From Pseudomonadota bacterium (GTDB lineage: Bacteria > Pseudomonadota > Gammaproteobacteria > Burkholderiales > JAJZUU01), in contig JAJZUU010000006.1 of assembly GCA_021848325.1 (NCBI GenBank), positions 1 through 64,000 of the forward strand: a stretch of 64,000 nucleotides of DNA, read 5' to 3'. Positions 1 through 64,000 of this stretch are shown here, in pieces. A program made the position numbers and the translations under genes. The notes beneath the pieces are model-generated. The model ran no database searches. It saw only the letters and a program-made list of their open reading frames with translations, and was not told where the DNA came from. Position 1 is the stretch's first letter. The number at the start of each line of letters is the position of its first letter.

Positions 1-60
1 CCCCCTCTGTACGATATGCACCGGAACGTCGGCGAGGAAGAAACGGGGCTTTCTGGGCAT
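1..60 (-). CDS. REP-associated (Y1, IS200-like) transposase, N-terminal fragment at window edge
   Basis: Reading the minus strand from the ATG at 60 gives a start MPRKPRF, then VPVHIVQRG, running off the window at base 1. This is the usual N-terminus of RAYT / transposase_17 proteins (M-x-R-x-x-R, then a VxxHVxQRG-like strand of the Y1 fold). These single-strand transposases are associated with REP sequences. Only 20 residues are visible, so the HUH and Tyr catalytic residues cannot be checked. The bases just upstream of its start carry short repeats built on CTGACCCCTTATCT (109-169). Confidence 0.6.
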   Translation of the reverse strand, partial: MPRKPRFFLADVPVHIVQRG

Positions 61-108
61 AGCGGTCTCCATGCATCATTCATGACCATAAGCATAGCCT
101 AGCACAAA

Positions 109-169
109 ACGGCTCTGACCCCTTATCTTAGCCAAACGGCTCTGCCCCCTTATCTCTGACCCCTTATCT
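109..169. repeat. short tandem-like repeats built on CTGACCCCTTATCT
   Basis: Three related units occur: 109-128 (ACGGCTCTGACCCCTTATCT), 136-155 (same with one change) and 156-169 (the core only). They lie upstream of the transposase start at 60 and just before the surviving IS1111 coding sequence. On the other strand they read AGATAAGGGGTCAG. Such motifs often border RAYT-type transposase genes, but the link here rests on proximity only. Confidence 0.5.
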
Positions 170-816
170 CTGTATCCCTGGGCAACCAGATCAGGGGGCT
201 GCTCTCGGAATTTGGCATCGTGATACCGAAAGGTATCGATGTCATCGCCAAACGGGTGCCGGAAATACTGGAAGACGGCGAGAACGGCTTGCCTGGAACG
301 ATGCGGCGCTTGCTCGAACGTCTGAGCGCCAACCTGAAAGAGATGGATCGCCAAGTGAATGAACTGGAGAAGCAAATCCGATTGTGGCACCTGGAGAACG
401 AAGCGAGCCGCAAGCTGGAAGCGATCCCGGGGATCGGGCCGATCACGGCCAGCGCCATTGTTGCCACCGTAGGCGATGCTCGCGAATTCAAGAACGGCCG
501 GCAGATGGCGGCGTGGATGGGGCTGGTACCCAGACAGAATTCCAGCGGCGGCAAGCAAACCCTGCTGGGCATCAGCAAGCGTGGCGACACCTATCTGCGC
601 ACCTTGCTGATCCACGGGGCGAGAGCGGTGACCCGGTTTGCCGAGAAGAAATCGGAGCCGGATAGCTGGCTCAGAAAACTGATGGGCAGGCGCAACAAGA
701 ACGTAGCGGCGGTTGCCTTGGCCAACAAGAATGCCCGAATCGTATGGGCGCTCTTGGCCAAAGACAGCATGTTCCGCCTGCATTACACCCCGGTGGCCGT
801 AACTGCCGGCGCGTAA
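160..816 (+). pseudogene. IS110/IS1111 family transposase, N-terminally truncated
   Basis: The reading frame open from 160 carries GNQIRGLLSEFG near its beginning, then a coiled linker, then the transposase_20 (helix-hairpin-helix) domain with AIPGIGPITASAIVATVG, AAWMGLVPRQNSSGGK and RGDTYLRTLLIHGARA. This is the C-terminal half of an IS1111-type transposase. The RuvC-like DEDD domain expected upstream is missing, because an in-frame stop at 157-159 precedes unrelated repeats. The first possible start inside is GTG at 220. It is almost certainly inactive, because the catalytic acidic residues lie in the lost domain. Confidence 0.8.
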
Positions 817-1109
817 TCGAGGCGGTTGAATAAAACCGGCACACAACGAGTTGAAGGAGACACACCACCGATTGCACAGGCAATCATGACATGATGGCGA
901 GACAGGTCAGACCGGGATTGAGCAAACCTGGCCCCGGCAATGCACCTTGGAGTGCGCGGCTCTGTTGAGGACTCAATCAGCGGATTCCATCAGGGACAGA
1001 GGCGATAAGCTTCACACAAAGTCCGGATGTATGGCTGCAATCTTTACCTACGCTCGATATCATCGATTGAAAGCTTGGCAAAAAAGTGGGCGTCCATGTA
1101 TGCCGGGGG
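817..1109 (+). other. non-coding right part of the IS1111 remnant; possible bridge-RNA region
   Basis: About 290 bases downstream of the transposase stop hold no convincing ORF. In IS1111-type elements the structured guide (bridge) RNA is encoded in this 3' non-coding segment, so this region is the place to look. I can see short self-complementary stretches such as GATTGCACAGGCAATC (870-885), but have not folded the sequence. Assignment as an RNA gene is an inference from the family layout. Confidence 0.35.
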
Positions 1110-1131
1110 ATACTTACTGCTTAACAGGTCC
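1110..1131. repeat. half copy of the 45-bp palindrome, cut by the IS1111 remnant
   Basis: Bases 1110-1131 match the right arm of the palindromes at 11062-11106 and 62328-62372 at 20 of 22 positions, and are followed by TAA as at 62373. The missing left arm is replaced by the IS right end, so the junction lies at the dyad centre. The last base (C1131) completes the TAG stop codon of the universal stress protein gene on the minus strand. Confidence 0.75.
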
Positions 1132-1577
1132 TAACCCCCGCGCACCAACAGTACCGGCTTCGGCGAGCGGCGCGCCACGTCCTCGGCCACGCTGCCCATA
1201 AGCAGGTGATCCAGTCCGCGGCGGCCGTGGGTGCCGAGGACGATTAGGTCCGCTGGCCATGCCTCTGCCTCTGCCACGATCGTGCCGGCGATGCGCCGGC
1301 CCGGGGATTGTATGTCGAGCAGCTTCGTTTCGGCTTCCACTCCCGACTTGCGTGCCACCGCCTGCGCGTCTTCCAGGATGGCGTTCCCCGATTGGCGCAG
1401 GGCCTGCTGAATCGCTCCCACGTCCACGAATTCCAAGTCCAGCGGGTACATGAGCGCATCAATGACATGGACGATGCGCAACTTGGCCTGCTGACTCTCG
1501 GCGAGCTTGATCGCTTCCTGCAAGGCTAGGCCGGAGGTGTCGCTGCCGTCCACCGGGACTAATATCTGCTTATACAT
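1131..1577 (-). CDS. universal stress protein, UspA family
   Basis: The protein has 148 residues, the usual length of a single-domain Usp. It begins MYKQILVPVDGSDTS, the typical first strand with the aspartate of the nucleotide site, and ends with the ATP-binding signature GTHGRRGLDHLLMGSVA followed by the strand KPVLLVR. The G-2x-G-9x-G(S/T) pattern is present, so it probably binds ATP. The start at 1577 has a good AGGAGG ribosome site about 8 bases upstream. The stop codon is completed by the first base of a palindromic repeat. Confidence 0.9.
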   Translation of the reverse strand: MYKQILVPVDGSDTSGLALQEAIKLAESQQAKLRIVHVIDALMYPLDLEFVDVGAIQQALRQSGNAILEDAQAVARKSGVEAETKLLDIQSPGRRIAGTIVAEAEAWPADLIVLGTHGRRGLDHLLMGSVAEDVARRSPKPVLLVRGG

Positions 1578-1644
1578 GGGGCTTCGCCTCCTGCGTGTAA
1601 AGTGGGTTGCATGGCTGCCGGGGCGGCGGACCCGGTCCCGTGTT

Positions 1645-2205
1645 TCACCGCCGGTCCCTGGCTCCGGCCGGTTGCCAAAGCACATCGCCGTGACCAAGGT
1701 GCTGGTTGATGGTGCGGCACATCACGAACAGAAGGTCGGACAGGCGGTTGAGGTAGCGGCGTACCGGTGCGGCCACCTCCTCGGCACGGTGCAGGCTGAC
1801 CACGCGCCGCTCGGCGCGGCGGCACACCGCGCGGGCCACGTGACACAGACCTGCCCGGCGGGAGCCGCCGGGCAGGATGAACTCGCGCAAAGGGGGCAAG
1901 GGGGCGTTGAGTTGGTCCAGTACCTGCTCCAGGCGCGCCACCTGAGCCTCCCCCAAGGTGGCGCGTCCGGGCACGCTGAGTTCCGCCCCCAGGTCGAACA
2001 GTTCGTGCTGCACCCGGGTGAGGCACTGGTGCACCGCCGGCGGCAGGTCTTCGGCCAGAAGCAGGCCGAGGTGGCTGTTCAATTCGTCCACGGCGCCGAT
2101 GGCCTCGATGCGCGGGCTGTCCTTGCCCGTGCGCGAGCCGTCGCCGAGGCCCGTGCTGCCGTCGTCGCCGGTGCGGGTGTAGATCTTTGAAAGGCGATGG
2201 CCCAT
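1645..2205 (-). CDS. cob(I)alamin adenosyltransferase, PduO type
   Basis: This 186-residue protein starts with KIYTRTGDDGSTGLGDGSR, the phosphate-binding N-terminus of PduO-type ATP:corrinoid adenosyltransferases. It continues with the helical bundle motifs IEAIGAVDELNSHLG, FILPGG, RAVCRRAERR and YLNRLSDLLFVMCR. It transfers the adenosyl group of ATP to cob(I)alamin, giving coenzyme B12. No B12-dependent enzyme lies in the window. A TACAAT box on the minus strand (2233-2238) lies about 30 bases upstream of the start, but no good -35 hexamer was seen. It lies 69 bases after the hyf-like cluster on the same strand and may have its own promoter. Confidence 0.92.
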   Translation of the reverse strand: MGHRLSKIYTRTGDDGSTGLGDGSRTGKDSPRIEAIGAVDELNSHLGLLLAEDLPPAVHQCLTRVQHELFDLGAELSVPGRATLGEAQVARLEQVLDQLNAPLPPLREFILPGGSRRAGLCHVARAVCRRAERRVVSLHRAEEVAAPVRRYLNRLSDLLFVMCRTINQHLGHGDVLWQPAGARDRR

Positions 2206-2274
2206 GGTTTTACCTGCCGTCTGTGGGGGAATATTGTATCTATTAGCACGGGGAGGGCGTGAAAGAAAGCCCCT

Positions 2275-2796
2275 TCACGCGGAAGACGGCCCTGCGCTCA
2301 GCGCAGCCAGGATGCCCTGCATGATGGCGGTGGGGCTGGGCGGGCAGCCGGGCACGGCGACATCCACCGGGATGACATGGTGGACCGGGCCCAGGCAGGC
2401 GTAGCTTTCCCCGAATATGCCGCCGTCGCAGCCGCAGTCGCCCAGCGCGACCACCAGCTTGGGGTCGGGAGTGGCCTGGTAGGTGCGCTTGAGCGCCGTC
2501 TCCATGTGCCGCGCCACCGGACCGGTCACCAGCAGGAGATCGGCGTGGCGGGGGCTGGCGACGAAGTGTATGCCCAGCCCTTCCAGGTTGTAATAGGGAT
2601 TGCTCAGGGCGTGGATCTCCAGCTCGCAGCCGTTGCAGGAGCCGGCGTCCACATGGCGGATCGCCAGGGCCCGGCCGAAGTGTTTGAGGATATCCTGCTG
2701 CAGGCGCTGCGGCGCGACACGCATGCCCGGGTCCGGTGCGGGCGGCGCCTCGCTCTTGATGCCGCTGCTCAGGATCTGCCTGATCAGTTTGTACAT
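2275..2796 (-). CDS. hyfI: HyfI/HycG/NuoB-like iron-sulfur small subunit of an Ehr-like complex
   Basis: The 173-residue protein is a NuoB/HycG-type small subunit. The cluster-binding cysteines are kept: GSCNGCELEI near residue 50, then GDCGCDGG and VPGCPPSP towards the C-terminus, which fit one proximal [4Fe-4S] cluster. The start at 2796 (MYKLIRQIL) is preferred because the further upstream residues are low complexity and outside family homology. It is the last gene of the six-gene cluster. The small subunit looks intact although its partner HyfG has lost the nickel ligands, so electron transfer through this cluster may persist. Gene symbol by homology to Hyf/Hyc proteins. Confidence 0.85.
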   Translation of the reverse strand: MYKLIRQILSSGIKSEAPPAPDPGMRVAPQRLQQDILKHFGRALAIRHVDAGSCNGCELEIHALSNPYYNLEGLGIHFVASPRHADLLLVTGPVARHMETALKRTYQATPDPKLVVALGDCGCDGGIFGESYACLGPVHHVIPVDVAVPGCPPSPTAIMQGILAALSAGPSSA

Positions 2797-2859
2797 GGGG
2801 CGAGGCTCCGGTGGGGCGCCGCGGGGCGGCGCGCAGGCCAATTCCGCTGTTTCACGGTG

Positions 2860-4401
2860 TCACAGGTCATGTCCGCTGTAGCTCAGGTTGAACGACTTGT
2901 TGATGAGGGGGAAATCGGGGACGATGTTGCCGATCACCGCGTGCTCCAGCACCGGCCAGTTGTGCCACGACGGGTCGTGGGGGTGGACCCGCCGCAGGGC
3001 GCCGTCCTCTCCCGTGTGCAGCGCCAGCAGCACTTCCCCGCGCCAGCCCTCCACCCAGCCGATGCCCAGGCCCGCCGGTTGCATGGGATTGAGCGGGGTG
3101 CTGGTTTCCCCTTCCGGCATCTTTCTGAGGAGGATGCGGCACAGCCGCATGGATTCCGTCAGTTCCTCGAAGCGCACCGTGACTCGGGCCGCCACGTCGC
3201 CTCCCCGGTGGGTGGCCATGCGCACCTCCAGTCCGTCGTAGGGGGCGCACGGGAACTGGGCGCGCAGGTCCCAGGACTGGCCGCTGGCACGCCCGGCCAG
3301 GCCGGCGAGCCCGAGGCGCGCAGCCAGGTCCGGCTTGACCCGGCCGGTGGTGAGGAAGCGGTCCTGTAGCCCTGCGTGGTCCTCGAATATGCGCTTGAGC
3401 CGGGGGACCTCCCGTTCCAGCTCGGTGATCTCCTCGATGATGCGGGAGAAGCCCCGGAAGTCCACGTCATGGGCGACGCCCCCCGGCACGATGGCGTCCA
3501 TCAGGTAACGGTGGCCGAACAGGGCCTGGTTGGTGCGCAGCACGTCCTCCTTGAGGCGGGAGAACTGGGCCAGGGCGAAGGCCAGCCCCGCGTCGTTGCC
3601 CAGCGCCCCCAGGTCCCCGAGGTGGTTCATGATGCGCTCGCGCTCGAGAAACAGGGCGCGCAGCCATAGGGCGCGGGGGGGCGGGGTGCTGCCGCTGACG
3701 CCTTCCGCCGCCATGGCGTAGGCCCAGGCGTAGGCCACGGTGCTGTCGCCGCTGATACGCCCGGCTAGGCGCGCGCCCTGTTCGACGGTCATGGCCTCGA
3801 ACAGCTTCTCGATGCCCTTGTGCGTGTAGCCCAGGCGCTGCTCCAGCCGCAGTACCTTTTCCCCCACCACCGAAAAGCGGAAGTGGCCCGGTTCGATGGT
3901 GCCGGCGTGCACCGGTCCCACCGGGATCTCGTGCACCCCCTCGCCCTCAACGGCGACGAAGGGATAGGTGTCCCCCTCCGGCGGGAAGGCGCGTGTGCCG
4001 TCGAACTCCTTGCTCAGGGGGAACCGGTCGGCGGGCCAGTGGCCGTGCCGCAGCCATGGCCTCCGGTCCGCGGCATGGGCGGCCTGGAAGCCCAACAGGT
4101 CGGCCACCGCGCGCTGCATGCGGCCCGCCGCGGGAAAGATGTCGCTGATATCCGGGAAGGCGGGGGCCTCCCGTTCCAGCGGCAGGCTGGCCACGGCGAG
4201 CCCCTGCTGCACGGCCACGGCCACGTGCAGGGCGAACGACGGCCCACCCCCCTGGCTGCCCCACAGGGCCACCAGCCGTCCGCCGGCGCTGCGCACGTCC
4301 TGGCACAGCGGCCGTAGCCGGCCGGGGTCGAGGGCCCCGTGCCAGACCGGGGCGGCACCGGGCAGCGCTGCGAATTCCGGTTGGAAATCCTCGATTTTCA
4401 C
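2860..4401 (-). CDS. hyfG: HyfG/HycE-like large subunit lacking nickel ligands (NuoC-NuoD-like)
   Basis: This 513-residue protein joins a NuoC-like N-terminal part (to about residue 160) to a NuoD/hydrogenase-large-subunit domain that starts around GPVHAGTIEPGHFRF. In group 4 hydrogenases the first metal motif is RxCGxC; here it reads AGRISGDSTVAYA, with serines in both cysteine positions. The C-terminal DPCxxC is replaced by NLSYSGHDL. All four nickel-ligand cysteines are therefore gone, as in complex I NuoD and in Ehr complexes. It should not bind Ni-Fe or evolve hydrogen. The start used is GTG at 4401, 17 bases after hyfF; a later start is possible. Confidence 0.87.
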   Translation of the reverse strand: MKIEDFQPEFAALPGAAPVWHGALDPGRLRPLCQDVRSAGGRLVALWGSQGGGPSFALHVAVAVQQGLAVASLPLEREAPAFPDISDIFPAAGRMQRAVADLLGFQAAHAADRRPWLRHGHWPADRFPLSKEFDGTRAFPPEGDTYPFVAVEGEGVHEIPVGPVHAGTIEPGHFRFSVVGEKVLRLEQRLGYTHKGIEKLFEAMTVEQGARLAGRISGDSTVAYAWAYAMAAEGVSGSTPPPRALWLRALFLERERIMNHLGDLGALGNDAGLAFALAQFSRLKEDVLRTNQALFGHRYLMDAIVPGGVAHDVDFRGFSRIIEEITELEREVPRLKRIFEDHAGLQDRFLTTGRVKPDLAARLGLAGLAGRASGQSWDLRAQFPCAPYDGLEVRMATHRGGDVAARVTVRFEELTESMRLCRILLRKMPEGETSTPLNPMQPAGLGIGWVEGWRGEVLLALHTGEDGALRRVHPHDPSWHNWPVLEHAVIGNIVPDFPLINKSFNLSYSGHDL

Positions 4402-4418
4402 TCAGTCGTTCCCATGGG

Positions 4419-5870
4419 CTATCCGATCAGGGCGGCCGCCTGGCGGTACCAGTCGGCGAGGTAGGGCGGGATGTACAGCCCCAGCAGCAGGACCAGGGCC
4501 AGATGGGCGAATACCGGCAGCAGCGCCGGGGGGTGGGGCAGCCGCTGGGCCGTGGTCTCGCCGAATACCATGGGCTGGACCTTGCCGAAAATGGCCGCGA
4601 ATGCCACTCCCAGGGCTGCCAGCAGGAAGGGGGTGGCCCACGGGTGGCTGTGCATGGCCGTGGTCAGGATCAGGAACTCGCTGGCGAACACGCCGAATGG
4701 CGGCATACCCAGGATGGCGAGGCTGCCCAGCATCAGCCCCCACCCCACCGTGGGGCTTTGTCGGAGGAGCCCGCGGATGTCGTCCATGATCTGGGTGCCG
4801 GTTTTCTGGGCGGCATGCCCTGCGGCGAAAAAGATCGCCGATTTGGTAAGCGAGTGCACCGTCATGTGCAGCAACCCGGCGAAGCTGGCCACCGGCCCGC
4901 CCATCCCGAAAGCGAAGGTCACCAGCCCCATATGCTCGATGGAGGAGTAGGCGAACAGGCGCTTGATGTCCTTCTGCCGGGACAGGAAAAAGGCGGCCAC
5001 CACCACCGACAGCAGACCGAAGCCCATCATCAGGTTCCCGGCCAGGTGCGAGGCCAGTGCCCCGTCCACCAGGATCTTGCTGCGTACCACGGCGTACAGC
5101 GCCACGTTGAGCAACAGCCCGGAAAGCACCGCCGACACCGGCGTTGGCCCCTCGGCGTGGGCGTCCGGCAACCAGTTGTGCAGCGGCGCCAGTCCCACCT
5201 TGGTGCCGTAGCCCACCAGCAGGAAGACGAAGGCCAGGGATAGCACGGTGGGCTCCAAGTGGGCCTTGACCGCATTCAACTGGGTCCAGAGCAGGGCGCC
5301 GCCGCCCGCGCCCAGCACCTTTTCCGCGGCGAAATACAGCAAAATGGTGCCGAACAGCGCCTGGGCGATGCCCACCCCGCACAGGATGAAGTATTTCCAC
5401 GCCGCCTCCAGGCTGGAAGGCGTGCGATACAGGCTGACCAGCAGCACCGTGGTGAGGGTGGCGGCCTCCATGGCGACCCACAGGATGCCCATGTTGTTGG
5501 TGAGCAGGGCCAGCAGCATGGTGAAGATAAACAACTGGAACATGCTGTGATACAGCCGCATCCGGTTGGGTCCAAGCTTTCCGCGGTGCTGCTCGATGCG
5601 CATGTAGGGGCGGCTGAACAGCGCGGTGGTGAAGGCGACGAATGCCGTCAACGCCACCAGGAACACGTTGAACGAATCCACGAAGAACTGCCCCTGCACC
5701 GCCAGCAGGGGACCGTCGGCGATGACGCGGGCGGTGAGGGCGGCGGCCGCGGCGAGGGTGGCGCCGCTGGCCAGTGCGTTGAGCTCCGCCGCCCGTCGCT
5801 TATGCCCCCACAGGGCGAGCAGCAGCGCGCCCAGCAGGGGGAGGCCCAACACCGAGAGGATTTCCGTCAT
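4419..5870 (-). CDS. hyfF: HyfF-like antiporter-type membrane subunit (NuoN/NuoL family)
   Basis: The 483-residue protein is hydrophobic throughout, with about 13-14 membrane segments, and belongs to the proton_antipo_M family shared by NuoL/M/N, Mrp antiporters and HyfF. Typical motifs are visible: WVAMEAATLTTVLLVSLYR with the conserved glutamate of the fifth helix, KVGLAPLHNWLPDAHAEGP and KRLFAYSSIEHMG. It probably moves protons or sodium ions as part of the membrane arm. The ATG at 5868-5870 overlaps the hyfE stop (ATGA), indicating translational coupling, and a GGGAGG ribosome site lies just upstream. Confidence 0.9.
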   Translation of the reverse strand: MTEILSVLGLPLLGALLLALWGHKRRAAELNALASGATLAAAAALTARVIADGPLLAVQGQFFVDSFNVFLVALTAFVAFTTALFSRPYMRIEQHRGKLGPNRMRLYHSMFQLFIFTMLLALLTNNMGILWVAMEAATLTTVLLVSLYRTPSSLEAAWKYFILCGVGIAQALFGTILLYFAAEKVLGAGGGALLWTQLNAVKAHLEPTVLSLAFVFLLVGYGTKVGLAPLHNWLPDAHAEGPTPVSAVLSGLLLNVALYAVVRSKILVDGALASHLAGNLMMGFGLLSVVVAAFFLSRQKDIKRLFAYSSIEHMGLVTFAFGMGGPVASFAGLLHMTVHSLTKSAIFFAAGHAAQKTGTQIMDDIRGLLRQSPTVGWGLMLGSLAILGMPPFGVFASEFLILTTAMHSHPWATPFLLAALGVAFAAIFGKVQPMVFGETTAQRLPHPPALLPVFAHLALVLLLGLYIPPYLADWYRQAAALIG

Positions 5871-6532
5871 CAGTCCTCCCTGAGCCTTTCCATGTGCTTG
5901 AGATCCAGGCTGTCGAAGGCCTCGCGGATCTGGAAGAAGAAGATCCCCAGGATCAGGGTGCCTACCAGGATATCCAGAGCGATCCCCAGTTCCACCACCA
6001 TCGGCATGCCGTAGGTGGTACTGGTGGCGGCGAAGAACAAGCCGTTTTCCATGGCCAGGAAGCCGATCACCTGGGGTACCGCCTTGCGTCGGGTGATCAT
6101 CATGAGGAACGAGAGCAGGACGCTGGCCATGGCGATGCCCAGGGTGCTGCGGGTGATGGTGCCGGCCAGTTGCGCAATGGGCAGCGCCAGATTGAAGGCG
6201 AACACCACCAGCACGATCCCTACCAGCAGGGTGACGGGGATGTTGAGCAGGGGCTCCACGTCCCATTTGACGTTCAGCTTGCGGATCAGGCGGTGCAGGA
6301 TCCACGGCAGCAGCAGCACCTTGAGCAGCAGGGTGAGCGCGGCGGAAAAATAGAGGTGGTCCTGGCCGGTGGAATAGGCCACGGTGAAGGTGTTGACCGC
6401 CAGCACCAGACCCTGCCAGGCGTACAGGTTGATGAGGGACAGCACCCGGCGCTGGGACAGCATGGCGAAGGAGATCAGCAGCAACAGTGCCGCCAGCACG
6501 TTGATCAGTTGGGAGGTGAGGGGGAGCGCCAT
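5870..6532 (-). CDS. hyfE: HyfE-like membrane subunit (NuoK-like C-terminus)
   Basis: This 220-residue membrane protein matches the HyfE family, whose C-terminal part resembles NuoK/MnhC. About six to seven membrane segments are visible. The C-terminal region VIGFLAMENGLFFAATSTTYGMPMVVELGI carries the membrane-buried glutamate of NuoK-like subunits, and the end is charged (KHMERLRED). It sits between hyfC (1 bp away) and hyfF (overlapping), as in other hyf clusters. Confidence 0.88.
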   Translation of the reverse strand: MALPLTSQLINVLAALLLLISFAMLSQRRVLSLINLYAWQGLVLAVNTFTVAYSTGQDHLYFSAALTLLLKVLLLPWILHRLIRKLNVKWDVEPLLNIPVTLLVGIVLVVFAFNLALPIAQLAGTITRSTLGIAMASVLLSFLMMITRRKAVPQVIGFLAMENGLFFAATSTTYGMPMVVELGIALDILVGTLILGIFFFQIREAFDSLDLKHMERLRED

Positions 6533-6533
6533 G

Positions 6534-7484
6534 TCAGGTTTCCAGCAGGAAGTGGGTCAGCATGCCCAGTACCGCCAGCAGAAAGGCAGTCCCCAGGAAC
6601 TCGGGGGCGCGGAAGATGCGCAGCTTGGCGGACAGGGTCTCCAGCAGGGCGAGGCCCGGCCCGGCTACGGCCAGCTTGGCCAGCAGCGCGCCCACCGCGA
6701 CCGGCAGGGCCGACCAGTCTCCGGCCTGGGCGATGCCGAAGGGGAGAAACAGGGCGATCCCGATGACGGTGTAGGTCAGCAGCTTGATGCTGCTCGCCCA
6801 TTCGATCAGGGCCAGGTGTCTGGCCGAATACTCCAGTACCATGGCCTCGTGGATCATGGTGAGCTCCAGGTGGGTAGCCGGATTGTCCACCGGCAGACGC
6901 GCGTTCTCCGCCAGCAGCGCCATCAGGAAGGCGACGCTGGCGAAGGCCATGCTGGGGTACAGGGCGAACTGTTTATGGGCCAGGGTTTCCACGATGGTGG
7001 TGAGCGCGGTGGAATGGCTGATCAGGGAGGCGGTAAAAAACACCATCAGCAGGGCCGGCTCCGCCAGGAAGGCGATCAGCATTTCGCGGCGCGCCCCCAG
7101 GCTGCCGAAGGCCGTGCCCACATCCATGGCGGCCAGGGCCATGAATACCCGGGCCAGGGCGAACACGCCCACCAGGGCGATGACATCGGCGGCGGGCGAA
7201 TAGGGCAGGCTGGTGGCGAGAACCGGCACGATGCCCGCGGCGAGCCACATGCAGCCGAACAGGATGTAAGGCGTGGCGCGGAACAGGGGCGAGGCGCGAT
7301 GGGCCAGCAGCGCTTCCTTGTTGAACAGCTTGGCCAGGCCCCGGTAGGGCTGAAACAGCCCGGCGCCGCGCTTGTTCTGCAGCCATGCCCGCCACTGGTT
7401 CACCCAGCCCAGCCACAGGGGCGCGACGGCCACCAGCAGCAAGGACTGGCCGAGTTGGAACAGGATGCCGGCGGTCTGGTTCAT
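6534..7484 (-). CDS. hyfC: HyfC/HycD/NuoH-like membrane subunit
   Basis: The 316-residue protein is a NuoH/HycD family subunit that links the peripheral and membrane arms. Family motifs are clear: WLQNKRGAGLFQPYRGLAKLF in the first loop, ENARLPVDNPATHLELTMIHEAMVLEYS in the long loop, and KLRIFRAPEF near the end. It has about eight membrane segments. The ATG at 7482-7484 overlaps the hyfB stop. The charged loop residues that NuoH uses at the quinone or hydrogenase interface look intact, so the membrane coupling part appears functional despite the altered HyfG. Confidence 0.9.
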   Translation of the reverse strand: MNQTAGILFQLGQSLLLVAVAPLWLGWVNQWRAWLQNKRGAGLFQPYRGLAKLFNKEALLAHRASPLFRATPYILFGCMWLAAGIVPVLATSLPYSPAADVIALVGVFALARVFMALAAMDVGTAFGSLGARREMLIAFLAEPALLMVFFTASLISHSTALTTIVETLAHKQFALYPSMAFASVAFLMALLAENARLPVDNPATHLELTMIHEAMVLEYSARHLALIEWASSIKLLTYTVIGIALFLPFGIAQAGDWSALPVAVGALLAKLAVAGPGLALLETLSAKLRIFRAPEFLGTAFLLAVLGMLTHFLLET

Positions 7485-9493
7485 TGCGTGAACAACAGGA
7501 GGAACAGCAGGGTGGCGAAACTGTACATCAGGTACAGGTGGATGCGTCCGTGGTGCAGCCTGCCGATCAGGCTGGACAGCCGCTCCGCCAACCTGGCGAC
7601 CGGCAGATAAAGCCACTGCCACAGGCGGTCTCCCACCTGCACCCGGTAGACGGGCTGCCGGTCGAACGGGTCAGGTAGATGGCGTTCCATCAGGAACACC
7701 GGCTCGAATATCTGCCGGATGGGCTGTCCGAAGCCCTCCGCGGTATCCTGCATGCGTGCTGTCTGGGCCGGGTAGCCGCAGTCCCAGGGGTCGCTGCGGC
7801 GTATCTTCCCGTGGTAGAGGCGCCTGACCACCAGGAAGGTGAGCAGCACCACCGCCACGATCACCAGCAGGAAGAACAGCGGGCTGTAGCTGGCGCGCGC
7901 CGGCGCCACCGGGGTGAGGAACAGCCAGCCCGATTGGGCGGCGGTGGCACCGATGCTGCCGCCCGCCAGCAGCGCCACCGCGCTGTCCAAGTGGCGGATG
8001 ACGAACACCGGGAACAGCCCCAGGGCCAGGCAGCCCAGGGCCAGCCAGCCCATTCCGGCGCGCTCCCACAGGCCGGCGTCCTGGGCTTGGCTCAGCCTTT
8101 CCTCCCGCGGTTGGCCGAGGAAGGTGATGCCGTAGAACTTCACCATCACATAGGCGGCGAGGGCGCTGGCCAAAACCAGGGCGCCGGCCGCCACCGGGAT
8201 CAGCATGTTGAGGTAGGGATGGGGCAACCCGGGGGTGAGCAGAAATGCCTGCAGCAGCAGCCATTCCGAGACGAAGCCGTTGAGGGGCGGCAGATTGGCG
8301 ATGGCCAGGGTGCCCACCAGGGTGAGCATGGCGACCCAGGGCATGGGATGGATCAGGCCCCCCAGGCGCCCCAGGTTGCGCTCTCCGGTGGCGTTCAGCA
8401 CCGAGCCGGTGCCCAGGAACAGCAGCCCTTTGAAAAAGGCGTGGTTCACGCTGTGGTACAGGGTGGCGGTCAGGGTGAGCGCCGCAAGTGCGGTCTCGCC
8501 GTAGCTGTGGAACAGGAGGGTCAGCCCGATGCCGGCCAGGATGATGCCGATGTTCTCGATCGAGGAATAGGCCAGCAGGCGCTTCATGTCGGTCTGCACC
8601 GCCGCGAACATGACGCCGAACAGGGCGGTCAACAGGCCCAAGCCCAACGCAAGCGCGCCCCACCACCAGATCGGGGCGTGCAGCAGGTCGAAGGTGACCC
8701 GCAGGATGCCGTATACCGCCGTCTTCAGCATGACCCCGCTCATCAGGGCGGAAACCGGCGAGGGCGCCGCCGGATGCGCCTCGGGCAGCCAGGCGTGGAA
8801 CGGCAGCACGCCCCCCTTGGCGCCGAAGCCGACCAGCGCCAGCAGGAAGGCCGCCGTGGCCCAGAACGGGGACAGATGGTTGCCGCGCATGGCGGCGAAG
8901 CTATAGTCGCCGTGGCCTCCCTGGATGACGCCGAAGCAAAGCAGGATGGCGAGCGCCCCAAGATGGGCCATGAGCAGGTAAAGGAAGCCTGCGCGCCTGA
9001 TGTCCGGGATCTTGTGGTCGGTGGTGACCAGGAAATAGGAAGAGAGCGCCATGGATTCCCAGGCCACCATGAACAGGTAGGCGTCGTCGGCCAGGAAGAT
9101 CAGCCCCATGCTGGCCAGGAAGACGTGGTATTCGAGGCACAGCAGCCCCAGGGTGGGCCCGTCCATGTGCCGCAGATAGCCGGCGGCGAACAGGGATATG
9201 CCGAACGAGACGCCCCCCAGCAGGGCGAGAAAAAACGCGGACAGGGCGTCCAGGCGCAGGTGGAAAGGCAGGCCGGGCAGCCCCAGCGGCAGCACCGCCG
9301 CTTCCGCGCCTTGCCCCGCCCCCCATATGCCGACAACCAACACCATCAGGGAAATCAGTGCGCCCGCCGGGAACACGGCGCCGCTTACTAAACGCGGCAT
9401 ACCCTGGAGGGAAAGGCCTGCCAGCCCCAGGAGCAACCAACAGACCAAGGCGCCTATGGCCAAATCGATGGGAAGAACGGCTGCCAAGCCCAT
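7481..9493 (-). CDS. hyfB: HyfB-like antiporter-type membrane subunit (NuoL/M family)
   Basis: The 670-residue first gene of the cluster is a large proton_antipo_M protein with about 14-16 membrane segments. Motifs include FMVAWESMALSSYFLV, GGVLPFHAWLPEAHPAAPSPVSALMSG, KRLLAYSSIENIG and HSVNHAFFKGLLFLGTGS. HyfB proteins resemble NuoL/HycC and hold a proton channel. With hyfF it gives the complex two antiporter-like subunits; hyfD is absent, as are the ferredoxin-like hyfA and hyfH. A good promoter lies upstream at 9530-9559, so hyfBCEFGI is probably one transcript. Confidence 0.9.
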   Translation of the reverse strand: MGLAAVLPIDLAIGALVCWLLLGLAGLSLQGMPRLVSGAVFPAGALISLMVLVVGIWGAGQGAEAAVLPLGLPGLPFHLRLDALSAFFLALLGGVSFGISLFAAGYLRHMDGPTLGLLCLEYHVFLASMGLIFLADDAYLFMVAWESMALSSYFLVTTDHKIPDIRRAGFLYLLMAHLGALAILLCFGVIQGGHGDYSFAAMRGNHLSPFWATAAFLLALVGFGAKGGVLPFHAWLPEAHPAAPSPVSALMSGVMLKTAVYGILRVTFDLLHAPIWWWGALALGLGLLTALFGVMFAAVQTDMKRLLAYSSIENIGIILAGIGLTLLFHSYGETALAALTLTATLYHSVNHAFFKGLLFLGTGSVLNATGERNLGRLGGLIHPMPWVAMLTLVGTLAIANLPPLNGFVSEWLLLQAFLLTPGLPHPYLNMLIPVAAGALVLASALAAYVMVKFYGITFLGQPREERLSQAQDAGLWERAGMGWLALGCLALGLFPVFVIRHLDSAVALLAGGSIGATAAQSGWLFLTPVAPARASYSPLFFLLVIVAVVLLTFLVVRRLYHGKIRRSDPWDCGYPAQTARMQDTAEGFGQPIRQIFEPVFLMERHLPDPFDRQPVYRVQVGDRLWQWLYLPVARLAERLSSLIGRLHHGRIHLYLMYSFATLLFLLLFTQ

Positions 9494-9529
9494 TAGTTGT
9501 TATCCAGCCCTCGGGCGGGGGAAAACGCC

Positions 9530-9559
9530 ATTATAGCGACATCGGCGGCAGGGTGTGAA
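9530..9559 (-). promoter_or_regulatory. candidate sigma-70 promoter of the hyfBCEFGI cluster
   Basis: On the minus strand, TTCACA (9559-9554) is followed after 18 bases by TATAAT (9535-9530). This is 5 of 6 and 6 of 6 matches to the consensus hexamers. The predicted transcription start lies about 30 bases before the hyfB ATG at 9493. Confidence 0.5.
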
Positions 9560-9686
9560 GGCGGGTGTGCCACTGGTCTCGTGTCCCGCCATGCCTGGAC
9601 CTGGGATATGTTTAGCTGACGGTGCCATTTATGCCTAGAATTATAAAGGCAAGGGTATGTTGCGTAAGGAAAGGAGGCGGGCAACC

Positions 9687-9929
9687 ATGGACATGCAAGG
9701 AAGGCCTTATGGAAAACTGGCGATCTCGGGCGTCATCTCGCTATCGCTTTACCTGCTCCTGTTCTTCTACGAGGACCAGGTCATGGCGAACTACACCCGC
9801 ACGGACGGATTTTATCCTGCGCTCCCGGTGGTGACGGCGCTGGCCTTCTCGTTTGCCCACGGCAGCTTTACTGCGTATTTCTGGGAAATGCTGGGTGTCA
9901 GGGGAAGACACGAAAAGGGGACAAACTAA
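9687..9929 (+). CDS. small two-helix membrane protein paired with the TauE/SafE permease
   Basis: The 80-residue product has two hydrophobic segments (about residues 11-27 and 46-61) separated by a short loop containing YEDQVMANYTRTDGFYP. No known domain is recognised. The ATG at 9687 has an excellent ribosome site (AAGGAGG at 9670-9676). The stop codon touches the start of the TauE/SafE gene, so the two are almost certainly co-translated. A role as accessory subunit of the anion permease is an inference from this pairing. Confidence 0.75.
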   Translation: MDMQGRPYGKLAISGVISLSLYLLLFFYEDQVMANYTRTDGFYPALPVVTALAFSFAHGSFTAYFWEMLGVRGRHEKGTN

Positions 9930-11003
9930 ATGGAAAATGCCGCGATTGCGTTTGTTGACCTGGAGCTTCCCAACGTCGTCTTTCTCTTGCTGGTGGGGTT
10001 CGTCGGGGGGTTGGTGAGCGGGTTCATCGGTTCCGGCGGCGCCTTCGTGCTCACCCCTGCCATGATGAGCATGGGCGTGGCGGGGGTGGTGGCGGTGGCG
10101 AGCAACATGTGCCACAAGTTTCCCAAGGCCCTGGTGGGCGCGTTCAAGCGCTACAAGTACGGGCAGGTGGACGTCAAGCTCGGGTTGGTGATGGCCGTCT
10201 CGGCCTCGGTGGGGGTATGGGTGGGGGCGGATATCCAGCACGCCGTCAAGGCGAATTTCGGGGAGGCCGGGTCCAGCCTGTATGTGAGCGTGGCCTTCGC
10301 GCTGGTGCTGGCGATCGTGGGCGGAGTGGTGTTGCGCGATGCGCTGAGACTGCACCGCACGGGCAGGGCGCACGAGGATGAAGAAACGTCACGCCTGGCC
10401 AAGTGGGTTCAATCGGTCGAGATACCGGGTACCATGCTCCGCTTCAAGACCGCCGATATCCGGGTCTCGGCCCTGTTTACCCTGCCGGTGGGCTTCGCCA
10501 CCGGCATGCTGGCTGCCACCATCGCGGTCGGCGGATTCATCGGGGTGCCGGGGATGATCTACGTGCTGGGCGTCCCCAGCCTGGTCGGCACGGCCACCGA
10601 GTTGGTCATCGCCTTTGTCATGGGGCTGGGCGGCACGGTCACATACGCCCTGCACGGCCTGGTGGACATCCGGCTGGCCATGATCATCCTGGCGGGCTCC
10701 CTGTTCGGCATCCAACTCGGGGCCATCGGCACCACTTACGTCAAACCCTATATGGTCAAGGTGGTGATGGCGTCGATCATGCTGATCGTGGCGGTGAGCC
10801 GGGGCCTGATTATCCCGGTCTATCTCACCCAACTCGGGTGGTTGGGGCTGAGCGCCAAAATGCTGGAATTCTTGCGGGACACCAGCTTCATGTTCATGAT
10901 CGCCGCCCTGCTGACGGGGGCGATCATCATCGTCGGCGCCATGATACGCGGCCACCGGGACCATAAGCTGAGTCTGGCCAAAGAGAAGGCGGCGATGCGC
11001 TAG
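9930..11003 (+). CDS. TauE/SafE family anion (sulfite-type) permease
   Basis: The 357-residue integral membrane protein shows the two halves typical of TauE/SafE transporters, each starting with a glycine-rich segment: GFVGGLVSGFIGSGGAFVL near residue 20 and TLPVGFATGMLAATIAVGGF near residue 180. Eight to nine membrane helices can be counted, with a longer charged loop in the middle. Family members export sulfite, sulfoacetate or related organic anions. In a possible sulfur oxidiser sulfite export is plausible, but the substrate is not shown by the sequence. It follows a small membrane protein gene without a gap. Confidence 0.88.
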   Translation: MENAAIAFVDLELPNVVFLLLVGFVGGLVSGFIGSGGAFVLTPAMMSMGVAGVVAVASNMCHKFPKALVGAFKRYKYGQVDVKLGLVMAVSASVGVWVGADIQHAVKANFGEAGSSLYVSVAFALVLAIVGGVVLRDALRLHRTGRAHEDEETSRLAKWVQSVEIPGTMLRFKTADIRVSALFTLPVGFATGMLAATIAVGGFIGVPGMIYVLGVPSLVGTATELVIAFVMGLGGTVTYALHGLVDIRLAMIILAGSLFGIQLGAIGTTYVKPYMVKVVMASIMLIVAVSRGLIIPVYLTQLGWLGLSAKMLEFLRDTSFMFMIAALLTGAIIIVGAMIRGHRDHKLSLAKEKAAMR

Positions 11004-11045
11004 CGCCTGCCCCGCGGGATGGCCAGGCCCCCGTATCTATTTTAG

Positions 11046-11293
11046 GAGCCTGCCGGACTTAGGACCTGTTAAGCATTAAGTGTAACACTTAATGCTTAAC
11101 AGGTCCTTAAAGGAAATCGGCTGCAAATCCGCCTGACCGGTCCATATTTCGCCGCTTTTTTGGCCAATAGAACGACTATATGACCTGCAAAATCGACAAA
11201 ATCTGTCCTCGGCCAGCCGAATTTTGCGAGCAGCCGCTACGCGGCTTGCCTGCCTGACCCGCTTCGCTTCGATTCTTCAAGCCCGACAGGCTC
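11046..11293 (+). repeat. MITE-like element, copy 1 (with nested palindrome and extra 39-40 bp)
   Basis: This copy matches the 160-bp element at 13509-13668 in the same orientation, with scattered changes. It has the same terminal repeats (GAGCCTGccGGACTT at the left; reverse complement GAGCCTGTCGGgCTT at the right) and is flanked by TTAG (11042-11045) and CTAG (11294-11297). It differs by carrying the 45-bp palindrome plus a duplicated TTA at 11059-11109, and an extra stretch near 11227-11265 with a small hairpin (AGCCGC-tac-GCGGCT). Its right end lies only 35 bases before the start of the DedA-PAP2-LssY gene. Confidence 0.8.
11062..11106. repeat. 45-bp palindromic element flanked by TTA duplication
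   Basis: The sequence starts GGACCTGTTAAGCATTAAG and is a perfect inverted repeat of two 22-base arms around a single A. It interrupts the MITE copy: the uninterrupted copy reads GGACTTAAAGG, here it reads GGACTTA-palindrome-TTAAAGG. This gives a 3-bp TTA duplication, as expected for a transposition event. The orientation, judged from the central base, is opposite to the copy at 62328-62372. Confidence 0.85.
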
Positions 11294-11328
11294 CTAGCCC
11301 CAGAGGGCTCCACGAAAGGGACCGATGC

Positions 11329-13383
11329 ATGGTGGAACTCATCCACCAATTGATCGCCTGGATCGGCAGCCACCCGCATGCGGCCGGCGTGATCGTAGCC
11401 CTGGTGGCGTGCGCAGAGTCGTTGGCGTTTGTCGGGCTGATCGTTCCTGGGGTGGCAATGATGCTCGGTGCCGGGGCGCTGGTGGGGGCCGGCGTTATGG
11501 CATTCTGGAGTACCCTCGCCTGGGCCGTGGCCGGTGCGGTGATCGGTGATGGCGTCAGCTACTGGCTCGGCCGCCATTACCGGAACGGGCTGCGCCGCCT
11601 GCGGCCGTTGCAGGCTCACCCGGAACTGCTGGCGCGCGGCGAGGCGTTCTTCCACCGCCACGGCGGCAAGAGTATCCTGTTGGCCCGTTTCGTCGGCCCC
11701 GTGCGACCGGTGGTCCCCGTCATCGCCGGGATGCTGGGCATGGCGCCCACTCGGTTCTATGTCTACAACCTGCTCTCGGCGCTGGTATGGGCACCGGCCC
11801 ACCTGCTTCCCGGAATGGCCTTTGGCGCCTCGCTGGCGCTTGCCGGTCGGGTCGCCGCGCGGCTGGCGTTTCTGTTGAGCATGCTGTCGGTCTCTGGATG
11901 GATGCTGGTCTGGTTGGTTCGTGCAAGTTACCGCCGGCTGCAGCCGCATGCTGCCCAATGGGCGAGGGGAGCCATGCTCTGGGGGCGAACCCATGGCCGC
12001 CTGGCGTGGCTGGTCGCGGACCTGGTCGATCCGGCGCGGCCGGTATCGCGGGCATTGTTTGTCTGGCTGGTGCTGTTGATTGCCGGGAGCTGGCTGTTTT
12101 TCGGCGTTCTGGAGGATGTGCTGAGCGTTGACCCGCTGGTGCAGGCGGGCCAGTCGTTTTATCACCTGTTGCAGCAGTTGCGCACGCCCCCGGGTGATCG
12201 GATCATGGTCGTCCTGACCGAACTGGGCGATGCGGCCGTCGCGATTCCGCTCGTAGCCGCGGCCCTCGCCTGGCTGTTATGGCGGCGCGCCTGGCGAGAC
12301 GCGCTATATTGGTTGGCCGCCGTCGGCTTCGGGGCGCTGGCGGTGGCGGCCGTCAAGCTGGCATTGCAGGTGCCGCGACCGGTCGAACTCTATTCCGGAC
12401 TGGTCGCGTACAGCTTTCCGAGCGGTCATGCGGCCATGAGCACGGTCATCTACGGCTTTCTGGCCGTGCTCAGTGCACCTTCATTCGGCTTGCGCGCGCG
12501 CTGGATCCCGTATGCGGCGGCCACACTGCTGGTCGGCGGAATCGCGTTTTCCCGGCTCTACCTGGGCGCGCACTGGCTGGCCGATGTGGCCGCCGGGGTG
12601 GGACTGGGCACCGCCTGGGTCGCCGTGCTGGCGATCGCGCGGGAACGCCACCGTCGAGCACCTGCGCAGCCGGAGGCCCGCGGACTGGCTACGGTTGCCG
12701 TGCTGGTGTTCCTTGGCGCCGGCATCTGGCATGTTCACATCCGGCTACAGCCGGACCTTGAGCGCTACGCGGTGCGCCATCCCGTTCTGGAGATGAGCGC
12801 GCAGCAATGGTGGGAGAGGGGCTGGCGGAAGTTGCCCGCCTACCGGCTGGACCTGGAGGGCGAACAGAAGCAACCGCTGAATGTTCAATGGGCGGGCGAG
12901 TTGCCACCCTTGCGGAAGTATCTCCTGTCCGAAGGCTGGCGTGAAGCGCCTGCGCTCACCCCGCGCACCGCACTGCGTTGGCTGCTCCCCAACCCGTCGC
13001 TCGATCAACTGCCGCTGTTGCCGCAACTCCACGACGGCCAATACGAGTCGTTACTCCTGGTCCGCACCGGGGAGCCGGCGACGCATCCCGGCAATCAGAT
13101 CGTCCTGCGTCTTTGGCCGACCAACGTGAAGCTGCAGCCCGGCAATGCACCCGTCTGGGTTGGCACCATCGATCGGCAACGCATCCGGCATCTGCCGCTC
13201 GTCAGCTTTCCTCGGTCCGCCGGTGGCTACGACGAGGCAGTCTTGGCCTTACGGTCGATGTTGAAGGGTGCGAGGGGGAGGGTGGTGCAACGTCTGGCTC
13301 GGGTAGGTGATGAAGATATGCAATGGGGAAGCAACGTCCTGTTGGCGACCAGCGAGCGGAACGGGGCGAGTCCGGCAAAGTGA
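11329..13383 (+). CDS. DedA - PAP2 phosphatase - LssY C-terminal domain fusion membrane protein
   Basis: The 684-residue protein has three parts. Residues 1-200 are a DedA/SNARE-associated domain, with ESLAFVGLIVPGVAMM and FHRHGGKSILLARFVGPVRPVVPVIAG. Residues about 240-445 are a PAP2 phosphatase with all three signature motifs: KLALQVPRP, YSFPSGHAAMS and SRLYLGAHWLADVAAG. The C-terminal 220 residues match the LssY_C family. It probably handles lipid phosphates at the membrane, such as undecaprenyl pyrophosphate recycling. The ATG at 11329 is preferred because upstream codons fall in the MITE. The gene lies alone between two direct MITE copies. Confidence 0.88.
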   Translation: MVELIHQLIAWIGSHPHAAGVIVALVACAESLAFVGLIVPGVAMMLGAGALVGAGVMAFWSTLAWAVAGAVIGDGVSYWLGRHYRNGLRRLRPLQAHPELLARGEAFFHRHGGKSILLARFVGPVRPVVPVIAGMLGMAPTRFYVYNLLSALVWAPAHLLPGMAFGASLALAGRVAARLAFLLSMLSVSGWMLVWLVRASYRRLQPHAAQWARGAMLWGRTHGRLAWLVADLVDPARPVSRALFVWLVLLIAGSWLFFGVLEDVLSVDPLVQAGQSFYHLLQQLRTPPGDRIMVVLTELGDAAVAIPLVAAALAWLLWRRAWRDALYWLAAVGFGALAVAAVKLALQVPRPVELYSGLVAYSFPSGHAAMSTVIYGFLAVLSAPSFGLRARWIPYAAATLLVGGIAFSRLYLGAHWLADVAAGVGLGTAWVAVLAIARERHRRAPAQPEARGLATVAVLVFLGAGIWHVHIRLQPDLERYAVRHPVLEMSAQQWWERGWRKLPAYRLDLEGEQKQPLNVQWAGELPPLRKYLLSEGWREAPALTPRTALRWLLPNPSLDQLPLLPQLHDGQYESLLLVRTGEPATHPGNQIVLRLWPTNVKLQPGNAPVWVGTIDRQRIRHLPLVSFPRSAGGYDEAVLALRSMLKGARGRVVQRLARVGDEDMQWGSNVLLATSERNGASPAK

Positions 13384-13508
13384 TTGCGCGAGAAAAAGCT
13401 GCTTCGTTTGGCGACACCGCCGGCGCGATGATGCCCGGCTAGCTCGACCGAAAGCCGCGCGGGCGGCGCGCCAGCCGCGTTCCCTTGCGAGAAGGACCGG
13501 ACTCCTAG

Positions 13509-13668
13509 GAGCCTGTCGGACTTAAAGGAAATCGGCTGCAAATCCACCTGACCGGTCCATATTTCGCCGCTTTTTTGGTCAATAGAACGACTATTGACCT
13601 GCAAAATCGACAAAATCTGTCCTCGGCCAGCCGAATTTTCGCTTCGATTCTTCAAGTCCGACAGGCTC
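13509..13668 (+). repeat. MITE-like element, copy 2 (160 bp, 15-bp terminal repeats, CTAG duplication)
   Basis: The element begins GAGCCTGTCGGACTT and ends with its exact reverse complement. It is bounded on both sides by CTAG (13505-13508 and 13669-13672), which looks like a 4-bp target duplication of the YTAR type used by IS5-group elements. It has no coding capacity. The right-hand CTAG supplies the TAG stop codon of the SulP gene on the minus strand. Copy 1 lies 2.2 kb upstream in the same orientation. Confidence 0.85.
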
Positions 13669-15474
13669 CTAGCGCGTCTCGCCGTTGGGCAGGCTGGCGT
13701 TGCATTCTCTGAAGATCCGCGCCTCGCAGGTGCGGCAGATTTCCGTGTCCAGCCTGGGGTAGATATTCTCGATCGGACGCGTCTTGGCGGGAAAGATGTT
13801 TTCGTCGCCGATATCCAGGATAAGCCTGTCTTTGCGCAACAGACCGTACACCCCATCCTTCATGCGGTAGAAGTACAGCCCGCCGCCGATCTTCTTGCGC
13901 CGCTTGGCTTCCTGGGCCAGCATCTCGGCGCCGGCAATGTCCACGAAGTTGATGCCGCTGGCCAGGATCACCACGTGTTTGGCCTGGGGGTTGACCTCGT
14001 CGATTTCCTGCAGGGACAACTGCACGTGGTTGACGGCGCCGAAGAAGATGGAGCCGTTGATGCGCACTATTCTTACCTGCGGGCATTCCGGCCGGTTCTC
14101 GGCCGGGATGTAATGGTAGCTGTCGGGTTCGGGATCCGGCACCATGGCGCTGATGGCCGGGCGGGAGGTGCGGTACAGGTACAACACCAGGGACAGGATG
14201 ATGCCGAAGAAGATGCCCTTTTCCAGGTCCACCAGGGTGCCTATCAGGGTCACTAGGAGCACCACCGTTTCGGCGCGGCTGGTCCTGAAGATGGAGCCGA
14301 TGTGGTGGAAGTCGATCAGGCCGTAGGCCACCAGGAACAGGATGCCGGCCATGGCCGCGGTGGGCAGATAGGCGGCGAGGGGCGCCACCAGCAGCAGGAT
14401 CAGCACCAGGAAGACGGACGCGAACACCGCGGCCAGCGGGGTGCGCGCGCCGGAGGTGTAGTTCACGCCGCTGCGGTTGAACGAGCCGCTGGAGGCGTAG
14501 CCGGAGAAAAAGCTGCCCAGGATGTTGGACATCCCTTGGCCGATGAACTCCTGGTTGCCGTCAATGCGCTGCTCGGAGCGCACGGCGATGGCCCGCGAGA
14601 TGGACACCGCCTCGGTCAGTGCCAACAGGGTCACCACCAGGGCGGGGAACACGGTGTGCTTGATGGAGGCCAGCGAGAAGTCGGGATGGGAAAGCGGCGG
14701 CAGCCCGGACGGCAGCGCCCCTACCGCGCCGATATGGCTGGTGTCGATGCCCACCGCCGCGTTGACGATAACGGCGACGATACTGCCGATGATCATGGCG
14801 GCGATCATGTAGGGGAACTTCGGTAAGAAACGCTTGACGAAAATACCCGAGATCAGGGTGATTACCCCTACCGTGGTGACATAGGGATTGATGTCGCCGA
14901 ACTGGGCGAACACCTGATGGATCACCTCATGGAAAGGGGTGCCGCGGGGAATGCTGATGCCGAAGAAGTGCTTGATCTGGCTCGATGCGATCAGCACCGC
15001 GGCACCGGCGGTGAAGCCGATCACCACGGTATGGGATATGAAATTCACCAGCGCGCCCATGCGCGCCAGCCCCAGGATCAGCTCGAAAACCCCGGTGAGG
15101 AAGGTGAGGGTGAGCACCATGCTGATGAACTGCGGGGAACCCGGCTCCGCGAACGGACTCACCGAGGCGAATACCGCGATGGAGATGGCGGTGGTCGGCC
15201 CGGACACCAAGTGCCAGCTGGAGCCGAATAGAGCGGCGATGACGGCGGGCACCATGGCCGCGTACAGACCATACTCGGGTGGCATGCCGGCGATGGTGGC
15301 GAAGGCGACTGCTTGGGGCAACACGATCATGGCGCCGGTTAAGCCCGCCATCAGGTCGGCGCGGCCGCTTTCCCTGGTGACCATGGGCGCCCAGCGCAGG
15401 AACGGAAATACCTTATAAAGCCAGACGTTACAAGCGAGGATGTCTTTCAATGCGGCGTTCCGATCTGTTCTCAA
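13669..15474 (-). CDS. SulP family anion transporter with STAS domain
   Basis: The 601-residue protein is a SulP/SLC26 transporter. It starts with the amphipathic helix and the signature region DLMAGLTGAMIVLPQAVAFATIAGMPPEYGLY, has 12-14 membrane segments, and SGASSGSFNRSGVNY-like sequence in the middle. A cytoplasmic STAS domain occupies about residues 440-560. A short tail with CRTCEARIFREC (two CxxC-like cysteine pairs) follows and is less usual. Members import sulfate, bicarbonate or other anions; substrate unknown. The frame starts with TTG at 15474 and has no strong ribosome site. The TAG stop lies in the target duplication of MITE copy 2. Confidence 0.88.
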   Translation of the reverse strand: MRTDRNAALKDILACNVWLYKVFPFLRWAPMVTRESGRADLMAGLTGAMIVLPQAVAFATIAGMPPEYGLYAAMVPAVIAALFGSSWHLVSGPTTAISIAVFASVSPFAEPGSPQFISMVLTLTFLTGVFELILGLARMGALVNFISHTVVIGFTAGAAVLIASSQIKHFFGISIPRGTPFHEVIHQVFAQFGDINPYVTTVGVITLISGIFVKRFLPKFPYMIAAMIIGSIVAVIVNAAVGIDTSHIGAVGALPSGLPPLSHPDFSLASIKHTVFPALVVTLLALTEAVSISRAIAVRSEQRIDGNQEFIGQGMSNILGSFFSGYASSGSFNRSGVNYTSGARTPLAAVFASVFLVLILLLVAPLAAYLPTAAMAGILFLVAYGLIDFHHIGSIFRTSRAETVVLLVTLIGTLVDLEKGIFFGIILSLVLYLYRTSRPAISAMVPDPEPDSYHYIPAENRPECPQVRIVRINGSIFFGAVNHVQLSLQEIDEVNPQAKHVVILASGINFVDIAGAEMLAQEAKRRKKIGGGLYFYRMKDGVYGLLRKDRLILDIGDENIFPAKTRPIENIYPRLDTEICRTCEARIFRECNASLPNGETR

Positions 15475-15595
15475 TGGTATTTTGAAGGCGCGAATAGTCT
15501 AAACTTGCGGATTATCCGATAATTCCGGCCCGCCTGTAAACCGCGGCCAGAGTTGCGTGGCCTGGCGGCGGTGACGGGGAAGCCGGGCGCCGGGG

Positions 15596-16036
15596 CTAGC
15601 GTGTCCCCGCCGTTGCTTGGCGTTTCAGGCAGTCCAGGTAAAGCGCGCCGTCGAAGGCGGTGTGATGGCGCTGTGCCTGCCAGATCACCTCGGCCAGGCA
15701 GTCCATGACCCGGTGCTGCGCGTCGTGGGCCTGGGCGCCCTGGGCCGTGATGCGCTGATAATGCGCCTTGATGCCCCGGGGCTGGTCGATGGAAAGCTGC
15801 TCCTCGATGGCAAGGTGCATGCTCAGGTGCAGGAACGGGTTGGTTTCCCCCCCTTCGGGCGGATAGTCGCGGTCTGCGTACGCTTCCGGGTCGGCCAGCA
15901 TCGGGTGATATTCGGGGTGCTGCAGCAGGACCGTCAGCGCCGTGCCTTCCAGCCCGATGAGCGGCGTTCGTTCCAGGTACTTGCGCCAGGTCTCGAAGAA
16001 GAAGCGGCGCGCCTGGTCGCGGCTGGGGCTAAACAT
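15596..16036 (-). CDS. DUF1841 family protein
   Basis: The 146-residue protein starts MFSPSRDQARRFFFETWRKY and contains NPFLHLSMHLAIEEQLSIDQPRGI, the conserved core of DUF1841, found in beta- and gammaproteobacteria. The HLxxHLAxEEQ pattern could be a metal site, but no activity is known. The ATG at 16036 overlaps the end of the FIST gene by 8 bases, and the two form a short operon with nth upstream. Function unknown. Confidence 0.85.
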   Translation of the reverse strand: MFSPSRDQARRFFFETWRKYLERTPLIGLEGTALTVLLQHPEYHPMLADPEAYADRDYPPEGGETNPFLHLSMHLAIEEQLSIDQPRGIKAHYQRITAQGAQAHDAQHRVMDCLAEVIWQAQRHHTAFDGALYLDCLKRQATAGTR

Positions 16037-17120
16037 CGGCGGCGAACAGTCCCAGCACCGCGGAGTATTGGAACAACTGGCTGGCCCCGTGCAGCGGCGC
16101 AATCTCCCCGTTGCCGTAGAAACCGATCAAGGGCAGGCCGGGGAAGCGCTGCTTCACCAGGTCCAGGTCGCGATCGACCCCGCCGTAGAAATACGGCCCG
16201 CGTCCCATGCAGGAAAACAGCAGGCCGAAGTCGGGAGCGGCCGGCAACCGGTCTTGCAGCCGATCGATGGTCAAACGCATGTCCCGCTCCGCGGCCAGGG
16301 GCTGGCGCAGCGCCCAGAACAGCTTTTCGCCCCGGGTCAGCCGGGTGGAAAGGGTGACCGAACGGTCCTCGGCGTTGGTGGAGATGATCGGGGTGAGGTG
16401 GAAGCGGCCTTCCGCGACCGCCGTGGCAGTGTCGCCGAATGTCACGCCGGCCATGATCAGATGCAGCGGGATGCGCTCCATTTCCCTTACTTCCAGGGGG
16501 AGTTCCCGGGCCAGGATGTTGAGCGCCGGCTGTTCGGCCAGGGTCAGCACGTCGTAGCCGCTCAGCCGGGTAATCTCCCGCGGCACGCTGATCGGGCGTA
16601 TCCCCTGGGACACGCCGACCGCGCCACGGGCCCCCCTTATGGTGGTTTCACAACGGCCCGTGGGGCTTTCCTTGCTGCCGCACCAGACCTTGAACGGCCC
16701 CTGCCCGGTGGCGTCCCCGGACACGCCGCCGTAGCGCATGCCGGGTTCCGACAGCCAGGTGGTGTTGATGGCGCTGGGTGCGGCCATGGACAGGATGAGA
16801 TCGTCCGCGCCGGCGTCGTTGCAGGGCGCCAGACCCAGGCTGCCCCCGAACGCCATTGCGGCGGCCGCCGGGGAGTCCAGCACCCATTCCTGCTCGGTGA
16901 AGATGCCGGCCGCCGAACAGCCGAGGATGCGGGTGCAGTTGCTGGCCCGCGCAGCCGCCAGCAGCGCGGGCTGGGGATCGCGGGCAAACTCGGAGGTGAG
17001 AAACAGCAGCACACTGTTGGCGATATCCAATCCGGCCTGGTCCATGGCCTGCGCTACCGCCTGCCTGGCAAGGTCGGGTGTTGCGGTGTGACCTACCGCA
17101 AGGCCGGTTGCAATGTTCAT
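16029..17120 (-). CDS. FIST domain protein (FIST N and C domains)
   Basis: The 363-residue protein matches the FIST (F-box and intracellular signal transduction) sensor family. The N-terminal domain includes LFLTSEFARDP and RILGCSAAGIFTEQEW, and the C-terminal domain includes LLFSCMGRGPYFYGGVDRD and LPLIGFYGNGEIAP. FIST domains are proposed small-ligand sensors. There is no attached output domain, so it may act with a separate partner. The start at 17120 lies 4 bases after the nth stop, suggesting co-transcription with nth and the rnf operon. Confidence 0.87.
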   Translation of the reverse strand: MNIATGLAVGHTATPDLARQAVAQAMDQAGLDIANSVLLFLTSEFARDPQPALLAAARASNCTRILGCSAAGIFTEQEWVLDSPAAAAMAFGGSLGLAPCNDAGADDLILSMAAPSAINTTWLSEPGMRYGGVSGDATGQGPFKVWCGSKESPTGRCETTIRGARGAVGVSQGIRPISVPREITRLSGYDVLTLAEQPALNILARELPLEVREMERIPLHLIMAGVTFGDTATAVAEGRFHLTPIISTNAEDRSVTLSTRLTRGEKLFWALRQPLAAERDMRLTIDRLQDRLPAAPDFGLLFSCMGRGPYFYGGVDRDLDLVKQRFPGLPLIGFYGNGEIAPLHGASQLFQYSAVLGLFAADV

Positions 17121-17124
17121 CTGA

Positions 17125-17763
17125 CTACGCCGAAGAAGGCTTGCCCTTGTACTCGCAAAGGTCGCTGATGGGGCATTCCGCGCAGTTGGGCCTGCGCGCC
17201 TTGCATAGGTAGCGCCCGTGCAGGATGAGCCAGTGGTGCGCATGCTGCAAGAACTCCCTTGGAATGTATTTTAGCAGCTTTTTTTCCACCTCCAGGACGC
17301 TCTTGCCCGGGGCCAGGCCGGTACGGTTGGCCACCCGGAAGATGTGCGTATCCACCGCCACCGTGGCGTGGCCGAATGCGGTGTTCAGCACCACGTTGGC
17401 GGTTTTGCGGCCCACCCCGGGCAGTTTTTGCAGCGCCTCCCGGCTGGCCGGCACCTCGCCCCGGTGATCCGCCACCAGGATCCTGCAGGTCTCGATGATG
17501 TGCCTGGCCTTGCTGCGGTACAGCCCCAGGCTCCTGATGTATTGTTCGAGCCCGGCGACGCCGAGGTCCAGGATCGCCTGGGGCGTATTGGCGACCGCGA
17601 ACAGCTTCCGGGTGGCGAGGTTTACCCCCTTGTCGGTGGATTGGGCGGACAGGATGACCGCGATCAGCAGCTCGAACGGGCTGCTGTAGGCCAGCTCGGT
17701 GGTGGGGGCGGGGTTTGCGGCGGCCAGCCGGGCGAAGATCTCTCGGCGCTTCTGGGCGTTCAT
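17125..17763 (-). CDS. nth: endonuclease III
   Basis: The 212-residue DNA glycosylase/AP lyase removes oxidised pyrimidines. It has the helix-hairpin-helix LQKLPGVGRKTANVVLN with the catalytic lysine, VDTHIFRVANR with the catalytic aspartate, and the C-terminal [4Fe-4S] cysteine set CKARRPNCAECPISDLC. It lies 7 bases after rsxE, the same rsxABCDGE-nth order as in Escherichia coli. The ATG at 17763 fits the family N-terminus. Confidence 0.96.
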   Translation of the reverse strand: MNAQKRREIFARLAAANPAPTTELAYSSPFELLIAVILSAQSTDKGVNLATRKLFAVANTPQAILDLGVAGLEQYIRSLGLYRSKARHIIETCRILVADHRGEVPASREALQKLPGVGRKTANVVLNTAFGHATVAVDTHIFRVANRTGLAPGKSVLEVEKKLLKYIPREFLQHAHHWLILHGRYLCKARRPNCAECPISDLCEYKGKPSSA

Positions 17764-17770
17764 TTGCCGG

Positions 17771-18454
17771 CTAGGCCGCAACCGGGCCGGCCTGAGCCCG
17801 CCGAGGCGTGGCCTCGGTCTTGCGTTGTTCGATGTGGTTTTTGAGGGCGATCAGCAGCCCGAGGCCGATGAATGCCCCCGGGGGCAGGATGGCCAGCAGG
17901 AAGCCGTGGTAGCCGGGCAGCAGGTGAATGACCCAATGCTTGGCCGGCTCGCCGAAAGCAAGCTCGATGCCCGACAGCAAGGTGCCCTTGCCGAAGATCT
18001 CGCGCATGGCGCCCAGCACCGCCAGCACCAGGGTAAGGCCGAGTCCCATCATCAGCCCGTCGACCAGGGAGGGTAGCACGCGGTTCTTGGCGGCGAAGGC
18101 CTCGGTCCGGGCCAGCACGATGCAGTTGGTGACGATCAGCGGGATGAAGATGCCCAGCACCAGGTACAGGTGGTGGAAATAGGCGTTCATGGTCAGTTCC
18201 ACCACCGTCACCAGGACCGCGATGATGAGGATGTATACCGGGATGCGGATCTCGTTGGGTACCAGGTTGCGCACCCCCGATACCGCCCCGTTGCTCAGGG
18301 CCATCACCAGGGCGGTGGCCAGGCCCAGGCTGGCGCCGTTCACCAGGGTGGTGCTTACCGCCAGCAGCGGGCACATGCCCAGGATCTGCACCAGGCTGCT
18401 GTTTTGGCGCCACAAGCCGTTGAGGACGATCTCTTTGTAGCCGATATCGCTCAT
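17771..18454 (-). CDS. rsxE: electron transport complex subunit RnfE/RsxE
   Basis: The 227-residue membrane protein has six predicted helices and the family motifs LVQILGMCPLLAVSTTLVNGASLG and IPLIVTNCIVLARTEAFA. RnfE and RnfA are homologous, oppositely oriented subunits that together hold a membrane-embedded iron-sulfur centre; the cysteines in GMCPLL and TNCIVL are its likely ligands. It overlaps rsxG by 4 bases. The C-terminal tail is basic and variable. Confidence 0.95.
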   Translation of the reverse strand: MSDIGYKEIVLNGLWRQNSSLVQILGMCPLLAVSTTLVNGASLGLATALVMALSNGAVSGVRNLVPNEIRIPVYILIIAVLVTVVELTMNAYFHHLYLVLGIFIPLIVTNCIVLARTEAFAAKNRVLPSLVDGLMMGLGLTLVLAVLGAMREIFGKGTLLSGIELAFGEPAKHWVIHLLPGYHGFLLAILPPGAFIGLGLLIALKNHIEQRKTEATPRRAQAGPVAA

Positions 18455-19125
18455 GGTGATTGTTCTCCTTGCGCTTTGCCCGTTCGGTCGGCAGGGGGTT
18501 GGGGCGGGCCCAGCAGCATGGCCCGGTGTTGCCCGAAATATTCGAGGGCGTTGTGCACGGCCTTGACTATCGCCCGGGGGGAGATGGTCGCGCCGGTGAC
18601 ATAATCGAATTTGCCGCCGTCCTTCTTGACCCGCCAGTCCTGGGGGGCGTAGCGCCGCAGGGAGGCGCCGTCGAATATCCTGATCCAGTCGCTCTTGGCG
18701 ATCTCGATGTAGTCCCCCAGGCCGGGTGTCTCGTGGTCCGCCAGCACTCGCACCCCGGCGATCTCGCCGTTGCTGCGGATGGCCACCAACAGCTTGATGT
18801 CGCCGCCGTAGCCGTCCGGTGCGTTGGCCTCCATTACCAACGCGCTGGGCTGGCCGCGCAGGCGGGCGCGGTAGGCGAGACTGGCTTCGTCCGTCCCCAG
18901 TTGGGCGCTGGGGGGGAGGGTGAGGGTATCGTGCAGCAGGTCGTTGTCGTACAGATCTGGCGGCAGCACCTGGCCGATGAGGGCCAGCTTCGCCTGTTCC
19001 TCATTGCGCGCGACGATGCCCCGGGTCATGTTGAAGGTGAAGGCCAGAAGGGCCGTGCCGACTACGGCGAAGACGAGAAGGATCGCCGCGGTGCGCGCCG
19101 TAAGCTTGTGGATCGCCGGCTTCAC
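18451..19125 (-). CDS. rsxG: electron transport complex subunit RnfG/RsxG, covalent flavoprotein
   Basis: The 224-residue protein has one N-terminal membrane helix and a periplasmic FMN-binding domain. The flavinylation motif VTGATIS lies near residue 175; its threonine should carry covalent FMN. The start is GTG at 19125, overlapping the rsxD stop (GTGA), consistent with translational coupling along the operon. The C-terminal tail (GPPQPPADRTGKAQ) is proline-rich and not conserved. Confidence 0.95.
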   Translation of the reverse strand: MKPAIHKLTARTAAILLVFAVVGTALLAFTFNMTRGIVARNEEQAKLALIGQVLPPDLYDNDLLHDTLTLPPSAQLGTDEASLAYRARLRGQPSALVMEANAPDGYGGDIKLLVAIRSNGEIAGVRVLADHETPGLGDYIEIAKSDWIRIFDGASLRRYAPQDWRVKKDGGKFDYVTGATISPRAIVKAVHNALEYFGQHRAMLLGPPQPPADRTGKAQGEQSP

Positions 19126-20162
19126 TGCTGCGTCCCCCGGCCGGGCTTGGTAGGATGGCCGAACACCCGCGGCTGGGTATAGGCGTCGATCAGGGGGACG
19201 CAGATGTTCATCAGCAGCACGGCGAACGCCACGCCGTCCGGGAAGTTGCCGAAGGCGCGGATGATGTAGGTGAGGAGCCCGATCCCGGCCCCGAAGATCA
19301 GCTTGCCCTTGGGGGTGGTGGCCCCGGTCACCGGGTCGGTGGCGATGAAGAAGGCCCCCAGCATGGCCCCGCCGCTCATCAGGTGGAACCAGGGCGGCGC
19401 GAAGTGGGCCGGGTCGTGCAGGTAGAACGCCCCGGCCGCCAGCGCCAGGGTCGCCAGGAACGCGGCGGGGATGTGCCAGGTGATCACCCGCTGCTGCCAC
19501 AGCAGCAGGCCGCCGGCAAGGTAACACCAGGCCACCGTTTCGCTCCCCTTGCCGCTGAAGGCCCCGAAAATGGGCATCTGCCGGATGGTCTCCACGGAGT
19601 GCCCCAGCTTGAGTTGGGTACGCAGGGTATCCAGCGGCGTGGCCATGGTGACGGCGTCCAGTTTGGCGCCGTCGGGCAGGGTGCCGCCGAACATGTACTG
19701 CAGTTCCTGCAGGAAGGACAGATGGAGGCTGGCCAAGGCATGGGGGGCCTGCCATTGGGTCATCTGGGCGGGGAACGAGATGATCATCACCGCATAGCCC
19801 ACCATGGCCGGGTTGAACAGGTTGCTTCCCAGGCCGCCGTAAAGCTGCTTGGCCACCACGATGGCGAACGCCGTGCCTACCACCACCAGCCACCACGGGG
19901 CCAGGGGAGGCATGGCGAGCGCCAGCAGCCAGGCGGTGACGAGGGCGCTGCCGTCCAGCAGGAAGGGTTTGATCGGATAGCGCCGCAGGCGCAGCATGAA
20001 CGCCTCGCAGGCCAGGGCGGTGGCGCTGGCGAGGGCGATGCCGATCAGGATGGCGGGCCCGAACAGCAGCACGTAGGCGGCGACCGCCGGCAGCAGGGCG
20101 AGCAGCACCTTGAGCATGATGGTGCTCACGCTGCTGCTGCCGGTTACGTAGGGTGGGTTCAC
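19122..20162 (-). CDS. rsxD: electron transport complex subunit RnfD/RsxD
   Basis: The 346-residue membrane protein starts with a GTG codon giving (V)[16 protein letters not shown], the standard RnfD N-terminus. It has about ten membrane helices and the flavinylation region FFIATDPVTGATTPKGK, where the threonine should hold FMN. It also carries SNLFNPAMVGYAVMIISFP, typical of RnfD/NqrB. It overlaps rsxC by 4 bases. Confidence 0.95.
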   Translation of the reverse strand: MNPPYVTGSSSVSTIMLKVLLALLPAVAAYVLLFGPAILIGIALASATALACEAFMLRLRRYPIKPFLLDGSALVTAWLLALAMPPLAPWWLVVVGTAFAIVVAKQLYGGLGSNLFNPAMVGYAVMIISFPAQMTQWQAPHALASLHLSFLQELQYMFGGTLPDGAKLDAVTMATPLDTLRTQLKLGHSVETIRQMPIFGAFSGKGSETVAWCYLAGGLLLWQQRVITWHIPAAFLATLALAAGAFYLHDPAHFAPPWFHLMSGGAMLGAFFIATDPVTGATTPKGKLIFGAGIGLLTYIIRAFGNFPDGVAFAVLLMNICVPLIDAYTQPRVFGHPTKPGRGTQQ

Positions 20163-21799
20163 GGTTCCTTTTCCTCCGCCACGGGCCGGCGCGCCATGTC
20201 CCTTACCTGCGCCCGTCTCGCCTCGATTTTCGCGATCTCCTCCAGGGCCTCCGGGGGCAGGTTGTCGACGTTCCTGGGGGCCGCCGCCGCTTTCTTCGCC
20301 TTGGCCCGCTCCACGGCGGCCAGGATCGCCGCCTTCTTGGCGTCGGCCTCGCCTGGGGCGGGCGCCGCCTTGGCGGCGGTCTTCTGCGCAAGCTTCTCCG
20401 CCCGCTCCCGCTTTTCCCGCTCCAGCCGGAGTTGTCTGAATTCGTGCCGCTCCCGTGCCAGGTCGGCGGCCTTCTTTTCCTTTTCCCGCGCCCAGATCTC
20501 GCTCTTGGCGAAGCGGTAATACTGCACCAGGGGGATATGGCTGGGGCAGACATAGCTGCAGCAGCCGCACTCGATGCAGTCGAACAGGGCGTATTCCTGC
20601 GCCTTGCCGAAGTTCTTGGCGCGGGCGAACCAGTACAGCTCCTGGGGCTGGAGTTCGACCGGGCAGGCCCGGGCGCAGCGGCCGCAACGGATGCACGGCA
20701 TGGGCGCGGGCGCGGGCTTGAACAGGGCCGGCGAGGCGGCGATGACGCAGTTGCACGCCTTCACCAGGGGTACCTCGGGCGATGGCAAATCGAATCCCAT
20801 CATCGGGCCGCCCATGACCAGCCGGTCCGTGCCCTCCCTGGCACCGCCCGCGGCCGCCACCAGATCGCTCACCGGAGTGCCGATCAGGGCCTCGAAGTTC
20901 CGGGGCTCCCGCACGTTGCCGGTCACCGTCACGACGCGCGAGACCACCGGTTCCCCGTGATCGACGGCGCGGTGCACGGTGTAGGCGGTGGCCACGTTGA
21001 AGCAGGCCACCCCCACGTCGGTGGAGCGTCCGCTGGAGGGCGCCTCCTTGCCGGTCAACACCTTGATCAACTGTTTGGCGCCGCCGGCCGGATAGAGGGT
21101 GGGCACCGCCACCACCTCGATCGGGAACGCGCTTTGGGCGCAGGCCTCGGCCATGGCGGCGATGGCCTCGGGTTTGTTGTCCTCGATTCCCACCAGCACT
21201 TCCTGGGAGCCCAGCATGAAGCGCATGACGGCGATGCCCGCCACGATCTGGGCGGCCCGCTCCCGCATCAGGCGGTCGTCGCAGGTGATCCACGGCTCAC
21301 ATTCCGCGCCGTTCAGGATCAGGGTCGGGACCCTTTGCTGCGCCCCGGGGTTGAGCTTGATGAAAGTGGGGAACACCGCGCCGCCCAGCCCCACCACTCC
21401 GGCGTCCCGCAGCCGGTTGCGCAGGGTGCTGGCATCCAGTTCCCGGTAGTCGATCGGTTGGCGCTCGATCCAGCGGTCTTCGCCGTCCGCCTCCACGGTG
21501 ATGCACAAGTCGGGCAGCCCCGAAGGATGGGGAACCAGGTGCATGGCCACCGTACTGACGGTGCCGGAGGTGGGGGCGTGGACCGCCGCCGAGACATAGC
21601 CCTCCGCCTGGGCGATCAACTGCCCTTTCAGCACCCTGTCGCCGGGCTGGACCAGGGGTTTGGCGGGGTTGCCGATGTGCTGGTGCACCGGCACCACCAG
21701 GCGCGCGGGGAGCGGGGCCGGGACGATGGGGTGTCCACTGGACTCCTCCTTGTGCTGGGGCGGGTGCACGCCGCCGTTGAAACGGTATAGTGGCCTCAT
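20159..21799 (-). CDS. rsxC: electron transport complex subunit RnfC/RsxC with C-terminal extension
   Basis: The 546-residue peripheral subunit carries the NADH-dehydrogenase-like flavin/NAD region ([30 protein letters not shown]) and two [4Fe-4S] motifs, [12 protein letters not shown] and [12 protein letters not shown], around residues 375-425. After the ferredoxin part comes a roughly 100-residue lysine/alanine/glutamate-rich tail predicted to form coiled coil, as in many proteobacterial RnfC proteins but variable in length. It receives or donates electrons to NADH. The ATG at 21799 overlaps rsxB. Confidence 0.95.
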
Positions 21800-22347
21800 G
21801 ACGCGCGTTTGAACTGGTATACGGGGTACTTCCACTTCCAGGTGGCGATCTCTTCCCTCAACTCCACCATGGCGATGCAGTCCACCGGGCAGGGGGGCAC
21901 GCACAGCCCGCAGCCGGTGCATTCGGCGGCCAGCACGGTGTGCATCTGCTTGGCCGCCCCCAGGATGGCGTCCACCGGGCAGGCCTGGAGGCACAGGGTG
22001 CAGCCGATGCACAGCCGCTCGTCGATGACCGCCACCGACTTGGTCTTGGGCGCCCCGTGCTCGGCGTTGAGGGGCTTGAATTCCTTGCCCAGCAGTTCGG
22101 CCAGTTTGCGGATGCCCTCCTCGCCCCCGGGCGGACACTGGTTGATGTCGGCCCGCTCTTCGGCAATGGCCTGGGCGTAGGGCTTGCACCCCGGAAACCC
22201 GCACTGGCCGCACTGGGTCTGGGGCAGAATGGCGTCGATCTTCTCCACCAGGGGGTTATCCTGGACCCTGAACTTGACCGCCGAAAATCCCAGCACCGCC
22301 CCCAGCACCACGGCCAGCCCCGACATGACCAAGATGGCGGCTAGCAT
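21796..22347 (-). CDS. rsxB: electron transport complex subunit RnfB/RsxB, polyferredoxin
   Basis: The 183-residue protein has one N-terminal membrane helix, the Fe-S domain motif [16 protein letters not shown] and two ferredoxin motifs, [12 protein letters not shown] and [12 protein letters not shown]. It is the likely entry point for ferredoxin electrons in Rnf. It stops 4 bases inside rsxC and starts 25 bases after rsxA. Confidence 0.96.
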
Positions 22348-22372
22348 GGATATCCGGCTTTCGGCCGCGCCC

Positions 22373-22948
22373 TCATTTGACCAGCCCGCCGAAGCCCATG
22401 AACGCCAGGCTCATCAGGCCGGCGGTGACCATGGCGATGGCCGTGCCCCGGAACACCCCGGGCACATCGGCTGCCTCGAGCCGCTCCCGCATCCCGGCGA
22501 ACAGGATCAGTACCATGGAAAATCCCGCGGCGCCCCCCATGCCGAACACCAGGGACTGGAGGAAATTGTGCTTCTCCTGGACATTGAGCAGCGGTATGCC
22601 CAACACGGCGCAGTTGGTGGTGATCAGTGGCAGGTAGATGCCCAGCACCTGGTACAGCACCGGGCTCACCTTGCGGATGAATATCTCGGTGAACTGCACG
22701 ATGCCGGCGATCACCACGATGAAGGACAGAGTGCGCAGATAGGCGAGGTCGGCGCCCAGCAGATAGCGGTTGATGAGATAGCTGGAGCCGGAGGCCAGGG
22801 TGAGCACGAAGGTGGTGGCCGCGCCCATGCCGATGGCGGGCTCCAGTTTCTTGGAGACCCCCATGAAGGGACACAGGCCGAGTATCTTCACCAACACGAT
22901 GTTGTTGACGAACACGGCGCCGACGATCAGCAGCAGATAGCTTTCCAT
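22373..22948 (-). CDS. rsxA: electron transport complex subunit RnfA/RsxA
   Basis: The 191-residue protein is the first gene of the operon. It has six helices and the conserved [13 protein letters not shown] and [17 protein letters not shown], with the cysteines of the membrane iron-sulfur centre. The 126 bases upstream (22949-23074) separate it from ald and include a small perfect inverted repeat, TTGCCCGCCGGGCAA, near 23039; no strong sigma-70 promoter was recognised. Confidence 0.96.
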
Positions 22949-23074
22949 GAGCCTTTATTGTGGGTGGCGGCCGCTTGCACAAGGGGAGGATTATCGCCCG
23001 CCGGACGCCGTGTTTCAACCATGACGCACGCGCATATATTGCCCGCCGGGCAACGGGCGCAGGAGAGGCCCGCC

Positions 23075-24193
23075 TCAGGTGCCGCCCAGCGCCTGATCCG
23101 GAGGAACGAAGGCGCGGTCCAGGTCCTGGGCGACGGCGGGGTGGGTGATCTGCCCCAGGCAAAGGTTGAGGCCGTCGCGCAGCCCGCGGTCGTCCGTCAG
23201 CGCCTGACGGTATCCTTTCGCCGCGATCCGCAGGGCATAGGGGAGGGTCGCCTGGGTCAGCGCCAGGGTGGAGGTGCGGGCGCAGGCCGCGGGCATGTTG
23301 GTGACGCAGTAATGAACCACCCCGTGCTCGATGTAGGTGGGGGCGGAGTGGCTGGTGGGGCGGGAGGTCTCGGCGCAGCCGCCCTGGTCGATGGCCACGT
23401 CCACCAGCACGGAGCCGGGCGCCATCGCGGCCACGGTGGCGCGGCTCAACAATTTGGGTGCCCGTTTCCCCGGCAGATAGATTGCACCGATCACCAGATC
23501 GGCGGCGCGGGTAAACTCTTCGATCGCCTGGGGCTCGGAATAGCAGGTCTTCAGCCGCGAGCCGAAGACGTCGTCCAGGCGGCGCAGGCGGGCATGGCTG
23601 ATATCCAGCAGCGTCACGTCCGCCCCCAGGCCGATCGCCATCTTCGCCGCGTTGGTCCCCACCGTGCCGCCGCCCAGCACCACCACCCGGGCCGGCGGCA
23701 CGCCGGGAACCCCTCCCAGCAGGGTGCCGTTGCCGCCGCTGATCATTTGCAGGGCGCTGGCGCCGGCCTGGGCGGCCAGCCGCCCCGCCACTTCGGACAT
23801 CGGGGTGAGCAGCACCGTGGCGCCCTGGCTGTCGGTGACCGTCTCGTAGGCGATGCCCACGACCTTGCGCGCCAGGAGGGCGGCGGCGAGTTCCGGGGCC
23901 GGCGCCAGGTGCAGATAGCCGAACAGGATCTGGCCCTCCCGCAGCAGGGGGAACTCGCCGGGCTGGGGCTCTTTCACCTTGAGGATCATCTCCGCTTCGT
24001 AGACTTCCGCCGGGCCGGGCACGATCTCCGCACCCACCGCCCGGTACAGGTCGTCGCCGAAGCCGATGCGCGCCCCCGCCCCCGACTCCACCCGCACTGC
24101 ATGGCCGGCGGCTACCAGCGCCCTCACGCCGGAGGGTGTGGCCCCTACCCGGAACTCGTGGTCCTTGATCTCTTTGGGAATGCCGATGAGCAT
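23075..24193 (-). CDS. ald: alanine dehydrogenase
   Basis: The 372-residue enzyme interconverts L-alanine and pyruvate with NAD. The N-terminus MLIGIPKEIKDHEFRVG is diagnostic; further motifs are VKEPQPGEF with the substrate lysine, GYLHLAPAPEL with the catalytic histidine, the Rossmann motif VVLGGGTVGTNAAKMA, and VDVAIDQGGCAETSRPT. Its product pyruvate is the probable substrate of the nearby dehydrogenase complex. It is preceded 42 bases upstream by pyrD on the same strand. Confidence 0.95.
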   Translation of the reverse strand: MLIGIPKEIKDHEFRVGATPSGVRALVAAGHAVRVESGAGARIGFGDDLYRAVGAEIVPGPAEVYEAEMILKVKEPQPGEFPLLREGQILFGYLHLAPAPELAAALLARKVVGIAYETVTDSQGATVLLTPMSEVAGRLAAQAGASALQMISGGNGTLLGGVPGVPPARVVVLGGGTVGTNAAKMAIGLGADVTLLDISHARLRRLDDVFGSRLKTCYSEPQAIEEFTRAADLVIGAIYLPGKRAPKLLSRATVAAMAPGSVLVDVAIDQGGCAETSRPTSHSAPTYIEHGVVHYCVTNMPAACARTSTLALTQATLPYALRIAAKGYRQALTDDRGLRDGLNLCLGQITHPAVAQDLDRAFVPPDQALGGT

Positions 24194-24235
24194 GATGTTC
24201 GCGCCGAGTTGTGGTGGATGGGAGCGCCCGAGCCG

Positions 24236-25258
24236 TCATGCCGGTCGGCACAGGCTCCCGGCGACTTCCGCGATCAGTGCGGGCCCGCGGTAGATCAGGC
24301 CGCTGTAGATCTGGACCAGACTCGCCCCCGCCTTGATCTTCTCCTGGGCATCCAGCCCGTCCATGATGCCCCCCACGCCGATGATGGGGATCTTGCCTTG
24401 CAGCGCCAGGCTCAGTTGCTTGACCACCGCGCTGGACGGGAGCCGCAGCGGCGCGCCGCTCAGCCCCCCGGTCTCGGCTCCGTGGGCCAGGTGTTCCACC
24501 CCCCGGCGCGAAACCGTGGTGTTGGTGGCGATCACCCCGTCGACACCGTAGTGTACAAGTAACCCGGCGATGGCGACAATCTGGTCGGTGGAGAGGTCGG
24601 GGGCGATCTTGAGCGCCAGCGGGACATACTTGCCGTGGCTTTGGGCCAGCGCCTGCTGCTCCCCCTTGAGGGCCTCCAGCAGGGCCCCCAGTTCGTGGGA
24701 CTGCTGCAACAGGCGCAGGTCCTTGGTGTTGGGGGAGGAGATGTTGACCGCCACGTAGCCGGCGTAGGGATAGACCTTGCGCAGGCAGGTGAGGTAGTCG
24801 TCCGCCGCCCGTTCCAGGGGGGTGTCGAAGTTCTTCCCGATGTTGATGCCGAGGATGCCACGGTAGCGGGCCTTCTTCACGTTTTCCACCAGCCGGTCGA
24901 CCCCCTCGTTGTTGAATCCCATGCGGTTGACGATGGCGTTCGCCTCGGGGATGCGGAACAGGCGCGGCTTCGGATTGCCCGGCTGGGGGCGGGGGGTGAC
25001 CGTGCCCACCTCGATGAAGCCGAAGCCCAGGGCGGCCAGGGCGTCGATGTGGGCGCCGTTCTTGTCCAGGCCGGCGGCGAGCCCGACCGGGTTGGGAAAA
25101 CGCAGGCCCATCACCGTCCGGGGCGGACAGGGGGGCGCCTTCGAGAGGAGGCTGGAAAGCCCCCACCGGTAGGATGCGTCCAGGGCCTCCAGGGTGAGGC
25201 GATGGGCAGTCTCGGGGTCGAGACGGAACAGCAGCGGGCGTAGCAGGGGATAGATCAT
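24236..25258 (-). CDS. pyrD: dihydroorotate dehydrogenase (quinone), class 2
   Basis: The 340-residue flavoenzyme oxidises dihydroorotate to orotate with membrane quinone as acceptor. The N-terminal helical extension that binds the membrane ([19 protein letters not shown]) marks class 2. [12 protein letters not shown] carries the catalytic serine, and GVGGIMDG with [10 protein letters not shown] forms the phosphate site of FMN. The start at 25258 fits the family exactly. It is 10 bases after the diguanylate cyclase gene. Confidence 0.96.
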
Positions 25259-25267
25259 GGCGGGACG

Positions 25268-26194
25268 TCAGCCGCTCCAGCCGGCGCGCTTGGCCGGTGC
25301 CAGGTCGCTCCACAGCAGGACGCGGTTGCGCCCGGCGTCCTTGGCCGCCAGCATGGCGCGATCGGCGCGGGCGATGACCTCCTCCACGGAGGCGCCGGGG
25401 TCGATCTCGGCGATCCCGAAGGAGGCCGTGACCTGTACCGAGGTACCGTCCTTGAGGGCGATGGGCAGCGCCTCCAGCCCCGCCCGCAACCGGTCCACGA
25501 TGTTCTTCGCCCCCTGCGGGGCGGTGTCCGGCAGGCACAGCAGAAATTCCTCGCCGCCGTAGCGGTAGATGCTGTCGTACTTGCGCAGCAGGGTGGCGAC
25601 GAACTGGACCGCCGCGCGCAGCACCTGGTCGCCCGCCTGGTGGCCGTAGATGTCGTTCACGTTCTTGAAGTTGTCGAAGTCCATCATGCAGACGCAGCAG
25701 GGCTGGGCGATGCGCAGGCTGCGCTCCCGCTCCTGGGCGAGCCGCGGCAGCATCCCTCGCCGGCTGGGGATGCCGGTCAGGGGGTCGCTGTCCGACAGCC
25801 GCGCCACCATGCTCAGCTGCAGGTCGCGGATGCGGGACACGAAGGCGATCGAGAGGTCGATGAAGCGATCATAGTCGGCCGGCTCCAGCGGCGCCCCCGC
25901 GCCTGCCTTGTGCAGCAGATCCCGTGCCCGGTCGTGCATGGTGTGGTGCCCCTCGCCCAGGGAGCGAAAGCCCGCAGCGGCGGGCAGGCCGGGATGGGGG
26001 CAGCCGTAGTACCAGCGCCCGAAATCGCAGCGGCAGTGGGCGTCCGGCTCCAGGTCGTCGGGATTGGGAGGGAGCCGGCACAGCAGGGCGCGGTGCAGGT
26101 TCTTGAGCCAAGCGCTATGGCTGAGGATGCATTGCTCCAGTTCCTGGACCATTTCCCGGGTTCGGGCGTTATCCAGGTCGATGCCTTCAGGCAT
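25268..26194 (-). CDS. diguanylate cyclase with N-terminal CZB zinc-sensor domain (DgcZ-like)
   Basis: The 308-residue protein has a chemoreceptor zinc-binding (CZB) domain at about residues 10-125: a histidine in SHSAW, the cysteine in HCRCDFGRWYYG, and two histidines in GEGHHTMHD. A GGDEF domain follows with the active motif RYGGEEFLL. An inhibitory RxxD site (RKYD) lies exactly five residues before GGEEF. It should make cyclic-di-GMP under zinc control, like E. coli DgcZ. The ATG at 26194 is preferred over a GTG at 26227 because it directly precedes the domain. It is 91 bases after the dehydrogenase operon. Confidence 0.88.
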   Translation of the reverse strand: MPEGIDLDNARTREMVQELEQCILSHSAWLKNLHRALLCRLPPNPDDLEPDAHCRCDFGRWYYGCPHPGLPAAAGFRSLGEGHHTMHDRARDLLHKAGAGAPLEPADYDRFIDLSIAFVSRIRDLQLSMVARLSDSDPLTGIPSRRGMLPRLAQERERSLRIAQPCCVCMMDFDNFKNVNDIYGHQAGDQVLRAAVQFVATLLRKYDSIYRYGGEEFLLCLPDTAPQGAKNIVDRLRAGLEALPIALKDGTSVQVTASFGIAEIDPGASVEEVIARADRAMLAAKDAGRNRVLLWSDLAPAKRAGWSG

Positions 26195-26285
26195 GGCGGG
26201 CTTGTCTCCCAACGTTTCGTGGCACACGGGCGGGCAGGCCCGGCCGCGGCGCCTGTCTTCGTGCCGTTCCGGGCGAGGGTTCGCG

Positions 26286-29249
26286 CTATTTCCTGGCCGT
26301 TCTGCGGAGCCGCGCCAGCAGCCTGCGCGCCAGTTCCCCGAACAGTTCGGTCTGGGTCGGGTGGGGATGGATGGCCTGGGCCACCTGGGTCAGGGTCAGG
26401 CCCCCGGCCACCATCATCACCGCCTCGCCGATCAGGGTGTCGGTGTGGTCGGCCAGCAGGTGCACGCCGATGATCCGCTGGCTGGCCTTGTCCGCCACCA
26501 GCTTGATCATGCCGTGGGTCTCCAGGGAGATCATGGCCTTGGCGTCGATGCTCATGGGCATCTTGGCCTCCACCGCGTCGATCCCCCTGGTCTTGGCCTG
26601 GGCCACGCTCAATCCCACGAAGCCGGCCTGGGGGCGGCTGAAGATCACGCCGCAGTCGAGGTCCTGGTTGTACTTCAGGGGCTCGCCCAGCAGGTTGGCG
26701 GCGGCTACCCGGCCCTGGGTGCCGGCGGTGTGGGCCAGCATGTAGCCGCCGATCACGTCGCCGACCGCATAGATGTGGGGCACGCTGCTGCGGCAGGCGG
26801 CGTCGGCCTGGATCGTCGCGCCGTCCAGGGCGACGCCCGCCGCCTCCAGGTTGAGGCCGGAGGTGTCCGGGCGCTTGCCGGTGGCCATCAGCACGTAGTC
26901 GCAGGGGAATTCCCGGGGGTCCCCTTCCGGCCCGGCGTATTTCAGGGTCATCTTGCCGGGCTTGCCGGTGATCTCGCCGATCTTGGCCGAGGTCACAACC
27001 GTCAGGCGCGGCTCCTGGCCGAGGATCTCGGTCAGGTGCCTGGCGATCTCCTCCTCCACCTCCGCCAGGGGGCGGTCCTTGGCCTCCAGCAGCAGCACCT
27101 CGGCCCCGAAGTCGTGGAAGATCTGGGCCATTTCCACCCCGATGGCGCCGCCGCCGATCACCCCCAGGCGCTTGGGCGGCCGGGGCAGGTCCCATACCGT
27201 GTCGGAGGTGATCACCCCGCCCGCGGCCAGGCCTTCCCCGGCCCCGGGGATGGGCGGCACGAAGGGCGGGGCGCCGGTGGCGATCACGGCGGCGCCGAAG
27301 GTCAGGCGGTAAGGGTCGCCCTCCACCGGCTCGACCTCCACGGTATGGGCGTCGACGAAGCGGGCATAGCCTTGGCGCACGTCGATCTTGATCCCCTTGT
27401 CGGTCTTCAGGGCCATCTCGCCGCGGGTGGCGAGCACGTTCTTGCGGTGCGCCTCCAGGGTGTCCCAGGCGAGTTTCGGCCGGTCGGTGCCCTGGATGCC
27501 CTTGGCCCCGTCGTGGGCCCGGTCGCGCACCAGGTCGGCGGCGTGGCGCCAGGCCTTGGACGGGATGCAGCCGCGCCACAGGCACTCCCCGCCGGGGAAC
27601 GGGGCGTCGTTGATCATGGCCACCTTGACGCCGTGCTCGGCCAGGTCGCGGGCGCAATCCTCGCCGCCGGGCCCGCCGCCAATCACCACCACCGGGAAGT
27701 CCCACTCGCCTTGCGGGATGGGGGAGACGGCGGGTGCTGCGGCGCCTTCCATCCAGGTCCCGGGGTTCTCCACGACTTCCTTCAGGTCGGCCAGGTAGGC
27801 CGCCACGTGGGCGCCGTTCACCACCCGGTGGTCGGCGGTGACGTTGACCGGCATGCCATCCGGCCCGTTGGCGGAGATGGCCATGATGGCGGCGATGCCC
27901 GGGGTGGGGATGGCGGTGAAGTGGGTGACCCCGAACATCCCCATGTTGGAGATGGTGAAGGTGGGGTTGGCGTATTCCGCCGGGGCGAGCTTGCGCACCC
28001 GGGCCCGCGGCATCAGGTCGTTCCACTCCGCCTGGAGTTGTTCCAGGGTCTTGGCCTCGATGTTGCGCAGGATCGGCACCACCAGGCCGCCGCTGTCCGC
28101 CGCCACCGCCAGGCCGAAGTCGTGGTTGCTCCGCTCCACCACGCGGTCGATGGGCTGATAGGCGCAGTTCATCATGGAATGCTTCTGCATCGCCACCGAG
28201 CAGGCCTTGGCGATGGCCACCGTCACCGACACGCCCTTGGCCTTGGCCGCGGCGATCAGCTTTTCCGGACGGATGTTCACCGTGACGTGGAAGGTGGGCA
28301 GGGTGAGGGCGGCGCTCATGGAATGGGCCACCGCCTTTTCCATCGCGGTCATGGGGCGTCCTTCCCCGGGCACCTGCACCTGGGGCAACTGGTGCGCCAC
28401 CTCCGCCATGCTGGGACGGGCCCTGGTGACGTCGGCGGCCACGATCACGCCGTTGGCGCCGCCGGCGGAGACCTGGTTCAGGTCCACCCCCATCTGCGCC
28501 GCGATCTTGCGCGCGTAGGGGCTGGCGTAGCGGTTGGCCGGGCGTGGCGCCGGTTTCGCCTTGACCCGGGGCACATGGCTCAGATCGGGGCGGGCCACGG
28601 CGGTGGCCGTCGCCGCCGCGGCGGCGGGCCGGGCCGGCTGCTCCACCACCTTGTGCTCAGCGGACAGGACCACCTCGGACTCCACCACCTTTTCCTGCTC
28701 GGCGACGACGAAGCCCATGGGATGGCCCACCTGCACCACACTGTCCGCCGCGGCCAGCGGGCCGGACAAATAGCCTTCCTGGAACACCTCCACGTCCATG
28801 ATGGCCTTGTCGGTCTCCACCGTGGCCACGATGTCGCCCCGGGCCAGACGGTCGCCGAGGGCTTTTTCCCAGGTCACCACGGTGCCCTCGGTCATGGTGT
28901 CGGACAACTGCGGCATCAGGATCGGGCTGCCGGCATCGTGGGGGATGATGTCCGCGGGGACCCGGTGGCTGACCACCTCGTCCGGGGACACGGCCACGTC
29001 GCCCGGGGTGTCGCTGATGTAGCCCAGGGCCGCGCCCACCGGGACGGTGGCCCCGGGTTCGGCCAGCGGGCCGGCCAGGTAACCGTCGGTGAAGACCTCG
29101 ACGTCCATGATGGCCTTGTCGGTTTCCACCGTGGCCACGATGTCGCCGCGGGAGATCTTGTCGCCGGGCTGCGCTTCCCAGGTGACCACCACCCCTTCGG
29201 TCATGGTGTCGGACAGCTGCGGCATGGTGATGACGTGATGTGAAGACAT
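26286..29249 (-). CDS. fused dihydrolipoamide acyltransferase (E2) - dihydrolipoamide dehydrogenase (E3)
   Basis: This single 987-residue chain joins two enzymes. Residues 7-80 and 110-185 are lipoyl domains, each with the lipoylation motif ETDKAIMDVEVF. A peripheral-subunit-binding domain lies near 240-275 (YASPYARKIAAQMGVDL). The acyltransferase domain covers about 300-520, ending with ADHRVVNGAH; the usual DHRVxDG aspartate is Asn here. From about 528 an E3 flavoprotein follows, with VVVIGGGPGGEDCA, the redox-active CLWRGC, a second Rossmann site and the histidine of HPHPTQTE. No stop or frameshift is seen between the parts. It probably serves the pyruvate dehydrogenase encoded just upstream. 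Confidence 0.9.
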   Translation of the reverse strand: MSSHHVITMPQLSDTMTEGVVVTWEAQPGDKISRGDIVATVETDKAIMDVEVFTDGYLAGPLAEPGATVPVGAALGYISDTPGDVAVSPDEVVSHRVPADIIPHDAGSPILMPQLSDTMTEGTVVTWEKALGDRLARGDIVATVETDKAIMDVEVFQEGYLSGPLAAADSVVQVGHPMGFVVAEQEKVVESEVVLSAEHKVVEQPARPAAAAATATAVARPDLSHVPRVKAKPAPRPANRYASPYARKIAAQMGVDLNQVSAGGANGVIVAADVTRARPSMAEVAHQLPQVQVPGEGRPMTAMEKAVAHSMSAALTLPTFHVTVNIRPEKLIAAAKAKGVSVTVAIAKACSVAMQKHSMMNCAYQPIDRVVERSNHDFGLAVAADSGGLVVPILRNIEAKTLEQLQAEWNDLMPRARVRKLAPAEYANPTFTISNMGMFGVTHFTAIPTPGIAAIMAISANGPDGMPVNVTADHRVVNGAHVAAYLADLKEVVENPGTWMEGAAAPAVSPIPQGEWDFPVVVIGGGPGGEDCARDLAEHGVKVAMINDAPFPGGECLWRGCIPSKAWRHAADLVRDRAHDGAKGIQGTDRPKLAWDTLEAHRKNVLATRGEMALKTDKGIKIDVRQGYARFVDAHTVEVEPVEGDPYRLTFGAAVIATGAPPFVPPIPGAGEGLAAGGVITSDTVWDLPRPPKRLGVIGGGAIGVEMAQIFHDFGAEVLLLEAKDRPLAEVEEEIARHLTEILGQEPRLTVVTSAKIGEITGKPGKMTLKYAGPEGDPREFPCDYVLMATGKRPDTSGLNLEAAGVALDGATIQADAACRSSVPHIYAVGDVIGGYMLAHTAGTQGRVAAANLLGEPLKYNQDLDCGVIFSRPQAGFVGLSVAQAKTRGIDAVEAKMPMSIDAKAMISLETHGMIKLVADKASQRIIGVHLLADHTDTLIGEAVMMVAGGLTLTQVAQAIHPHPTQTELFGELARRLLARLRRTARK

Positions 29250-29307
29250 GGGAATTCCTGAACGCTTGATCGGGAGAAACTGTTTTCGTACCGGGCTGCC
29301 GGTCGTG

Positions 29308-30291
29308 CTACGCCTTGCCGAATAGCCTCAGCACCGCCCGCACCACATCCTCGTGGTCGGGGATCGCGGCCTTCTCCAGCTTGTGGTTGTAAGGGATCGG
29401 CACATTGGCCGCGTGCACCCGCACCGGGGCCGCGTCCAGCTCGAAGAAGCACTCCTCGTTGATGATGGCGATGACCTCGGCGCCCACCCCCACCGGCGCC
29501 TCGTCCTCCTCGGCGATCACCGCGCGATGGGTCTTGGCCACGGACTTCCGGATGCCCGCCCGGTCCAGGGGGGAGAGGGCGTAGAGGTCCACCACCTCGG
29601 CGCTGATGCCGTGCTGCTTGGCCAGGATGTCCGCCGCCTTGAGGCACCAGTGCACCGAGATGTTGTAGCCGAACAGGGTGACGTCCTGGCCGACGCGGGT
29701 CACTTCGGAGCCCTCCAGGGGGTGGAAGTATTCGCCGTCGGGCACCTCGCCCTTCATGTTGTACATCAGCTCGTGCTCGTTGATGAACACCGGGTCGTCG
29801 CTGCGCACCGCGGACTTCAACAGGCCGTAGGCCTGCTTCGGGTTGGACGGGGTGACCACCCGCAGCCCGGCGATGCCCATGAACACCTTTTCCATGCGCG
29901 CCGAATGCTGCGCCCCCAACTGGTGCGCGGTGCCGCCGGGGGAGCGGATCACCACCGGGGCGGCGAGCTGGCCGCCCGACATGTAGCGCACCTTGGCGGC
30001 GGTGTTGACAATCTGGTCCGTGGCCAGCCAGGCGAAGTTGACCGACATGATCTCGATGATCGGCCGCACGCCGAGGAACGAGGCGCCGATGCCCAGGCCG
30101 GTGTAGCCGTTTTCCGAGATCGGGGTGTCGATCACCCGCAGCGGGCCGTATTTCTCGTGCAGGCCCTTGGTGGCCTTGTAGGTGCCGCCGGCCACGCCGA
30201 TGTCTTCCCCCATGCAGATCACCAGGGGGTCCCGTGCCATCTCTTCGTCGTGGGCGCGCAGAATCGCCTCCCAGTACATCATTTCTGCCAT
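29308..30291 (-). CDS. pdhB: pyruvate dehydrogenase E1 component, beta subunit
   Basis: The 327-residue protein is a transketolase-type E1 beta subunit. It contains VICMGEDIGVAGGTYKATKGL near the N-terminus, TPISENGYTGLGIGAS with the glutamate that activates thiamine diphosphate, and the C-terminal strand region HRAVIAEEDEAPVGVGAEV. It begins at the ATG at 30291, which has AAGGA seven bases upstream; the longer frame to 30372 lacks family homology. It lies between the E1 alpha gene (128 bases) and the E2-E3 fusion (58 bases). Confidence 0.92.
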   Translation of the reverse strand: MAEMMYWEAILRAHDEEMARDPLVICMGEDIGVAGGTYKATKGLHEKYGPLRVIDTPISENGYTGLGIGASFLGVRPIIEIMSVNFAWLATDQIVNTAAKVRYMSGGQLAAPVVIRSPGGTAHQLGAQHSARMEKVFMGIAGLRVVTPSNPKQAYGLLKSAVRSDDPVFINEHELMYNMKGEVPDGEYFHPLEGSEVTRVGQDVTLFGYNISVHWCLKAADILAKQHGISAEVVDLYALSPLDRAGIRKSVAKTHRAVIAEEDEAPVGVGAEVIAIINEECFFELDAAPVRVHAANVPIPYNHKLEKAAIPDHEDVVRAVLRLFGKA

Positions 30292-30419
30292 CTTCGTATC
30301 CTTTTCGAATTCTTTGCCCCAGGGGCCCGGAGGAATGCAAAATCGAGCGGGGCGATTCCCCGGATCCTGCAATCCCCCGTATTCACGTATTCAGTCCGGG
30401 CCCTCTGCAGTGAATGCCT

Positions 30420-31379
30420 CTAAGCCAATACGTATTTTTCCAGATCGGCCACGTCCGGTTCCGGCGACTCGTCGGCGAACCGGATCACCTCGTTCTCGAT
30501 ATAGCCGTCGATCTCCTTTTCCAGGGCGGCGAATTCGTCCATGGTCATGGCGCCGGCGTCCACCAGCCGGTCGCGCAGGATGAAGATCGGGTCGCGCTGC
30601 TTCCACATCTCTTCTTCCTCGCGGGTGCGGTAGGAACGGGAGTCGGACATGGAATGGCCGCGGTAGCGGTAGGTCATCAGTTCCAGGAAATACGGGCCCT
30701 TCCGGTCGCGCACATGGGACACGGCGGTCTTGGCATGCTCGTACACCACGTCGAAGTCCTGGCCGTCGCACTGGGCGGCCTCGATGCCATAGCCGCACAC
30801 CCGCTTGAACTGGTCCAGCACCGCGGTGGAACGGTGGATCACGGTGCCGATCCCGTACTGGTTGTTTTCGCACACGAACAGCACCGGCAGGTTCCACAGC
30901 TTGGCCATGTTCATGGTTTCGTGGAAGGTGCCCTGGTTGTTGGCCGCGTCGCCCAGGAAACAGATCGCGATCTCGTCGCCGCCCTTCATCTGGATCGCCT
31001 TGGCGATGCCGGTGGCCAGGGGGAACGGTCCGCCTACCAGGGCATAGCCGCCCATGAAGTGGTGCTTCACGTCGAAGATGTGCATGGAGCCGCCGCGCCC
31101 CTTGGAGGAGCCGGTTTCCTTGGCGTACAGTTCGGCCATCACCTCTTTCGGGTCGGCGCCGCACTTGATGGCGTGCACATGGTCGCGGTAGCCGGTGATC
31201 ACGTAGTCCTGGCCCGGCCGCGCCGCCTCCATGACACCGTTGACGCAGGCCTCCTGGCCCGGGTAGAGGTGCAGGAAACCGCCGATCTTGCGCTCCATGT
31301 ATGCCTGGTAGCAGCGCTCCTCGAAGCGGCGCCCCAGCACCATCTCGCGCAGGACGCGTTTTTTGTCTTGCAAGTTCAT
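30420..31379 (-). CDS. pdhA: pyruvate dehydrogenase E1 component, alpha subunit
   Basis: The 319-residue protein carries the thiamine diphosphate motif ICFLGDAANNQGTFHE, the phosphorylation-loop region TYRYRGHSMSD and an ending of the heterotetrameric (alpha2beta2) E1 type. With PdhB it decarboxylates pyruvate and acetylates the lipoyl arms of the E2-E3 fusion. A branched-chain or acetoin substrate cannot be fully excluded, but RYRGHSMSDSRSYRTREE fits pyruvate enzymes. It is the first gene of the operon, with a candidate promoter at 31581-31609. Confidence 0.92.
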   Translation of the reverse strand: MNLQDKKRVLREMVLGRRFEERCYQAYMERKIGGFLHLYPGQEACVNGVMEAARPGQDYVITGYRDHVHAIKCGADPKEVMAELYAKETGSSKGRGGSMHIFDVKHHFMGGYALVGGPFPLATGIAKAIQMKGGDEIAICFLGDAANNQGTFHETMNMAKLWNLPVLFVCENNQYGIGTVIHRSTAVLDQFKRVCGYGIEAAQCDGQDFDVVYEHAKTAVSHVRDRKGPYFLELMTYRYRGHSMSDSRSYRTREEEEMWKQRDPIFILRDRLVDAGAMTMDEFAALEKEIDGYIENEVIRFADESPEPDVADLEKYVLA

Positions 31380-31580
31380 TGGGGTCCTTCCGTCAAAGTC
31401 AGTAAAATTCTTGCAATCGGGTGGCGCCGGATGCAGCGGATAAGCCCCCCCCCGAATCCCGAAAAATCGTCAGCGGCACGCCCGGCGGCGGCCGAATTCC
31501 CCGCAGTGCGCTTTGACCGGCGGCGCGCCGGATGTTATGGTTGTTATGCGCCTTAGGCGGCTGATCGGAATAAACTTGCT

Positions 31581-31609
31581 ATCATTACGAAGTTGGCGGT
31601 TTTGGTCAA
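31581..31609 (-). promoter_or_regulatory. candidate sigma-70 promoter of the pdhA operon
   Basis: On the minus strand, TTGACC (31609-31604) and AATGAT (31586-31581) are spaced by 17 bases. The predicted start would leave a leader of about 195 bases before pdhA. The 321-base gap (31380-31700) is shared with the divergent MoxR gene; nothing else was recognised in it. Confidence 0.35.
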
Positions 31610-31700
31610 GTTTTAGACCCCGCAAGCGGCGGCCCGCCCCAGGCATCTTGACGGATTTTGATGTAATCTGAATTGGCATCCTGTTTGCGGAACAACCACC

Positions 31701-32798
31701 ATGCGACCCTCCCATATCCTGTCCATCCTCGACCGAGAGTTCTCCAGCACGCTGAACAAGCAGCACACGCCGGTGATGCTGTGGGGACCGCCCGGCGTGG
31801 GCAAGTCCCAGATCATCGCGGAAATCGCCCAGCGCCACCGGGTGCCCCTGATCGACATCCGCCTGTCGCAGATGGAGCCCACCGACCTGCGCGGCATCCC
31901 GTTCCGGCGCCAGGAACTGGTGGAATGGTCGGTCCCCGCCGCCCTGCCGAACGCCGAGCGGCACGGGGAGAAGGGCATCCTGCTCCTGGACGAGATCAAT
32001 TCCGCCCCCCCCACGGTTTCCGCAGCGGCCTATCAGCTCATTCTCGACCGCCGCCTGGGGGAATACGCGGTCCCGGAGGGCTGGGCCATCTTCGCCGCCG
32101 GCAACCGCCAGGGCGACCGGGGGGTGACCTACGTCATGCCGGCGCCCCTGGCCAACCGCTTCACCCACTACGAGGTGGAGGCGCACCTGGATGACTGGGT
32201 GTCCTGGGCCCACGGCTACGACATCGACCCCCGCATCATTGCCTTCCTCCGCTTCAGGCCCGACATGCTGTTCGATTTCGATCCGGCGCACAATCCGGTG
32301 GCGTTTCCGTCGCCCCGCTCCTGGGAATATGCCCATCGCGCCCTGCACAAGTTCGCCGACATCCCGCAGCTGATGCTGGACACCCTGCAGGCCTGCGTCG
32401 GGCCCACCGCCGGGATCGAACTGAAGGCCTTCATCGACAACATGGCGCAACTGCCCGACATCGATGGCATCGTGCGCGGCGAGGAGGCCCAGGTGCCAAA
32501 GGGCATCGACCTGCAATACGGGGTGGCCGCGGCGCTGGTGCGGCGCGCCGTGCAGGCCAGGGACAGCGCCGCGGCGTCCCCCGAGGGGACTTCCTGCGGG
32601 GCGAACGGGGTGTTCGGCAACATCCTGAAGTACGCCAAGCGCTTCCCCCAGCGCGAGATGGGGGTGATGCTGGTGACCGACATGCACCGGGCCATCGGCA
32701 AGCCGCTGTTCGCCGTCCCCGAATTCGCGGATTGGGCCAACACCATCACCGACCTGATGCTGTACGACCTGAAGTGGTCCTCCAGCAAGGCGGACTAA
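31701..32798 (+). CDS. MoxR-type AAA ATPase
   Basis: The 365-residue AAA+ protein shows Walker A LWGPPGVGKS (residues 27-36), Walker B GILLLDEINSAPP, sensor 1 FAAGNRQGD and the arginine-finger region LANRFTHYEVEA. MoxR ATPases act as chaperones that insert metals or cofactors or activate partner complexes, usually together with a VWA-domain protein. Such a partner follows after 17 bases. The target complex is unknown. It is transcribed divergently from pdhA. Confidence 0.88.
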   Translation: MRPSHILSILDREFSSTLNKQHTPVMLWGPPGVGKSQIIAEIAQRHRVPLIDIRLSQMEPTDLRGIPFRRQELVEWSVPAALPNAERHGEKGILLLDEINSAPPTVSAAAYQLILDRRLGEYAVPEGWAIFAAGNRQGDRGVTYVMPAPLANRFTHYEVEAHLDDWVSWAHGYDIDPRIIAFLRFRPDMLFDFDPAHNPVAFPSPRSWEYAHRALHKFADIPQLMLDTLQACVGPTAGIELKAFIDNMAQLPDIDGIVRGEEAQVPKGIDLQYGVAAALVRRAVQARDSAAASPEGTSCGANGVFGNILKYAKRFPQREMGVMLVTDMHRAIGKPLFAVPEFADWANTITDLMLYDLKWSSSKAD

Positions 32799-32815
32799 GC
32801 CGGGAGGGAGCGGGC

Positions 32816-34141
32816 ATGGTGTACGATCTTGCGGAAATCGGGACCAAGCTCAGCGCGGCGCGCACCCGGCTGATCCTGGAAAAGCCCTTCATCGGCGCCC
32901 TGGTGATGCATCTGCCCCTGGTGGCCGCCGCCGGTTCCTGGTGCCGCACCACCGCCACGGACGCCAAGGCGCTCTACTATAACCCGGAATTCATCGACAC
33001 CCTGAACCTGGCCGAGACCCAGTTCATGCTGGCCCATGAGGCGCTGCACTGCGCCCTGGGCCATTTCGCGCGGCGCCACCACCGCATGAAGCACCGCTGG
33101 GACGTGGCCTGCGAACATGCCGTCAACCTGCTGCTGGTGGCGGAGGGGATGAAGCCGCCGGAGGGCGCCCTGCTCAACCATCTGTACGAGAACCTGACCG
33201 CTGAGGAGATCTATCCCCTGATCCAGCAGGGATCTTCCGAGAAGACCCTGGACCATCATCTGTTCGACGGCATGGGCGACGACGACCAGGGCAAGGGCGA
33301 AGGCGAGTCCGACGTCGAGCAATCGGCCGGCGGAGGGGGGCAAGGGGAGCGGCGCGACAGCGGCGAGGAGGGCGACGAGCGGGAGGGCCAGGGCGGCGGC
33401 CGCAGCGCCCGGGGCGAACCGGACAAAGGGAGCGGCCAGGGAGAGGAGCAGGATAACCGCGAGTGGCAGTCCCAGTTGCGCCGGCGGCCCCCCGACCAAC
33501 CGGGCGTGAGCGAGAAGGAAGAACTGGCCGCCCAATGGCGCCAGCGCCTCGCCTCGGTGGCGCAGCAGGCTAGGCAGGCGGGCCGGCTGGGGGAATCCTG
33601 GATGCGCACCCTGGACGATCTGCTGCAGCCGAAACTGCCGTGGCGCATGCTGCTGGCGCGCTACATGATGAGCGTGGCGCGGGACGACTACAGCTTCCAG
33701 CGCCAGTCCCGGCGCGAGGACGACGCCCTGCTGCCGAGCCTGTACAGCGGCGAGGTGAACGTGGTGGTGGCCCTGGACACCAGCGGCTCGGTGAGCGACG
33801 AGGAAATGCGCGAATTCGTGGGCGAGATCGACGCCCTCAAGGGCCAAGTGCGCGCACGGGTCACCCTGCACGCCTGCGACGAGCGGCTGAGCGAGCACGG
33901 CCCCTGGGTGTTTCAGTCCTGGGATCCGGTCAGCCTGCCGCGCGCGGTGAGCGGCGGCGGCGGCACCCGCTTCACCCCGGTGTTCGAATGGGTGGAGCGG
34001 GAAAACCTGCGGCCCGACCTGCTGCTTTATTTCACCGACGCGGAAGGGGAGTTCCCGCCTGGCGCACCCGCGTACCCGGTGATCTGGCTGGTCAAGGGCA
34101 AGGCCGCCGTGCCGTGGGGCCAGAGGATCCAGCTTAACTAG
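32816..34141 (+). CDS. VWA-like protein with N-terminal zinc-metallopeptidase-like domain (DUF2201)
   Basis: The 441-residue protein has a DUF2201-type N-terminal domain with the zinc motif HEALHCALGH (about residues 74-83). A highly charged Gly/Glu/Asp-rich linker spans about residues 150-235. The C-terminal VWA-like domain has the MIDAS motif DTSGSVSDEE and later GGGGTRF and YFTDAEGEFP. It is the natural partner of the MoxR ATPase encoded upstream. The combination of a HExxH site with a MIDAS fold suggests a regulated protease or metal-dependent adaptor. Start ATG at 32816. Confidence 0.85.
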   Translation: MVYDLAEIGTKLSAARTRLILEKPFIGALVMHLPLVAAAGSWCRTTATDAKALYYNPEFIDTLNLAETQFMLAHEALHCALGHFARRHHRMKHRWDVACEHAVNLLLVAEGMKPPEGALLNHLYENLTAEEIYPLIQQGSSEKTLDHHLFDGMGDDDQGKGEGESDVEQSAGGGGQGERRDSGEEGDEREGQGGGRSARGEPDKGSGQGEEQDNREWQSQLRRRPPDQPGVSEKEELAAQWRQRLASVAQQARQAGRLGESWMRTLDDLLQPKLPWRMLLARYMMSVARDDYSFQRQSRREDDALLPSLYSGEVNVVVALDTSGSVSDEEMREFVGEIDALKGQVRARVTLHACDERLSEHGPWVFQSWDPVSLPRAVSGGGGTRFTPVFEWVERENLRPDLLLYFTDAEGEFPPGAPAYPVIWLVKGKAAVPWGQRIQLN

Positions 34142-34167
34142 CCCGGTCCGGGCGCATCGGGAAGACC

Positions 34168-35973
34168 ATGTCCGTTCACACCGTTTTGCCCCAGGGCGCC
34201 CGCTACAACTGGCGTTACATCGTTTCCATCGTCCTGCGGCACAAGCGGCGCCTGGTCAAGGCCCACGGGGTGGCGATCCTGGCGGTGCTGGCCAGCGTGC
34301 CGATCCCGCTCTTGATGCCGCTGCTGGTGGACGAGGTTCTGCTGCACAAGCCCGGACGCATGCTGGCCCTGGTGGACGCCCTGTTCCCCGCCGCCTGGCA
34401 TGGCCCGCTGCTCTATATCGGCGCGGTCCTGGCGCTCACTGTCGTGCTGCGGCTGGCGGGGCTGCTGCTGGGGGTGTGGCAGACCCGGGACTTTACCCTC
34501 ATCGCCAAGGACGCGACCTTCCGCATGCGCCAGGAACTGTTGCAGCGCCTGCGGCGGATCGCCATGTCGGAGTACGAAACCCTGGGCAGCGGGGCGGTGG
34601 CCTCCCACTTCGTGACCGACCTCAATGCGGTGGACGATTTCGTGGGGGCCGGCGTCAGCAAGTTCCTGGTGGCGGTCCTGTCCCTGGTGGGCACTTCCGC
34701 CATCCTGTTGTGGATGCACTGGCAGTTGGCCCTGTTCATCCTGCTGATGAACCCGGTGGTGATCTATTTCACCACGGTACTGGGCAAGCGGGTGAAGGAG
34801 CTGAAGCGGCGGGAAAACTCCGCCTTCGAGCTGTTCAACCAGGCCCTCACCGAGACCCTGGATGCCATCCAGCAGATCCGGGCGGTCAACCGGGAGCGCC
34901 ATTACATCGGCCGCGTCATCGACCGGGCGCGGGGCATCAAGACCCACGCCGCGGCGTATTCCTGGAAGAGCGACGCGGCCAGCCGCTTCTCCTTCATGGC
35001 GTTCCTGGTCGGCTTCGACGCGTTTCGCGCCATCAGCATGCTGATGGTGGTGTTCTCCAATCTCACCGTGGGCGAGATGATGGCGGTGTTCGGCTACCTG
35101 TGGTTCATGATGTCTCCGGTGCAGGAGATCCTCGGCATCCAGTACGCCTACTATGCCGCCAACGCCGCCCTGGGGCGCATCAACCGCCTGCTGACTCTGC
35201 GCGCCGAGCCCCAATACCCCCACCTCAAGGACCCGTTCGCCGGCAAGCACACCGTGGGGGTGCGGCTGGAAGACGTATCCTTCGCCTACGGCGAGGGGCC
35301 GCTGGTGCTGGACCGGGTAAGCCTGGATATCCGCCCCGGGGAGAAGGTGGCCCTGGTGGGGGCCAGCGGAGGCGGGAAATCCACCCTGGTGCAGGTGCTG
35401 CTGGGGCTCTACACCCCCCAGTCCGGCATGCTCTACTTCGACGGCGTGCCGCTCACCGAGATCGGGCTGGAGGTGGTGCGGGAGCACGTGGCCACGGTGC
35501 TGCAGCACCCGGCCCTGTTCAACGACACGGTGCGCATGAACCTGACCCTGGGCCGCACCTTCTCGGAACAGGAACTGTGGCAGGCCCTGGAGGTGGCCCA
35601 GTTGCGCGCCACGGTGAAGGCGATGCCCAACGGCCTGGATACCGTGGTGGGACGCAACGGGGTGCGCCTGTCCGGCGGCCAGCGCCAGCGCCTGGCCATC
35701 GCCCGAATGATACTGTCGAAACCTCATGTGGTGATCCTGGACGAGGCCACCTCGGCCCTGGACAGCGAGACCGAGGCGCGGCTGCACGAGGCCCTGCGCG
35801 AATTCCTCAAGGACCGCACCACCCTCATCGTGGCCCACCGCCTGAGCGCGGTCAAGCAGGCCGACCGGGTCTACGTGTTCGACGGCGGGCGCATCATCGA
35901 GGAGGGGGCGCACGAAGATCTGCTGCGCAGCGACGGCATCTACCGCCGCCTCTACGGACAGCTGCAGCACTGA
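34168..35973 (+). CDS. ABC exporter, fused membrane and ATPase domains (MsbA-like)
   Basis: The 601-residue half-transporter has a six-helix ABC transmembrane type 1 domain (residues 15-325) and a C-terminal ATPase with Walker A VGASGGGKST, signature LSGGQRQRLAIAR, Walker B HVVILDEATSAL and switch histidine VAHRLS. Such homodimers export lipids, peptides or drugs. No accessory secretion gene is adjacent, so the substrate is unknown. It starts 26 bases after the VWA gene and may be part of the same transcript. Confidence 0.9.
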   Translation: MSVHTVLPQGARYNWRYIVSIVLRHKRRLVKAHGVAILAVLASVPIPLLMPLLVDEVLLHKPGRMLALVDALFPAAWHGPLLYIGAVLALTVVLRLAGLLLGVWQTRDFTLIAKDATFRMRQELLQRLRRIAMSEYETLGSGAVASHFVTDLNAVDDFVGAGVSKFLVAVLSLVGTSAILLWMHWQLALFILLMNPVVIYFTTVLGKRVKELKRRENSAFELFNQALTETLDAIQQIRAVNRERHYIGRVIDRARGIKTHAAAYSWKSDAASRFSFMAFLVGFDAFRAISMLMVVFSNLTVGEMMAVFGYLWFMMSPVQEILGIQYAYYAANAALGRINRLLTLRAEPQYPHLKDPFAGKHTVGVRLEDVSFAYGEGPLVLDRVSLDIRPGEKVALVGASGGGKSTLVQVLLGLYTPQSGMLYFDGVPLTEIGLEVVREHVATVLQHPALFNDTVRMNLTLGRTFSEQELWQALEVAQLRATVKAMPNGLDTVVGRNGVRLSGGQRQRLAIARMILSKPHVVILDEATSALDSETEARLHEALREFLKDRTTLIVAHRLSAVKQADRVYVFDGGRIIEEGAHEDLLRSDGIYRRLYGQLQH

Positions 35974-36062
35974 GAGGTTGTGAAGAAACCGTCGCGAGCG
36001 TCCGGAGTGCGAGGCGCGAACGATGCGAACGACGAGACATATCGAATGGATAGGCGAGGCGG

Positions 36063-36533
36063 ATGGACAGCCAAGAACCTTGTCCCTGCGGCAGCGGCAA
36101 ACCCTTCTCCGCCTGCTGCGACCCCTATCTGGCGGGGCTGCGGCAGGCCCCCACGGCCCAGGCGCTGATGCGCTCGCGCTACAGCGCCTATGTGCGCCGG
36201 GACCGGGTCTACCTGCTGCGCACCTGGCACCCCGCGACCCGTCCGAAGGAACTGGACTTGAGCGGCGGCGGCGAGGCGTGCTGGCTGGGGTTGCAGGTAC
36301 TGGGGACGGAAGCCGGGGGCCCGGGGGAGCGGGAAGGGACGGTGGAATTCATCGCCCGCTACCAACTCGGCGGCCAGCCCCAGGCCCTGCGCGAGACCAG
36401 CCGCTTCCTGCGGGAAGACGGGCAATGGCTGTACCTGGAGGGGGCCGTCTCGCATTCCCGGGAGGGCCGCAACGCCCCCTGTCCCTGCGGAAGCGGGAGG
36501 AAATACAAGCACTGCTGCCTGGGCAAGGATTAG
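36063..36533 (+). CDS. YchJ-like protein with two SEC-C zinc motifs
   Basis: The 156-residue protein starts with a SEC-C motif (PCPCGSGKPFSACC, residues 7-20), has a central NTF2-like YchJ domain (LMRSRYSAYVRRD, EGTVEFIARYQ) and ends with a second SEC-C motif (PCPCGSGRKYKHCC). It belongs to the YchJ/UPF0225 family. Zinc binding is expected; function unknown. The 89 bases between it and the ABC exporter hold a GC-rich stretch without a recognisable gene. Confidence 0.9.
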   Translation: MDSQEPCPCGSGKPFSACCDPYLAGLRQAPTAQALMRSRYSAYVRRDRVYLLRTWHPATRPKELDLSGGGEACWLGLQVLGTEAGGPGEREGTVEFIARYQLGGQPQALRETSRFLREDGQWLYLEGAVSHSREGRNAPCPCGSGRKYKHCCLGKD

Positions 36534-36706
36534 AGGGGGTCATTCCAACAGCGAGTCCAGGATGCGGGTTTTTTCCGTCATCAAGAGAATTAGGTCGGCA
36601 AAGTTAAGTTTTTGTTACATTTTAAACGTCCTGATTAATACTTGAATAAGCGGGATAACTATGTAAACTGTATATGCCGTTTATTTATTATGACTGGAGC
36701 CCGATC

Positions 36707-37237
36707 ATGATCGATGATACCGACAAGCCCGCTGAAAAAGCATCCGGAAAACCCCAAGCAGTCACGAGCGCTACAGCCCCCGCCGCCAGACCTGTAGCGA
36801 AGCCAAGAACTCCCAGGACTGCCCCCGCTTCGAGTTCGACAGCATCAAGGAAACGTCCCGCATCCGCTACCAAAGCCAAGCCGACAACTGCATCCAAATC
36901 GATTAATCGTACTGCAGTGGCGAAAAAATCGATCACTGGGGAAAAAGCCGTCGTTAAGGCATTGCCGGTTGCGGACAAGAAAACGGGGGCGTCAAAACCC
37001 GGCAAGGTGAAAAAGCCCAAGCTGGTGCGCGACAGCTTCGCCATGCCAAAAGGGGAATATACCGTTATTGCAACGTTGAAGGAACGCTGCCAGAAATCTG
37101 GGGTGCCTGCGAAAAAAAGCGAGATTCTGCGCGCGGCGATTGCGAATCTGGCCAAGCTAAGCGATGCATCGCTGGCTGGCGCGATTCAGCATCTCGAAGT
37201 CATCAAGACCGGGCGACCTGCCAAGGGCTCGAAGTAG
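36707..37237 (+). CDS. lysine/alanine-rich, histone H1-like protein with conserved C-terminal domain
   Basis: The 176-residue product has a 105-residue basic tail made mostly of K, A, P, S and T, like bacterial histone H1-like (HctB/AlgP-type) DNA-binding tails. A compact C-terminal domain follows (about residues 108-165: FAMPKGEYTVIATLKERC and SEILRAAIANLAKL). The second part reads like a DNA-binding or dimerisation helix pair. A GGAG site supports the ATG at 36707 over the one at 36674. The upstream region (36590-36690) is strikingly AT-rich, with TTGTTA and TTAATA spaced by 17 bases. A nucleoid-associated role is likely but unproven. Confidence 0.7.
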   Translation: MIDDTDKPAEKASGKPQAVTSATAPAARPVAKPRTPRTAPASSSTASRKRPASATKAKPTTASKSINRTAVAKKSITGEKAVVKALPVADKKTGASKPGKVKKPKLVRDSFAMPKGEYTVIATLKERCQKSGVPAKKSEILRAAIANLAKLSDASLAGAIQHLEVIKTGRPAKGSK

Positions 37238-37319
37238 CCTGTTTGAGCTACAGATAAAGAAAACGCCAAGAAATAACCCCTGCATGGCCGCTCGCCGGGT
37301 TCAGCGGCAGGTTGACGGG

Positions 37320-37744
37320 CTACTCGCGGGCAAGCGTCCGACCCTGTTCGGCACTGGAAGGGGCCATCCGTGCGGCCAGCGCATCGCGGGCGGCAAGGGC
37401 CCGCCCTGCGAATGCCGCGTTGTCGAACAACCCGGGCCGGGATCGGGAGAAATGCACAGCCAGGGCGTACCATTTGAGGGCCCGGGCTGCGTCCGCCGAC
37501 ACGCCTTCCCCGCGCTCATAAAACCTGCCCAGGGCCAGGTGGGCCCCAGCCAATGGGCCGCCTTTCGGTAATCCTGGGCGAAACCGGGGGACCAGCCGTG
37601 GAAGTTTCCGGTTTCGTATGCATAGCCGAGTTCGAACTGGATTTCGGGGCATCTGTCCACCCCCGCTACGAGGATCCCGCACAGGACCGACGCCGCGATC
37701 AGCCCGGCCGTGCGCCACGCGCGATTCGTCCGGGAAACCGCCAA
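37320..37744 (-). pseudogene. Sel1-repeat protein, frameshifted
   Basis: One frame from the ATG at 37744 gives a signal-like N-terminus (GLIAASVLCGILVAGVD) and the Sel1-like start FELGYAYETGNF ... YRKAAHWL, then turns to nonsense. Another frame (to 37320) continues at about 37555 with AGAHLALGRFYERGEGVSAD and AARALKWYALAV, a clear Sel1 repeat. The junction lacks part of the linking helix, so a small deletion plus frame change probably broke the gene. A sequencing error is possible. Confidence 0.6.
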
Positions 37745-37779
37745 CCGTCTCTCCCTTCAGGAAAGAATTAGAATTGGAA

Positions 37780-38451
37780 TCAGGCGCCGGGCGCGCCGCC
37801 TTCCCCCGCCTGTTCCAGGGCCTCCGCCGCGATCTCGCGCACTTCCCGGTCCGCGTCGGCCAGACAGGCCCGCAGATAGGGCAGCACTTGGCTGCCCCCG
37901 ATCAGGGACAGGAAATGGCAGGCATCCGCCCGGATGCGGGCGTCCTGGTGGCGGGTGAGGGCGCCCAGGCGCGGGATCATTACCTCGGAGATGCCGCTGC
38001 CCTGCAGCTCTTCCAGCACCGCGCCGATGCCCAGGCGCACCGCCATGCTGGTCTCCGGGTCCTCCAGCAGGTGCGCCAGGGCCTCCAGGCGCCGAGGCTC
38101 CCGGCGCGCCATTTCCTCCACCCGGCCGCGCCTGCCGCTGATCAAGAGCTGGTAGAAGTACTGCGCCATGCCCTCGACGGTGCCCGCGCCTTCCGCCCAG
38201 CGCCGCAGCTCCCCGGGGGATTGCTCCCCTTCCAGTTCGTAGGGTCCGATGCGGGTCCAGGGCACCGAGCGCACTCCCAGTTCCCTGGCACGCTCCGGCA
38301 GCAGCGCCACGTTGACCGCCTCCAGCCGGCCGATCGCCCCTTCCTTCAGCAGCTTGCCCAGTCCCTCCAGCACCGCGCCGCAGTGGGGGCAGCCGGTGGC
38401 CAGCAGTAGCAGGGCGTCTGGTGGGGCCGGGCGTTGCTCGGTGTCGCTCAT
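37780..38451 (-). CDS. thioredoxin-like and HEAT-repeat fusion protein
   Basis: The 223-residue protein has a short thioredoxin-fold N-terminal half with the motif LLATGCPHCGAVLEGL (CPHC active site, about residues 21-24) and the cis-proline region VRSVPWTRIG. From about residue 110 to the end there are HEAT repeats (IPRLGALTRHQDARIRADAC, LRACLADADREVREIAAEAL). No signal peptide is seen, so it should be cytoplasmic. It closes a run hemH - small protein - this gene. A redox-sensing or scaffold role for haem synthesis is possible but only inferred from position. Confidence 0.75.
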   Translation of the reverse strand: MSDTEQRPAPPDALLLLATGCPHCGAVLEGLGKLLKEGAIGRLEAVNVALLPERARELGVRSVPWTRIGPYELEGEQSPGELRRWAEGAGTVEGMAQYFYQLLISGRRGRVEEMARREPRRLEALAHLLEDPETSMAVRLGIGAVLEELQGSGISEVMIPRLGALTRHQDARIRADACHFLSLIGGSQVLPYLRACLADADREVREIAAEALEQAGEGGAPGA

Positions 38452-38476
38452 CAATTCGCCTTTTTGGGTTGTCGTA

Positions 38477-38731
38477 CTAGTGGAAGCGTCCTTTGGCCGC
38501 CTCGCCGTAGGGCCTGCCGTCCAGGCAGGCGGACAGCATCCAGGCCTGTTCCGGTTCCAGGGCGCTCGCGCCGGCCAGATAGGCAGCGGCCAGCCGCCGC
38601 TCCAGGGCCCGCATCCGGTCCGGGTCCGAGGCGATGGCCAACTCGTGGATCAATGGCGTCAGATCGGGGCGGTGGGCCTCGATCTGCATCAACACCTCGA
38701 CCGGGATCGAGGGTGCGGCCCGCGCGCTCAT
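38477..38731 (-). CDS. small conserved protein of unknown function downstream of hemH
   Basis: The 84-residue soluble protein ([34 protein letters not shown]) has no recognised domain; mostly helical. Its ATG at 38731 overlaps the ferrochelatase stop codon (ATGA), so it is translationally coupled to hemH and likely real. It is followed 25 bases later by the thioredoxin-HEAT gene. Confidence 0.65.
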
Positions 38732-39822
38732 GCCCTGGCGCCCGCGGCCAGGGCCCTGGTGCGCCGTTGCTGCGCGGTGTCGGCGTCTTCCGCGCCGTTT
38801 TCCCAGCCTTGCAGGTTCTCCAGCACGATGTTGCTCAGGGCGCGGATCCAGTCGTCGCGCTCGTTGAGCGCCGGGATATAGTGGAATTCCTTGCCGCCCG
38901 CCTTCAGGAAGGTGGCCTTGCCGCCCATGGCGATCTCTTCCAGGGTCTCCAGACAGTCGCCGGCGAAGCCCGGGCAGACCACGTCCACCCGAGGAACGCC
39001 CTGCTTGCCGAGGGCCTCCAGGGTGGCGGCGGTGTAGGGCTTGAGCCATTCGGCGGGGCCGAAGCGGGACTGGAAGCAGATCTGGTAGCGGTTCTCGTCC
39101 AGCCCCAGCGCCTGCGCCAGCAGCCGGCCGGTCTTCAGGCACTCGCAGTGGTAGGGGTCGCCCTTGTCCAGGGCAAAGCGCGGCACACCGTGGAAGCTCA
39201 TCACCAGCCGGTCGGGGCGGCCGTTTTTCTCCCAATAGTCGCGCACGCTCTGCGCCAGGGCGCGGAGGTAGTCGGGATGGTCGTGGTAATGCCTGACGGT
39301 ACGCACGGCCGGTACGTTGCGCATGCGCTGCAGGGCGCGGAACACCGCATCGAAGGCGGTGCCGGTGGAACTGGCGGCATATTGCGGGTAGAGGGGCAGC
39401 ACCAGGATCCTGTCGCAGCCCTGCTCCCTGAGGCGGGAAAGGGCGCCCTCGACGGAAGGGGCGCCGTAGCGCATGGCGTATTCGACCCGGTGCGGCGCCT
39501 TCAGCCGCTCTCCCAGATAACCCTTGAGCAGCTTCGTTTGCCGTTCAGTGTGCAGCTTTAGCGGAGGACCCTCCCGGGTCCAGATCTGGGCGTATTTCTC
39601 GGCGGACTTCTTGGGGCGGGTGTTGAGGATGATGCCGTTCAGGACCAGCCACCACAGCGCCCGCGGCATCTCCACCACCCGCGGATCGGACAGGAACTCC
39701 TTGAGGTACGGGCGCAGGGCGCGTGCGGTGGGGGCCTCGGGCGTGCCCAGGTTGATCAGCAGGATGCCGATCTTGCGGCTGCTGCCGTGATCGAACGGGG
39801 GTTCAGGGCGATAGGCTGGCAT
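38728..39822 (-). CDS. hemH: ferrochelatase
   Basis: The 364-residue enzyme inserts ferrous iron into protoporphyrin IX. Motifs: [14 protein letters not shown] at the N-terminus, [10 protein letters not shown] with the metal-binding histidine, [17 protein letters not shown] and [13 protein letters not shown] with the conserved glutamate. It is on the minus strand, 47 bases after hrcA, in a typical betaproteobacterial order. Confidence 0.97.
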
Positions 39823-39869
39823 GGCTGCTCACGGGGTGACGGTTGCGGGGGGAGGCAACCCCCGCCGGC

Positions 39870-40889
39870 TCAATGGTACGACAGGGCGCTGCTCAACAGC
39901 TTGGCGGTGATGTCCACGATGGGGATCACCCGCTCGTAGGCCATGCGAGTGGGGCCGACCACCCCCACGGTGCCCACGACCTGCCCATCCACCTCGTAAG
40001 GGGCCGTCACTACGCTGCACTCGTCCAGGGGGACCAGGCCGGATTCGCCGCCGATGAAGATCTGCACCCCATGGGCGCACTGGCTCACGTCCAGCAGTTG
40101 CAGCAGCTCGGTCTTCTGTTCGAACACGTCGAACAGCCGGCGCAGACTGCCCATGTTGAAGGAAAGGTCCTGCACGTGCAGCAGGTTGCGCTCCCCTGAA
40201 ATGACGCAGTCTTCCTGGTCGTCCTTCATGGCCTGGCTGCCCGCCTCCAGCGCCGCGGTCATCAGGGAGGTCATGTCCCGGTGCAGTTTTTGCAGTTCGT
40301 TGCGTATCCGTTCGCGCACCTGGTCGAAGGTGCAGCCGCTGTAGTTCTGGTTGAAGAAGTTGGCGGCCTGGGTCAGTTCGGATGGGGAATAGGGCTTCTC
40401 GGTAAGGATGATGCGGTTTTGCACCTCCCCCTCCCGGGTGACGATGATGAGCAGGATGCGCTTCTCTGCAAGCCTGACGAATTCCAACTGGCGAAAGACC
40501 GTGCTGCGGCGCTTGGGGATCAGCACCACCCCGGCGAAACGGGTCAGATCGGACAGCAGGTGCGAGGCGGCGGAAAGCACCTTGTGCGGGTCGTCCGGGT
40601 GGAGCTGGGTTTCCACCTGGTGGATCTCGATGGCCTCCAGCGGCTTGACGGTCAGCAGCGTGTCCACGAAAAAGCGAAAGCCTTTGGGCGTCGGCACCCG
40701 GCCGGCGGAGGTGTGCGGGCTGCTGATCAGTCCCATCTCTTCCAGGTCGGCCATCATGTTGCGGATGCTGGCCGGGCTCAGGTCCAGCCCGGAATATTTG
40801 GACAGCATGCGCGAGCCGACCGGCTGGCCGTCGCTGATATAGCGTTCGACCAGCGTCTTCAACAGGATTTGCGCGCGTTGGGTCAGCAT
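39870..40889 (-). CDS. hrcA: heat-inducible transcription repressor HrcA
   Basis: The 339-residue protein has the N-terminal winged helix ([54 protein letters not shown]) and the GAF-like C-terminal domain ([20 protein letters not shown]). It represses groE and dnaK operons through CIRCE operators. No CIRCE inverted repeat was found in this window. Its start faces nadK across 71 bases. Confidence 0.97.
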
Positions 40890-40948
40890 GGCTGCATTCT
40901 ACACAAAATCGCGGGATTGGATAACGTGTCAAAAGGGGCCGCGAAAGC

Positions 40949-40954
40949 TATAAT
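40949..40954 (+). promoter_or_regulatory. nadK: TATAAT box six bases before the nadK start (possible leaderless mRNA)
   Basis: A perfect -10 hexamer ends at 40954 and the nadK ATG is at 40961, the position where transcription would normally begin. There is no Shine-Dalgarno sequence in between. No good -35 hexamer is seen (TGTCAA at a spacing of 16). Confidence 0.35.
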
Positions 40955-40960
40955 TGGGCC

Positions 40961-41833
40961 ATGTCCCACACCTTCAAGACCATCGCGCTGATCGGAAAGT
41001 ACAGCAGCCCCGAGATCAGCGCGCCCCTGCTGCGCCTGGCCAGGTTCCTGGAGGAGCGGCACTACAACGTGGTCGTGGCCAGGCAGACGGCGGAGACCAT
41101 CGGCTCGGCCGGCTATCCCATGGCGAATCTGTCGGAGATCGGCGAAGTGGCCGATCTGGCGGTGGTGCTGGGCGGCGACGGGACCATGCTCAACATCGCC
41201 CGCAACCTGGTCGCCTTCAGGGTCCCGCTGGTGGGCATCAATCAGGGCCGGCTCGGGTTTCTTGCCGACGTCTCGGTGGAAATCATGCTGGACACCATGG
41301 ACGAGATGCTGGCGGGCCGGTTCAACAGCGAGGAACGCATCCTGCTGCGCGCGGAAATACGGCGCGGCAACGAGAAGGTGTTCGATGCCTGCGCGCTCAA
41401 CGACGTGGTGGTGAACAAGGGCAACATCGGCCGCCTGATCGAGATGGAGACCGTCATCGACGGCGAATTCGTCAACAGCCAGCGGGCGGACGGGCTGGTG
41501 GTGGCCACGCCCACGGGGTCCACCGCCTACGCGCTGTCCGCCGGCGGCCCCATCCTGCACCCTTCGCTGGAAGTCATCGTCCTGGTGCCCATCTGCCCGC
41601 ACACCCTGGCGGCCAGGCCGATCGCGGTCAGTGGCCGATCGACGGTGGAGATCATGGTGATCAATGCCGACGATGCCCGGGTCCATTTCGACGGGCAGCG
41701 GCATTTCGACCTGCGGAAAGGGGATAGGGTGATCATCCAGCGCGCCGAGAATACCGTTCGCCTATTGCACCCGGTCGGCCACAGCTACTACGATATGCTG
41801 CGGCAAAAACTGCATTGGGGCGAAAAACTGTAG
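40961..41833 (+). CDS. nadK: NAD kinase
   Basis: The 290-residue enzyme phosphorylates NAD to NADP. It has KTIALIGKY at the N-terminus, the signature VLGGDGTMLNIAR, the NAD-binding ALNDVVVNKG and DGLVVATPTGSTAYALSAGGPI. The ATG at 40961 gives the usual N-terminus; there is no ribosome site (see the TATAAT box just upstream). Confidence 0.97.
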   Translation: MSHTFKTIALIGKYSSPEISAPLLRLARFLEERHYNVVVARQTAETIGSAGYPMANLSEIGEVADLAVVLGGDGTMLNIARNLVAFRVPLVGINQGRLGFLADVSVEIMLDTMDEMLAGRFNSEERILLRAEIRRGNEKVFDACALNDVVVNKGNIGRLIEMETVIDGEFVNSQRADGLVVATPTGSTAYALSAGGPILHPSLEVIVLVPICPHTLAARPIAVSGRSTVEIMVINADDARVHFDGQRHFDLRKGDRVIIQRAENTVRLLHPVGHSYYDMLRQKLHWGEKL

Positions 41834-41924
41834 CGGGAGCGGCGCGCCTCGCGGGCGCCATCCCGGCGGCGGGATACTTCGCCTTGCCCTTGCGTCCAGA
41901 ACTTTTCAGCCAGTTTTTGAAATT

Positions 41925-43583
41925 ATGTTGAATCACCTGAGCGTTCAGGATTTCGTCATCGTCGACCGGATTGAGCTCGAATTCGATCGCGGCTTCACCG
42001 TGCTCACCGGCGAAACCGGCGCGGGCAAGTCCATCCTTGTCGATGCCTTGGCGCTGGTTCTCGGCGAACGGGGTGACGCCGGCATGGTCCGCGTGGGCCG
42101 CGAGCGCGCCGAGGTGCTTGCCGAATTCGATGTCAGCGGCGTGCCGGGGGTGCGGGACTGGCTCGAGGAAAACGAATTCGTCGGCGACCCGGGGGTATGC
42201 CTGGTGCGCCGGGTGATCGAGGCCGGCGGGCGCTCCCGCGGCTTCGTCAACGGCCGCCAGGCCACCCAGCAGCAGTTGCGCGCCCTGGGGGAGTTCCTGG
42301 TCGACATCCACGGCCAGCACGCGCACCAGTCCCTGCTCAGGCCCGAGGCAGAGCGCGACTTGCTGGACGGTTATGCCGGGACGCACGATTTGGGCGCGCG
42401 GACGACCGCGGCCTATCGCCGCTGGCAGGAATTGCACAGGCGGCGCCTGGACGGGGAGAAGAACGCGGAGGCCTTCGCCGCCGAGCGCGAACGCTTAGAG
42501 TGGCAGGCAAGCGAGCTAAAGACGTTGAATTTCGGCCCGGACGAGTGGCGCGAACTGCTTGCCGAGCACGGTCGGCTGTCCAACGCGGCGAGCCTGATGG
42601 AGGGCGCGCAGTTCGGCCTGGAGCTGCTTTCCGAGGGAAGCGCGGCCTGCCTGCCGCAGCTCGGCGGCCTTACCTCGCGTCTCGGCAGCCTGTCCGAACA
42701 CGACCCGGCGCTGAAGGAAATTCTGGACATGCTGGAACCGGCGGAGATCCAGTTGCAGGAGGCCGCCTATGCCCTGAGGCATTATCTGCAACGGCTGGAC
42801 CTGGACCCGGAGCGACTGCGCCAGTGCGAGGAAAGGCTGAGCGCCGTCCATTCCGCGGCGCGCAAGTACCGTACCGTGCCCGAGGAGTTGCCGCAACTGC
42901 TGGCCGAGTGGGAGACGCGCCTGCAGGAACTAGGTGGCGGCGGCGACGGCGAGGCGCTGCGGCAGCAGGAGGAGGCCGCCCGGTCGGATTATCTCGCCCT
43001 GGCGCAGAAGCTGAGCGCGGGAAGGAACAAGGCGGCTGTGGAAATCTCGGGCAAGGTGAGCGCCGCCATGCAGGACCTGGCCATGGCCGGGGGCCGGTTC
43101 CAGGTTGAACTCGCACCCCTTGCCGAGGGCGGCGCCTTCGGCCTGGAGCAGGTGGAATTCCTGGTCGCCGCGCATCCCGGGCTGCCCGCGAGGCCGTTGG
43201 CCAGGGTCGCCTCGGGGGGGGAGCTTTCCCGCATCAGCCTGGCGATCCAGGTGGTCACCAGCAGGGTATCCCTGGTGCCTACCCTGGTGTTCGACGAAGT
43301 GGACGTAGGCATCGGCGGGGGCGTGGCCGAAATCGTGGGACAAATGCTGAAGCGGCTCGGAGCGGAACGGCAGGTGCTGTGCATCACCCACCTGCCCCAG
43401 GTGGCAGCCCTGGGGGACCATCACTGGCAGGTGGCCAAGATCTCCCGGGACGGCGCGGTGGTCAGCCGCATCTCCGTGCTGGAGGGCGTGGCCCGGGTGG
43501 AAGAGGTGGCGCGCATGCTGGGCGGGGTGGACATCACCGAAACCACCCGCTCCCATGCCGCGGAGATGCTCGGGTTGTCGTGA
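41925..43583 (+). CDS. recN: DNA repair protein RecN
   Basis: The 552-residue SMC-like ATPase carries Walker A TGETGAGKSILVDAL near residue 30, a central coiled coil, the signature-like ASGGELSRISLAI and Walker B TLVFDEVDVGIGG near residue 450. It works in recombinational repair of double-strand breaks. It follows nadK by 91 bases and ends 8 bases from the convergent fur gene. No LexA box was recognised upstream. Confidence 0.97.
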   Translation: MLNHLSVQDFVIVDRIELEFDRGFTVLTGETGAGKSILVDALALVLGERGDAGMVRVGRERAEVLAEFDVSGVPGVRDWLEENEFVGDPGVCLVRRVIEAGGRSRGFVNGRQATQQQLRALGEFLVDIHGQHAHQSLLRPEAERDLLDGYAGTHDLGARTTAAYRRWQELHRRRLDGEKNAEAFAAERERLEWQASELKTLNFGPDEWRELLAEHGRLSNAASLMEGAQFGLELLSEGSAACLPQLGGLTSRLGSLSEHDPALKEILDMLEPAEIQLQEAAYALRHYLQRLDLDPERLRQCEERLSAVHSAARKYRTVPEELPQLLAEWETRLQELGGGGDGEALRQQEEAARSDYLALAQKLSAGRNKAAVEISGKVSAAMQDLAMAGGRFQVELAPLAEGGAFGLEQVEFLVAAHPGLPARPLARVASGGELSRISLAIQVVTSRVSLVPTLVFDEVDVGIGGGVAEIVGQMLKRLGAERQVLCITHLPQVAALGDHHWQVAKISRDGAVVSRISVLEGVARVEEVARMLGGVDITETTRSHAAEMLGLS

Positions 43584-43591
43584 AGCCGGCC

Positions 43592-44029
43592 TTACGCGCC
43601 GCCCTTTTCCTTGTAGGGACACGCCTTCTTGATGCAGTCGGCGTAGAGGTACAGGGAGTGGTCGCGGATGGAAAAGCCTCGTTCCTCGGCGATCTTTTTC
43701 TGGCGGCGCTCGATCTCCTCGTCGAAGAACTCCTCCACCCGGCCGCATTGCAGGCACACCAAGTGGTCGTGATGCCCGCCCTGGTTCAGCTCGTAGACGG
43801 CCTTGTCGCCCTCGAAGTGGTGGCGCGCCAGCAGCCCGGCCTGTTCGAACTGGGTCAATACCCGGTACACCGTCGCCAGCCCCACGTCTTCCCCTTCCGC
43901 CAGGAGGCGCTTATACACATCCTCGGCGGTCATATGGCGGGTGGTGCTCTGCTCGAAGAGATTGAGTATCTTGAGGCGCGGCAGGGTGGCCTTGAGGCCG
44001 ATGTTTTTCAACTCGCTGGGGTCGCTCAT
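43592..44029 (-). CDS. fur: ferric uptake regulator Fur
   Basis: The 145-residue metalloregulator has the winged helix ([44 protein letters not shown]), the metal-site segment [26 protein letters not shown] and a second cysteine pair near the end (CIKKACPYK). It represses iron uptake genes with Fe(II). It is divergent from bamE; a promoter lies at 44062-44089. No convincing Fur box was identified in the shared gap. Confidence 0.96.
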
Positions 44030-44061
44030 CGCGGAGTGCCTGAATCGATATAGTACAGGAT

Positions 44062-44089
44062 ATCATATAGTTTTCCCCCTCCTTTGCAA
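44062..44089 (-). promoter_or_regulatory. fur: candidate promoter of fur
   Basis: On the minus strand, TTGCAA (44089-44084) and TATGAT (44067-44062) are spaced by 16 bases, with the predicted start about 27 bases before the fur ATG at 44029. Confidence 0.45.
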
Positions 44090-44187
44090 AACTTTGGGGG
44101 TCGAGCACGAATCCGTTCCGACATTGGCCCGGGAAGCGGGCGTTGCGGAACCCGTTGCCGCCTCATGGCAATTCGGTCTGGGAAAGG

Positions 44188-44193
44188 TATAAT
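44188..44193 (+). promoter_or_regulatory. bamE: TATAAT -10 box of bamE
   Basis: A perfect TATAAT lies 39 bases before the bamE ATG. The -35 region 16 bases upstream (TGGCAA) is weak. Confidence 0.45.
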
Positions 44194-44232
44194 GACCGGC
44201 TTGGATCGAGAAACCATTTTGACGAATCGCTC

Positions 44233-45475
<1,243 letters not shown>

Positions 45476-45687
45476 AGACCTGTCGACTTGGGGCGACTCA
45501 ACTTTAGACACTCGCATTTCGCCCTCGCCGCCCCTGGCCGGGGCACCGATGGCAGATGAAACCTGCGAAATCATACCGACCGCCGATGAGTGCCACCCTA
45601 CGACCGCAATCTTGAAGCGCCGCGGTAAGTTTGGCAACGGGGGCGCTTTTCGAACCATCTCCATGCGTGCAAGCCCAGATAAGGGCC
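45476..45687. other. intergenic region between dapB and the efflux cluster
   Basis: The 212 bases contain no recognised gene or RNA. Both strands can be read in short open frames, but these do not look like known proteins. The region marks the point where the usual dapB-carA synteny ends. Confidence 0.4.
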
Positions 45688-47031
45688 TTACTTGGTTCTC
45701 AACTCCGGCACCGCCCCACCCATTAGGGTTTGCAGGGCGGCCTGCTGTTCGAGCAGGCTTTGATTGAGGTTGAGCAAATCCAGGCGGCGGTTGAGCCAGG
45801 CGGTTTTCAGCAGCACGTAGTCGGTTTCGGACAAATCGCCCTGCGCCAACGCCGCGTCCGCACGTTTGAGGGTTTGCGCTGCGAGCGCGATGCCCTGTTC
45901 GATTTCCCGGCGCTGGCTTTGCAGCAAGGCCTGGTCTTGGAGGATGCGTTCGATGTCGGCGCGCGCGCTCATGAGGCGGGCCGCGTATTCGTCGTGCAGG
46001 CGCCGCCGGGTGGCCTTTTCGATGGCGATGTTGCCGCGGTTGCGGTTGAAGATGGGCAGGGTGAGGGAAATCCGGAAGCCGCGCGTGTTGACGCCGCCGG
46101 TGTCGCGCGCGCGCACGAAGCCGACGTCGATGGCGGGGAACTGCTGCAGGATGGCCTGCCGATAGTGCGCTTCCTGGCTTTGATAGCCGGCCGCCAGGGC
46201 CAGCAGGTCGGGGCGGCGGCGCGGCAGTTCGGCGAGGTCGCGGCGCACGGCAGTGTCGGTGACGGCAGGGATGGCGGACGGACCGACCAGGTCGAGTCTG
46301 GCGCGCGCGGAGAGGCCGAGAAGGGAGTTCAAGGCCTGGCCGGTGGCCGCCAGTTGGCGCTGCAGGCCGTTGGCGCGGGTTTCCACGGCCTGCAGGCTGG
46401 CGAGGTCGGCGCTTACCGCGCCCAGGATCACGTCGCCGTGGTGGTAGGCTTCGACCATGCGGGCGTGGCGCTGCGCCAGGAGTTCCCGCTCCTGGGTGAG
46501 CAGGGCGAGCGCCTGCTCTTCGTAGTCATGGCGGATGAAGAGCTGGCGCGCGGCGCTGACGACCTGCCATTCCAGCCAAAGCAGATTGAGATCGACCTGG
46601 CGCGCCGAGGCCTGGGCAGCCTGCCTGGCGGTGGAGCGCGTGAGCAGGGAGGTGATGTCGTAGGACAGGCCCAGATCGAAAGCCGTGCCGGTGGCAAGGC
46701 CGCTGATGGGGAAATCTCGCGCCATGCCCAGCACCGGGTCGGGCAGCAGACCGGCAGCGAAGGCCTGGGCGCGGGCGATGCCGAGCCCCTCGCGGGCGAG
46801 CTTGAGTTCGGGGTTGTTGGCCACCGCCAGCATGGCGACTTCCGTCATGTCGAGGCCGTTGCCCGGGTCGAAAACGTGGTGGCGCAGTTCCGGCAGGGGC
46901 ATGGCTGCGGCGCTGACTTTGATATCGGCGGGATTGGCCGGGGCACGCACGTGGGTGTCGAGCGGCAGGGGCCGGTAGCTGGCGCAGCCGGCCAGCAGCA
47001 GGGGGACGAGAAAGGCGGGGCGCAGCTTCAT
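45688..47031 (-). CDS. outer-membrane efflux lipoprotein, TolC/CusC-like family
   Basis: The 447-residue protein starts with a lipoprotein signal (MKLRPAFLVPLLLAGCAS, lipid cysteine at residue 16). It then shows the two long alpha-helical OEP repeats (LDMTEVAMLAVANNPELKLAREG; RRRPDLLALAAGYQSQEAHYRQAILQQFPAID). It forms the outer-membrane channel of the tripartite pump encoded just upstream. The start at 47031 is chosen because it places the signal peptide at the N-terminus; the longer frame to 47064 overlaps the RND gene. Confidence 0.88.
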   Translation of the reverse strand: MKLRPAFLVPLLLAGCASYRPLPLDTHVRAPANPADIKVSAAAMPLPELRHHVFDPGNGLDMTEVAMLAVANNPELKLAREGLGIARAQAFAAGLLPDPVLGMARDFPISGLATGTAFDLGLSYDITSLLTRSTARQAAQASARQVDLNLLWLEWQVVSAARQLFIRHDYEEQALALLTQERELLAQRHARMVEAYHHGDVILGAVSADLASLQAVETRANGLQRQLAATGQALNSLLGLSARARLDLVGPSAIPAVTDTAVRRDLAELPRRRPDLLALAAGYQSQEAHYRQAILQQFPAIDVGFVRARDTGGVNTRGFRISLTLPIFNRNRGNIAIEKATRRRLHDEYAARLMSARADIERILQDQALLQSQRREIEQGIALAAQTLKRADAALAQGDLSETDYVLLKTAWLNRRLDLLNLNQSLLEQQAALQTLMGGAVPELRTK

Positions 47032-47044
47032 CAAAAGTATCAGA

Positions 47045-50000
47045 TCAAGGAAGGGTTTTCTCAAGCTTGCGCCCCCAGCGCAGATAAAGCGCCGGCAGCA
47101 GATTGGTGGACAGAACGGAACTCCACAGCACGCCGCCCAGCACGACGATGGCCAAGCCCTGCTCGGGTGCCGCGCCGGTGCCGAAGCCGAGCGCGGTGGG
47201 CAGCATGCCGAGCACGGCGGTGAGCGTGGTCAGCACGATGGGGCGGAAGCGTTCGCGCACCGCGCGGCGCACGGCGTCTTCGGGTGCCAGACCCTGCTTT
47301 TCGTGCGCCCGCACATAGGCCAGCAGCACGATGCCGTGGTTGAGGCTGACGCCGACCAGGGTGAGGAAGCCGATCAGCCCGGTGGCGTTGAGGCCGACGC
47401 CGGAGACAGCGAGGGCGAGCGCCGCGCCGGTGAAGGCGAGCGGCGCCTGCAGCAGCAGGATCGCGGGCAGGCGCAGGCCGCCGAATTGCAGGGCCAGTAT
47501 TCCCAGGGTGAGGAACAGGGCGCCGACGGCCGCCACCCCCATGCCCTCGGCGGTGTGCAGCAGCTCGGAGTAGAGCCCGCCGAAGGCGACGCGGTAGCCG
47601 GCGGGCAGATGCAGTCCCGCCAGGGCTCGTTGGGCGGCGGCGACGGTGCTGCCCAGCGGCCCCAGCGGCGTGGCGAGGATTTCGAGGGCGCGCGCGCCGT
47701 TCAGATGGCGCAACTGGTTGGGCTGGGTCTGCAATTCGAGCCGCGCCACGCGCGCCAGCGGCACCCAGCCGGCCGCCGTGTGGATGGGCTGGCGACCAAG
47801 CCGGTCGAGGCCGAGGTAGGGCGCATCGGGCAGGCGCATATAGAGGTCCAGATGGCTGACGCCGTCGGGCAGCCGCGCCAGCACGCGCCCGCGCAGCAGC
47901 AGATCGAGCTGCGCGGCGAGGCTTGCCGGGGTAAGGTCGAGACTGCGCATTACCTCGGAACGGGGGCTGATCACCAGTTGCGTCACCGGGTAGGCGTCGT
48001 TGTTGAAGATGTCCGCCAGCGCCGGCACGGTCTTGAGGCGGGCGGTAACGGCCTCGGACAGGCTGCGCAGGGTGGCGATGCGGTTGCCGAAGATGGTCAC
48101 CTCGAAGGGCTGCGGCAGGCCGGAGAGGCTTTCCCCCAGACGCTCGATGGTGGGGGTGTCGAAGCTCTGCTGCGCGCCGGGCTGTTTCGCCTCGTCGCGC
48201 AATTGCGCGGCGAGGCGGTCGAGGTGGTTGGCGTTGACGTCGGGCTTCAACAGCACCTGGATTTCCCCGGCGAAGCTTTTTTCCGTATAGGCCGTGTCGC
48301 GCGCCGAGCCGATGCGCGCAAACACGTGCGCCACCGCGGGGTTTTGTTTGAGCGCCGCGCTCATGCGGTCCACCGTGGCGACGGTTTCGTCGAGCGAGGT
48401 GCCCGGCGCCAGGGTGAAGCTGTCCAGGAGCACGCCTTCGTTAGGCAGCGGCAGGAAGTTTACCGGCACCACGGCCAGCGCGGCGACGGCCAGCGCGAAG
48501 GCGGCCAGCGCGCCGGCGAGGCTCGCGCGCGGCCGGCGCAGCGTGAAGTCGAGCAGCCTTTCGTTGCCTTGTGTCAGCCAGCCGAGAAAACGCCGTCCGC
48601 TCGCCGGGGCGGCGCCGGCCCCGCCGCGGTGGGCGAGCAGCAGGGGGATGAGGGTGAGCGACACCAGCAGCGAGGCCAGCAGCGCCAGGCTCATGGCGAG
48701 CGCAAAGGGCCGCATGAAGAGCCCCGCCAGGCCGCCCACCGCCAAAAGGGGAAGATAGGCCGCCACCGTGGTGAGCGTGCCGGTGATGTCGGCCGCGGCG
48801 ATGTCGCGCAGCCCGGCGCGCACCCCGTCCCAGCCGGCTGCGCCGCTTTCCCATCGGTGGTGGATGGCCTCGACGACGATGATGCCGTCGTCCGCCAGCA
48901 GGCCGACGGCGACGGTGAGCGCGCCCAGGGTGAGCAAGTTGAGGCTTTGCCCCAGCGCATAGAGTCCGCCGATGGCGAGCAGCAGGGCGGTGGGGATGGA
49001 CAGCGCCAGCACGCCCACGCCCTGGCGGCGCCCCAAAAGCCACACCAGCACGAGGATGGCGAGCGCGCCGCCGATCAGCAGGTTGCGCGAGAGGTCGCGG
49101 CCGATGAGCGCAACCAGGTGCGCCTGACGGTAAATGGGCACCCAGCGCGCACCGCCCGGCAATTGGTTTTGCAGGCCGGCCAGGGTGTTTGTGATCGCCG
49201 CATCCACCGGCACGGTGGACGCCCCCGGCTGTTTGAAGACGATGAGCCCCAGCCCCGGCCGGCCGTCCAGTTGTAGGCCGTAATGGATGGGCGGCGGCGA
49301 CTTCACCACGTGCGCCAGGGCGGCCAGCGGCAGCGGCCCGCCCGGCGTCGGCACGGGGATGTCCATGACCTGCTGCGCGCCAAGCGGTAGATGGCGCACT
49401 TCCAGCAGCACGTCCTGGTGGCCGAGATCGAGGCGCCCGGCGGGCCTGAGCACTACCGCGTCGCCCACCGCGCGCGCCAGCGCGGCGATGCCGACATGGT
49501 GCTGGATGAGTGCCGCGGGGTCGGGCTGGATCCATAGCGTCGGCGGCCCGGCGCCGAACAGCTCCACGCGCTGCACGCCGGGGATGGCGCGCAGCGCCGG
49601 CAGCACGCGCGTGCGCACGGCGTTTTCCACCTGCCAGGCGGGCACCTCGGCGGGCGGGCTTACGCCGTAATCGGCCACCTCGTTGATGGCGTTGCCCATG
49701 ATTTCGGCATACGGCGCCAGCCCCGGCGGCAGGCTGGCATGCGCGCGGTCGAGGGCGCCGTACACCGCCTGCAGGGCAAGCTGGGGGTCGCTGCCTTCGC
49801 GGAAGCGCGCGGTGAACTGGGCGCTGCCCTGGGCAAGCGTGGTGCGCAGGGTCGAGAGGCCTTGCAGCCCCATGATCTGGCCTTCCAGCGGACGCGCCAC
49901 CAGCGCTTCCATTTCCACGGCGGAGTAGCCCGGCGCATGCACGATGACGCCGATCTGCGGGAAATCGAAGCGCGGCAGCACTTCGGCGGGAATGCGCCAA

Positions 50001-50083
50001 AGGGCATATGCGCCGTAGGCCAGCAAAGCCGCGTACACCATGGCCCACAACAAAGGGCGGCGCAGCAGATCGGGCAGGCGCAT
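47045..50083 (-). CDS. RND family efflux permease
   Basis: The 1012-residue inner-membrane pump has the AcrB/CusA layout: one N-terminal helix with FPQIGVIVHAPGYSAVEMEALVARP, a large periplasmic porter domain, helices 2-6 with the proton-relay aspartates in LLADDGIIVVEAIHHR, a second porter domain and helices 8-12 ending with GFLTLVGVSLNHGIVLLAY and RPIVLTTLTAVLGMLP. The substrate, metal or organic, cannot be told. The helix-4 motif is not the DFGxIVDG of heavy-metal pumps. The ATG overlaps the adaptor stop. Confidence 0.9.
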   Translation of the reverse strand: MRLPDLLRRPLLWAMVYAALLAYGAYALWRIPAEVLPRFDFPQIGVIVHAPGYSAVEMEALVARPLEGQIMGLQGLSTLRTTLAQGSAQFTARFREGSDPQLALQAVYGALDRAHASLPPGLAPYAEIMGNAINEVADYGVSPPAEVPAWQVENAVRTRVLPALRAIPGVQRVELFGAGPPTLWIQPDPAALIQHHVGIAALARAVGDAVVLRPAGRLDLGHQDVLLEVRHLPLGAQQVMDIPVPTPGGPLPLAALAHVVKSPPPIHYGLQLDGRPGLGLIVFKQPGASTVPVDAAITNTLAGLQNQLPGGARWVPIYRQAHLVALIGRDLSRNLLIGGALAILVLVWLLGRRQGVGVLALSIPTALLLAIGGLYALGQSLNLLTLGALTVAVGLLADDGIIVVEAIHHRWESGAAGWDGVRAGLRDIAAADITGTLTTVAAYLPLLAVGGLAGLFMRPFALAMSLALLASLLVSLTLIPLLLAHRGGAGAAPASGRRFLGWLTQGNERLLDFTLRRPRASLAGALAAFALAVAALAVVPVNFLPLPNEGVLLDSFTLAPGTSLDETVATVDRMSAALKQNPAVAHVFARIGSARDTAYTEKSFAGEIQVLLKPDVNANHLDRLAAQLRDEAKQPGAQQSFDTPTIERLGESLSGLPQPFEVTIFGNRIATLRSLSEAVTARLKTVPALADIFNNDAYPVTQLVISPRSEVMRSLDLTPASLAAQLDLLLRGRVLARLPDGVSHLDLYMRLPDAPYLGLDRLGRQPIHTAAGWVPLARVARLELQTQPNQLRHLNGARALEILATPLGPLGSTVAAAQRALAGLHLPAGYRVAFGGLYSELLHTAEGMGVAAVGALFLTLGILALQFGGLRLPAILLLQAPLAFTGAALALAVSGVGLNATGLIGFLTLVGVSLNHGIVLLAYVRAHEKQGLAPEDAVRRAVRERFRPIVLTTLTAVLGMLPTALGFGTGAAPEQGLAIVVLGGVLWSSVLSTNLLPALYLRWGRKLEKTLP

Positions 50084-51090
50084 CAGTCGGGCGGCGTGTA
50101 ATGGGCCGCAAAATCGCGGTGATAAAGCAGATAGGCCTGGCGCACCACCACCGGCGTAGCGGGCGCAAGTCCGGCCAGGATCAGCACCTCATCACCGCGC
50201 GCCGGCCCCGGCTTGACGCGCAGCGCCGTCAGCTTGCCCGCCGCCGCGCTCAGCACGTACCACCGTCCGGCATCGAGGATCAAGGCCCCGGCCGGCACCG
50301 CCACCGCCGGCTGCGGCGCGCCGGCAATGACGACTTCGCCGCTCTCGCCCGCCTGCCAGTGCGGCGCCGCGCGGCGCGGCGCGAAATTCACCACGCGCGC
50401 GCCGTTGGCGGCACGCGCCGGCAGCTCGTCCGCCAGGCGCACGGTCACGGTCTGCCCGTCGGCGGAGACGAAGCGCGCCGCCGTGCCGGGGGCCAGCGGC
50501 AGGCGGCCGAACACCTCCGCACGCAGCCACAGGTGGCCCTGCGGCAACAGCGTCAAAAGCGCCGCGCCGGCCGGCAGGTCGGCGCCCGGCGCGGCGCTCA
50601 CGCTGCTCACCACCGCAGGCAGCGGACTGGCCAGCCAGGTTTGCGCGCGCAGCGCCTGTTCGTCCGCCCGCGCCTGCGCGAGCCGCCCCGCGGCGGCCGC
50701 CAGGGCGGCCCGCGCTGCCGCGAGCGCCCGGCGGTTAGTCAGCGCCGGGAAGGTACGCGCTACCGAGGCGGCGCTTTGCTGCGCCGCCGCGAGTTCCTGC
50801 GCCGCCGCCGCCACACGCGCGCGCGCCGCGGCCAGTTGCCCGGCCATTTGCGGCCCCCCCAGCCGCACCAGCGGTGCGCCCGCCGCCACCGTCTCGCCGG
50901 GGCGGGCGTTGAGAGCTGCCACGCGCGCCGCCAGCGGCATGCGCAGGGTGAGCGGCGCCAGCGTTTCCACGCGCGCCCAGGCGTGGACTTCGGGCTGGTA
51001 GTCGACGGCGCGCGCCGGCAGCGTCACCACGCCGGCGAGGGCGGGTGGCAGCAGGCAGAGGAACAGCAGCAGGGTGCGCAGTAGAGACAT
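50083..51090 (-). CDS. RND efflux periplasmic adaptor (HlyD/MFP family)
   Basis: The 335-residue protein has a signal peptide (LLLFLCLLPPALA) and the membrane-fusion-protein layout: barrel-sandwich halves (LPLAARVAALNARPGETVAAG ... ASPLPAVVSSVSAAPGADLPAGAALLTL), a helical hairpin of alanine-rich sequence between them and a beta-barrel. It links the RND pump to the outer-membrane channel. The start codon directly abuts an 18-bp palindrome and has no ribosome site. The codon usage is strongly biased to GCG/CGC. Confidence 0.85.
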   Translation of the reverse strand: MSLLRTLLLFLCLLPPALAGVVTLPARAVDYQPEVHAWARVETLAPLTLRMPLAARVAALNARPGETVAAGAPLVRLGGPQMAGQLAAARARVAAAAQELAAAQQSAASVARTFPALTNRRALAAARAALAAAAGRLAQARADEQALRAQTWLASPLPAVVSSVSAAPGADLPAGAALLTLLPQGHLWLRAEVFGRLPLAPGTAARFVSADGQTVTVRLADELPARAANGARVVNFAPRRAAPHWQAGESGEVVIAGAPQPAVAVPAGALILDAGRWYVLSAAAGKLTALRVKPGPARGDEVLILAGLAPATPVVVRQAYLLYHRDFAAHYTPPD

Positions 51091-51108
51091 TGTTTAAAAT
51101 TTTAAACA
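51091..51108. promoter_or_regulatory. 18-bp perfect palindrome abutting the efflux operon start (candidate operator)
   Basis: TGTTTAAAATTTTAAACA is its own reverse complement. It ends exactly where the adaptor ATG (51088-51090, minus strand) begins. In a GC-rich context an A/T palindrome at this point is likely an operator for a TetR- or MarR-like repressor, or part of the promoter. No such regulator lies next to it. Confidence 0.5.
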
Positions 51109-51140
51109 CAACTTCGTAACGGCTTGGGAGACGGGCGATG

Positions 51141-51929
51141 TCAGCCGCCTTGGCGAAAATCGGGATAAAGCAGCATGCCGCCGTCGACCGGAACGGTGAT
51201 GCCGGTGATGTAGCTGGCGAGGTCGCTGCACAGGAAGGCAATGGCATGGCCGATCTCGTCCGGCTCGCCGACCCGGCCCATGGGGATCTTCCCGTCAAGA
51301 TCGGCAAGTCCCTTGGGGTCTTGCCAGACGTTGGCGTTGATCGGGGTCTTGACCGCGCCGGGAGCGATGGCGAGGACCCGGATGCCCTGGGCCGCCACCT
51401 CCTGCGCCAATGTCTTGCTGAACATGCTCAGCGCCGCTTTCGCGCTGGTGTAGGCGCTGTATCCGGCCCACGGGATGAACTCGTGGACGGAGCTCGTATT
51501 GACGATGACGCCGCGGCCCTGCCTGCCCATCCGCGCCACGGCCTCCCGGGCACAGTAGTAAGGGCCGAACAGGTCGATCTCTACGACCTGACGCCAAGCC
51601 GCGACGTCGCTGTCGGCACATAAAGCGCGGGGGCCGTCGGTGCCGGCATTGTTCACGAGGATGTCGAGGCCGCCGAGTTCTTGATCCACCTGTCTAAAGA
51701 GCGCATCCACGTCTTCCTTTTGTGAAATATTGTCCAATCGGAAGGCGTATGCCTTCACGCCGAAAGACTGCACCACGGTTGCCACCTGCTCCGCGGCTTT
51801 GGACTCGTAACGATAGGTAATCGCGACATCGGCGCCCGCCTGGGCAAGGGATTTCGCCGTCGCCGCGCCCAGACCGGAGTCCCCGCCGGTGATAAGCGCC
51901 TTGCGGCCTTGAAGTTCGATTGCAATCAC
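51141..51929 (-). CDS. short-chain dehydrogenase/reductase (glucose 1-dehydrogenase-like)
   Basis: The 262-residue classical SDR has the nucleotide motif TGGDSGLGAATA, the NNAG motif, the catalytic serine in NTSSVHE and the YxxxK pair in YTSAKAAL. The N-terminal TYRYESKAA follows the usual NADP/NAD specificity loop. The sequence resembles glucose 1-dehydrogenases, but the substrate is uncertain. The start is GTG at 51929, with a clear AAGGAG site. It follows the glucoamylase gene by 15 bases, so they are probably one operon: starch or glycogen hydrolysis releasing glucose, then oxidation. Confidence 0.85.
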   Translation of the reverse strand: MIAIELQGRKALITGGDSGLGAATAKSLAQAGADVAITYRYESKAAEQVATVVQSFGVKAYAFRLDNISQKEDVDALFRQVDQELGGLDILVNNAGTDGPRALCADSDVAAWRQVVEIDLFGPYYCAREAVARMGRQGRGVIVNTSSVHEFIPWAGYSAYTSAKAALSMFSKTLAQEVAAQGIRVLAIAPGAVKTPINANVWQDPKGLADLDGKIPMGRVGEPDEIGHAIAFLCSDLASYITGITVPVDGGMLLYPDFRQGG

Positions 51930-51944
51930 ACTGTTCTCCTTTTG

Positions 51945-54275
51945 CTACTCGGTAACCCGCACTTCGTAATCCCGGCCTTCCCATATGTTCCGATCCAGCC
52001 AGTAGAAGGTGAATTGAACGGTCTCTCCCGCGTTGAGCCCGCCGAGCGGGAGATCGACCACGTATACGCCAAGCCCGGTATCCCTGGTGTCGCTGTCCCG
52101 GGGGGCTTTCCAGCCGTTGAGGCCCCAATGCACGCGGGCCGGCGCCCTGAGCGCAATGGTGAATTGGTTGCCCGCGCGTACGCGGCGCGGACGATAGCGC
52201 GGGCCCCAAATGTCATGGGAAATCTTGGGGCGCATTCCCTGGTAGCGCTCCCAGGTGGCCACGGGCCGGTCCACTGGATAACCCAGCGCGCGGCTGTAAC
52301 ACAGCTTGATGAACTCGCCATGCGCCCACACCAGCGGCATGGCGGAACCGCTCGGTTTGCCCGGCTCCAGACGGTGCTCCGGGAAGGGGTTCCAATCCCA
52401 AACCTGCTCCGGCAGGAGACCGGCGGCGCCGGTCATGGCGGCCATGCCTTCGAGATAGGGCAGGGGATCTTCCCCCGCGAGGAGCGCATAGTGTCCCCGC
52501 TCTCCCGTCAGGAGCGGCCAGCCCCGCCCGCGGCCGGTGCCGTCGAAGGCGCCGCCGTCATTATGTTCGCCGTAGCCGTCCCCGTTGTATCGGTGCCAGA
52601 CCGGGCCGTTTGGGGTGTCCGTCTTGAGCATCTGGTCGACGGCCTTCAGGCTGTCGAGAATGAAGGGATCGTCCGGTCGGCGCAGTCCGTAGCGCACCAG
52701 TTGCAGGAAGTCCGTCCCGATCTGCTCATCGGCGGGCAAGTCCGGGTCGCGGGCGCGGTTCTTGATCAATATATGCTCCGCCTGGGCGCCATCGTGCACC
52801 AGCGCATCCGGCGGAGCGGTGCGGATGTAATACCCCCCCACCCCGAGGCGCCGCGCCAGCGCCGTGTCCTTCGCAACCGTCCAGTCATCGAGCCGGGCGT
52901 TCCAGATGTCCGCGAGCAGGAGCGCGAATTCCCGCGCCTCCCCGTCGAGAAAGGTGCTGCCTTCCACCAGCGCGGCAATGGCGATGGCGAGGGTGAACGT
53001 ATTGATGCCGGGGTCCTCCTCCCACCTGTCCTGGCCCGTGGTGGGGCCCTGGCGGGTGATGAAGGAGAGTGCCCGCCGCACCATGTCCGTGACCGGGATG
53101 CCGTCCAGGGCGCCCCGCTCGCGCAGCGCGGAAGCCAGAAGGACAGGGAAGGCGGTCTCGTCGAGCTGAATGCCCTGCCAGAACGCGTCGCCCCCAAGCC
53201 ACTGGTTCTGGAGCCAGTGCCCGTCCTCCTGCTGGGTGGCGATCAGGTAACGCAGCACGTCGCGGGCATCCTCCAGCGCCCCCATGGCCACCAGCGCGCC
53301 CGCGGTTTCCACCAGATCGCGGCACCACACCAGGTGATAGCCGCCGCGGCTCTGGCTGCTTTCCCCCCAGGGTACGGCGAGGCTTGCCACCGCGGCACCG
53401 GAATAGGTCCGATCCTGATGGACCTTGAGCACCATGGCGGAAAGCGCGACCATTTCGCGAAGATGGCCGGGTAAATCGGGAAATCGGCATCCTCCCAACC
53501 AGGATTCCCAGACCCGGCATTGCGTGCCCCAGGCCGTCGAAAAATCTTCCATAAGGCTCGCTATCGCCAGCGTTGCCGCCGACCTCCTGCTCGTCCCGAG
53601 GCCGAGAGCGAGGGTGGCCTGGCGCGGCAGTTCGCCCATCAGGGAGACCACTCCCGGCCCCGCGCTGTCGTATTGCCACGTCATGCGTCCGTGCCGGTCG
53701 AAGTCCTGCCAGCCGTCGCTCGCGCCGAGGCAGCCGACGGAGCAACGCCGCCAGGCGTCGGAACCGTCTTTTCCCATCGCCACCAGCGCCAGCCCGAAGG
53801 GTCCCTGCTTCGCCCACAGGACGGTACGGCCGTTGTGCTTGGCGACGGCGGCCTCATTATTTTCCGCATCTCCCCCCAGCCGGGACGCCAGAAGTGCATA
53901 GGGCCGCAGGCCTTCATCCCCCTCCAGCCGATAACGCAGCAGAAGCGTATCGCGTTGTTGCGAAGGGCAGATTTGCAGCGTGAAGGTAAAACGCGGGTGC
54001 CGATGAACGACCGTGACGGTGGGTATTCCGGGCTTGGGCAAGGCCACTTCGTAGTTCCCGAGTCGGCGCAACTCGACCCAGAATCCCCGGTCATCCGCGA
54101 TGATAAAGCCGAGATCCCTGATTTGGGGGATGTCGATGCGCGGGTAGTAAACTTCCGTGACGATGCCCTCGGCGACGGTAAACCAGAGCCGTGAAGAGCC
54201 GAGGCTGGTGCCCACCATATCCTTGCCGGCGTGGGCCCAAGTAGGGTGCGAAGAGGCTGCCTGTGGTGCTTTCAT
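51945..54275 (-). CDS. glucoamylase, GH15 family, two-domain bacterial type
   Basis: The 776-residue enzyme has the N-terminal beta-sandwich domain (WFTVAEGIVTEVYYPRIDIPQ) and an (alpha/alpha)6 barrel with the catalytic motifs YHLVWCRDLVETAGAL, QDRWEEDPGINTFTL (general acid) and GWPLLTGERGHYAL (general base). It also has a C-terminal module (about residues 690-776). It cuts glucose from starch or glycogen ends. No clear signal peptide follows the ATG at 54275, so it may be cytoplasmic. It is coupled to the SDR gene. The gene appears out of place in a presumed autotroph. Confidence 0.9.
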   Translation of the reverse strand: MKAPQAASSHPTWAHAGKDMVGTSLGSSRLWFTVAEGIVTEVYYPRIDIPQIRDLGFIIADDRGFWVELRRLGNYEVALPKPGIPTVTVVHRHPRFTFTLQICPSQQRDTLLLRYRLEGDEGLRPYALLASRLGGDAENNEAAVAKHNGRTVLWAKQGPFGLALVAMGKDGSDAWRRCSVGCLGASDGWQDFDRHGRMTWQYDSAGPGVVSLMGELPRQATLALGLGTSRRSAATLAIASLMEDFSTAWGTQCRVWESWLGGCRFPDLPGHLREMVALSAMVLKVHQDRTYSGAAVASLAVPWGESSQSRGGYHLVWCRDLVETAGALVAMGALEDARDVLRYLIATQQEDGHWLQNQWLGGDAFWQGIQLDETAFPVLLASALRERGALDGIPVTDMVRRALSFITRQGPTTGQDRWEEDPGINTFTLAIAIAALVEGSTFLDGEAREFALLLADIWNARLDDWTVAKDTALARRLGVGGYYIRTAPPDALVHDGAQAEHILIKNRARDPDLPADEQIGTDFLQLVRYGLRRPDDPFILDSLKAVDQMLKTDTPNGPVWHRYNGDGYGEHNDGGAFDGTGRGRGWPLLTGERGHYALLAGEDPLPYLEGMAAMTGAAGLLPEQVWDWNPFPEHRLEPGKPSGSAMPLVWAHGEFIKLCYSRALGYPVDRPVATWERYQGMRPKISHDIWGPRYRPRRVRAGNQFTIALRAPARVHWGLNGWKAPRDSDTRDTGLGVYVVDLPLGGLNAGETVQFTFYWLDRNIWEGRDYEVRVTE

Positions 54276-54453
54276 AGGGGCTTTCGTGTTGATTGTTATG
54301 GTGAAGAGACCAGGGTTTTGCCCGAATGGTTCATAAATTCGTGCAATAGCCGTAAAGGGCATCTCTGCCGGGGCAACACAAAAGCCGCGCGCCGGCAAGA
54401 TGGTCGCGCCGCGTCAAACTTGCAGGGGATAGGAGAAAAAGTAAGGCAAAGAC

Positions 54454-54478
54454 AAAAAAGGAGCCAAGCTCCCGGCTC
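54454..54478 (-). terminator. Rho-independent terminator after the aquaporin gene
   Basis: On the minus strand, GAGCC and GGCTC flank an 8-base loop and are followed by TTTTTT (54459-54454). The stem begins within the aquaporin stop codon. Confidence 0.65.
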
Positions 54479-55250
54479 AGGAGCGAAAAACGCCGTAGCG
54501 GTCATGCTCGAAGTGGTGCAGCTTGGCCACCGCGATCGGCGACCAACGCCGCCCGGTCAGTCGATACACGGCCACCCCCAGCAGCGTGCCCAGCAACGGG
54601 CCCAACCAATACACCCACCAGGCATGCCAGTCGCCGGAGATCAGGGCCGGCCCAAAGCTGCGCGCCGGATTGGTGCTGGTTCCGGAGACATTCGCCTCGA
54701 CGAAAACCATGACCGCGTAGAGGAAGGGAAAAAGCGCCGGCGTAAAGGCCCGCAAGCGCCGGTGCTGAAGGAAGAAGAACAATCCAAAGATGAGGGCGAA
54801 AGTGGTCGCCGTCTCCCCCAGCAGCGCCCAACCGGCGCCGTAAGCGGCACCAGGCAGCGTCGCGCCGAAGGCGATGCTGCGCCCCATTGCCCCCCACGCC
54901 AGCAGCGGCACCGCCCCTACCACCGCACCTGCGATCTGCGCGAACACGTAGCCCAGGACATGACGGGCCTTCAGCTTGCCCATCAGCCAGAATCCCAGGG
55001 TAACGACCGGGTTGATATGCGCCCCGCTCTCTTTGCCGAGCGGCGAAAGAGCGATCAGGGCACCGGTTGTGCCAAACAGGAAGCCGGTGATCAGCCGCCG
55101 CCAACCGGCGCTGGGGAGAAGCTGAACCACGGGGCTGCCCTGGCCGAAGTCCAGGATCACGATCGACAGCCCCACCGCGACGAGAATGGCCGTGCCGGCC
55201 AGTTCTGCGCCGAATAGCATCCAGGGAACAGACCGATCAGATATGTCCAT
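54477..55250 (-). CDS. MIP family channel, aquaporin/AqpZ-like
   Basis: The 257-residue channel has six membrane helices and the two pore motifs, the first as SGAHINPVVT (NPV instead of NPA), the second as STNPARSFGP. It probably conducts water or small solutes. The first motif change is seen in some aquaporins and may affect selectivity. Start ATG at 55250, and a terminator overlaps its end. Confidence 0.87.
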   Translation of the reverse strand: MDISDRSVPWMLFGAELAGTAILVAVGLSIVILDFGQGSPVVQLLPSAGWRRLITGFLFGTTGALIALSPLGKESGAHINPVVTLGFWLMGKLKARHVLGYVFAQIAGAVVGAVPLLAWGAMGRSIAFGATLPGAAYGAGWALLGETATTFALIFGLFFFLQHRRLRAFTPALFPFLYAVMVFVEANVSGTSTNPARSFGPALISGDWHAWWVYWLGPLLGTLLGVAVYRLTGRRWSPIAVAKLHHFEHDRYGVFRS

Positions 55251-55549
55251 AATGCAGGATCTTGCCCCATCGGCCGTAGCTTATTGCGCGCCGCGATCGC
55301 GACAGAATCGGACGTGGCCGGCCAACTCCCGCGAGTAACCGGGTGCGCGGATTTTCCGCATCGGGTTTCAAGCGAACGGCCTTATCAAGATTATCACGGC
55401 TGGCAAAGACTTCCGGCATTCGGACCATTTTACAGGCTCAGTGGGCACTGTTCGACGTCGGCGCCGGGCCAGAGTTCGCGATATCAGCGAAAAATATGCC
55501 TCTGAATCATTTCCGGAGCGGGACTTGCGGTCGGCCCGGCTGCGTGTCC
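55251..55549. other. intergenic region upstream of the aquaporin gene
   Basis: About 300 bases without a recognised gene. It would hold the aquaporin promoter, but no strong hexamer pair was seen. Confidence 0.3.
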
Positions 55550-55717
55550 CCGCGGCCGCAGGAACTCCCGGCGCACGCCCCATTGCTCCAGGGGCAGCAC
55601 CTTGAAGCGGCAGCGGATCACCACCGCTCCCGCGGTGGCGAGGATCGGCGCGATGGAGATGCCCAGTTCGCTCAGCACCAGCATGCCCGCCACCACGCTA
55701 TCCAAGTAAGCCGCTTC
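55550..55717 (-). pseudogene. remnant of an MscS-type mechanosensitive channel with internal deletion
   Basis: One frame reads YLDSVVAGMLVLSELGISIAP and LATAGAV, the pore-lining region of MscS channels, then jumps directly to VIRCRFKVLPLEQWGVRREFL, part of the C-terminal cytoplasmic domain. The beta-domain that should lie between is deleted. There is no proper start or end. It marks decay in the accessory region. Confidence 0.65.
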
Positions 55718-55933
55718 GCGGTAGCCTGTTGCGCGCACTGAAGTAGTCCCCTCTCCGTATCGACTGAATCGGCCAAGCTCTTGGCCGAACGTCTGTATCT
55801 CTGTTCTCCCCCTCGGACCGTCGCCTCGCCTCGGGGGCGGCAAAAGGGCTCCCCCATGTTTCATGCCAAAATGCTGGAATGTGGGACCGATTCCGCTGAC
55901 GTTCGTGGTTTGTCTGGTGCGGGGTGAGCGGGC

Positions 55934-57376
55934 CTACAGGCTTGCGCGCAGCGCCTCGCCGTAGGCTTTGAGCCGGTTGAGCAGGGCGCGTCGCGCTGCC
56001 GTTGTGCCGGGCTCCGCGCTCAATTCCGCAAGGCGTGCGGAGTATTGTTCAAGGGTGATGCTGCCGCCGCCATCGGGGTTGCTGAGGCGCTGCCCGCGGT
56101 ATTCCAGCCAGCGGGCTTGCTCTCCGGCAGCGAGGGTTTCCGGGTAGTTGCGGGCCCGGTAGCGGAACAGCATCTCGGGAATGCGCGGGTCGTCGAAGGG
56201 CAAGGCGAGCTTGCCCAGTTCCGCCGGGGGCGTGCTGCGAATGACTTCCATCCGTGCCCGGTCTTTGTCGCTGAAGAAACTGCCGCCATAGAGGGCAAGG
56301 TCGGGATCGGTTTCCGGTTCGAACCGGCCGGCCTCGAATATCTCGCCGATCTTCTGCGCCAGCCCATGGGTGGCCTTGAGTCTTTCCAGGTGCTTCAGGC
56401 ACTGGCCGACATCGAGCTGCAAACGTGCCTCGGCCCCGGGGTTGAGGGTCTTGGGCGTGACCAGCACCGGGCACTTGTTGAGGTGCACGGTCTTGAGCGG
56501 GATGCGCTCGGCGCCTTCCCCTTGCTCGGCAAGGGGGGTGAACAGCCGTTCCCGGATCGTGTCGGCGTCGAACTCGATCAGAGGCGCGGGGTCGTAGCGC
56601 AGGTCGTAGACGATGACGCCGTTCTTGTTGGCGGGGTGCATCGCCAGCGGTGCGACCAGGGTGGTGCAGCAGAACTCGCCCGAAATCATCCCGGAGGTGT
56701 GCAGCACCGGTTTCATCTCGCGCACGTCGATTTGCCCGGCGGCGAGCCGCTTGCTGCGCAGGCGGTAGAGGTAGTCGTAGAGCCGCGGCTGCCTCTCCCT
56801 GATCAGGCGGGCGACGGCGATGGTGGCGCGCACGTCGGAGAGGGCGTCGTGGGCCGCCTCGTGGGCGATGCCGTTGGCCCGGGTCAGGGCCTCCAGCTTG
56901 AAGTCGGGGTTGCCGTTTTCGCGGTCGGGCCACTCGATCCCCGCCGGGCGCAGGGCGCGGGTGGCGCGCGCCATGTCGATGATGTCCCAGCGCGAGTTGC
57001 CGTTTTGCCACTCACGGGCGTAGGGGTCGTAGAAATTGCGGTACAGGGTGTTGCGGGTGAATTCATCGTCGAAACGCAGGGTGTTGTAGCCGCAGCCGCA
57101 GGTTCCGGGCCGCGCCAGCTCGGCGTGGATGAGGCGGATGAACTCGGCCTCGGTCACGCCCTTGTCCATCAGGTCCTGCGGCGCCAGGCCGGTGACCAGG
57201 CAGGCATCCGGGTTCGGCAACAGGTCGTCGGCCGGTTTGCAATAGATATCCAGCGGCTTGCCGATTTCGTTCAGCGCCTCGTCGGTGCGGATGCCGGCGA
57301 ATTGCAGGGGACGGTCGCGCCTGGCATCGATGCCGGAGGTTTCGTAATCGTGCCAGTAGAGGGTGTTGTCGCTCAT
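55934..57376 (-). CDS. sbcB: exodeoxyribonuclease I
   Basis: The 480-residue single-strand 3'-5' exonuclease has the DEDDh motifs: LYWHDYETSGIDARRDRPLQ (DxE) near the N-terminus, GYNTLRFDDEFTRNTLYRNFYDPY, and AHDALSDVRATIAVA (HD). The C-terminal SH3-like and helical parts are intact. The ATG at 57376 has a ribosome site (AAAGGAAG). It takes part in mismatch repair and recombination. Confidence 0.96.
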   Translation of the reverse strand: MSDNTLYWHDYETSGIDARRDRPLQFAGIRTDEALNEIGKPLDIYCKPADDLLPNPDACLVTGLAPQDLMDKGVTEAEFIRLIHAELARPGTCGCGYNTLRFDDEFTRNTLYRNFYDPYAREWQNGNSRWDIIDMARATRALRPAGIEWPDRENGNPDFKLEALTRANGIAHEAAHDALSDVRATIAVARLIRERQPRLYDYLYRLRSKRLAAGQIDVREMKPVLHTSGMISGEFCCTTLVAPLAMHPANKNGVIVYDLRYDPAPLIEFDADTIRERLFTPLAEQGEGAERIPLKTVHLNKCPVLVTPKTLNPGAEARLQLDVGQCLKHLERLKATHGLAQKIGEIFEAGRFEPETDPDLALYGGSFFSDKDRARMEVIRSTPPAELGKLALPFDDPRIPEMLFRYRARNYPETLAAGEQARWLEYRGQRLSNPDGGGSITLEQYSARLAELSAEPGTTAARRALLNRLKAYGEALRASL

Positions 57377-57610
57377 GGGCTTCCTTTTCGTTTGCCGTTC
57401 ATCATAACCGCACGGCGCGGCCGTTGCATACCGGCCACCGTCCCGGGGAGGATATCCCAGGATCGTATGCGTTCGTAGAGGGCGCGGGGAACACATACGA
57501 AAATCAGTGGATGAGCGCGCATGGCGGATCACCTGCCCGGAGACGATGTGACCCTTCCTAACCCGTGGGATGCGTCTGCGTCCCCGGCGGATCAATCGCT
57601 TTTTTAGGTT

Positions 57611-57616
57611 TATAAT
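57611..57616 (+). promoter_or_regulatory. tsaB: TATAAT -10 box of the tsaB-rimI-udg operon
   Basis: A perfect -10 hexamer lies 29 bases before the tsaB ATG. No good -35 is seen. The 269-base gap back to sbcB (57377-57645) holds nothing else recognised. Confidence 0.45.
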
Positions 57617-57645
57617 GCCGGGATCGGAATGCCTTTATCTTCTTC

Positions 57646-58317
57646 ATGAAACTCCTCGCCCTGGACACCTCTACCGAATACTGCTCGCTCGCCCTGTGGC
57701 TGGAAGGGGAGGTGGTCTCGCGCGAGGCGCTGGCCGGGCAGCGCCACTCCGAGCTGGTGTTGCCCATGTTGCAGGAACTGCTGGCGGAGGGGGGGGTGAC
57801 GCTGGGCGCCCTGGACGGCATCGCCTTCGGCTCCGGGCCGGGGTCGTTCACGGGCCTGCGCATTGCCTGCGGGGTGGCCCAGGGGCTGGCCTTCGGCGCC
57901 GATCTGCCGGTGGCAGGGGTGTGCACCCTGGAAGCCCTGGCCCAGGGGGCGGGTGGGAAGCGGGTCATCGCTTGCCTGGATGCACGCATGGGTGAGGTGT
58001 ACCACGCCGCGTATGTCAGGGGGGAGGAGCGCTGGCAGACCCTGAGCATACCCGGGCTTTATTCGCCGGAACAGGTGCCGGCCGTGGACGGAGGCGGCTG
58101 GATCGGCTGCGGCAGCGGATTTGCCGCCTACGGCGAGCAGTTGCGGGGACAGTACGGGGAGCGGCTCACGGGCGTGATGGGGGAGGTCTTCCCCCATGCG
58201 CGCCACATGGCGCCCCTGGCTGTCGCGCTGTTCGAGGATGGTGCGGCGGTGGAGCCGTGGCATGCGGCCCCGCTTTACATCAGAGACAAGGTCGCCCTGA
58301 AGGTCGGCGAGCGATGA
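57646..58317 (+). CDS. tsaB: tRNA threonylcarbamoyladenosine biosynthesis protein TsaB
   Basis: The 223-residue protein starts MKLLALDTSTEYCSLAL and has GQRHSELVLPMLQELL, the ASKHA-fold signature FGSGPGSFTGLRIACGVAQGL and LDARMGEVYHAAY. It partners TsaD and TsaE to make the t6A modification of tRNAs. It overlaps rimI by 4 bases. Confidence 0.96.
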   Translation: MKLLALDTSTEYCSLALWLEGEVVSREALAGQRHSELVLPMLQELLAEGGVTLGALDGIAFGSGPGSFTGLRIACGVAQGLAFGADLPVAGVCTLEALAQGAGGKRVIACLDARMGEVYHAAYVRGEERWQTLSIPGLYSPEQVPAVDGGGWIGCGSGFAAYGEQLRGQYGERLTGVMGEVFPHARHMAPLAVALFEDGAAVEPWHAAPLYIRDKVALKVGER

Positions 58318-58775
58318 GCGCCCTCTTGAAGGAGACCCCGATGTTCAGGCCGATGGGTCGGGAGGACCTGGGCGCGGTGCTGGCCATCGAGTGCGACGTC
58401 TACCCCTTCCCCTGGACCAGGGGAAATTTCAGCGATTCCCTTCAGGCCGGCTATGGTTGTTGGGTGTACGAGGTGAATGGGGCCGTGGTGGGCTACGGGG
58501 TAATGATGCTGGCGGCGGGGGAGGCCCATCTGCTGAACGTGGCCATCGCCCGAAAATGGCAGCGCCGGGGCATGGGGCGCAAGCTGATGCAGCACCTGAT
58601 CAAGGTGGCGCGGGAATACCACGCCGAATTCATGTTCCTGGAGGTGCGCCCGAGCAATATCGCCGCCCACCGGCTTTACGAGGACCTGGGTTTTACCGAG
58701 ATCGTGGTGCGCAAGAACTACTACCCTGCCCACAAGGGGCGCGAGGACGCCGTCATCATGGGGCTTTCCCTGTGA
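58314..58775 (+). CDS. rimI: ribosomal protein S18 alanine N-acetyltransferase
   Basis: The 153-residue GNAT acetyltransferase has the acetyl-CoA motif LNVAIARKWQRRGMGRKLMQHLIK and the RimI end VRPSNIAAHRLYEDLGFTEIVVRKNYY. Start ATG at 58314, overlapping the tsaB stop (ATGA). The tsaB-rimI pairing is common. Confidence 0.94.
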   Translation: MSALLKETPMFRPMGREDLGAVLAIECDVYPFPWTRGNFSDSLQAGYGCWVYEVNGAVVGYGVMMLAAGEAHLLNVAIARKWQRRGMGRKLMQHLIKVAREYHAEFMFLEVRPSNIAAHRLYEDLGFTEIVVRKNYYPAHKGREDAVIMGLSL

Positions 58776-59512
58776 GCGGGATGCGCGCGGCCTATCTCAG
58801 GGAGATGGGGCTGTGGCCGCTGTGGCGGCTGCGCCAGGGACAGGCGGCCGGCTCGGCGCAGGGCACGCAGCCGCAGGCCGTCCCGTTGCCGGCCGGCGAA
58901 GGGGCTTCCCCGGCGGACGGCGGGGGGGCGGAGATCGCGCGCCTGGACTGGGCGGCGCTCAAGGAGCGGGTGACGGCCTGCACCGCCTGCCCCCTGCACC
59001 AGACCCGGACCCAGGCGGTGTTCGGCGTGGGCGACGAAGCCGCCCAGTGGCTGTTCGTGGGAGAGGCGCCGGGGGCCGAGGAGGACGCCCGGGGCGAGCC
59101 CTTCGTGGGCCAGGCGGGCAAGCTGCTGGACAATATGCTGGCGAGCATCGGCCTTGGGCGCGGTGACAACGTGTATATTGCCAACGTGCTCAAGTGCCGC
59201 CCGCCGGGCAACCGCAACCCGCATCCGGACGAGGTGCGCCGGTGCGAGCCTTACCTGGCGCGGCAGATCGAGTTGATCCGGCCCCGGCTCATCGTCACCC
59301 TGGGCAAGTTCGCGGCCCAGACCCTGCTCGGCAAGGAGGCGACCATCGCCAGCCTGCGCGGCACCGTGCACGATTACCGCGGCATTCCGCTGATTGTGAG
59401 CTACCACCCGGCCTACCTGCTGCGCAATTTGCCGGACAAGGCCAAGGCCTGGGAAGACCTGTGCCTGGCCAGGCAGACCATGGCGGAGCGCCAGGGGACG
59501 GAGGCGCGCTAG
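58772..59512 (+). CDS. uracil-DNA glycosylase, family 4 (Fe-S type)
   Basis: The 246-residue protein has a variable N-terminal stretch, then the UDG core: CTACPLHQTRTQAVFGVG (two cluster cysteines), motif A FVGEAPGAEEDARGEPFVG, VLKCRPPGNRNPHPDEVRRC (two more cluster cysteines) and motif B SYHPAYLLRN. A [4Fe-4S] cluster is expected. It removes uracil from DNA. GTG at 58772 overlaps the rimI stop; the ATG at 58781 is an alternative start that matches the family N-terminus (MRAAYLREMG). Confidence 0.92.
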   Translation: MSGMRAAYLREMGLWPLWRLRQGQAAGSAQGTQPQAVPLPAGEGASPADGGGAEIARLDWAALKERVTACTACPLHQTRTQAVFGVGDEAAQWLFVGEAPGAEEDARGEPFVGQAGKLLDNMLASIGLGRGDNVYIANVLKCRPPGNRNPHPDEVRRCEPYLARQIELIRPRLIVTLGKFAAQTLLGKEATIASLRGTVHDYRGIPLIVSYHPAYLLRNLPDKAKAWEDLCLARQTMAERQGTEAR

Positions 59513-59532
59513 GCGAAAGCGGGGCTTCCCGG

Positions 59533-60750
59533 TCAGCCGTGCGCCGGCTGTGGCCTATGGCGGCGGTAGATGGCGGCCATGGTAACGCTGATGAAGAGTC
59601 CGAACATTACGATAATGGCGTTGATATGCAGGTCCGTTCCCACCATTACCGTGTAGGCCCCGAGCAGCAGCAGGATCCCGATGTTCTCGTTGAAGTTCTG
59701 CACCGCGATGGAGTGGCCGGCCCCCATCAACAGGTGGCCGCGGTGTTGCAGCAGGGCGTTGAGGGGTACCACGAAAAAGCCGCTCATGGCGCCGATCAGG
59801 AACAGCAGCACGGCGGCGAGCCACAAATGTTGCACCAGGACCATCACCACCACCAGCAGCCCCATGACGATGCCGGCGGGCAGGGACTTGACCGCATGCT
59901 CCAGCTTGATGAAGCGCGCGGCTGCGATCGCCCCCATGGCGATGCCGAGCGCCACGATGACGGTCAGCAGGGGCGCGTTTTCGGGCTTGAAGTGAAGCGC
60001 TGCCACCGCCCACACCAGCACCACCAGCCTCAGGGTCGCACCCACTCCCCAGAACAGGGTGGTAACCGCCAGCGAGACCCGGCCTTGCGGATCGCGCCAT
60101 AGCAGCGAGAACGCGTGCCAGAAGTCGTGCAGCACGTAGAGGGGGTTCTTCTTGGGCAGCCGGTGGTCGATGGGCACATGGGGGATGTACAGGTTGATCA
60201 CCGCTGCTAGCACGTACAGGGCCGTGATGACGGCAATGGCGAATTCCGGCGGGCGGAGCCAGGAAAGATCCCAGCGGTGAATGAAACAATCGGCCACCGC
60301 GGGGGTCACCAGCACGGTGCCCAGGATGGCCCCCAGCACGATGGCCGCCACGGTGGTGCCTTCCATCCAACTGTTTGCCGCGACCAGTTTGTGGGGGGGC
60401 AGGTACTCGGTAAGGATGCCATACTTGGCGGGAGAATAGGCCGCCGCGCCGATGCCCACGACCCCATAGGCGTACAGAGGTTGCATCCCCAGCAGCATGG
60501 CCATGCAGCCCGCGAACTTGATGGCGTTGCTGACGAACATCACCTGCCCCTTGGGGATGGCGTCGGCGAAAGAACCGACGAAGGGCGCCAGCAGAATGTA
60601 CGCGATGACGAAAAATTCCTGCAGCAGCGGGGTGTGCCAGGCCGGGGCGCTGAGTACCTTGAGCAGGGCGATGGCCGCGAACAGCAGGGCGTTGTCGGCC
60701 AGAGCGGATACGAATTGGGCGGTGAGGATGGTGTAGAAGCCGCGATCCAT
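59533..60750 (-). CDS. lplT: lysophospholipid transporter LplT (MFS)
   Basis: The 405-residue protein has 12 membrane helices and the LplT features MDRGFYTILTAQFVSALADNALLFAA, YSPAKYGILTEYLPPHKLVAANSWMEG and GFFVVPLNALLQHRG. It flips lysophospholipids across the inner membrane. Here it stands alone, not fused or adjacent to an acyltransferase (aas) within the window. It converges with udg, and its start faces the LysR gene across 275 bases with no recognised element. Confidence 0.92.
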   Translation of the reverse strand: MDRGFYTILTAQFVSALADNALLFAAIALLKVLSAPAWHTPLLQEFFVIAYILLAPFVGSFADAIPKGQVMFVSNAIKFAGCMAMLLGMQPLYAYGVVGIGAAAYSPAKYGILTEYLPPHKLVAANSWMEGTTVAAIVLGAILGTVLVTPAVADCFIHRWDLSWLRPPEFAIAVITALYVLAAVINLYIPHVPIDHRLPKKNPLYVLHDFWHAFSLLWRDPQGRVSLAVTTLFWGVGATLRLVVLVWAVAALHFKPENAPLLTVIVALGIAMGAIAAARFIKLEHAVKSLPAGIVMGLLVVVMVLVQHLWLAAVLLFLIGAMSGFFVVPLNALLQHRGHLLMGAGHSIAVQNFNENIGILLLLGAYTVMVGTDLHINAIIVMFGLFISVTMAAIYRRHRPQPAHG

Positions 60751-61025
60751 CAGATGGTGGGGTCGTCAAAGAATACTTTGGATTTCCGGAAGGCGGCGCG
60801 CGCCAGCCAGCTTTATACCATGAAAAGACGGGGGTGGCCACGGCCGCGGCCGATTCCTTCCCGATCGCCGGCCGCTTGGATGGAAGTCCCGTCGGCGGCC
60901 GTGGCCGCCCTATGCTAATCGTCAAAAGTATGGTTCAATTATAGGTTCCCGCACGCGTCTAGATCCTGCCCATCTCCAGGATGCGCGGGCCCGTTTTCGG
61001 TAGTCTTCAGGAATTCGAGTCGACC

Positions 61026-61955
61026 ATGGCAGATCGCCGCATACAGGTCTTTTACACCGTCGCCAAACAGCTCAGTTTCACCAAGGCGGCGGAACTGCTG
61101 TTCATGACCCAGCCGGCGGTTACCTTCCAGGTGAAGCAACTGGAAGAGCACTTCAATACCCGCCTGTTCGAGCGGACCCACGGCAGGATATTGCTCACCC
61201 CGGCCGGGGAACTGGCCCTGGAATACGCCGAACGCATCCTGAGCCTCGGCGCCGAAATGGAGACCCGGGTGGGGGAACTCACCGGGCAGATCAGCGGCCC
61301 CCTCATGATCGGGGCCAGCACCACCATCGCCGAGTACATGCTGCCGCGCATGCTGGGAGAGTTCAAGGCGCTGTATCCCCAGGTACAGGCCCATCTCACC
61401 GTGGCGAACTCGGAAACCATCGAAACCAAGGTGTCCGACCATACCCTGGATATCGGGCTGATCGAGGCGTCGTCCCACCATCCCAACCTGATCACCGAGG
61501 TCTGCTGCGACGACGAACTGGTGGTGATCTGCGCCCCCGACCACGAGTTTGCCCGCGCACCCTGCGTCACCCCCATCCAGTTGGCCGAACAGCCCTATGT
61601 CAGCCGCGAGGTGGGCTCCGGTACGCGGGAGGTGGTGGACGACTATTTCCGCGAGGCGGGGGTGTCTCCGGACGACCTGAACATCGTGATGGAGATGGGC
61701 AGCCGCGAGGCGATCAAGGGCGCCGTGGAGGCCGGGCTGGGCATCGCCATCATCTCCAGTTCCACGGTGCTGAAGGAACTCAAGCTGGGGGACCTGGTGG
61801 CCGTGCCGCTCAAGCCCCGCCTGATTCGGCCCCTCTCCCTGGTGTACCCCCAAGAGAAATTCCGCTCCAAGCTGCTGCAGGCCTTCCTGGATTTTCTGGC
61901 GGGCACCGCCCTGTTCAGAAACAAGGCCGAGGAAATCGAGGCGATGCGAACTTAG
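61026..61955 (+). CDS. LysR family transcriptional regulator
   Basis: The 309-residue regulator has an N-terminal winged helix (FYTVAKQLSFTKAAELLFMTQPAVTFQVKQLEEHF...) and a LysR substrate domain (LMIGASTTIAEYMLP, SREVGSGTREVVDDYF, EAGLGIAIISS). It resembles LysR proteins linked to sulfur or selenium metabolism, but this cannot be decided here. The ATG at 61026 is the family start; the frame extends upstream to 60981. An unknown gene follows after 7 bases. Confidence 0.88.
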   Translation: MADRRIQVFYTVAKQLSFTKAAELLFMTQPAVTFQVKQLEEHFNTRLFERTHGRILLTPAGELALEYAERILSLGAEMETRVGELTGQISGPLMIGASTTIAEYMLPRMLGEFKALYPQVQAHLTVANSETIETKVSDHTLDIGLIEASSHHPNLITEVCCDDELVVICAPDHEFARAPCVTPIQLAEQPYVSREVGSGTREVVDDYFREAGVSPDDLNIVMEMGSREAIKGAVEAGLGIAIISSSTVLKELKLGDLVAVPLKPRLIRPLSLVYPQEKFRSKLLQAFLDFLAGTALFRNKAEEIEAMRT

Positions 61956-61962
61956 GGCGCGT

Positions 61963-62310
61963 ATGTTGAGCGGCGAGAAGATCCTGATCCGGCTGTTCCG
62001 TTCCCTGCCCGATCCCGACCGGCAGACGTTGCTGGCCTTTGCCGAGTTTCTGGCGGGGAGGGTGCGGGAGGGCGCGGCGGAAAAGGTCGCGGAGCCGCTG
62101 GACATCCCCCGGCCGGAGCAGGAAAGCGTGGTCAAGGCCATCAAGCGGCTGACGGCCACCTATCCCATGCTGGACCGGGGCAAGCTGCTGCACGAAACCT
62201 CCAGCCGCATGACCGAGCACCTGATGCACGGCAAGCCCGCCAGCCAGGTAATCGACGAGCTGGAGGTGGTATTTTCCACCCACTACCAGCGGTTCAAGGT
62301 GGAGCAGTAG
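61963..62310 (+). CDS. conserved hypothetical protein in operon with the LysR gene
   Basis: The 115-residue soluble, mainly helical protein (LIRLFRSLPDPDRQTLLAFAEFLAG, TYPMLDRGKLLHETSSRMTEHL) has no recognised domain. It follows the LysR gene by 7 bases. Its end is close to a palindromic repeat that separates it from a convergent gene. Confidence 0.65.
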   Translation: MLSGEKILIRLFRSLPDPDRQTLLAFAEFLAGRVREGAAEKVAEPLDIPRPEQESVVKAIKRLTATYPMLDRGKLLHETSSRMTEHLMHGKPASQVIDELEVVFSTHYQRFKVEQ

Positions 62311-62327
62311 GCGTTTTAGGAGCCTAA

Positions 62328-62372
62328 GGACCTGTTAAGCATTAAGTGTTACACTTAATGCTTAACAGGTCC
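62328..62372. repeat. 45-bp palindromic element flanked by TAA duplication
   Basis: Two 22-base arms (GGACCTGTTAAGCATTAAGTG... and its complement) surround a single T, and TAA occurs on both sides (62325-62327 and 62373-62375). It is the inverse of the copy at 11062-11106. Its last base completes the TAG stop codon of the minus-strand gene at 62372. TTTTAGGAGCCT just before it (62314-62325) matches the start of MITE copy 1. Confidence 0.85.
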
Positions 62373-62761
62373 TAAAACAGGCTGAAAATGTCGTTGACCA
62401 CGTCGTTGGCCACGGCAAAGCCGGCGCCCATCCCGAGCCCGCTGGCCATGCTGCCCATGAAGCCGCCGCCGGGCCGCCCGGTCCAGCCCTGCGGCTGGAC
62501 CGTGGGGTTGGGGTGGGTCTCCAACTGCGCTTCCAGGGTCTTGATATATTCCGCCATCTGGTTCACCAGCATGGCCGTGGCCTGGGTCTGGCTTTGCACG
62601 GACATGGCGATTTCCCGGAGGTCCATCGCCCATTCCCTGCCGGCGGTTTCGTCCGGGGCGGCGGCCCGCAGTTTCTGGGCTAGGGCCTGCATGCCCTGGA
62701 CCATGGTTTGGGATTGCTGCTGCACCTGCATCACCTGGTTTTCCGCACTGGCGTAGTCCAT
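62372..62761 (-). CDS. hypothetical protein with coiled coil and glycine-rich C-terminus
   Basis: The 129-residue product has a glutamine-rich coiled-coil N-terminal part (VMQVQQQSQTMVQGMQALAQ), a middle helix and a Gly-rich end (GGGFMGSMASGLGMGAGFA, then VANDVVNDIFSLF). No domain is recognised. The stop codon TAG is completed by the palindromic repeat. It lies 103 bases after the PhoH gene on the same strand. Confidence 0.6.
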   Translation of the reverse strand: MDYASAENQVMQVQQQSQTMVQGMQALAQKLRAAAPDETAGREWAMDLREIAMSVQSQTQATAMLVNQMAEYIKTLEAQLETHPNPTVQPQGWTGRPGGGFMGSMASGLGMGAGFAVANDVVNDIFSLF

Positions 62762-62864
62762 CTCTTGCTCCTTTCCGCATCCGGCAATGATTGATGCCGA
62801 GTGAGACAGGCGTGGGGCGGGTGCGGTTCCCCGCGCCTTTCGGAAAACCCGGCAGACTTCCCGG

Positions 62865-64000
62865 TTACAGCGCCTCGGCGGCGTAGTCGGCCAGGCGCGA
62901 GCGCTCGCCCCGCTGCAGGGTCACATGGCCATTGTGGGACCAGCCCTTGAAGCGGTCCACCACGTAGGTGAGCCCGGAACTCCCCTCGGTGAGGTAGGGG
63001 GTGTCGATCTGGGCGATGTTGCCCAGGCACACCACCTTGGTGCCCGGGCCGGCCCGGGTGATCAGGGTCTTCATCTGCTTGGGGGTGAGGTTCTGGGCCT
63101 CGTCGATGATCAGGTATTTATTGATGAAGGTGCGGCCGCGCATGAAGTTCAGCGACTTGATCTTGATCCGGGAGCGGATCAGGTCCTGGGTCGCGGCGCG
63201 CCCCCAGTCGCCGGCCTCGTCGTCGGTCCGGTTCAGCACGTCCAGGTTGTCTTCCAGGGCGCCCATCCAGGGGGTCATCTTTTCCTCCTCGGTGCCCGGC
63301 AGGAAGCCGATGTCCTCCCCCACCGGCACGGTCACCCGGGTCATGATGATCTCCGAGTAGGTCTTGTGCTCCAGGGTCTGCATCAGGCCCGCCGCCAGGG
63401 TCAGCAGGGTCTTGCCCGTCCCCGCCTGTCCCAGCAGCGTGACGAAATCGACGTTTGGGTTCATCAGCACGTTCAGGGCGAAGTTCTGCTCCCGGTTGCG
63501 GGCGGTGATTCCCCACACGTTGTTCTTCTGGTGGGTGTAGTCCTTCACTGTTTCCAGCACTGCGCTGTCGCCCTTCACCTCCTTGACGAGGACGTAGAGC
63601 GGGCGGTTTTGCTCCTGGTACAGGAATTCGTTGACCAGGAAGCCGTGGCACAGGGGGCCATGCACCCGGTAGTAGTTGCGCCCGCCGTCCGCCCAGGACT
63701 CGACGCCTTTGCCGTGGGTCTCCCAGAAATCCGGCGGCAGCTCCCGTACGCCAGAATAGAGGATGTCGGTGTCTTCCAGCACCTTGTCGTTGAAGTAGTC
63801 CTCGGCGGCGAACCCCAGGGCGCGCGCCTTGATGCGCATGTTGATGTCCTTGGAGACCAGGATCACCTGGCGCTTGGGGTGCTGCTGGCACAGGGACAGC
63901 ACTACCCCCAGGATCTGATTGTCCACCTTGCTGGAGGGCAGGGTGGCGGGCAGTTCCCCGTTCATGGTGCGGGTCTGCAGGAACAGCCGGCCGGTGGCGC
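62865..64000 (-). CDS. PhoH family protein with PIN domain, 5' end outside the window
   Basis: About 378 codons are visible and the frame is still open at the window edge. The visible part starts in a PIN-like domain (TGRLFLQTRTM, QVILVSKDINMRIKARALG) and continues with the PhoH ATPase: Walker A TLLGQAGTGKTLLTLAAG, VTVPVGEDIGFLPGTEEEKM and Walker B YLIIDEAQNLTPKQMKTL. This PIN-PhoH combination has RNase and helicase activity in characterised members. The start codon is not visible. Confidence 0.93.
   Translation of the reverse strand, partial: ATGRLFLQTRTMNGELPATLPSSKVDNQILGVVLSLCQQHPKRQVILVSKDINMRIKARALGFAAEDYFNDKVLEDTDILYSGVRELPPDFWETHGKGVESWADGGRNYYRVHGPLCHGFLVNEFLYQEQNRPLYVLVKEVKGDSAVLETVKDYTHQKNNVWGITARNREQNFALNVLMNPNVDFVTLLGQAGTGKTLLTLAAGLMQTLEHKTYSEIIMTRVTVPVGEDIGFLPGTEEEKMTPWMGALEDNLDVLNRTDDEAGDWGRAATQDLIRSRIKIKSLNFMRGRTFINKYLIIDEAQNLTPKQMKTLITRAGPGTKVVCLGNIAQIDTPYLTEGSSGLTYVVDRFKGWSHNGHVTLQRGERSRLADYAAEAL

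What the first reader, a model, noticed from the sequence alone, without database searches (positions are those of the whole stretch)
1089..1131. IS1111 remnant ends exactly at the centre of a copy of the palindrome
Bases 1110-1131 are one arm of the 45-bp palindrome (20 of 22 matches); the other arm is missing and replaced by the IS1111-type right end. Some IS1111-group elements are known to prefer palindromic targets such as REP sequences or attC sites. Here the palindrome itself may be the target, with the cut at the dyad centre.
Basis: partly seen in the sequence, partly recalled or inferred. Interest (0 to 1): 0.55.

Follow-up and report, generated by a model that had tools for sequence, protein, structure and literature searches.

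The report
IS1111 remnant inside a REP-like hairpin

Summary
The palindrome arm is real: 1110-1131 matches the 45-bp palindrome in 20 of 22 bases. The IS does not end there. Relatives place the IS1111-group right end at base 1100 (subterminal repeat GTGGGCGTCCAT plus GTA). Bases 1101-1118 (TGCCGGGGGATACTTACT) are the right half of another dispersed hairpin, CCCCCGGCTCTGCCGGGGGATACTTACT, a REP-like repeat present in relatives and in this genome. The 45-bp palindrome is a fused pair of terminal inverted repeats of a MITE; only its last 14 bases (1118-1131, plus TAA) need to be MITE here.

The guide RNA test settles the target. Downstream of the transposase fragment lies a conserved IS1111-type guide RNA with two guides (931-939 and 957-963). 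Across relatives both guides match each element's own flanks far above shuffled pairings. The window's guides predict CGGCTCTGCCGGGGC, which matches the REP-like hairpin in 14 of 15 bases and the MITE palindrome in 7 of 15, as shuffles do. Intact relatives lie in CCCCCGG/CCGGGGG hairpins, one of them in a genome with no copy of the 45-bp palindrome.

IS1111 elements entering REPs, even REPs inside MITEs, are published.

The parts
178..1100 (+). 5'-truncated IS1111-group insertion sequence remnant; its left end, left flank and the N-terminal part of the transposase are missing
   Evidence: similarity to the closest of 80 fetched relatives begins at window 176-184 and stops at about 1100-1103 in most
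178..816 (+). C-terminal 212 residues of the IS110/IS1111-type transposase
   Evidence: translation; Pfam Transposase_20 PF02371 E 7.4e-28; up to 85% identity to a Nitrotoga relative
868..1005 (+). guide RNA (seekRNA / bridge RNA) region in the noncoding right end
   Evidence: 26-sequence alignment, 30 consensus pairs, 12 with compensatory changes; 96.9% of cells paired, 94 double-change cells against 28.4 in shuffles. The window's own single-strand fold is no better than shuffles
931..939 (+). right-target guide GCCCCGGCA; its reverse complement TGCCGGGGC matches the right flank TGCCGGGGG in 8 of 9
   Evidence: 54 distinct guides, mean 5.69 of 9 against 2.84 (sd 0.19) for shuffled pairings, 0 of 20000
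957..963 (+). left-target guide CGGCTCT, same strand as the target's left half
   Evidence: 43 distinct guides in relatives, mean 5.51 of 7 against 2.93 (sd 0.16), 0 of 5000; the window's own left flank is lost
1086..1097 (+). right subterminal inverted repeat GTGGGCGTCCAT (left partner ATGGACGCCCAC in relatives)
1098..1100 (+). 3-bp right terminal extension GTA, the last bases of the IS
   Evidence: convention of 7 bp left and 3 bp right from PMC11187229 (passage)
1101..1118 (+). right half of the REP-like hairpin target: TGCCGGGGG stem and ATACTTACT tail
1118..1131 (+). outer 14 bases of one MITE arm, TGCTTAACAGGTCC, the remnant of a second, unrelated palindromic repeat (1118-1119 shared with the hairpin tail)
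1132..1134 (+). TAA, the expected 3-bp target duplication beside the MITE arm
   Evidence: 12 of 16 two-arm copies have identical 3-bp flanks, counted by eye
11062..11106 (.). intact 45-bp palindrome: two MITE arms fused around one base
62328..62372 (.). intact 45-bp palindrome, second copy

Best explanation
This is the right end of an IS1111-group element that inserted, guided by its own RNA, into the loop of a REP-like hairpin of the type CCCCCGGCTCT|GCCGGGGG-ATACTTACT. The right-target guide (931-939) pairs with the top strand of the right half and the left-target guide (957-963) carries the sequence of the left half, so both arms of one hairpin are read. The IS later lost its 5' part together with the left half of the hairpin. 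Just beyond the hairpin tail lies the outer end of a truncated MITE arm, of the family whose fused arms form the 45-bp palindrome. It was joined there by a separate deletion or insertion, perhaps through the short match ACTTA or TG. Shown: IS end, hairpin half, guides, covariation, match to flanking hairpins in relatives. Inferred: that this copy itself entered a CCCCCGGCTCT half (left flank lost), the order of events, and the MITE fusion.
For: IS boundary at 1100 from relatives. The 17-mer 1103-1119 is exact in Nitrotoga L062 beside the same IS end. In 5 genomes, up to 2 mismatches, it has 13 places against 0 for the reversed control: 2 IS-interrupted, 8 intact CCCCCGG..CCGGGGG hairpins, 3 without a hairpin. 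All six IS ends seen with this target (window, L041, L062, L121, L122, L221) are followed by T[GA]CCGGGGG, with different sequence beyond in most. L041 is intact and its flanks are arms GGTAAACCCCCG / CGGGGGTTTACC. Both guides covary with flanks across relatives; guide RNA structure supported by compensatory changes. The predicted target CGGCTCTGCCGGGGC matches 14 of 15 in G144 hairpin L179 and in own-genome contig C78, but 7 of 15 in the MITE palindrome.
Against: The window's left flank is gone, so this copy shows only half of its target. L062's left flank (TTAACCCAACATAGGAAATTCCCCGG) resembles a different hairpin type from its right flank, so it is not a clean single insertion. L062's guide matches its right flank in only 5 of 9. 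18 of the 63 distinct guide/flank rows score 3 or less in the fixed register; several are one-base register shifts (for example L043, L048), others (for example L073, L144) are not obviously so. The exact hairpin CCCCCGGCTCTGCCGGGGG was not found in this genome; the nearest have 1 to 3 mismatches to the search pattern, and at 3 mismatches this genome's count (14) is only twice the control (7). The window RNA alone folds no better than shuffles.
Confidence: 0.88

Rival explanations
1. One reading: the 45-bp palindrome is the target, and the IS cut at its dyad centre, leaving one arm.
For: 20 of 22 match of 1110-1131 to the arm, never reached in 100 shuffles; IS1111-group elements do enter terminal inverted repeats (IS4321/IS5075 in Tn21 ends, title only, cited in PMC11187229).
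Against: The IS ends at 1100, not 1109; 1101-1119 occurs beside the same IS in L062 without the arm; the guides match the palindrome no better than shuffles (7 of 15); G324, inferred to be the genome of L062, has no copy of the arm at up to 2 mismatches.
Confidence: 0.03
2. The hairpin had been captured inside a MITE of this family, and the IS entered the hairpin within the MITE, as Coxiella IS1111 does in QMITE2. The MITE arm at 1118-1131 would then be the true right end of that composite.
For: Hairpin tail and MITE end are directly joined; other copies of the MITE carry hairpin-rich interiors of about 100-220 bp; the QMITE2 precedent is published (PMC5896051, passages).
Against: No other MITE copy seen in this genome carries this hairpin: the only other 17-mer place, on C22, has no MITE arm. 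The arm here is shorter than intact arms, which suggests truncation rather than a functional end. The left MITE arm cannot be seen.
Confidence: 0.09

Closest known systems
ISPa11, ISPpu9, ISPpu10 and ISPsy8, elements inserted specifically in REP sequences (Tobes and Pareja 2006, PMC1525189, abstract; PMC11187229, passages)
   Same: IS110/IS1111-type elements that insert into short dispersed palindromes; ISPa11 has a guide RNA whose two short segments match both strands of the target
   Different: different host group, different hairpin sequence; the copy here is a 5'-truncated remnant
IS1111 of Coxiella burnetii in the GTAG REP inside QMITE2 (PMC5896051, passages)
   Same: IS1111 element inside a palindrome associated with a MITE
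   Different: there the palindrome belongs to the MITE in about 20 copies; here the MITE arm is only next to the hairpin in one copy and does not match the guides
IS4321 and IS5075 in Tn21-family terminal inverted repeats (Partridge and Hall 2003, title only, seen in reference lists)
   Different: here the transposon end (MITE arm) is not the target

Membership tests
IS1111 group of the IS110 family | transposase with IS110-type C-terminal domain (PF02371) | tested here: met
   E 7.4e-28, above the curated cut-off
IS1111 group of the IS110 family | N-terminal DEDD (RuvC-like) catalytic domain | not tested
   absent from the window because the element is truncated at about 178; not examined in relatives
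IS1111 group of the IS110 family | subterminal inverted repeats of 11-13 bp with 7-bp left and 3-bp right extensions | tested here: met
   L041: TAATGGA-ATGGACGCCCAC left, GTGGGCGTCCAT-GTA right; the window has only the right one
IS1111 group of the IS110 family | long noncoding region downstream of the transposase holding a guide RNA, top-strand complement before bottom-strand match | tested here: met
   817-1100; guides in that order, covarying with flanks
IS1111 group of the IS110 family | moves through a circular intermediate; guide RNA bound by transposase | not testable with these tools
   needs PCR and RNA-protein work
REP-like repeat as target | short dispersed palindrome in several copies | tested here: met
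   CCCCCGGCTCTGCCGGGGG with tails such as ATACTTAC: G144 has 22 places at up to 3 mismatches against 1 for the control; this genome 14 against 7
REP-like repeat as target | GTAG or CGTC tag beside the hairpin (Di Nocera 2013, PMC3733652, abstract) | tested here: inconclusive
   the tail read from the other strand is AGTAAGTAT, close to but not GTAG
REP-like repeat as target | spread by a REP-associated tyrosine transposase | not tested
   not examined
45-bp palindrome as target of this IS | guides match the palindrome; intact copies flanked by its arms | tested here: not met
   7 of 15 against the modal value 7 for shuffles; intact copies L041 and L062 lie elsewhere
MITE (the 45-bp palindrome) | terminal inverted repeats, short target duplication, several noncoding copies | tested here: met
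   51 arm places at up to 3 mismatches, control 0; 12 of 16 two-arm copies with identical 3-bp flanks, by eye. The driving transposase was not identified

The most novel reading that the evidence does not exclude
The hairpin and the MITE arm formed one composite mobile unit, and the IS rides it, so a guide RNA that reads a REP hairpin gives the element access to every new place the MITE reaches, outside Coxiella and with an unrelated MITE.
Probability: 0.08. Interest if true: 0.4.

Novelty: new member of a known kind. Interest (0 to 1): 0.24.

Why it matters
It shows that the target of a broken IS1111 copy can be told from its guide RNA even when half of the target is lost, and it adds a REP-reading clade in relatives of Nitrotoga. 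It also shows that two nearby palindromes can imitate a single IS target, which a scan by eye cannot separate.

Tried and rejected
Rejected: that the IS boundary lies at 1109/1110. Rejected: that CCGGGGGATACTTACTG belongs to the IS; L041, L121, L122 and L221 share only CCGGGGG and then diverge, and most relatives lack it. L124, first grouped with the others because CCGGGGG follows its IS end, has a different guide (TGACACCG) that fits its own flank TGACACCG, so it is not counted as the same target. Rfam gave no hit in 7 loci, L001 (window start) among them. The fold of the window RNA alone was not better than shuffles (124 of 200 folded at least as well). The right-flank test used an 8-base guide with shifts and gave a weaker but still clear result (5.30 against 3.12, 0 of 5000); one search is the main one. 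Its 54 guides come from 69 rows after 7 loci were dropped (L071, L146, L132, L133, L134, L158, L108: fragmentary or gapped guide). In the left-flank test the same 7 were left out, loci without a recognisable left end were skipped, one row (L097) had no left flank held, and L044 was a spurious left end; both were kept and scored low. Literature: 5 searches; that this particular IS and hairpin are not in print is not claimed beyond them.

Full report
What was checked. The arm at 1110-1131 matches the palindrome arm with two mismatches (positions 1111 and 1117), and such matches do not occur in shuffles of the window. The window begins at base 1 of contig C96 of a 3.0-Mb, 119-contig genome, so nothing left of base 1 can be seen. 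The genus holds one genome only.

What the 45-bp palindrome is. In this genome the arm has 51 places at up to 3 mismatches and none for the reversed control. Many copies are two arms in inverted orientation around 1 to about 220 bases of DNA, often hairpin-rich; the 45-bp palindrome is the shortest common form, two arms around a single base, and one copy (L204) is shorter still. Counted by eye, 12 of 16 two-arm copies have identical 3-bp flanks, mostly TTA or TAA. It is therefore a MITE family. It was found in 3 of 399 genomes of the order: this one, G144 and G302. Single and truncated arms also occur (L202, L203), so one truncated arm at 1118-1134 is not unusual.

Where the IS ends. Eighty relatives were fetched. 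In 52 of the 58 whose alignment reaches base 1094 the similarity stops by 1106, mostly at 1100-1103. The left ends of relatives read TAATGGA-ATGGACGCCCAC (or CAATGGG-) and the right ends GTGGGCGTCCAT-GTA, with variants, the 7-bp and 3-bp extensions described for IS1111 elements (PMC11187229, passages). The last IS base in the window is therefore 1100. The 5' part is missing from about 178; what remains is 212 residues of transposase and the complete noncoding right end.

What lies at the junction. After base 1100 comes TGCCGGGGGATACTTACTG. Nitrotoga L062 has the same IS end followed by TACCGGGGGATACTTACTG and then unrelated sequence. The 17-mer CCGGGGGATACTTACTG at up to 2 mismatches has 13 places in 5 genomes and none for the control. 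Ten belong to the repeat: two are the IS-interrupted copies and eight are intact hairpins such as AAAGCCCCCGGCTCTGCCGGGGGATACTTAC. The other three show no hairpin. G144 has 22 hairpin places at up to 3 mismatches against 1 for the control; this genome has 14 against 7, so several of its places will be chance.

Guide RNA. The right end holds a conserved RNA of about 138 bases. In 26 sequences (chosen from the relatives) 96.9% of cells pair, 12 of 30 pairs have compensatory changes, and there are 94 double-change cells against 28.4 in shuffles and 3 to 10 when the partner is slid. Two variable stretches lie on either side of a short covarying hairpin within the internal loop. The first, reverse-complemented, matches the right flank of its own element: 54 distinct guides, mean 5.69 of 9 against 2.84 (sd 0.19), 0 of 20000 shuffles. 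The second matches the left flank: 43 distinct guides, 5.51 of 7 against 2.93 (sd 0.16), 0 of 5000. These shuffles keep no account of relatedness between elements. The order, top-strand complement first, is that published for IS1111 elements (PMC11187229, passages and section 9). L124 shows the same rule with another target.

Which palindrome the guides read. The window's guides predict CGGCTCT and TGCCGGGGC, overlapping by one T: CGGCTCTGCCGGGGC. This fits the G144 hairpin and a hairpin on this genome's contig C78 in 14 of 15 bases and the C22 hairpin in 12. It fits the MITE palindrome in 7, the commonest value for shuffled MITE sequence. Intact element L041 lies between GGTAAACCCCCG and CGGGGGTTTACC, arms of a hairpin of this kind. 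All six IS ends seen with this target are followed by T[GA]CCGGGGG.

The MITE arm. The last 14 bases of the arm (1118-1131) are exact and TAA follows. The 8 bases before them agree with the MITE in 6 of 8, but agree fully with the hairpin tail as it stands in L062. The hairpin tail (ATACTTACT) and the arm (ACACTTAATG) share ACTTA, which could have served a deletion joining them; this is inference. A composite MITE that carried the hairpin, as in Coxiella QMITE2 (PMC5896051, passages), is not excluded, because the left side is lost.

Comparison with the known. IS110/IS1111 elements in REP sequences are established (PMC1525189, abstract; PMC11187229). The finding is a new member of a known kind. 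What it adds is a guide-based identification of the target of a broken copy, and a warning that two adjacent palindromes can look like one target.

Noticed in passing
L062, flanks of the intact IS: The left flank resembles one hairpin type (TTAACCCAACATAGGAAATTCCCCGG, compare L182 and L185) and the right flank another (CCGGGGGATACTTACTG), as if two IS copies in different repeats had recombined.
   Followed up: partly
window 1-180: The minus strand of 1-62 reads by eye as MPRKPRFFLADVPVHIVQRG, which recalls the start of a REP-associated tyrosine transposase (recalled, not searched); repeats of CTCTGACCCCTTATCT follow at the point where the IS is cut. This stretch has no second copy in the genome assembly.
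   Followed up: partly
L204 (G000:C2): A very short form of the MITE, GGACCTGTTAAGCATTAACAGGTCC, with TTA on both sides: two arms overlapping to a 25-bp palindrome that still has a target duplication.
   Followed up: no
L017 and L202 (G000:C33 and C74): MITE arms fused to GAGGTGCCC at the inner side; the same motif stands beside a hairpin in L191. Perhaps a second repeat family of this genome.
   Followed up: no
L221 (G324:C4): An IS right-end remnant of about 65 bases lies between a CCCCCGG-type hairpin on its left and the right half of another hairpin type (tail GGGGGGCATTTAACTT) on its right.
   Followed up: partly
L216 (G000:C80:76594-76793): A second IS110-type stretch in this genome, 71% identical to the window's over 200 bases.
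   Followed up: no

Follow-up and report, generated by a model that had tools for sequence, protein, structure and literature searches.

The window, the whole stretch of 64,000 nucleotides analysed here, carries two complete 45-bp palindromes, each built of two 22-base arms around one central base and each flanked by a perfect triplet duplication (Table 1), just as the sequence-only reading of this DNA had described. The flanks read CTTA and TTAA around the palindrome at 11062 (copy 1), and CTAA and TAAA around the one at 62328 (copy 2). As the palindrome has no orientation, TTA and TAA represent one site on opposite strands. The 19-bp end of the palindrome has five matches in the window against 0.00 expected in shuffled sequences, which excludes a chance origin of the palindromes. 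The fifth match, with one mismatch, is an orphan end bordering what appears, judged by eye, to be part of a putative IS110-type transposase gene (window 1-1131).

Table 1. Coordinates of the palindromes, their flanks and related elements
Feature	Position	Strand	Basis or remark
45-bp palindrome copy 1, 22-bp arms, central A	11062..11106	.	sequence, fold, flanks
TTA target duplication, left of copy 1	11059..11061	.	
TTA target duplication, right of copy 1	11107..11109	.	
45-bp palindrome copy 2, 22-bp arms, central T	62328..62372	.	sequence, fold, flanks
TAA target duplication, left of copy 2	62325..62327	.	
TAA target duplication, right of copy 2	62373..62375	.	
Orphan single end of the palindrome family (GGACCTGTTAAGCAGTAAG)	1113..1131	-	TTA outside; other end absent
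Host MITE (another family, TAGGAGCCTGCCGGACTT.. ends) that copy 1 interrupts	11044..11297	+	
Sister of the host MITE without palindrome (empty target)	13506..13672	+	
Six elements with matched arms, genome G038, contig C1	2112168, 2662055, 2666414, 3838269, 3942246, 4053384		

Copy 1 interrupts a MITE of another family, and the uninterrupted sister of that MITE lies in the window. With the palindrome and one TTA taken out of 11041-11300, the two sides join into the sequence of the sister (13506-13672), and there is no gap where they meet; the sister itself is internally deleted by about 40 bp. The palindrome had been proposed to have inserted with a 3-bp duplication. What stands is that something with those ends inserted; a jump of the 45-mer itself is not the best reading, and a 266-bp MITE that inserted here and then lost its core would account for the duplication just as well. 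At copy 2, the host site without the insert (62312-62327 joined to 62376 onward) would read GTTTTAGG-AG-CCTAAAAC; this sequence is itself a perfect palindrome, similar to the end of the MITE family that hosts copy 1.

The genome containing the window is a 3.0-Mb draft of 119 contigs, in which the 19-bp end matches 53 times at three or fewer mismatches, compared with 0 in a reversed control. Inward from the ends runs a shared 30-bp repeat, followed by sequence of either a left type (GTTACCCCCAGAAAGCCCGCAGG..) or a right type (GGCGGCGAGGATTCGGGCCC..). Left and right ends together bound the parent, a 266-bp two-hairpin MITE with inverted repeats of about 30 bp (GGACCTGTTAAGCATTAAGTGTTACACGCG), present as one complete copy (C103:49603-49868). 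Many long copies break at contig ends, presumably since the assembler could not cross them. The same ends recur at spacings of 168 bp (C11, C18), 152 bp (C24), 56 bp (C40), 45 bp (nine sites), 25 bp (C2) and 22 bp (C70:45341), and the short palindromic forms are about as numerous as the parents longer than them, of which there are about a dozen. The genome-wide search suggested earlier thus returned nine 45-mers, all with a perfect TTA/TAA duplication. The 25-mer and the 22-mer have it as well; unlike these, the 56-mer has flanks reading TAA/TAT. A 34-bp imperfect palindrome with other arms (GGACCTGTTAACCAA / GGGCTCGTTAACCAA) at C7:26922-26955 is also flanked by TAA duplications.

The lengths of the palindromes can be compared with the repeats present in the parent. 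Each terminal repeat contains the near-palindrome GTGTTACAC, which is almost its own reverse complement, so that two inverted repeats also contain direct repeats. Predicted deletion products were obtained by listing all direct repeats common to the two parent ends. Products of 56 bp (CGCGT), 45 bp and 25 bp (TTAA) correspond to repeats among the longest in this list, with the 45-bp product formed at GTGT or ACAC, both of which belong to the 9-bp repeat GTGTWACAC, which has one mismatch. The two copies in the window and the 25-mer match the predictions exactly, and the 56-mer is off by one base. No direct repeat of 3 bp or more explains the length of the 22-mer, and a simple microhomology junction does not fit several of the palindromes in other genomes either. 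A marker in the arms offers additional detail: among the parent ends, 9 of 13 of the right type and none of 14 of the left type have T at position 13 of the repeat (Fisher p 0.00015), and the 45-mers on C12, C20 and C82 each combine one C arm with one T arm, which fits one left and one right end. The arms of the 45-mers are heterogeneous among copies, some being of mixed left/right type, and the palindromes bear private substitutions absent from the longer forms.

Long and short forms at one site were found in relatives of the window's genome, not in that genome itself. The same 266-bp MITE is present in a related genus of the same order. There, the leader of a gene that we take by eye to be groES from its protein sequence (MKIRPLHDRVIV..) holds the 266-bp MITE in genome G150 and, at the same base pair, a 47-bp palindrome in genome G144 (C79:50788-50834, between a CIRCE-like repeat and the gene). 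The two inserts have an identical TAA duplication and the same flanking T, and they share two private variants, G7A and T20C, each of which is present in both arms. The site is empty in seven other genomes, so that the comparison of filled and empty sites put forward by the sequence-only reading yields all three states, 266 bp, 47 bp and empty. The simplest reading of these sequences would be a single insertion, with the core later lost in the G144 lineage. The genomes that in this region are nearest to G150 (G152) and to G144 (G157) are both empty; a shared site therefore requires loss, recombination of the locus, or two insertions in one target, which might be a hot one. The hairpin of the G144 palindrome, lying between the CIRCE-like repeat and the gene, could affect expression.

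Orthologs were also sought for other sites in G144. At its C3 palindrome the ortholog in genome G154 is exactly 48 bp shorter, an empty site that fits either deletion or a mobile palindrome. The C34 site is also empty in G154, and the search for orthologs of the C63 site gave no clear filled one. At C31:14480-14886, a copy of the 266-bp MITE is enlarged to 407 bp by an internal insert.

Palindromes of this kind have formed from more than one arm sequence. In G144 there is another arm family (GGGCCTGTTAATG), which has 266-bp MITEs at C34 and C57 and its own 45-mer (C25, TAA duplication), 46-mer (C20) and 54-mer (C60). A search for closely spaced GGGCCTGTT ends in 399 genomes of the order detected palindromes of 31-52 bp in nine of them, mostly with different arms, and none in the reversed control. 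Some have TA, TTA or TCA duplications and some have none. Four of these genomes (G038, G319, G328 and G354) also have full-length elements with similar ends, 264-280 bp long or in some cases longer. Deletion would be expected to produce palindromes repeatedly and from many arm sequences, a pattern that is awkward for a single mobile 45-mer. An exact-pattern scan of GTDB contigs found two relatives of the order and two single matches elsewhere, the latter probably due to chance; a plasmid search with the 266-mer gave no match, and our literature search found no description of this element family. Scattered through the order (G038, G072, G026, G121, G299, G319, G335, G354) is also a superfamily of MITEs of roughly 260-280 bp with two internal hairpins, quite different terminal repeats and a short similar centre (..CCGGAGGGTTA.. 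or like it), for which there was no Rfam match at the four element loci scanned and no description in the literature searched.

Hence, we consider it very likely that the 45-bp palindrome is the in-place remnant of a 266-bp non-autonomous MITE whose core was deleted, leaving its two mirror-image ends. What is left in all nine 45-mers, the 25-mer and the 22-mer is two termini with an intact target duplication; the junction falls at a direct repeat common to both ends for the 45-, 56- and 25-bp forms; and at one site, the groES leader, a relative has the long form. In-place deletion is favored because of this long/short pair, the several lengths set by microhomology and the independent 45-mers of the second arm family.

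A pathway in three steps would lead to such remnants. The duplications and the empty sites demonstrate the first, insertion of the 266-bp MITE at TNA with duplication of 3 bp, by a putative transposase. Subsequently the site would become single-stranded, for instance during lagging-strand synthesis, and the MITE would fold; as single-stranded DNA, the 266-mer is predicted to form a single branched hairpin of high stability (-103 kcal/mol, z -14). Slippage or annealing between short direct repeats would then remove the core, and slipped mispairing and single-strand annealing are both known routes by which inverted repeats that are flanked by or contain direct repeats are lost (PMC5576700, PMC12524634). 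The third step is seen in its products, in which joining at GTGTWACAC gives 45 bp, at CGCGT 56 bp and at TTAA 25 bp; the target duplication stays intact. We infer a replication intermediate, and a deletion in which no transposase takes part. The resulting scar would be inert for transposition, because two transposase-bound ends would hardly synapse across 45 bp of abutting DNA.

Arms within one element tend to share variants. The six elements of G038 have 5 arm mismatches in total compared with a mean of 14.3 when arms are swapped, a value as low being reached in 2 of 720 permutations, and twelve 45-mers display seven symmetric changes vs 19 changes in one arm. The arms of inverted repeats are known to become homogenised when template switching takes place between them (PMC8604942). 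The shared variants fit the same hairpin, as if arms had been homogenised within the element; in the 45-mers, the pattern could also stem from parents whose arms already matched.

The ISL2 and IS1031 groups of the IS5 family use TNA targets and generate a 3-bp duplication. The elements described here resemble MITEs of this type in their 3-bp TTA/TAA duplication and differ in that relatives in the order often have only TA common to both flanks, and in that no complete IS was found that combines this repeat with an IS5-family DDE transposase. In the incomplete draft genome of the window, neither a full IS nor an autonomous partner with this terminal repeat was detected, and none of its DDE_Tnp_1 loci has these ends around the transposase gene. 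A transposase fragment beside a family end on C47 was rejected as a partner; its best match is DDE_5 and it appears to be inserted into the arm. The palindrome had been suggested to consist of two abutting terminal repeats of an IS5-group (TNA-target) element. Abutting repeats of the TNA type are indeed what we find; membership in the IS5 group is not established, and we do not claim it because no partner transposase or full IS was found. At C33:14646, C47:873 and C74:386, other insertion sequences, with ends like GGGCACCTCTAAAAATT or a DDE_5 transposase, have apparently landed at TTAA inside family arms.

Nearly precise excision of Tn10 and Tn5 is a RecA-independent loss of the core between short direct repeats in or near the terminal inverted repeats, which leaves a small palindrome and an intact target duplication. 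The elements studied here are alike in all these products. They differ in that the parent is a 266-bp non-coding MITE, and in that the scars are natural and repeated in the genome, with the mechanism deduced from the products. Nearly precise excision of Tn5/Tn10 is named in PMC12524634 and PMC5576700 (reference 15, Collins et al. 1982). The closest natural case is that of the terminal-only elements HqIRS46 and ISHwa23 of Haloquadratum walsbyi, with long and short forms at one site in two strains; for these 52-bp elements, mobilisation was suggested and it was left open whether the short form moves (PMC3119063). Those archaeal elements are of the IS605 type, lack terminal inverted repeats and are joined through a direct repeat of 19-22 bp, whereas here TNA-duplicating inverted-repeat elements are joined through 4-9 bp. 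The REP/REPIN sequences of Pseudomonas are likewise short palindromic repeats with excision events, attributed to RAYT transposases (PMC3116915); the present elements are set apart by their TNA duplications and their MITE ends.

The sequence-only reading had regarded the palindrome as a tiny transposon, a view to which we prefer in-place deletion. For the 45-mer itself to be mobile, a transposase acting in trans would have to recognise the abutting repeats, possibly as an extruded cruciform, and insert them with a 3-bp duplication. The perfect duplications of all nine 45-mers, the predominance of 45 bp as the commonest length, the empty ortholog of the C3 site of G144, the insertion into a MITE with an uninterrupted sister and the suggested mobilisation of the Haloquadratum elements would all agree with such movement. 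However, the copies differ from one another in a way that may not suit one recent master, other lengths coexist with 45 bp, the groES site holds both long and short forms, each of two arm families produced its own 45-mer, and the synapse geometry would be unfavorable, all of which makes this explanation unlikely. A combined route, in which an abutted-end palindrome arises by core deletion and then spreads in trans, would make a 45-bp (even a 22-25-bp) sequence the smallest possible transposon, and we regard it as quite unlikely.

That the palindromes are regulatory or terminator elements selected at conserved positions is highly improbable, despite a strong predicted hairpin (21 bp as a single strand, -22.4 kcal/mol, z about -13, for each window copy), the location of the 62328 copy between two converging ORFs and the palindrome near the CIRCE-like repeat in the groES leader of one relative. 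Neither stem in the window is followed by a T run, an Rfam scan of the window gave no match, all nine 45-mers are flanked by duplications, and where identical palindromes at conserved positions would favor regulation, the sites in relatives are empty instead. Individual copies could nevertheless have been co-opted for regulation. Collapse of the 266-mer to its ends by a short-read assembler might be considered, given that the window's genome and G144 are drafts and that many longer copies lie at contig ends. It is hardly credible in view of the private substitutions of the palindromes, of the 266-mers assembled elsewhere in G144, and of comparable palindromes on contigs of 4.5 Mb (G038) and 4.2 Mb (G147).

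As in-place remnants of a MITE, these palindromes would account for one class of perfect palindromes, orphans that have transposon-like duplications, and they caution against labelling such sequences as terminators, regulatory sites or new transposons. They also bring the question raised by the Haloquadratum elements into a testable form, namely whether fused-end remnants are still able to move. They would also be fossils of nearly precise excision that occur naturally in bacterial genomes and can be counted.
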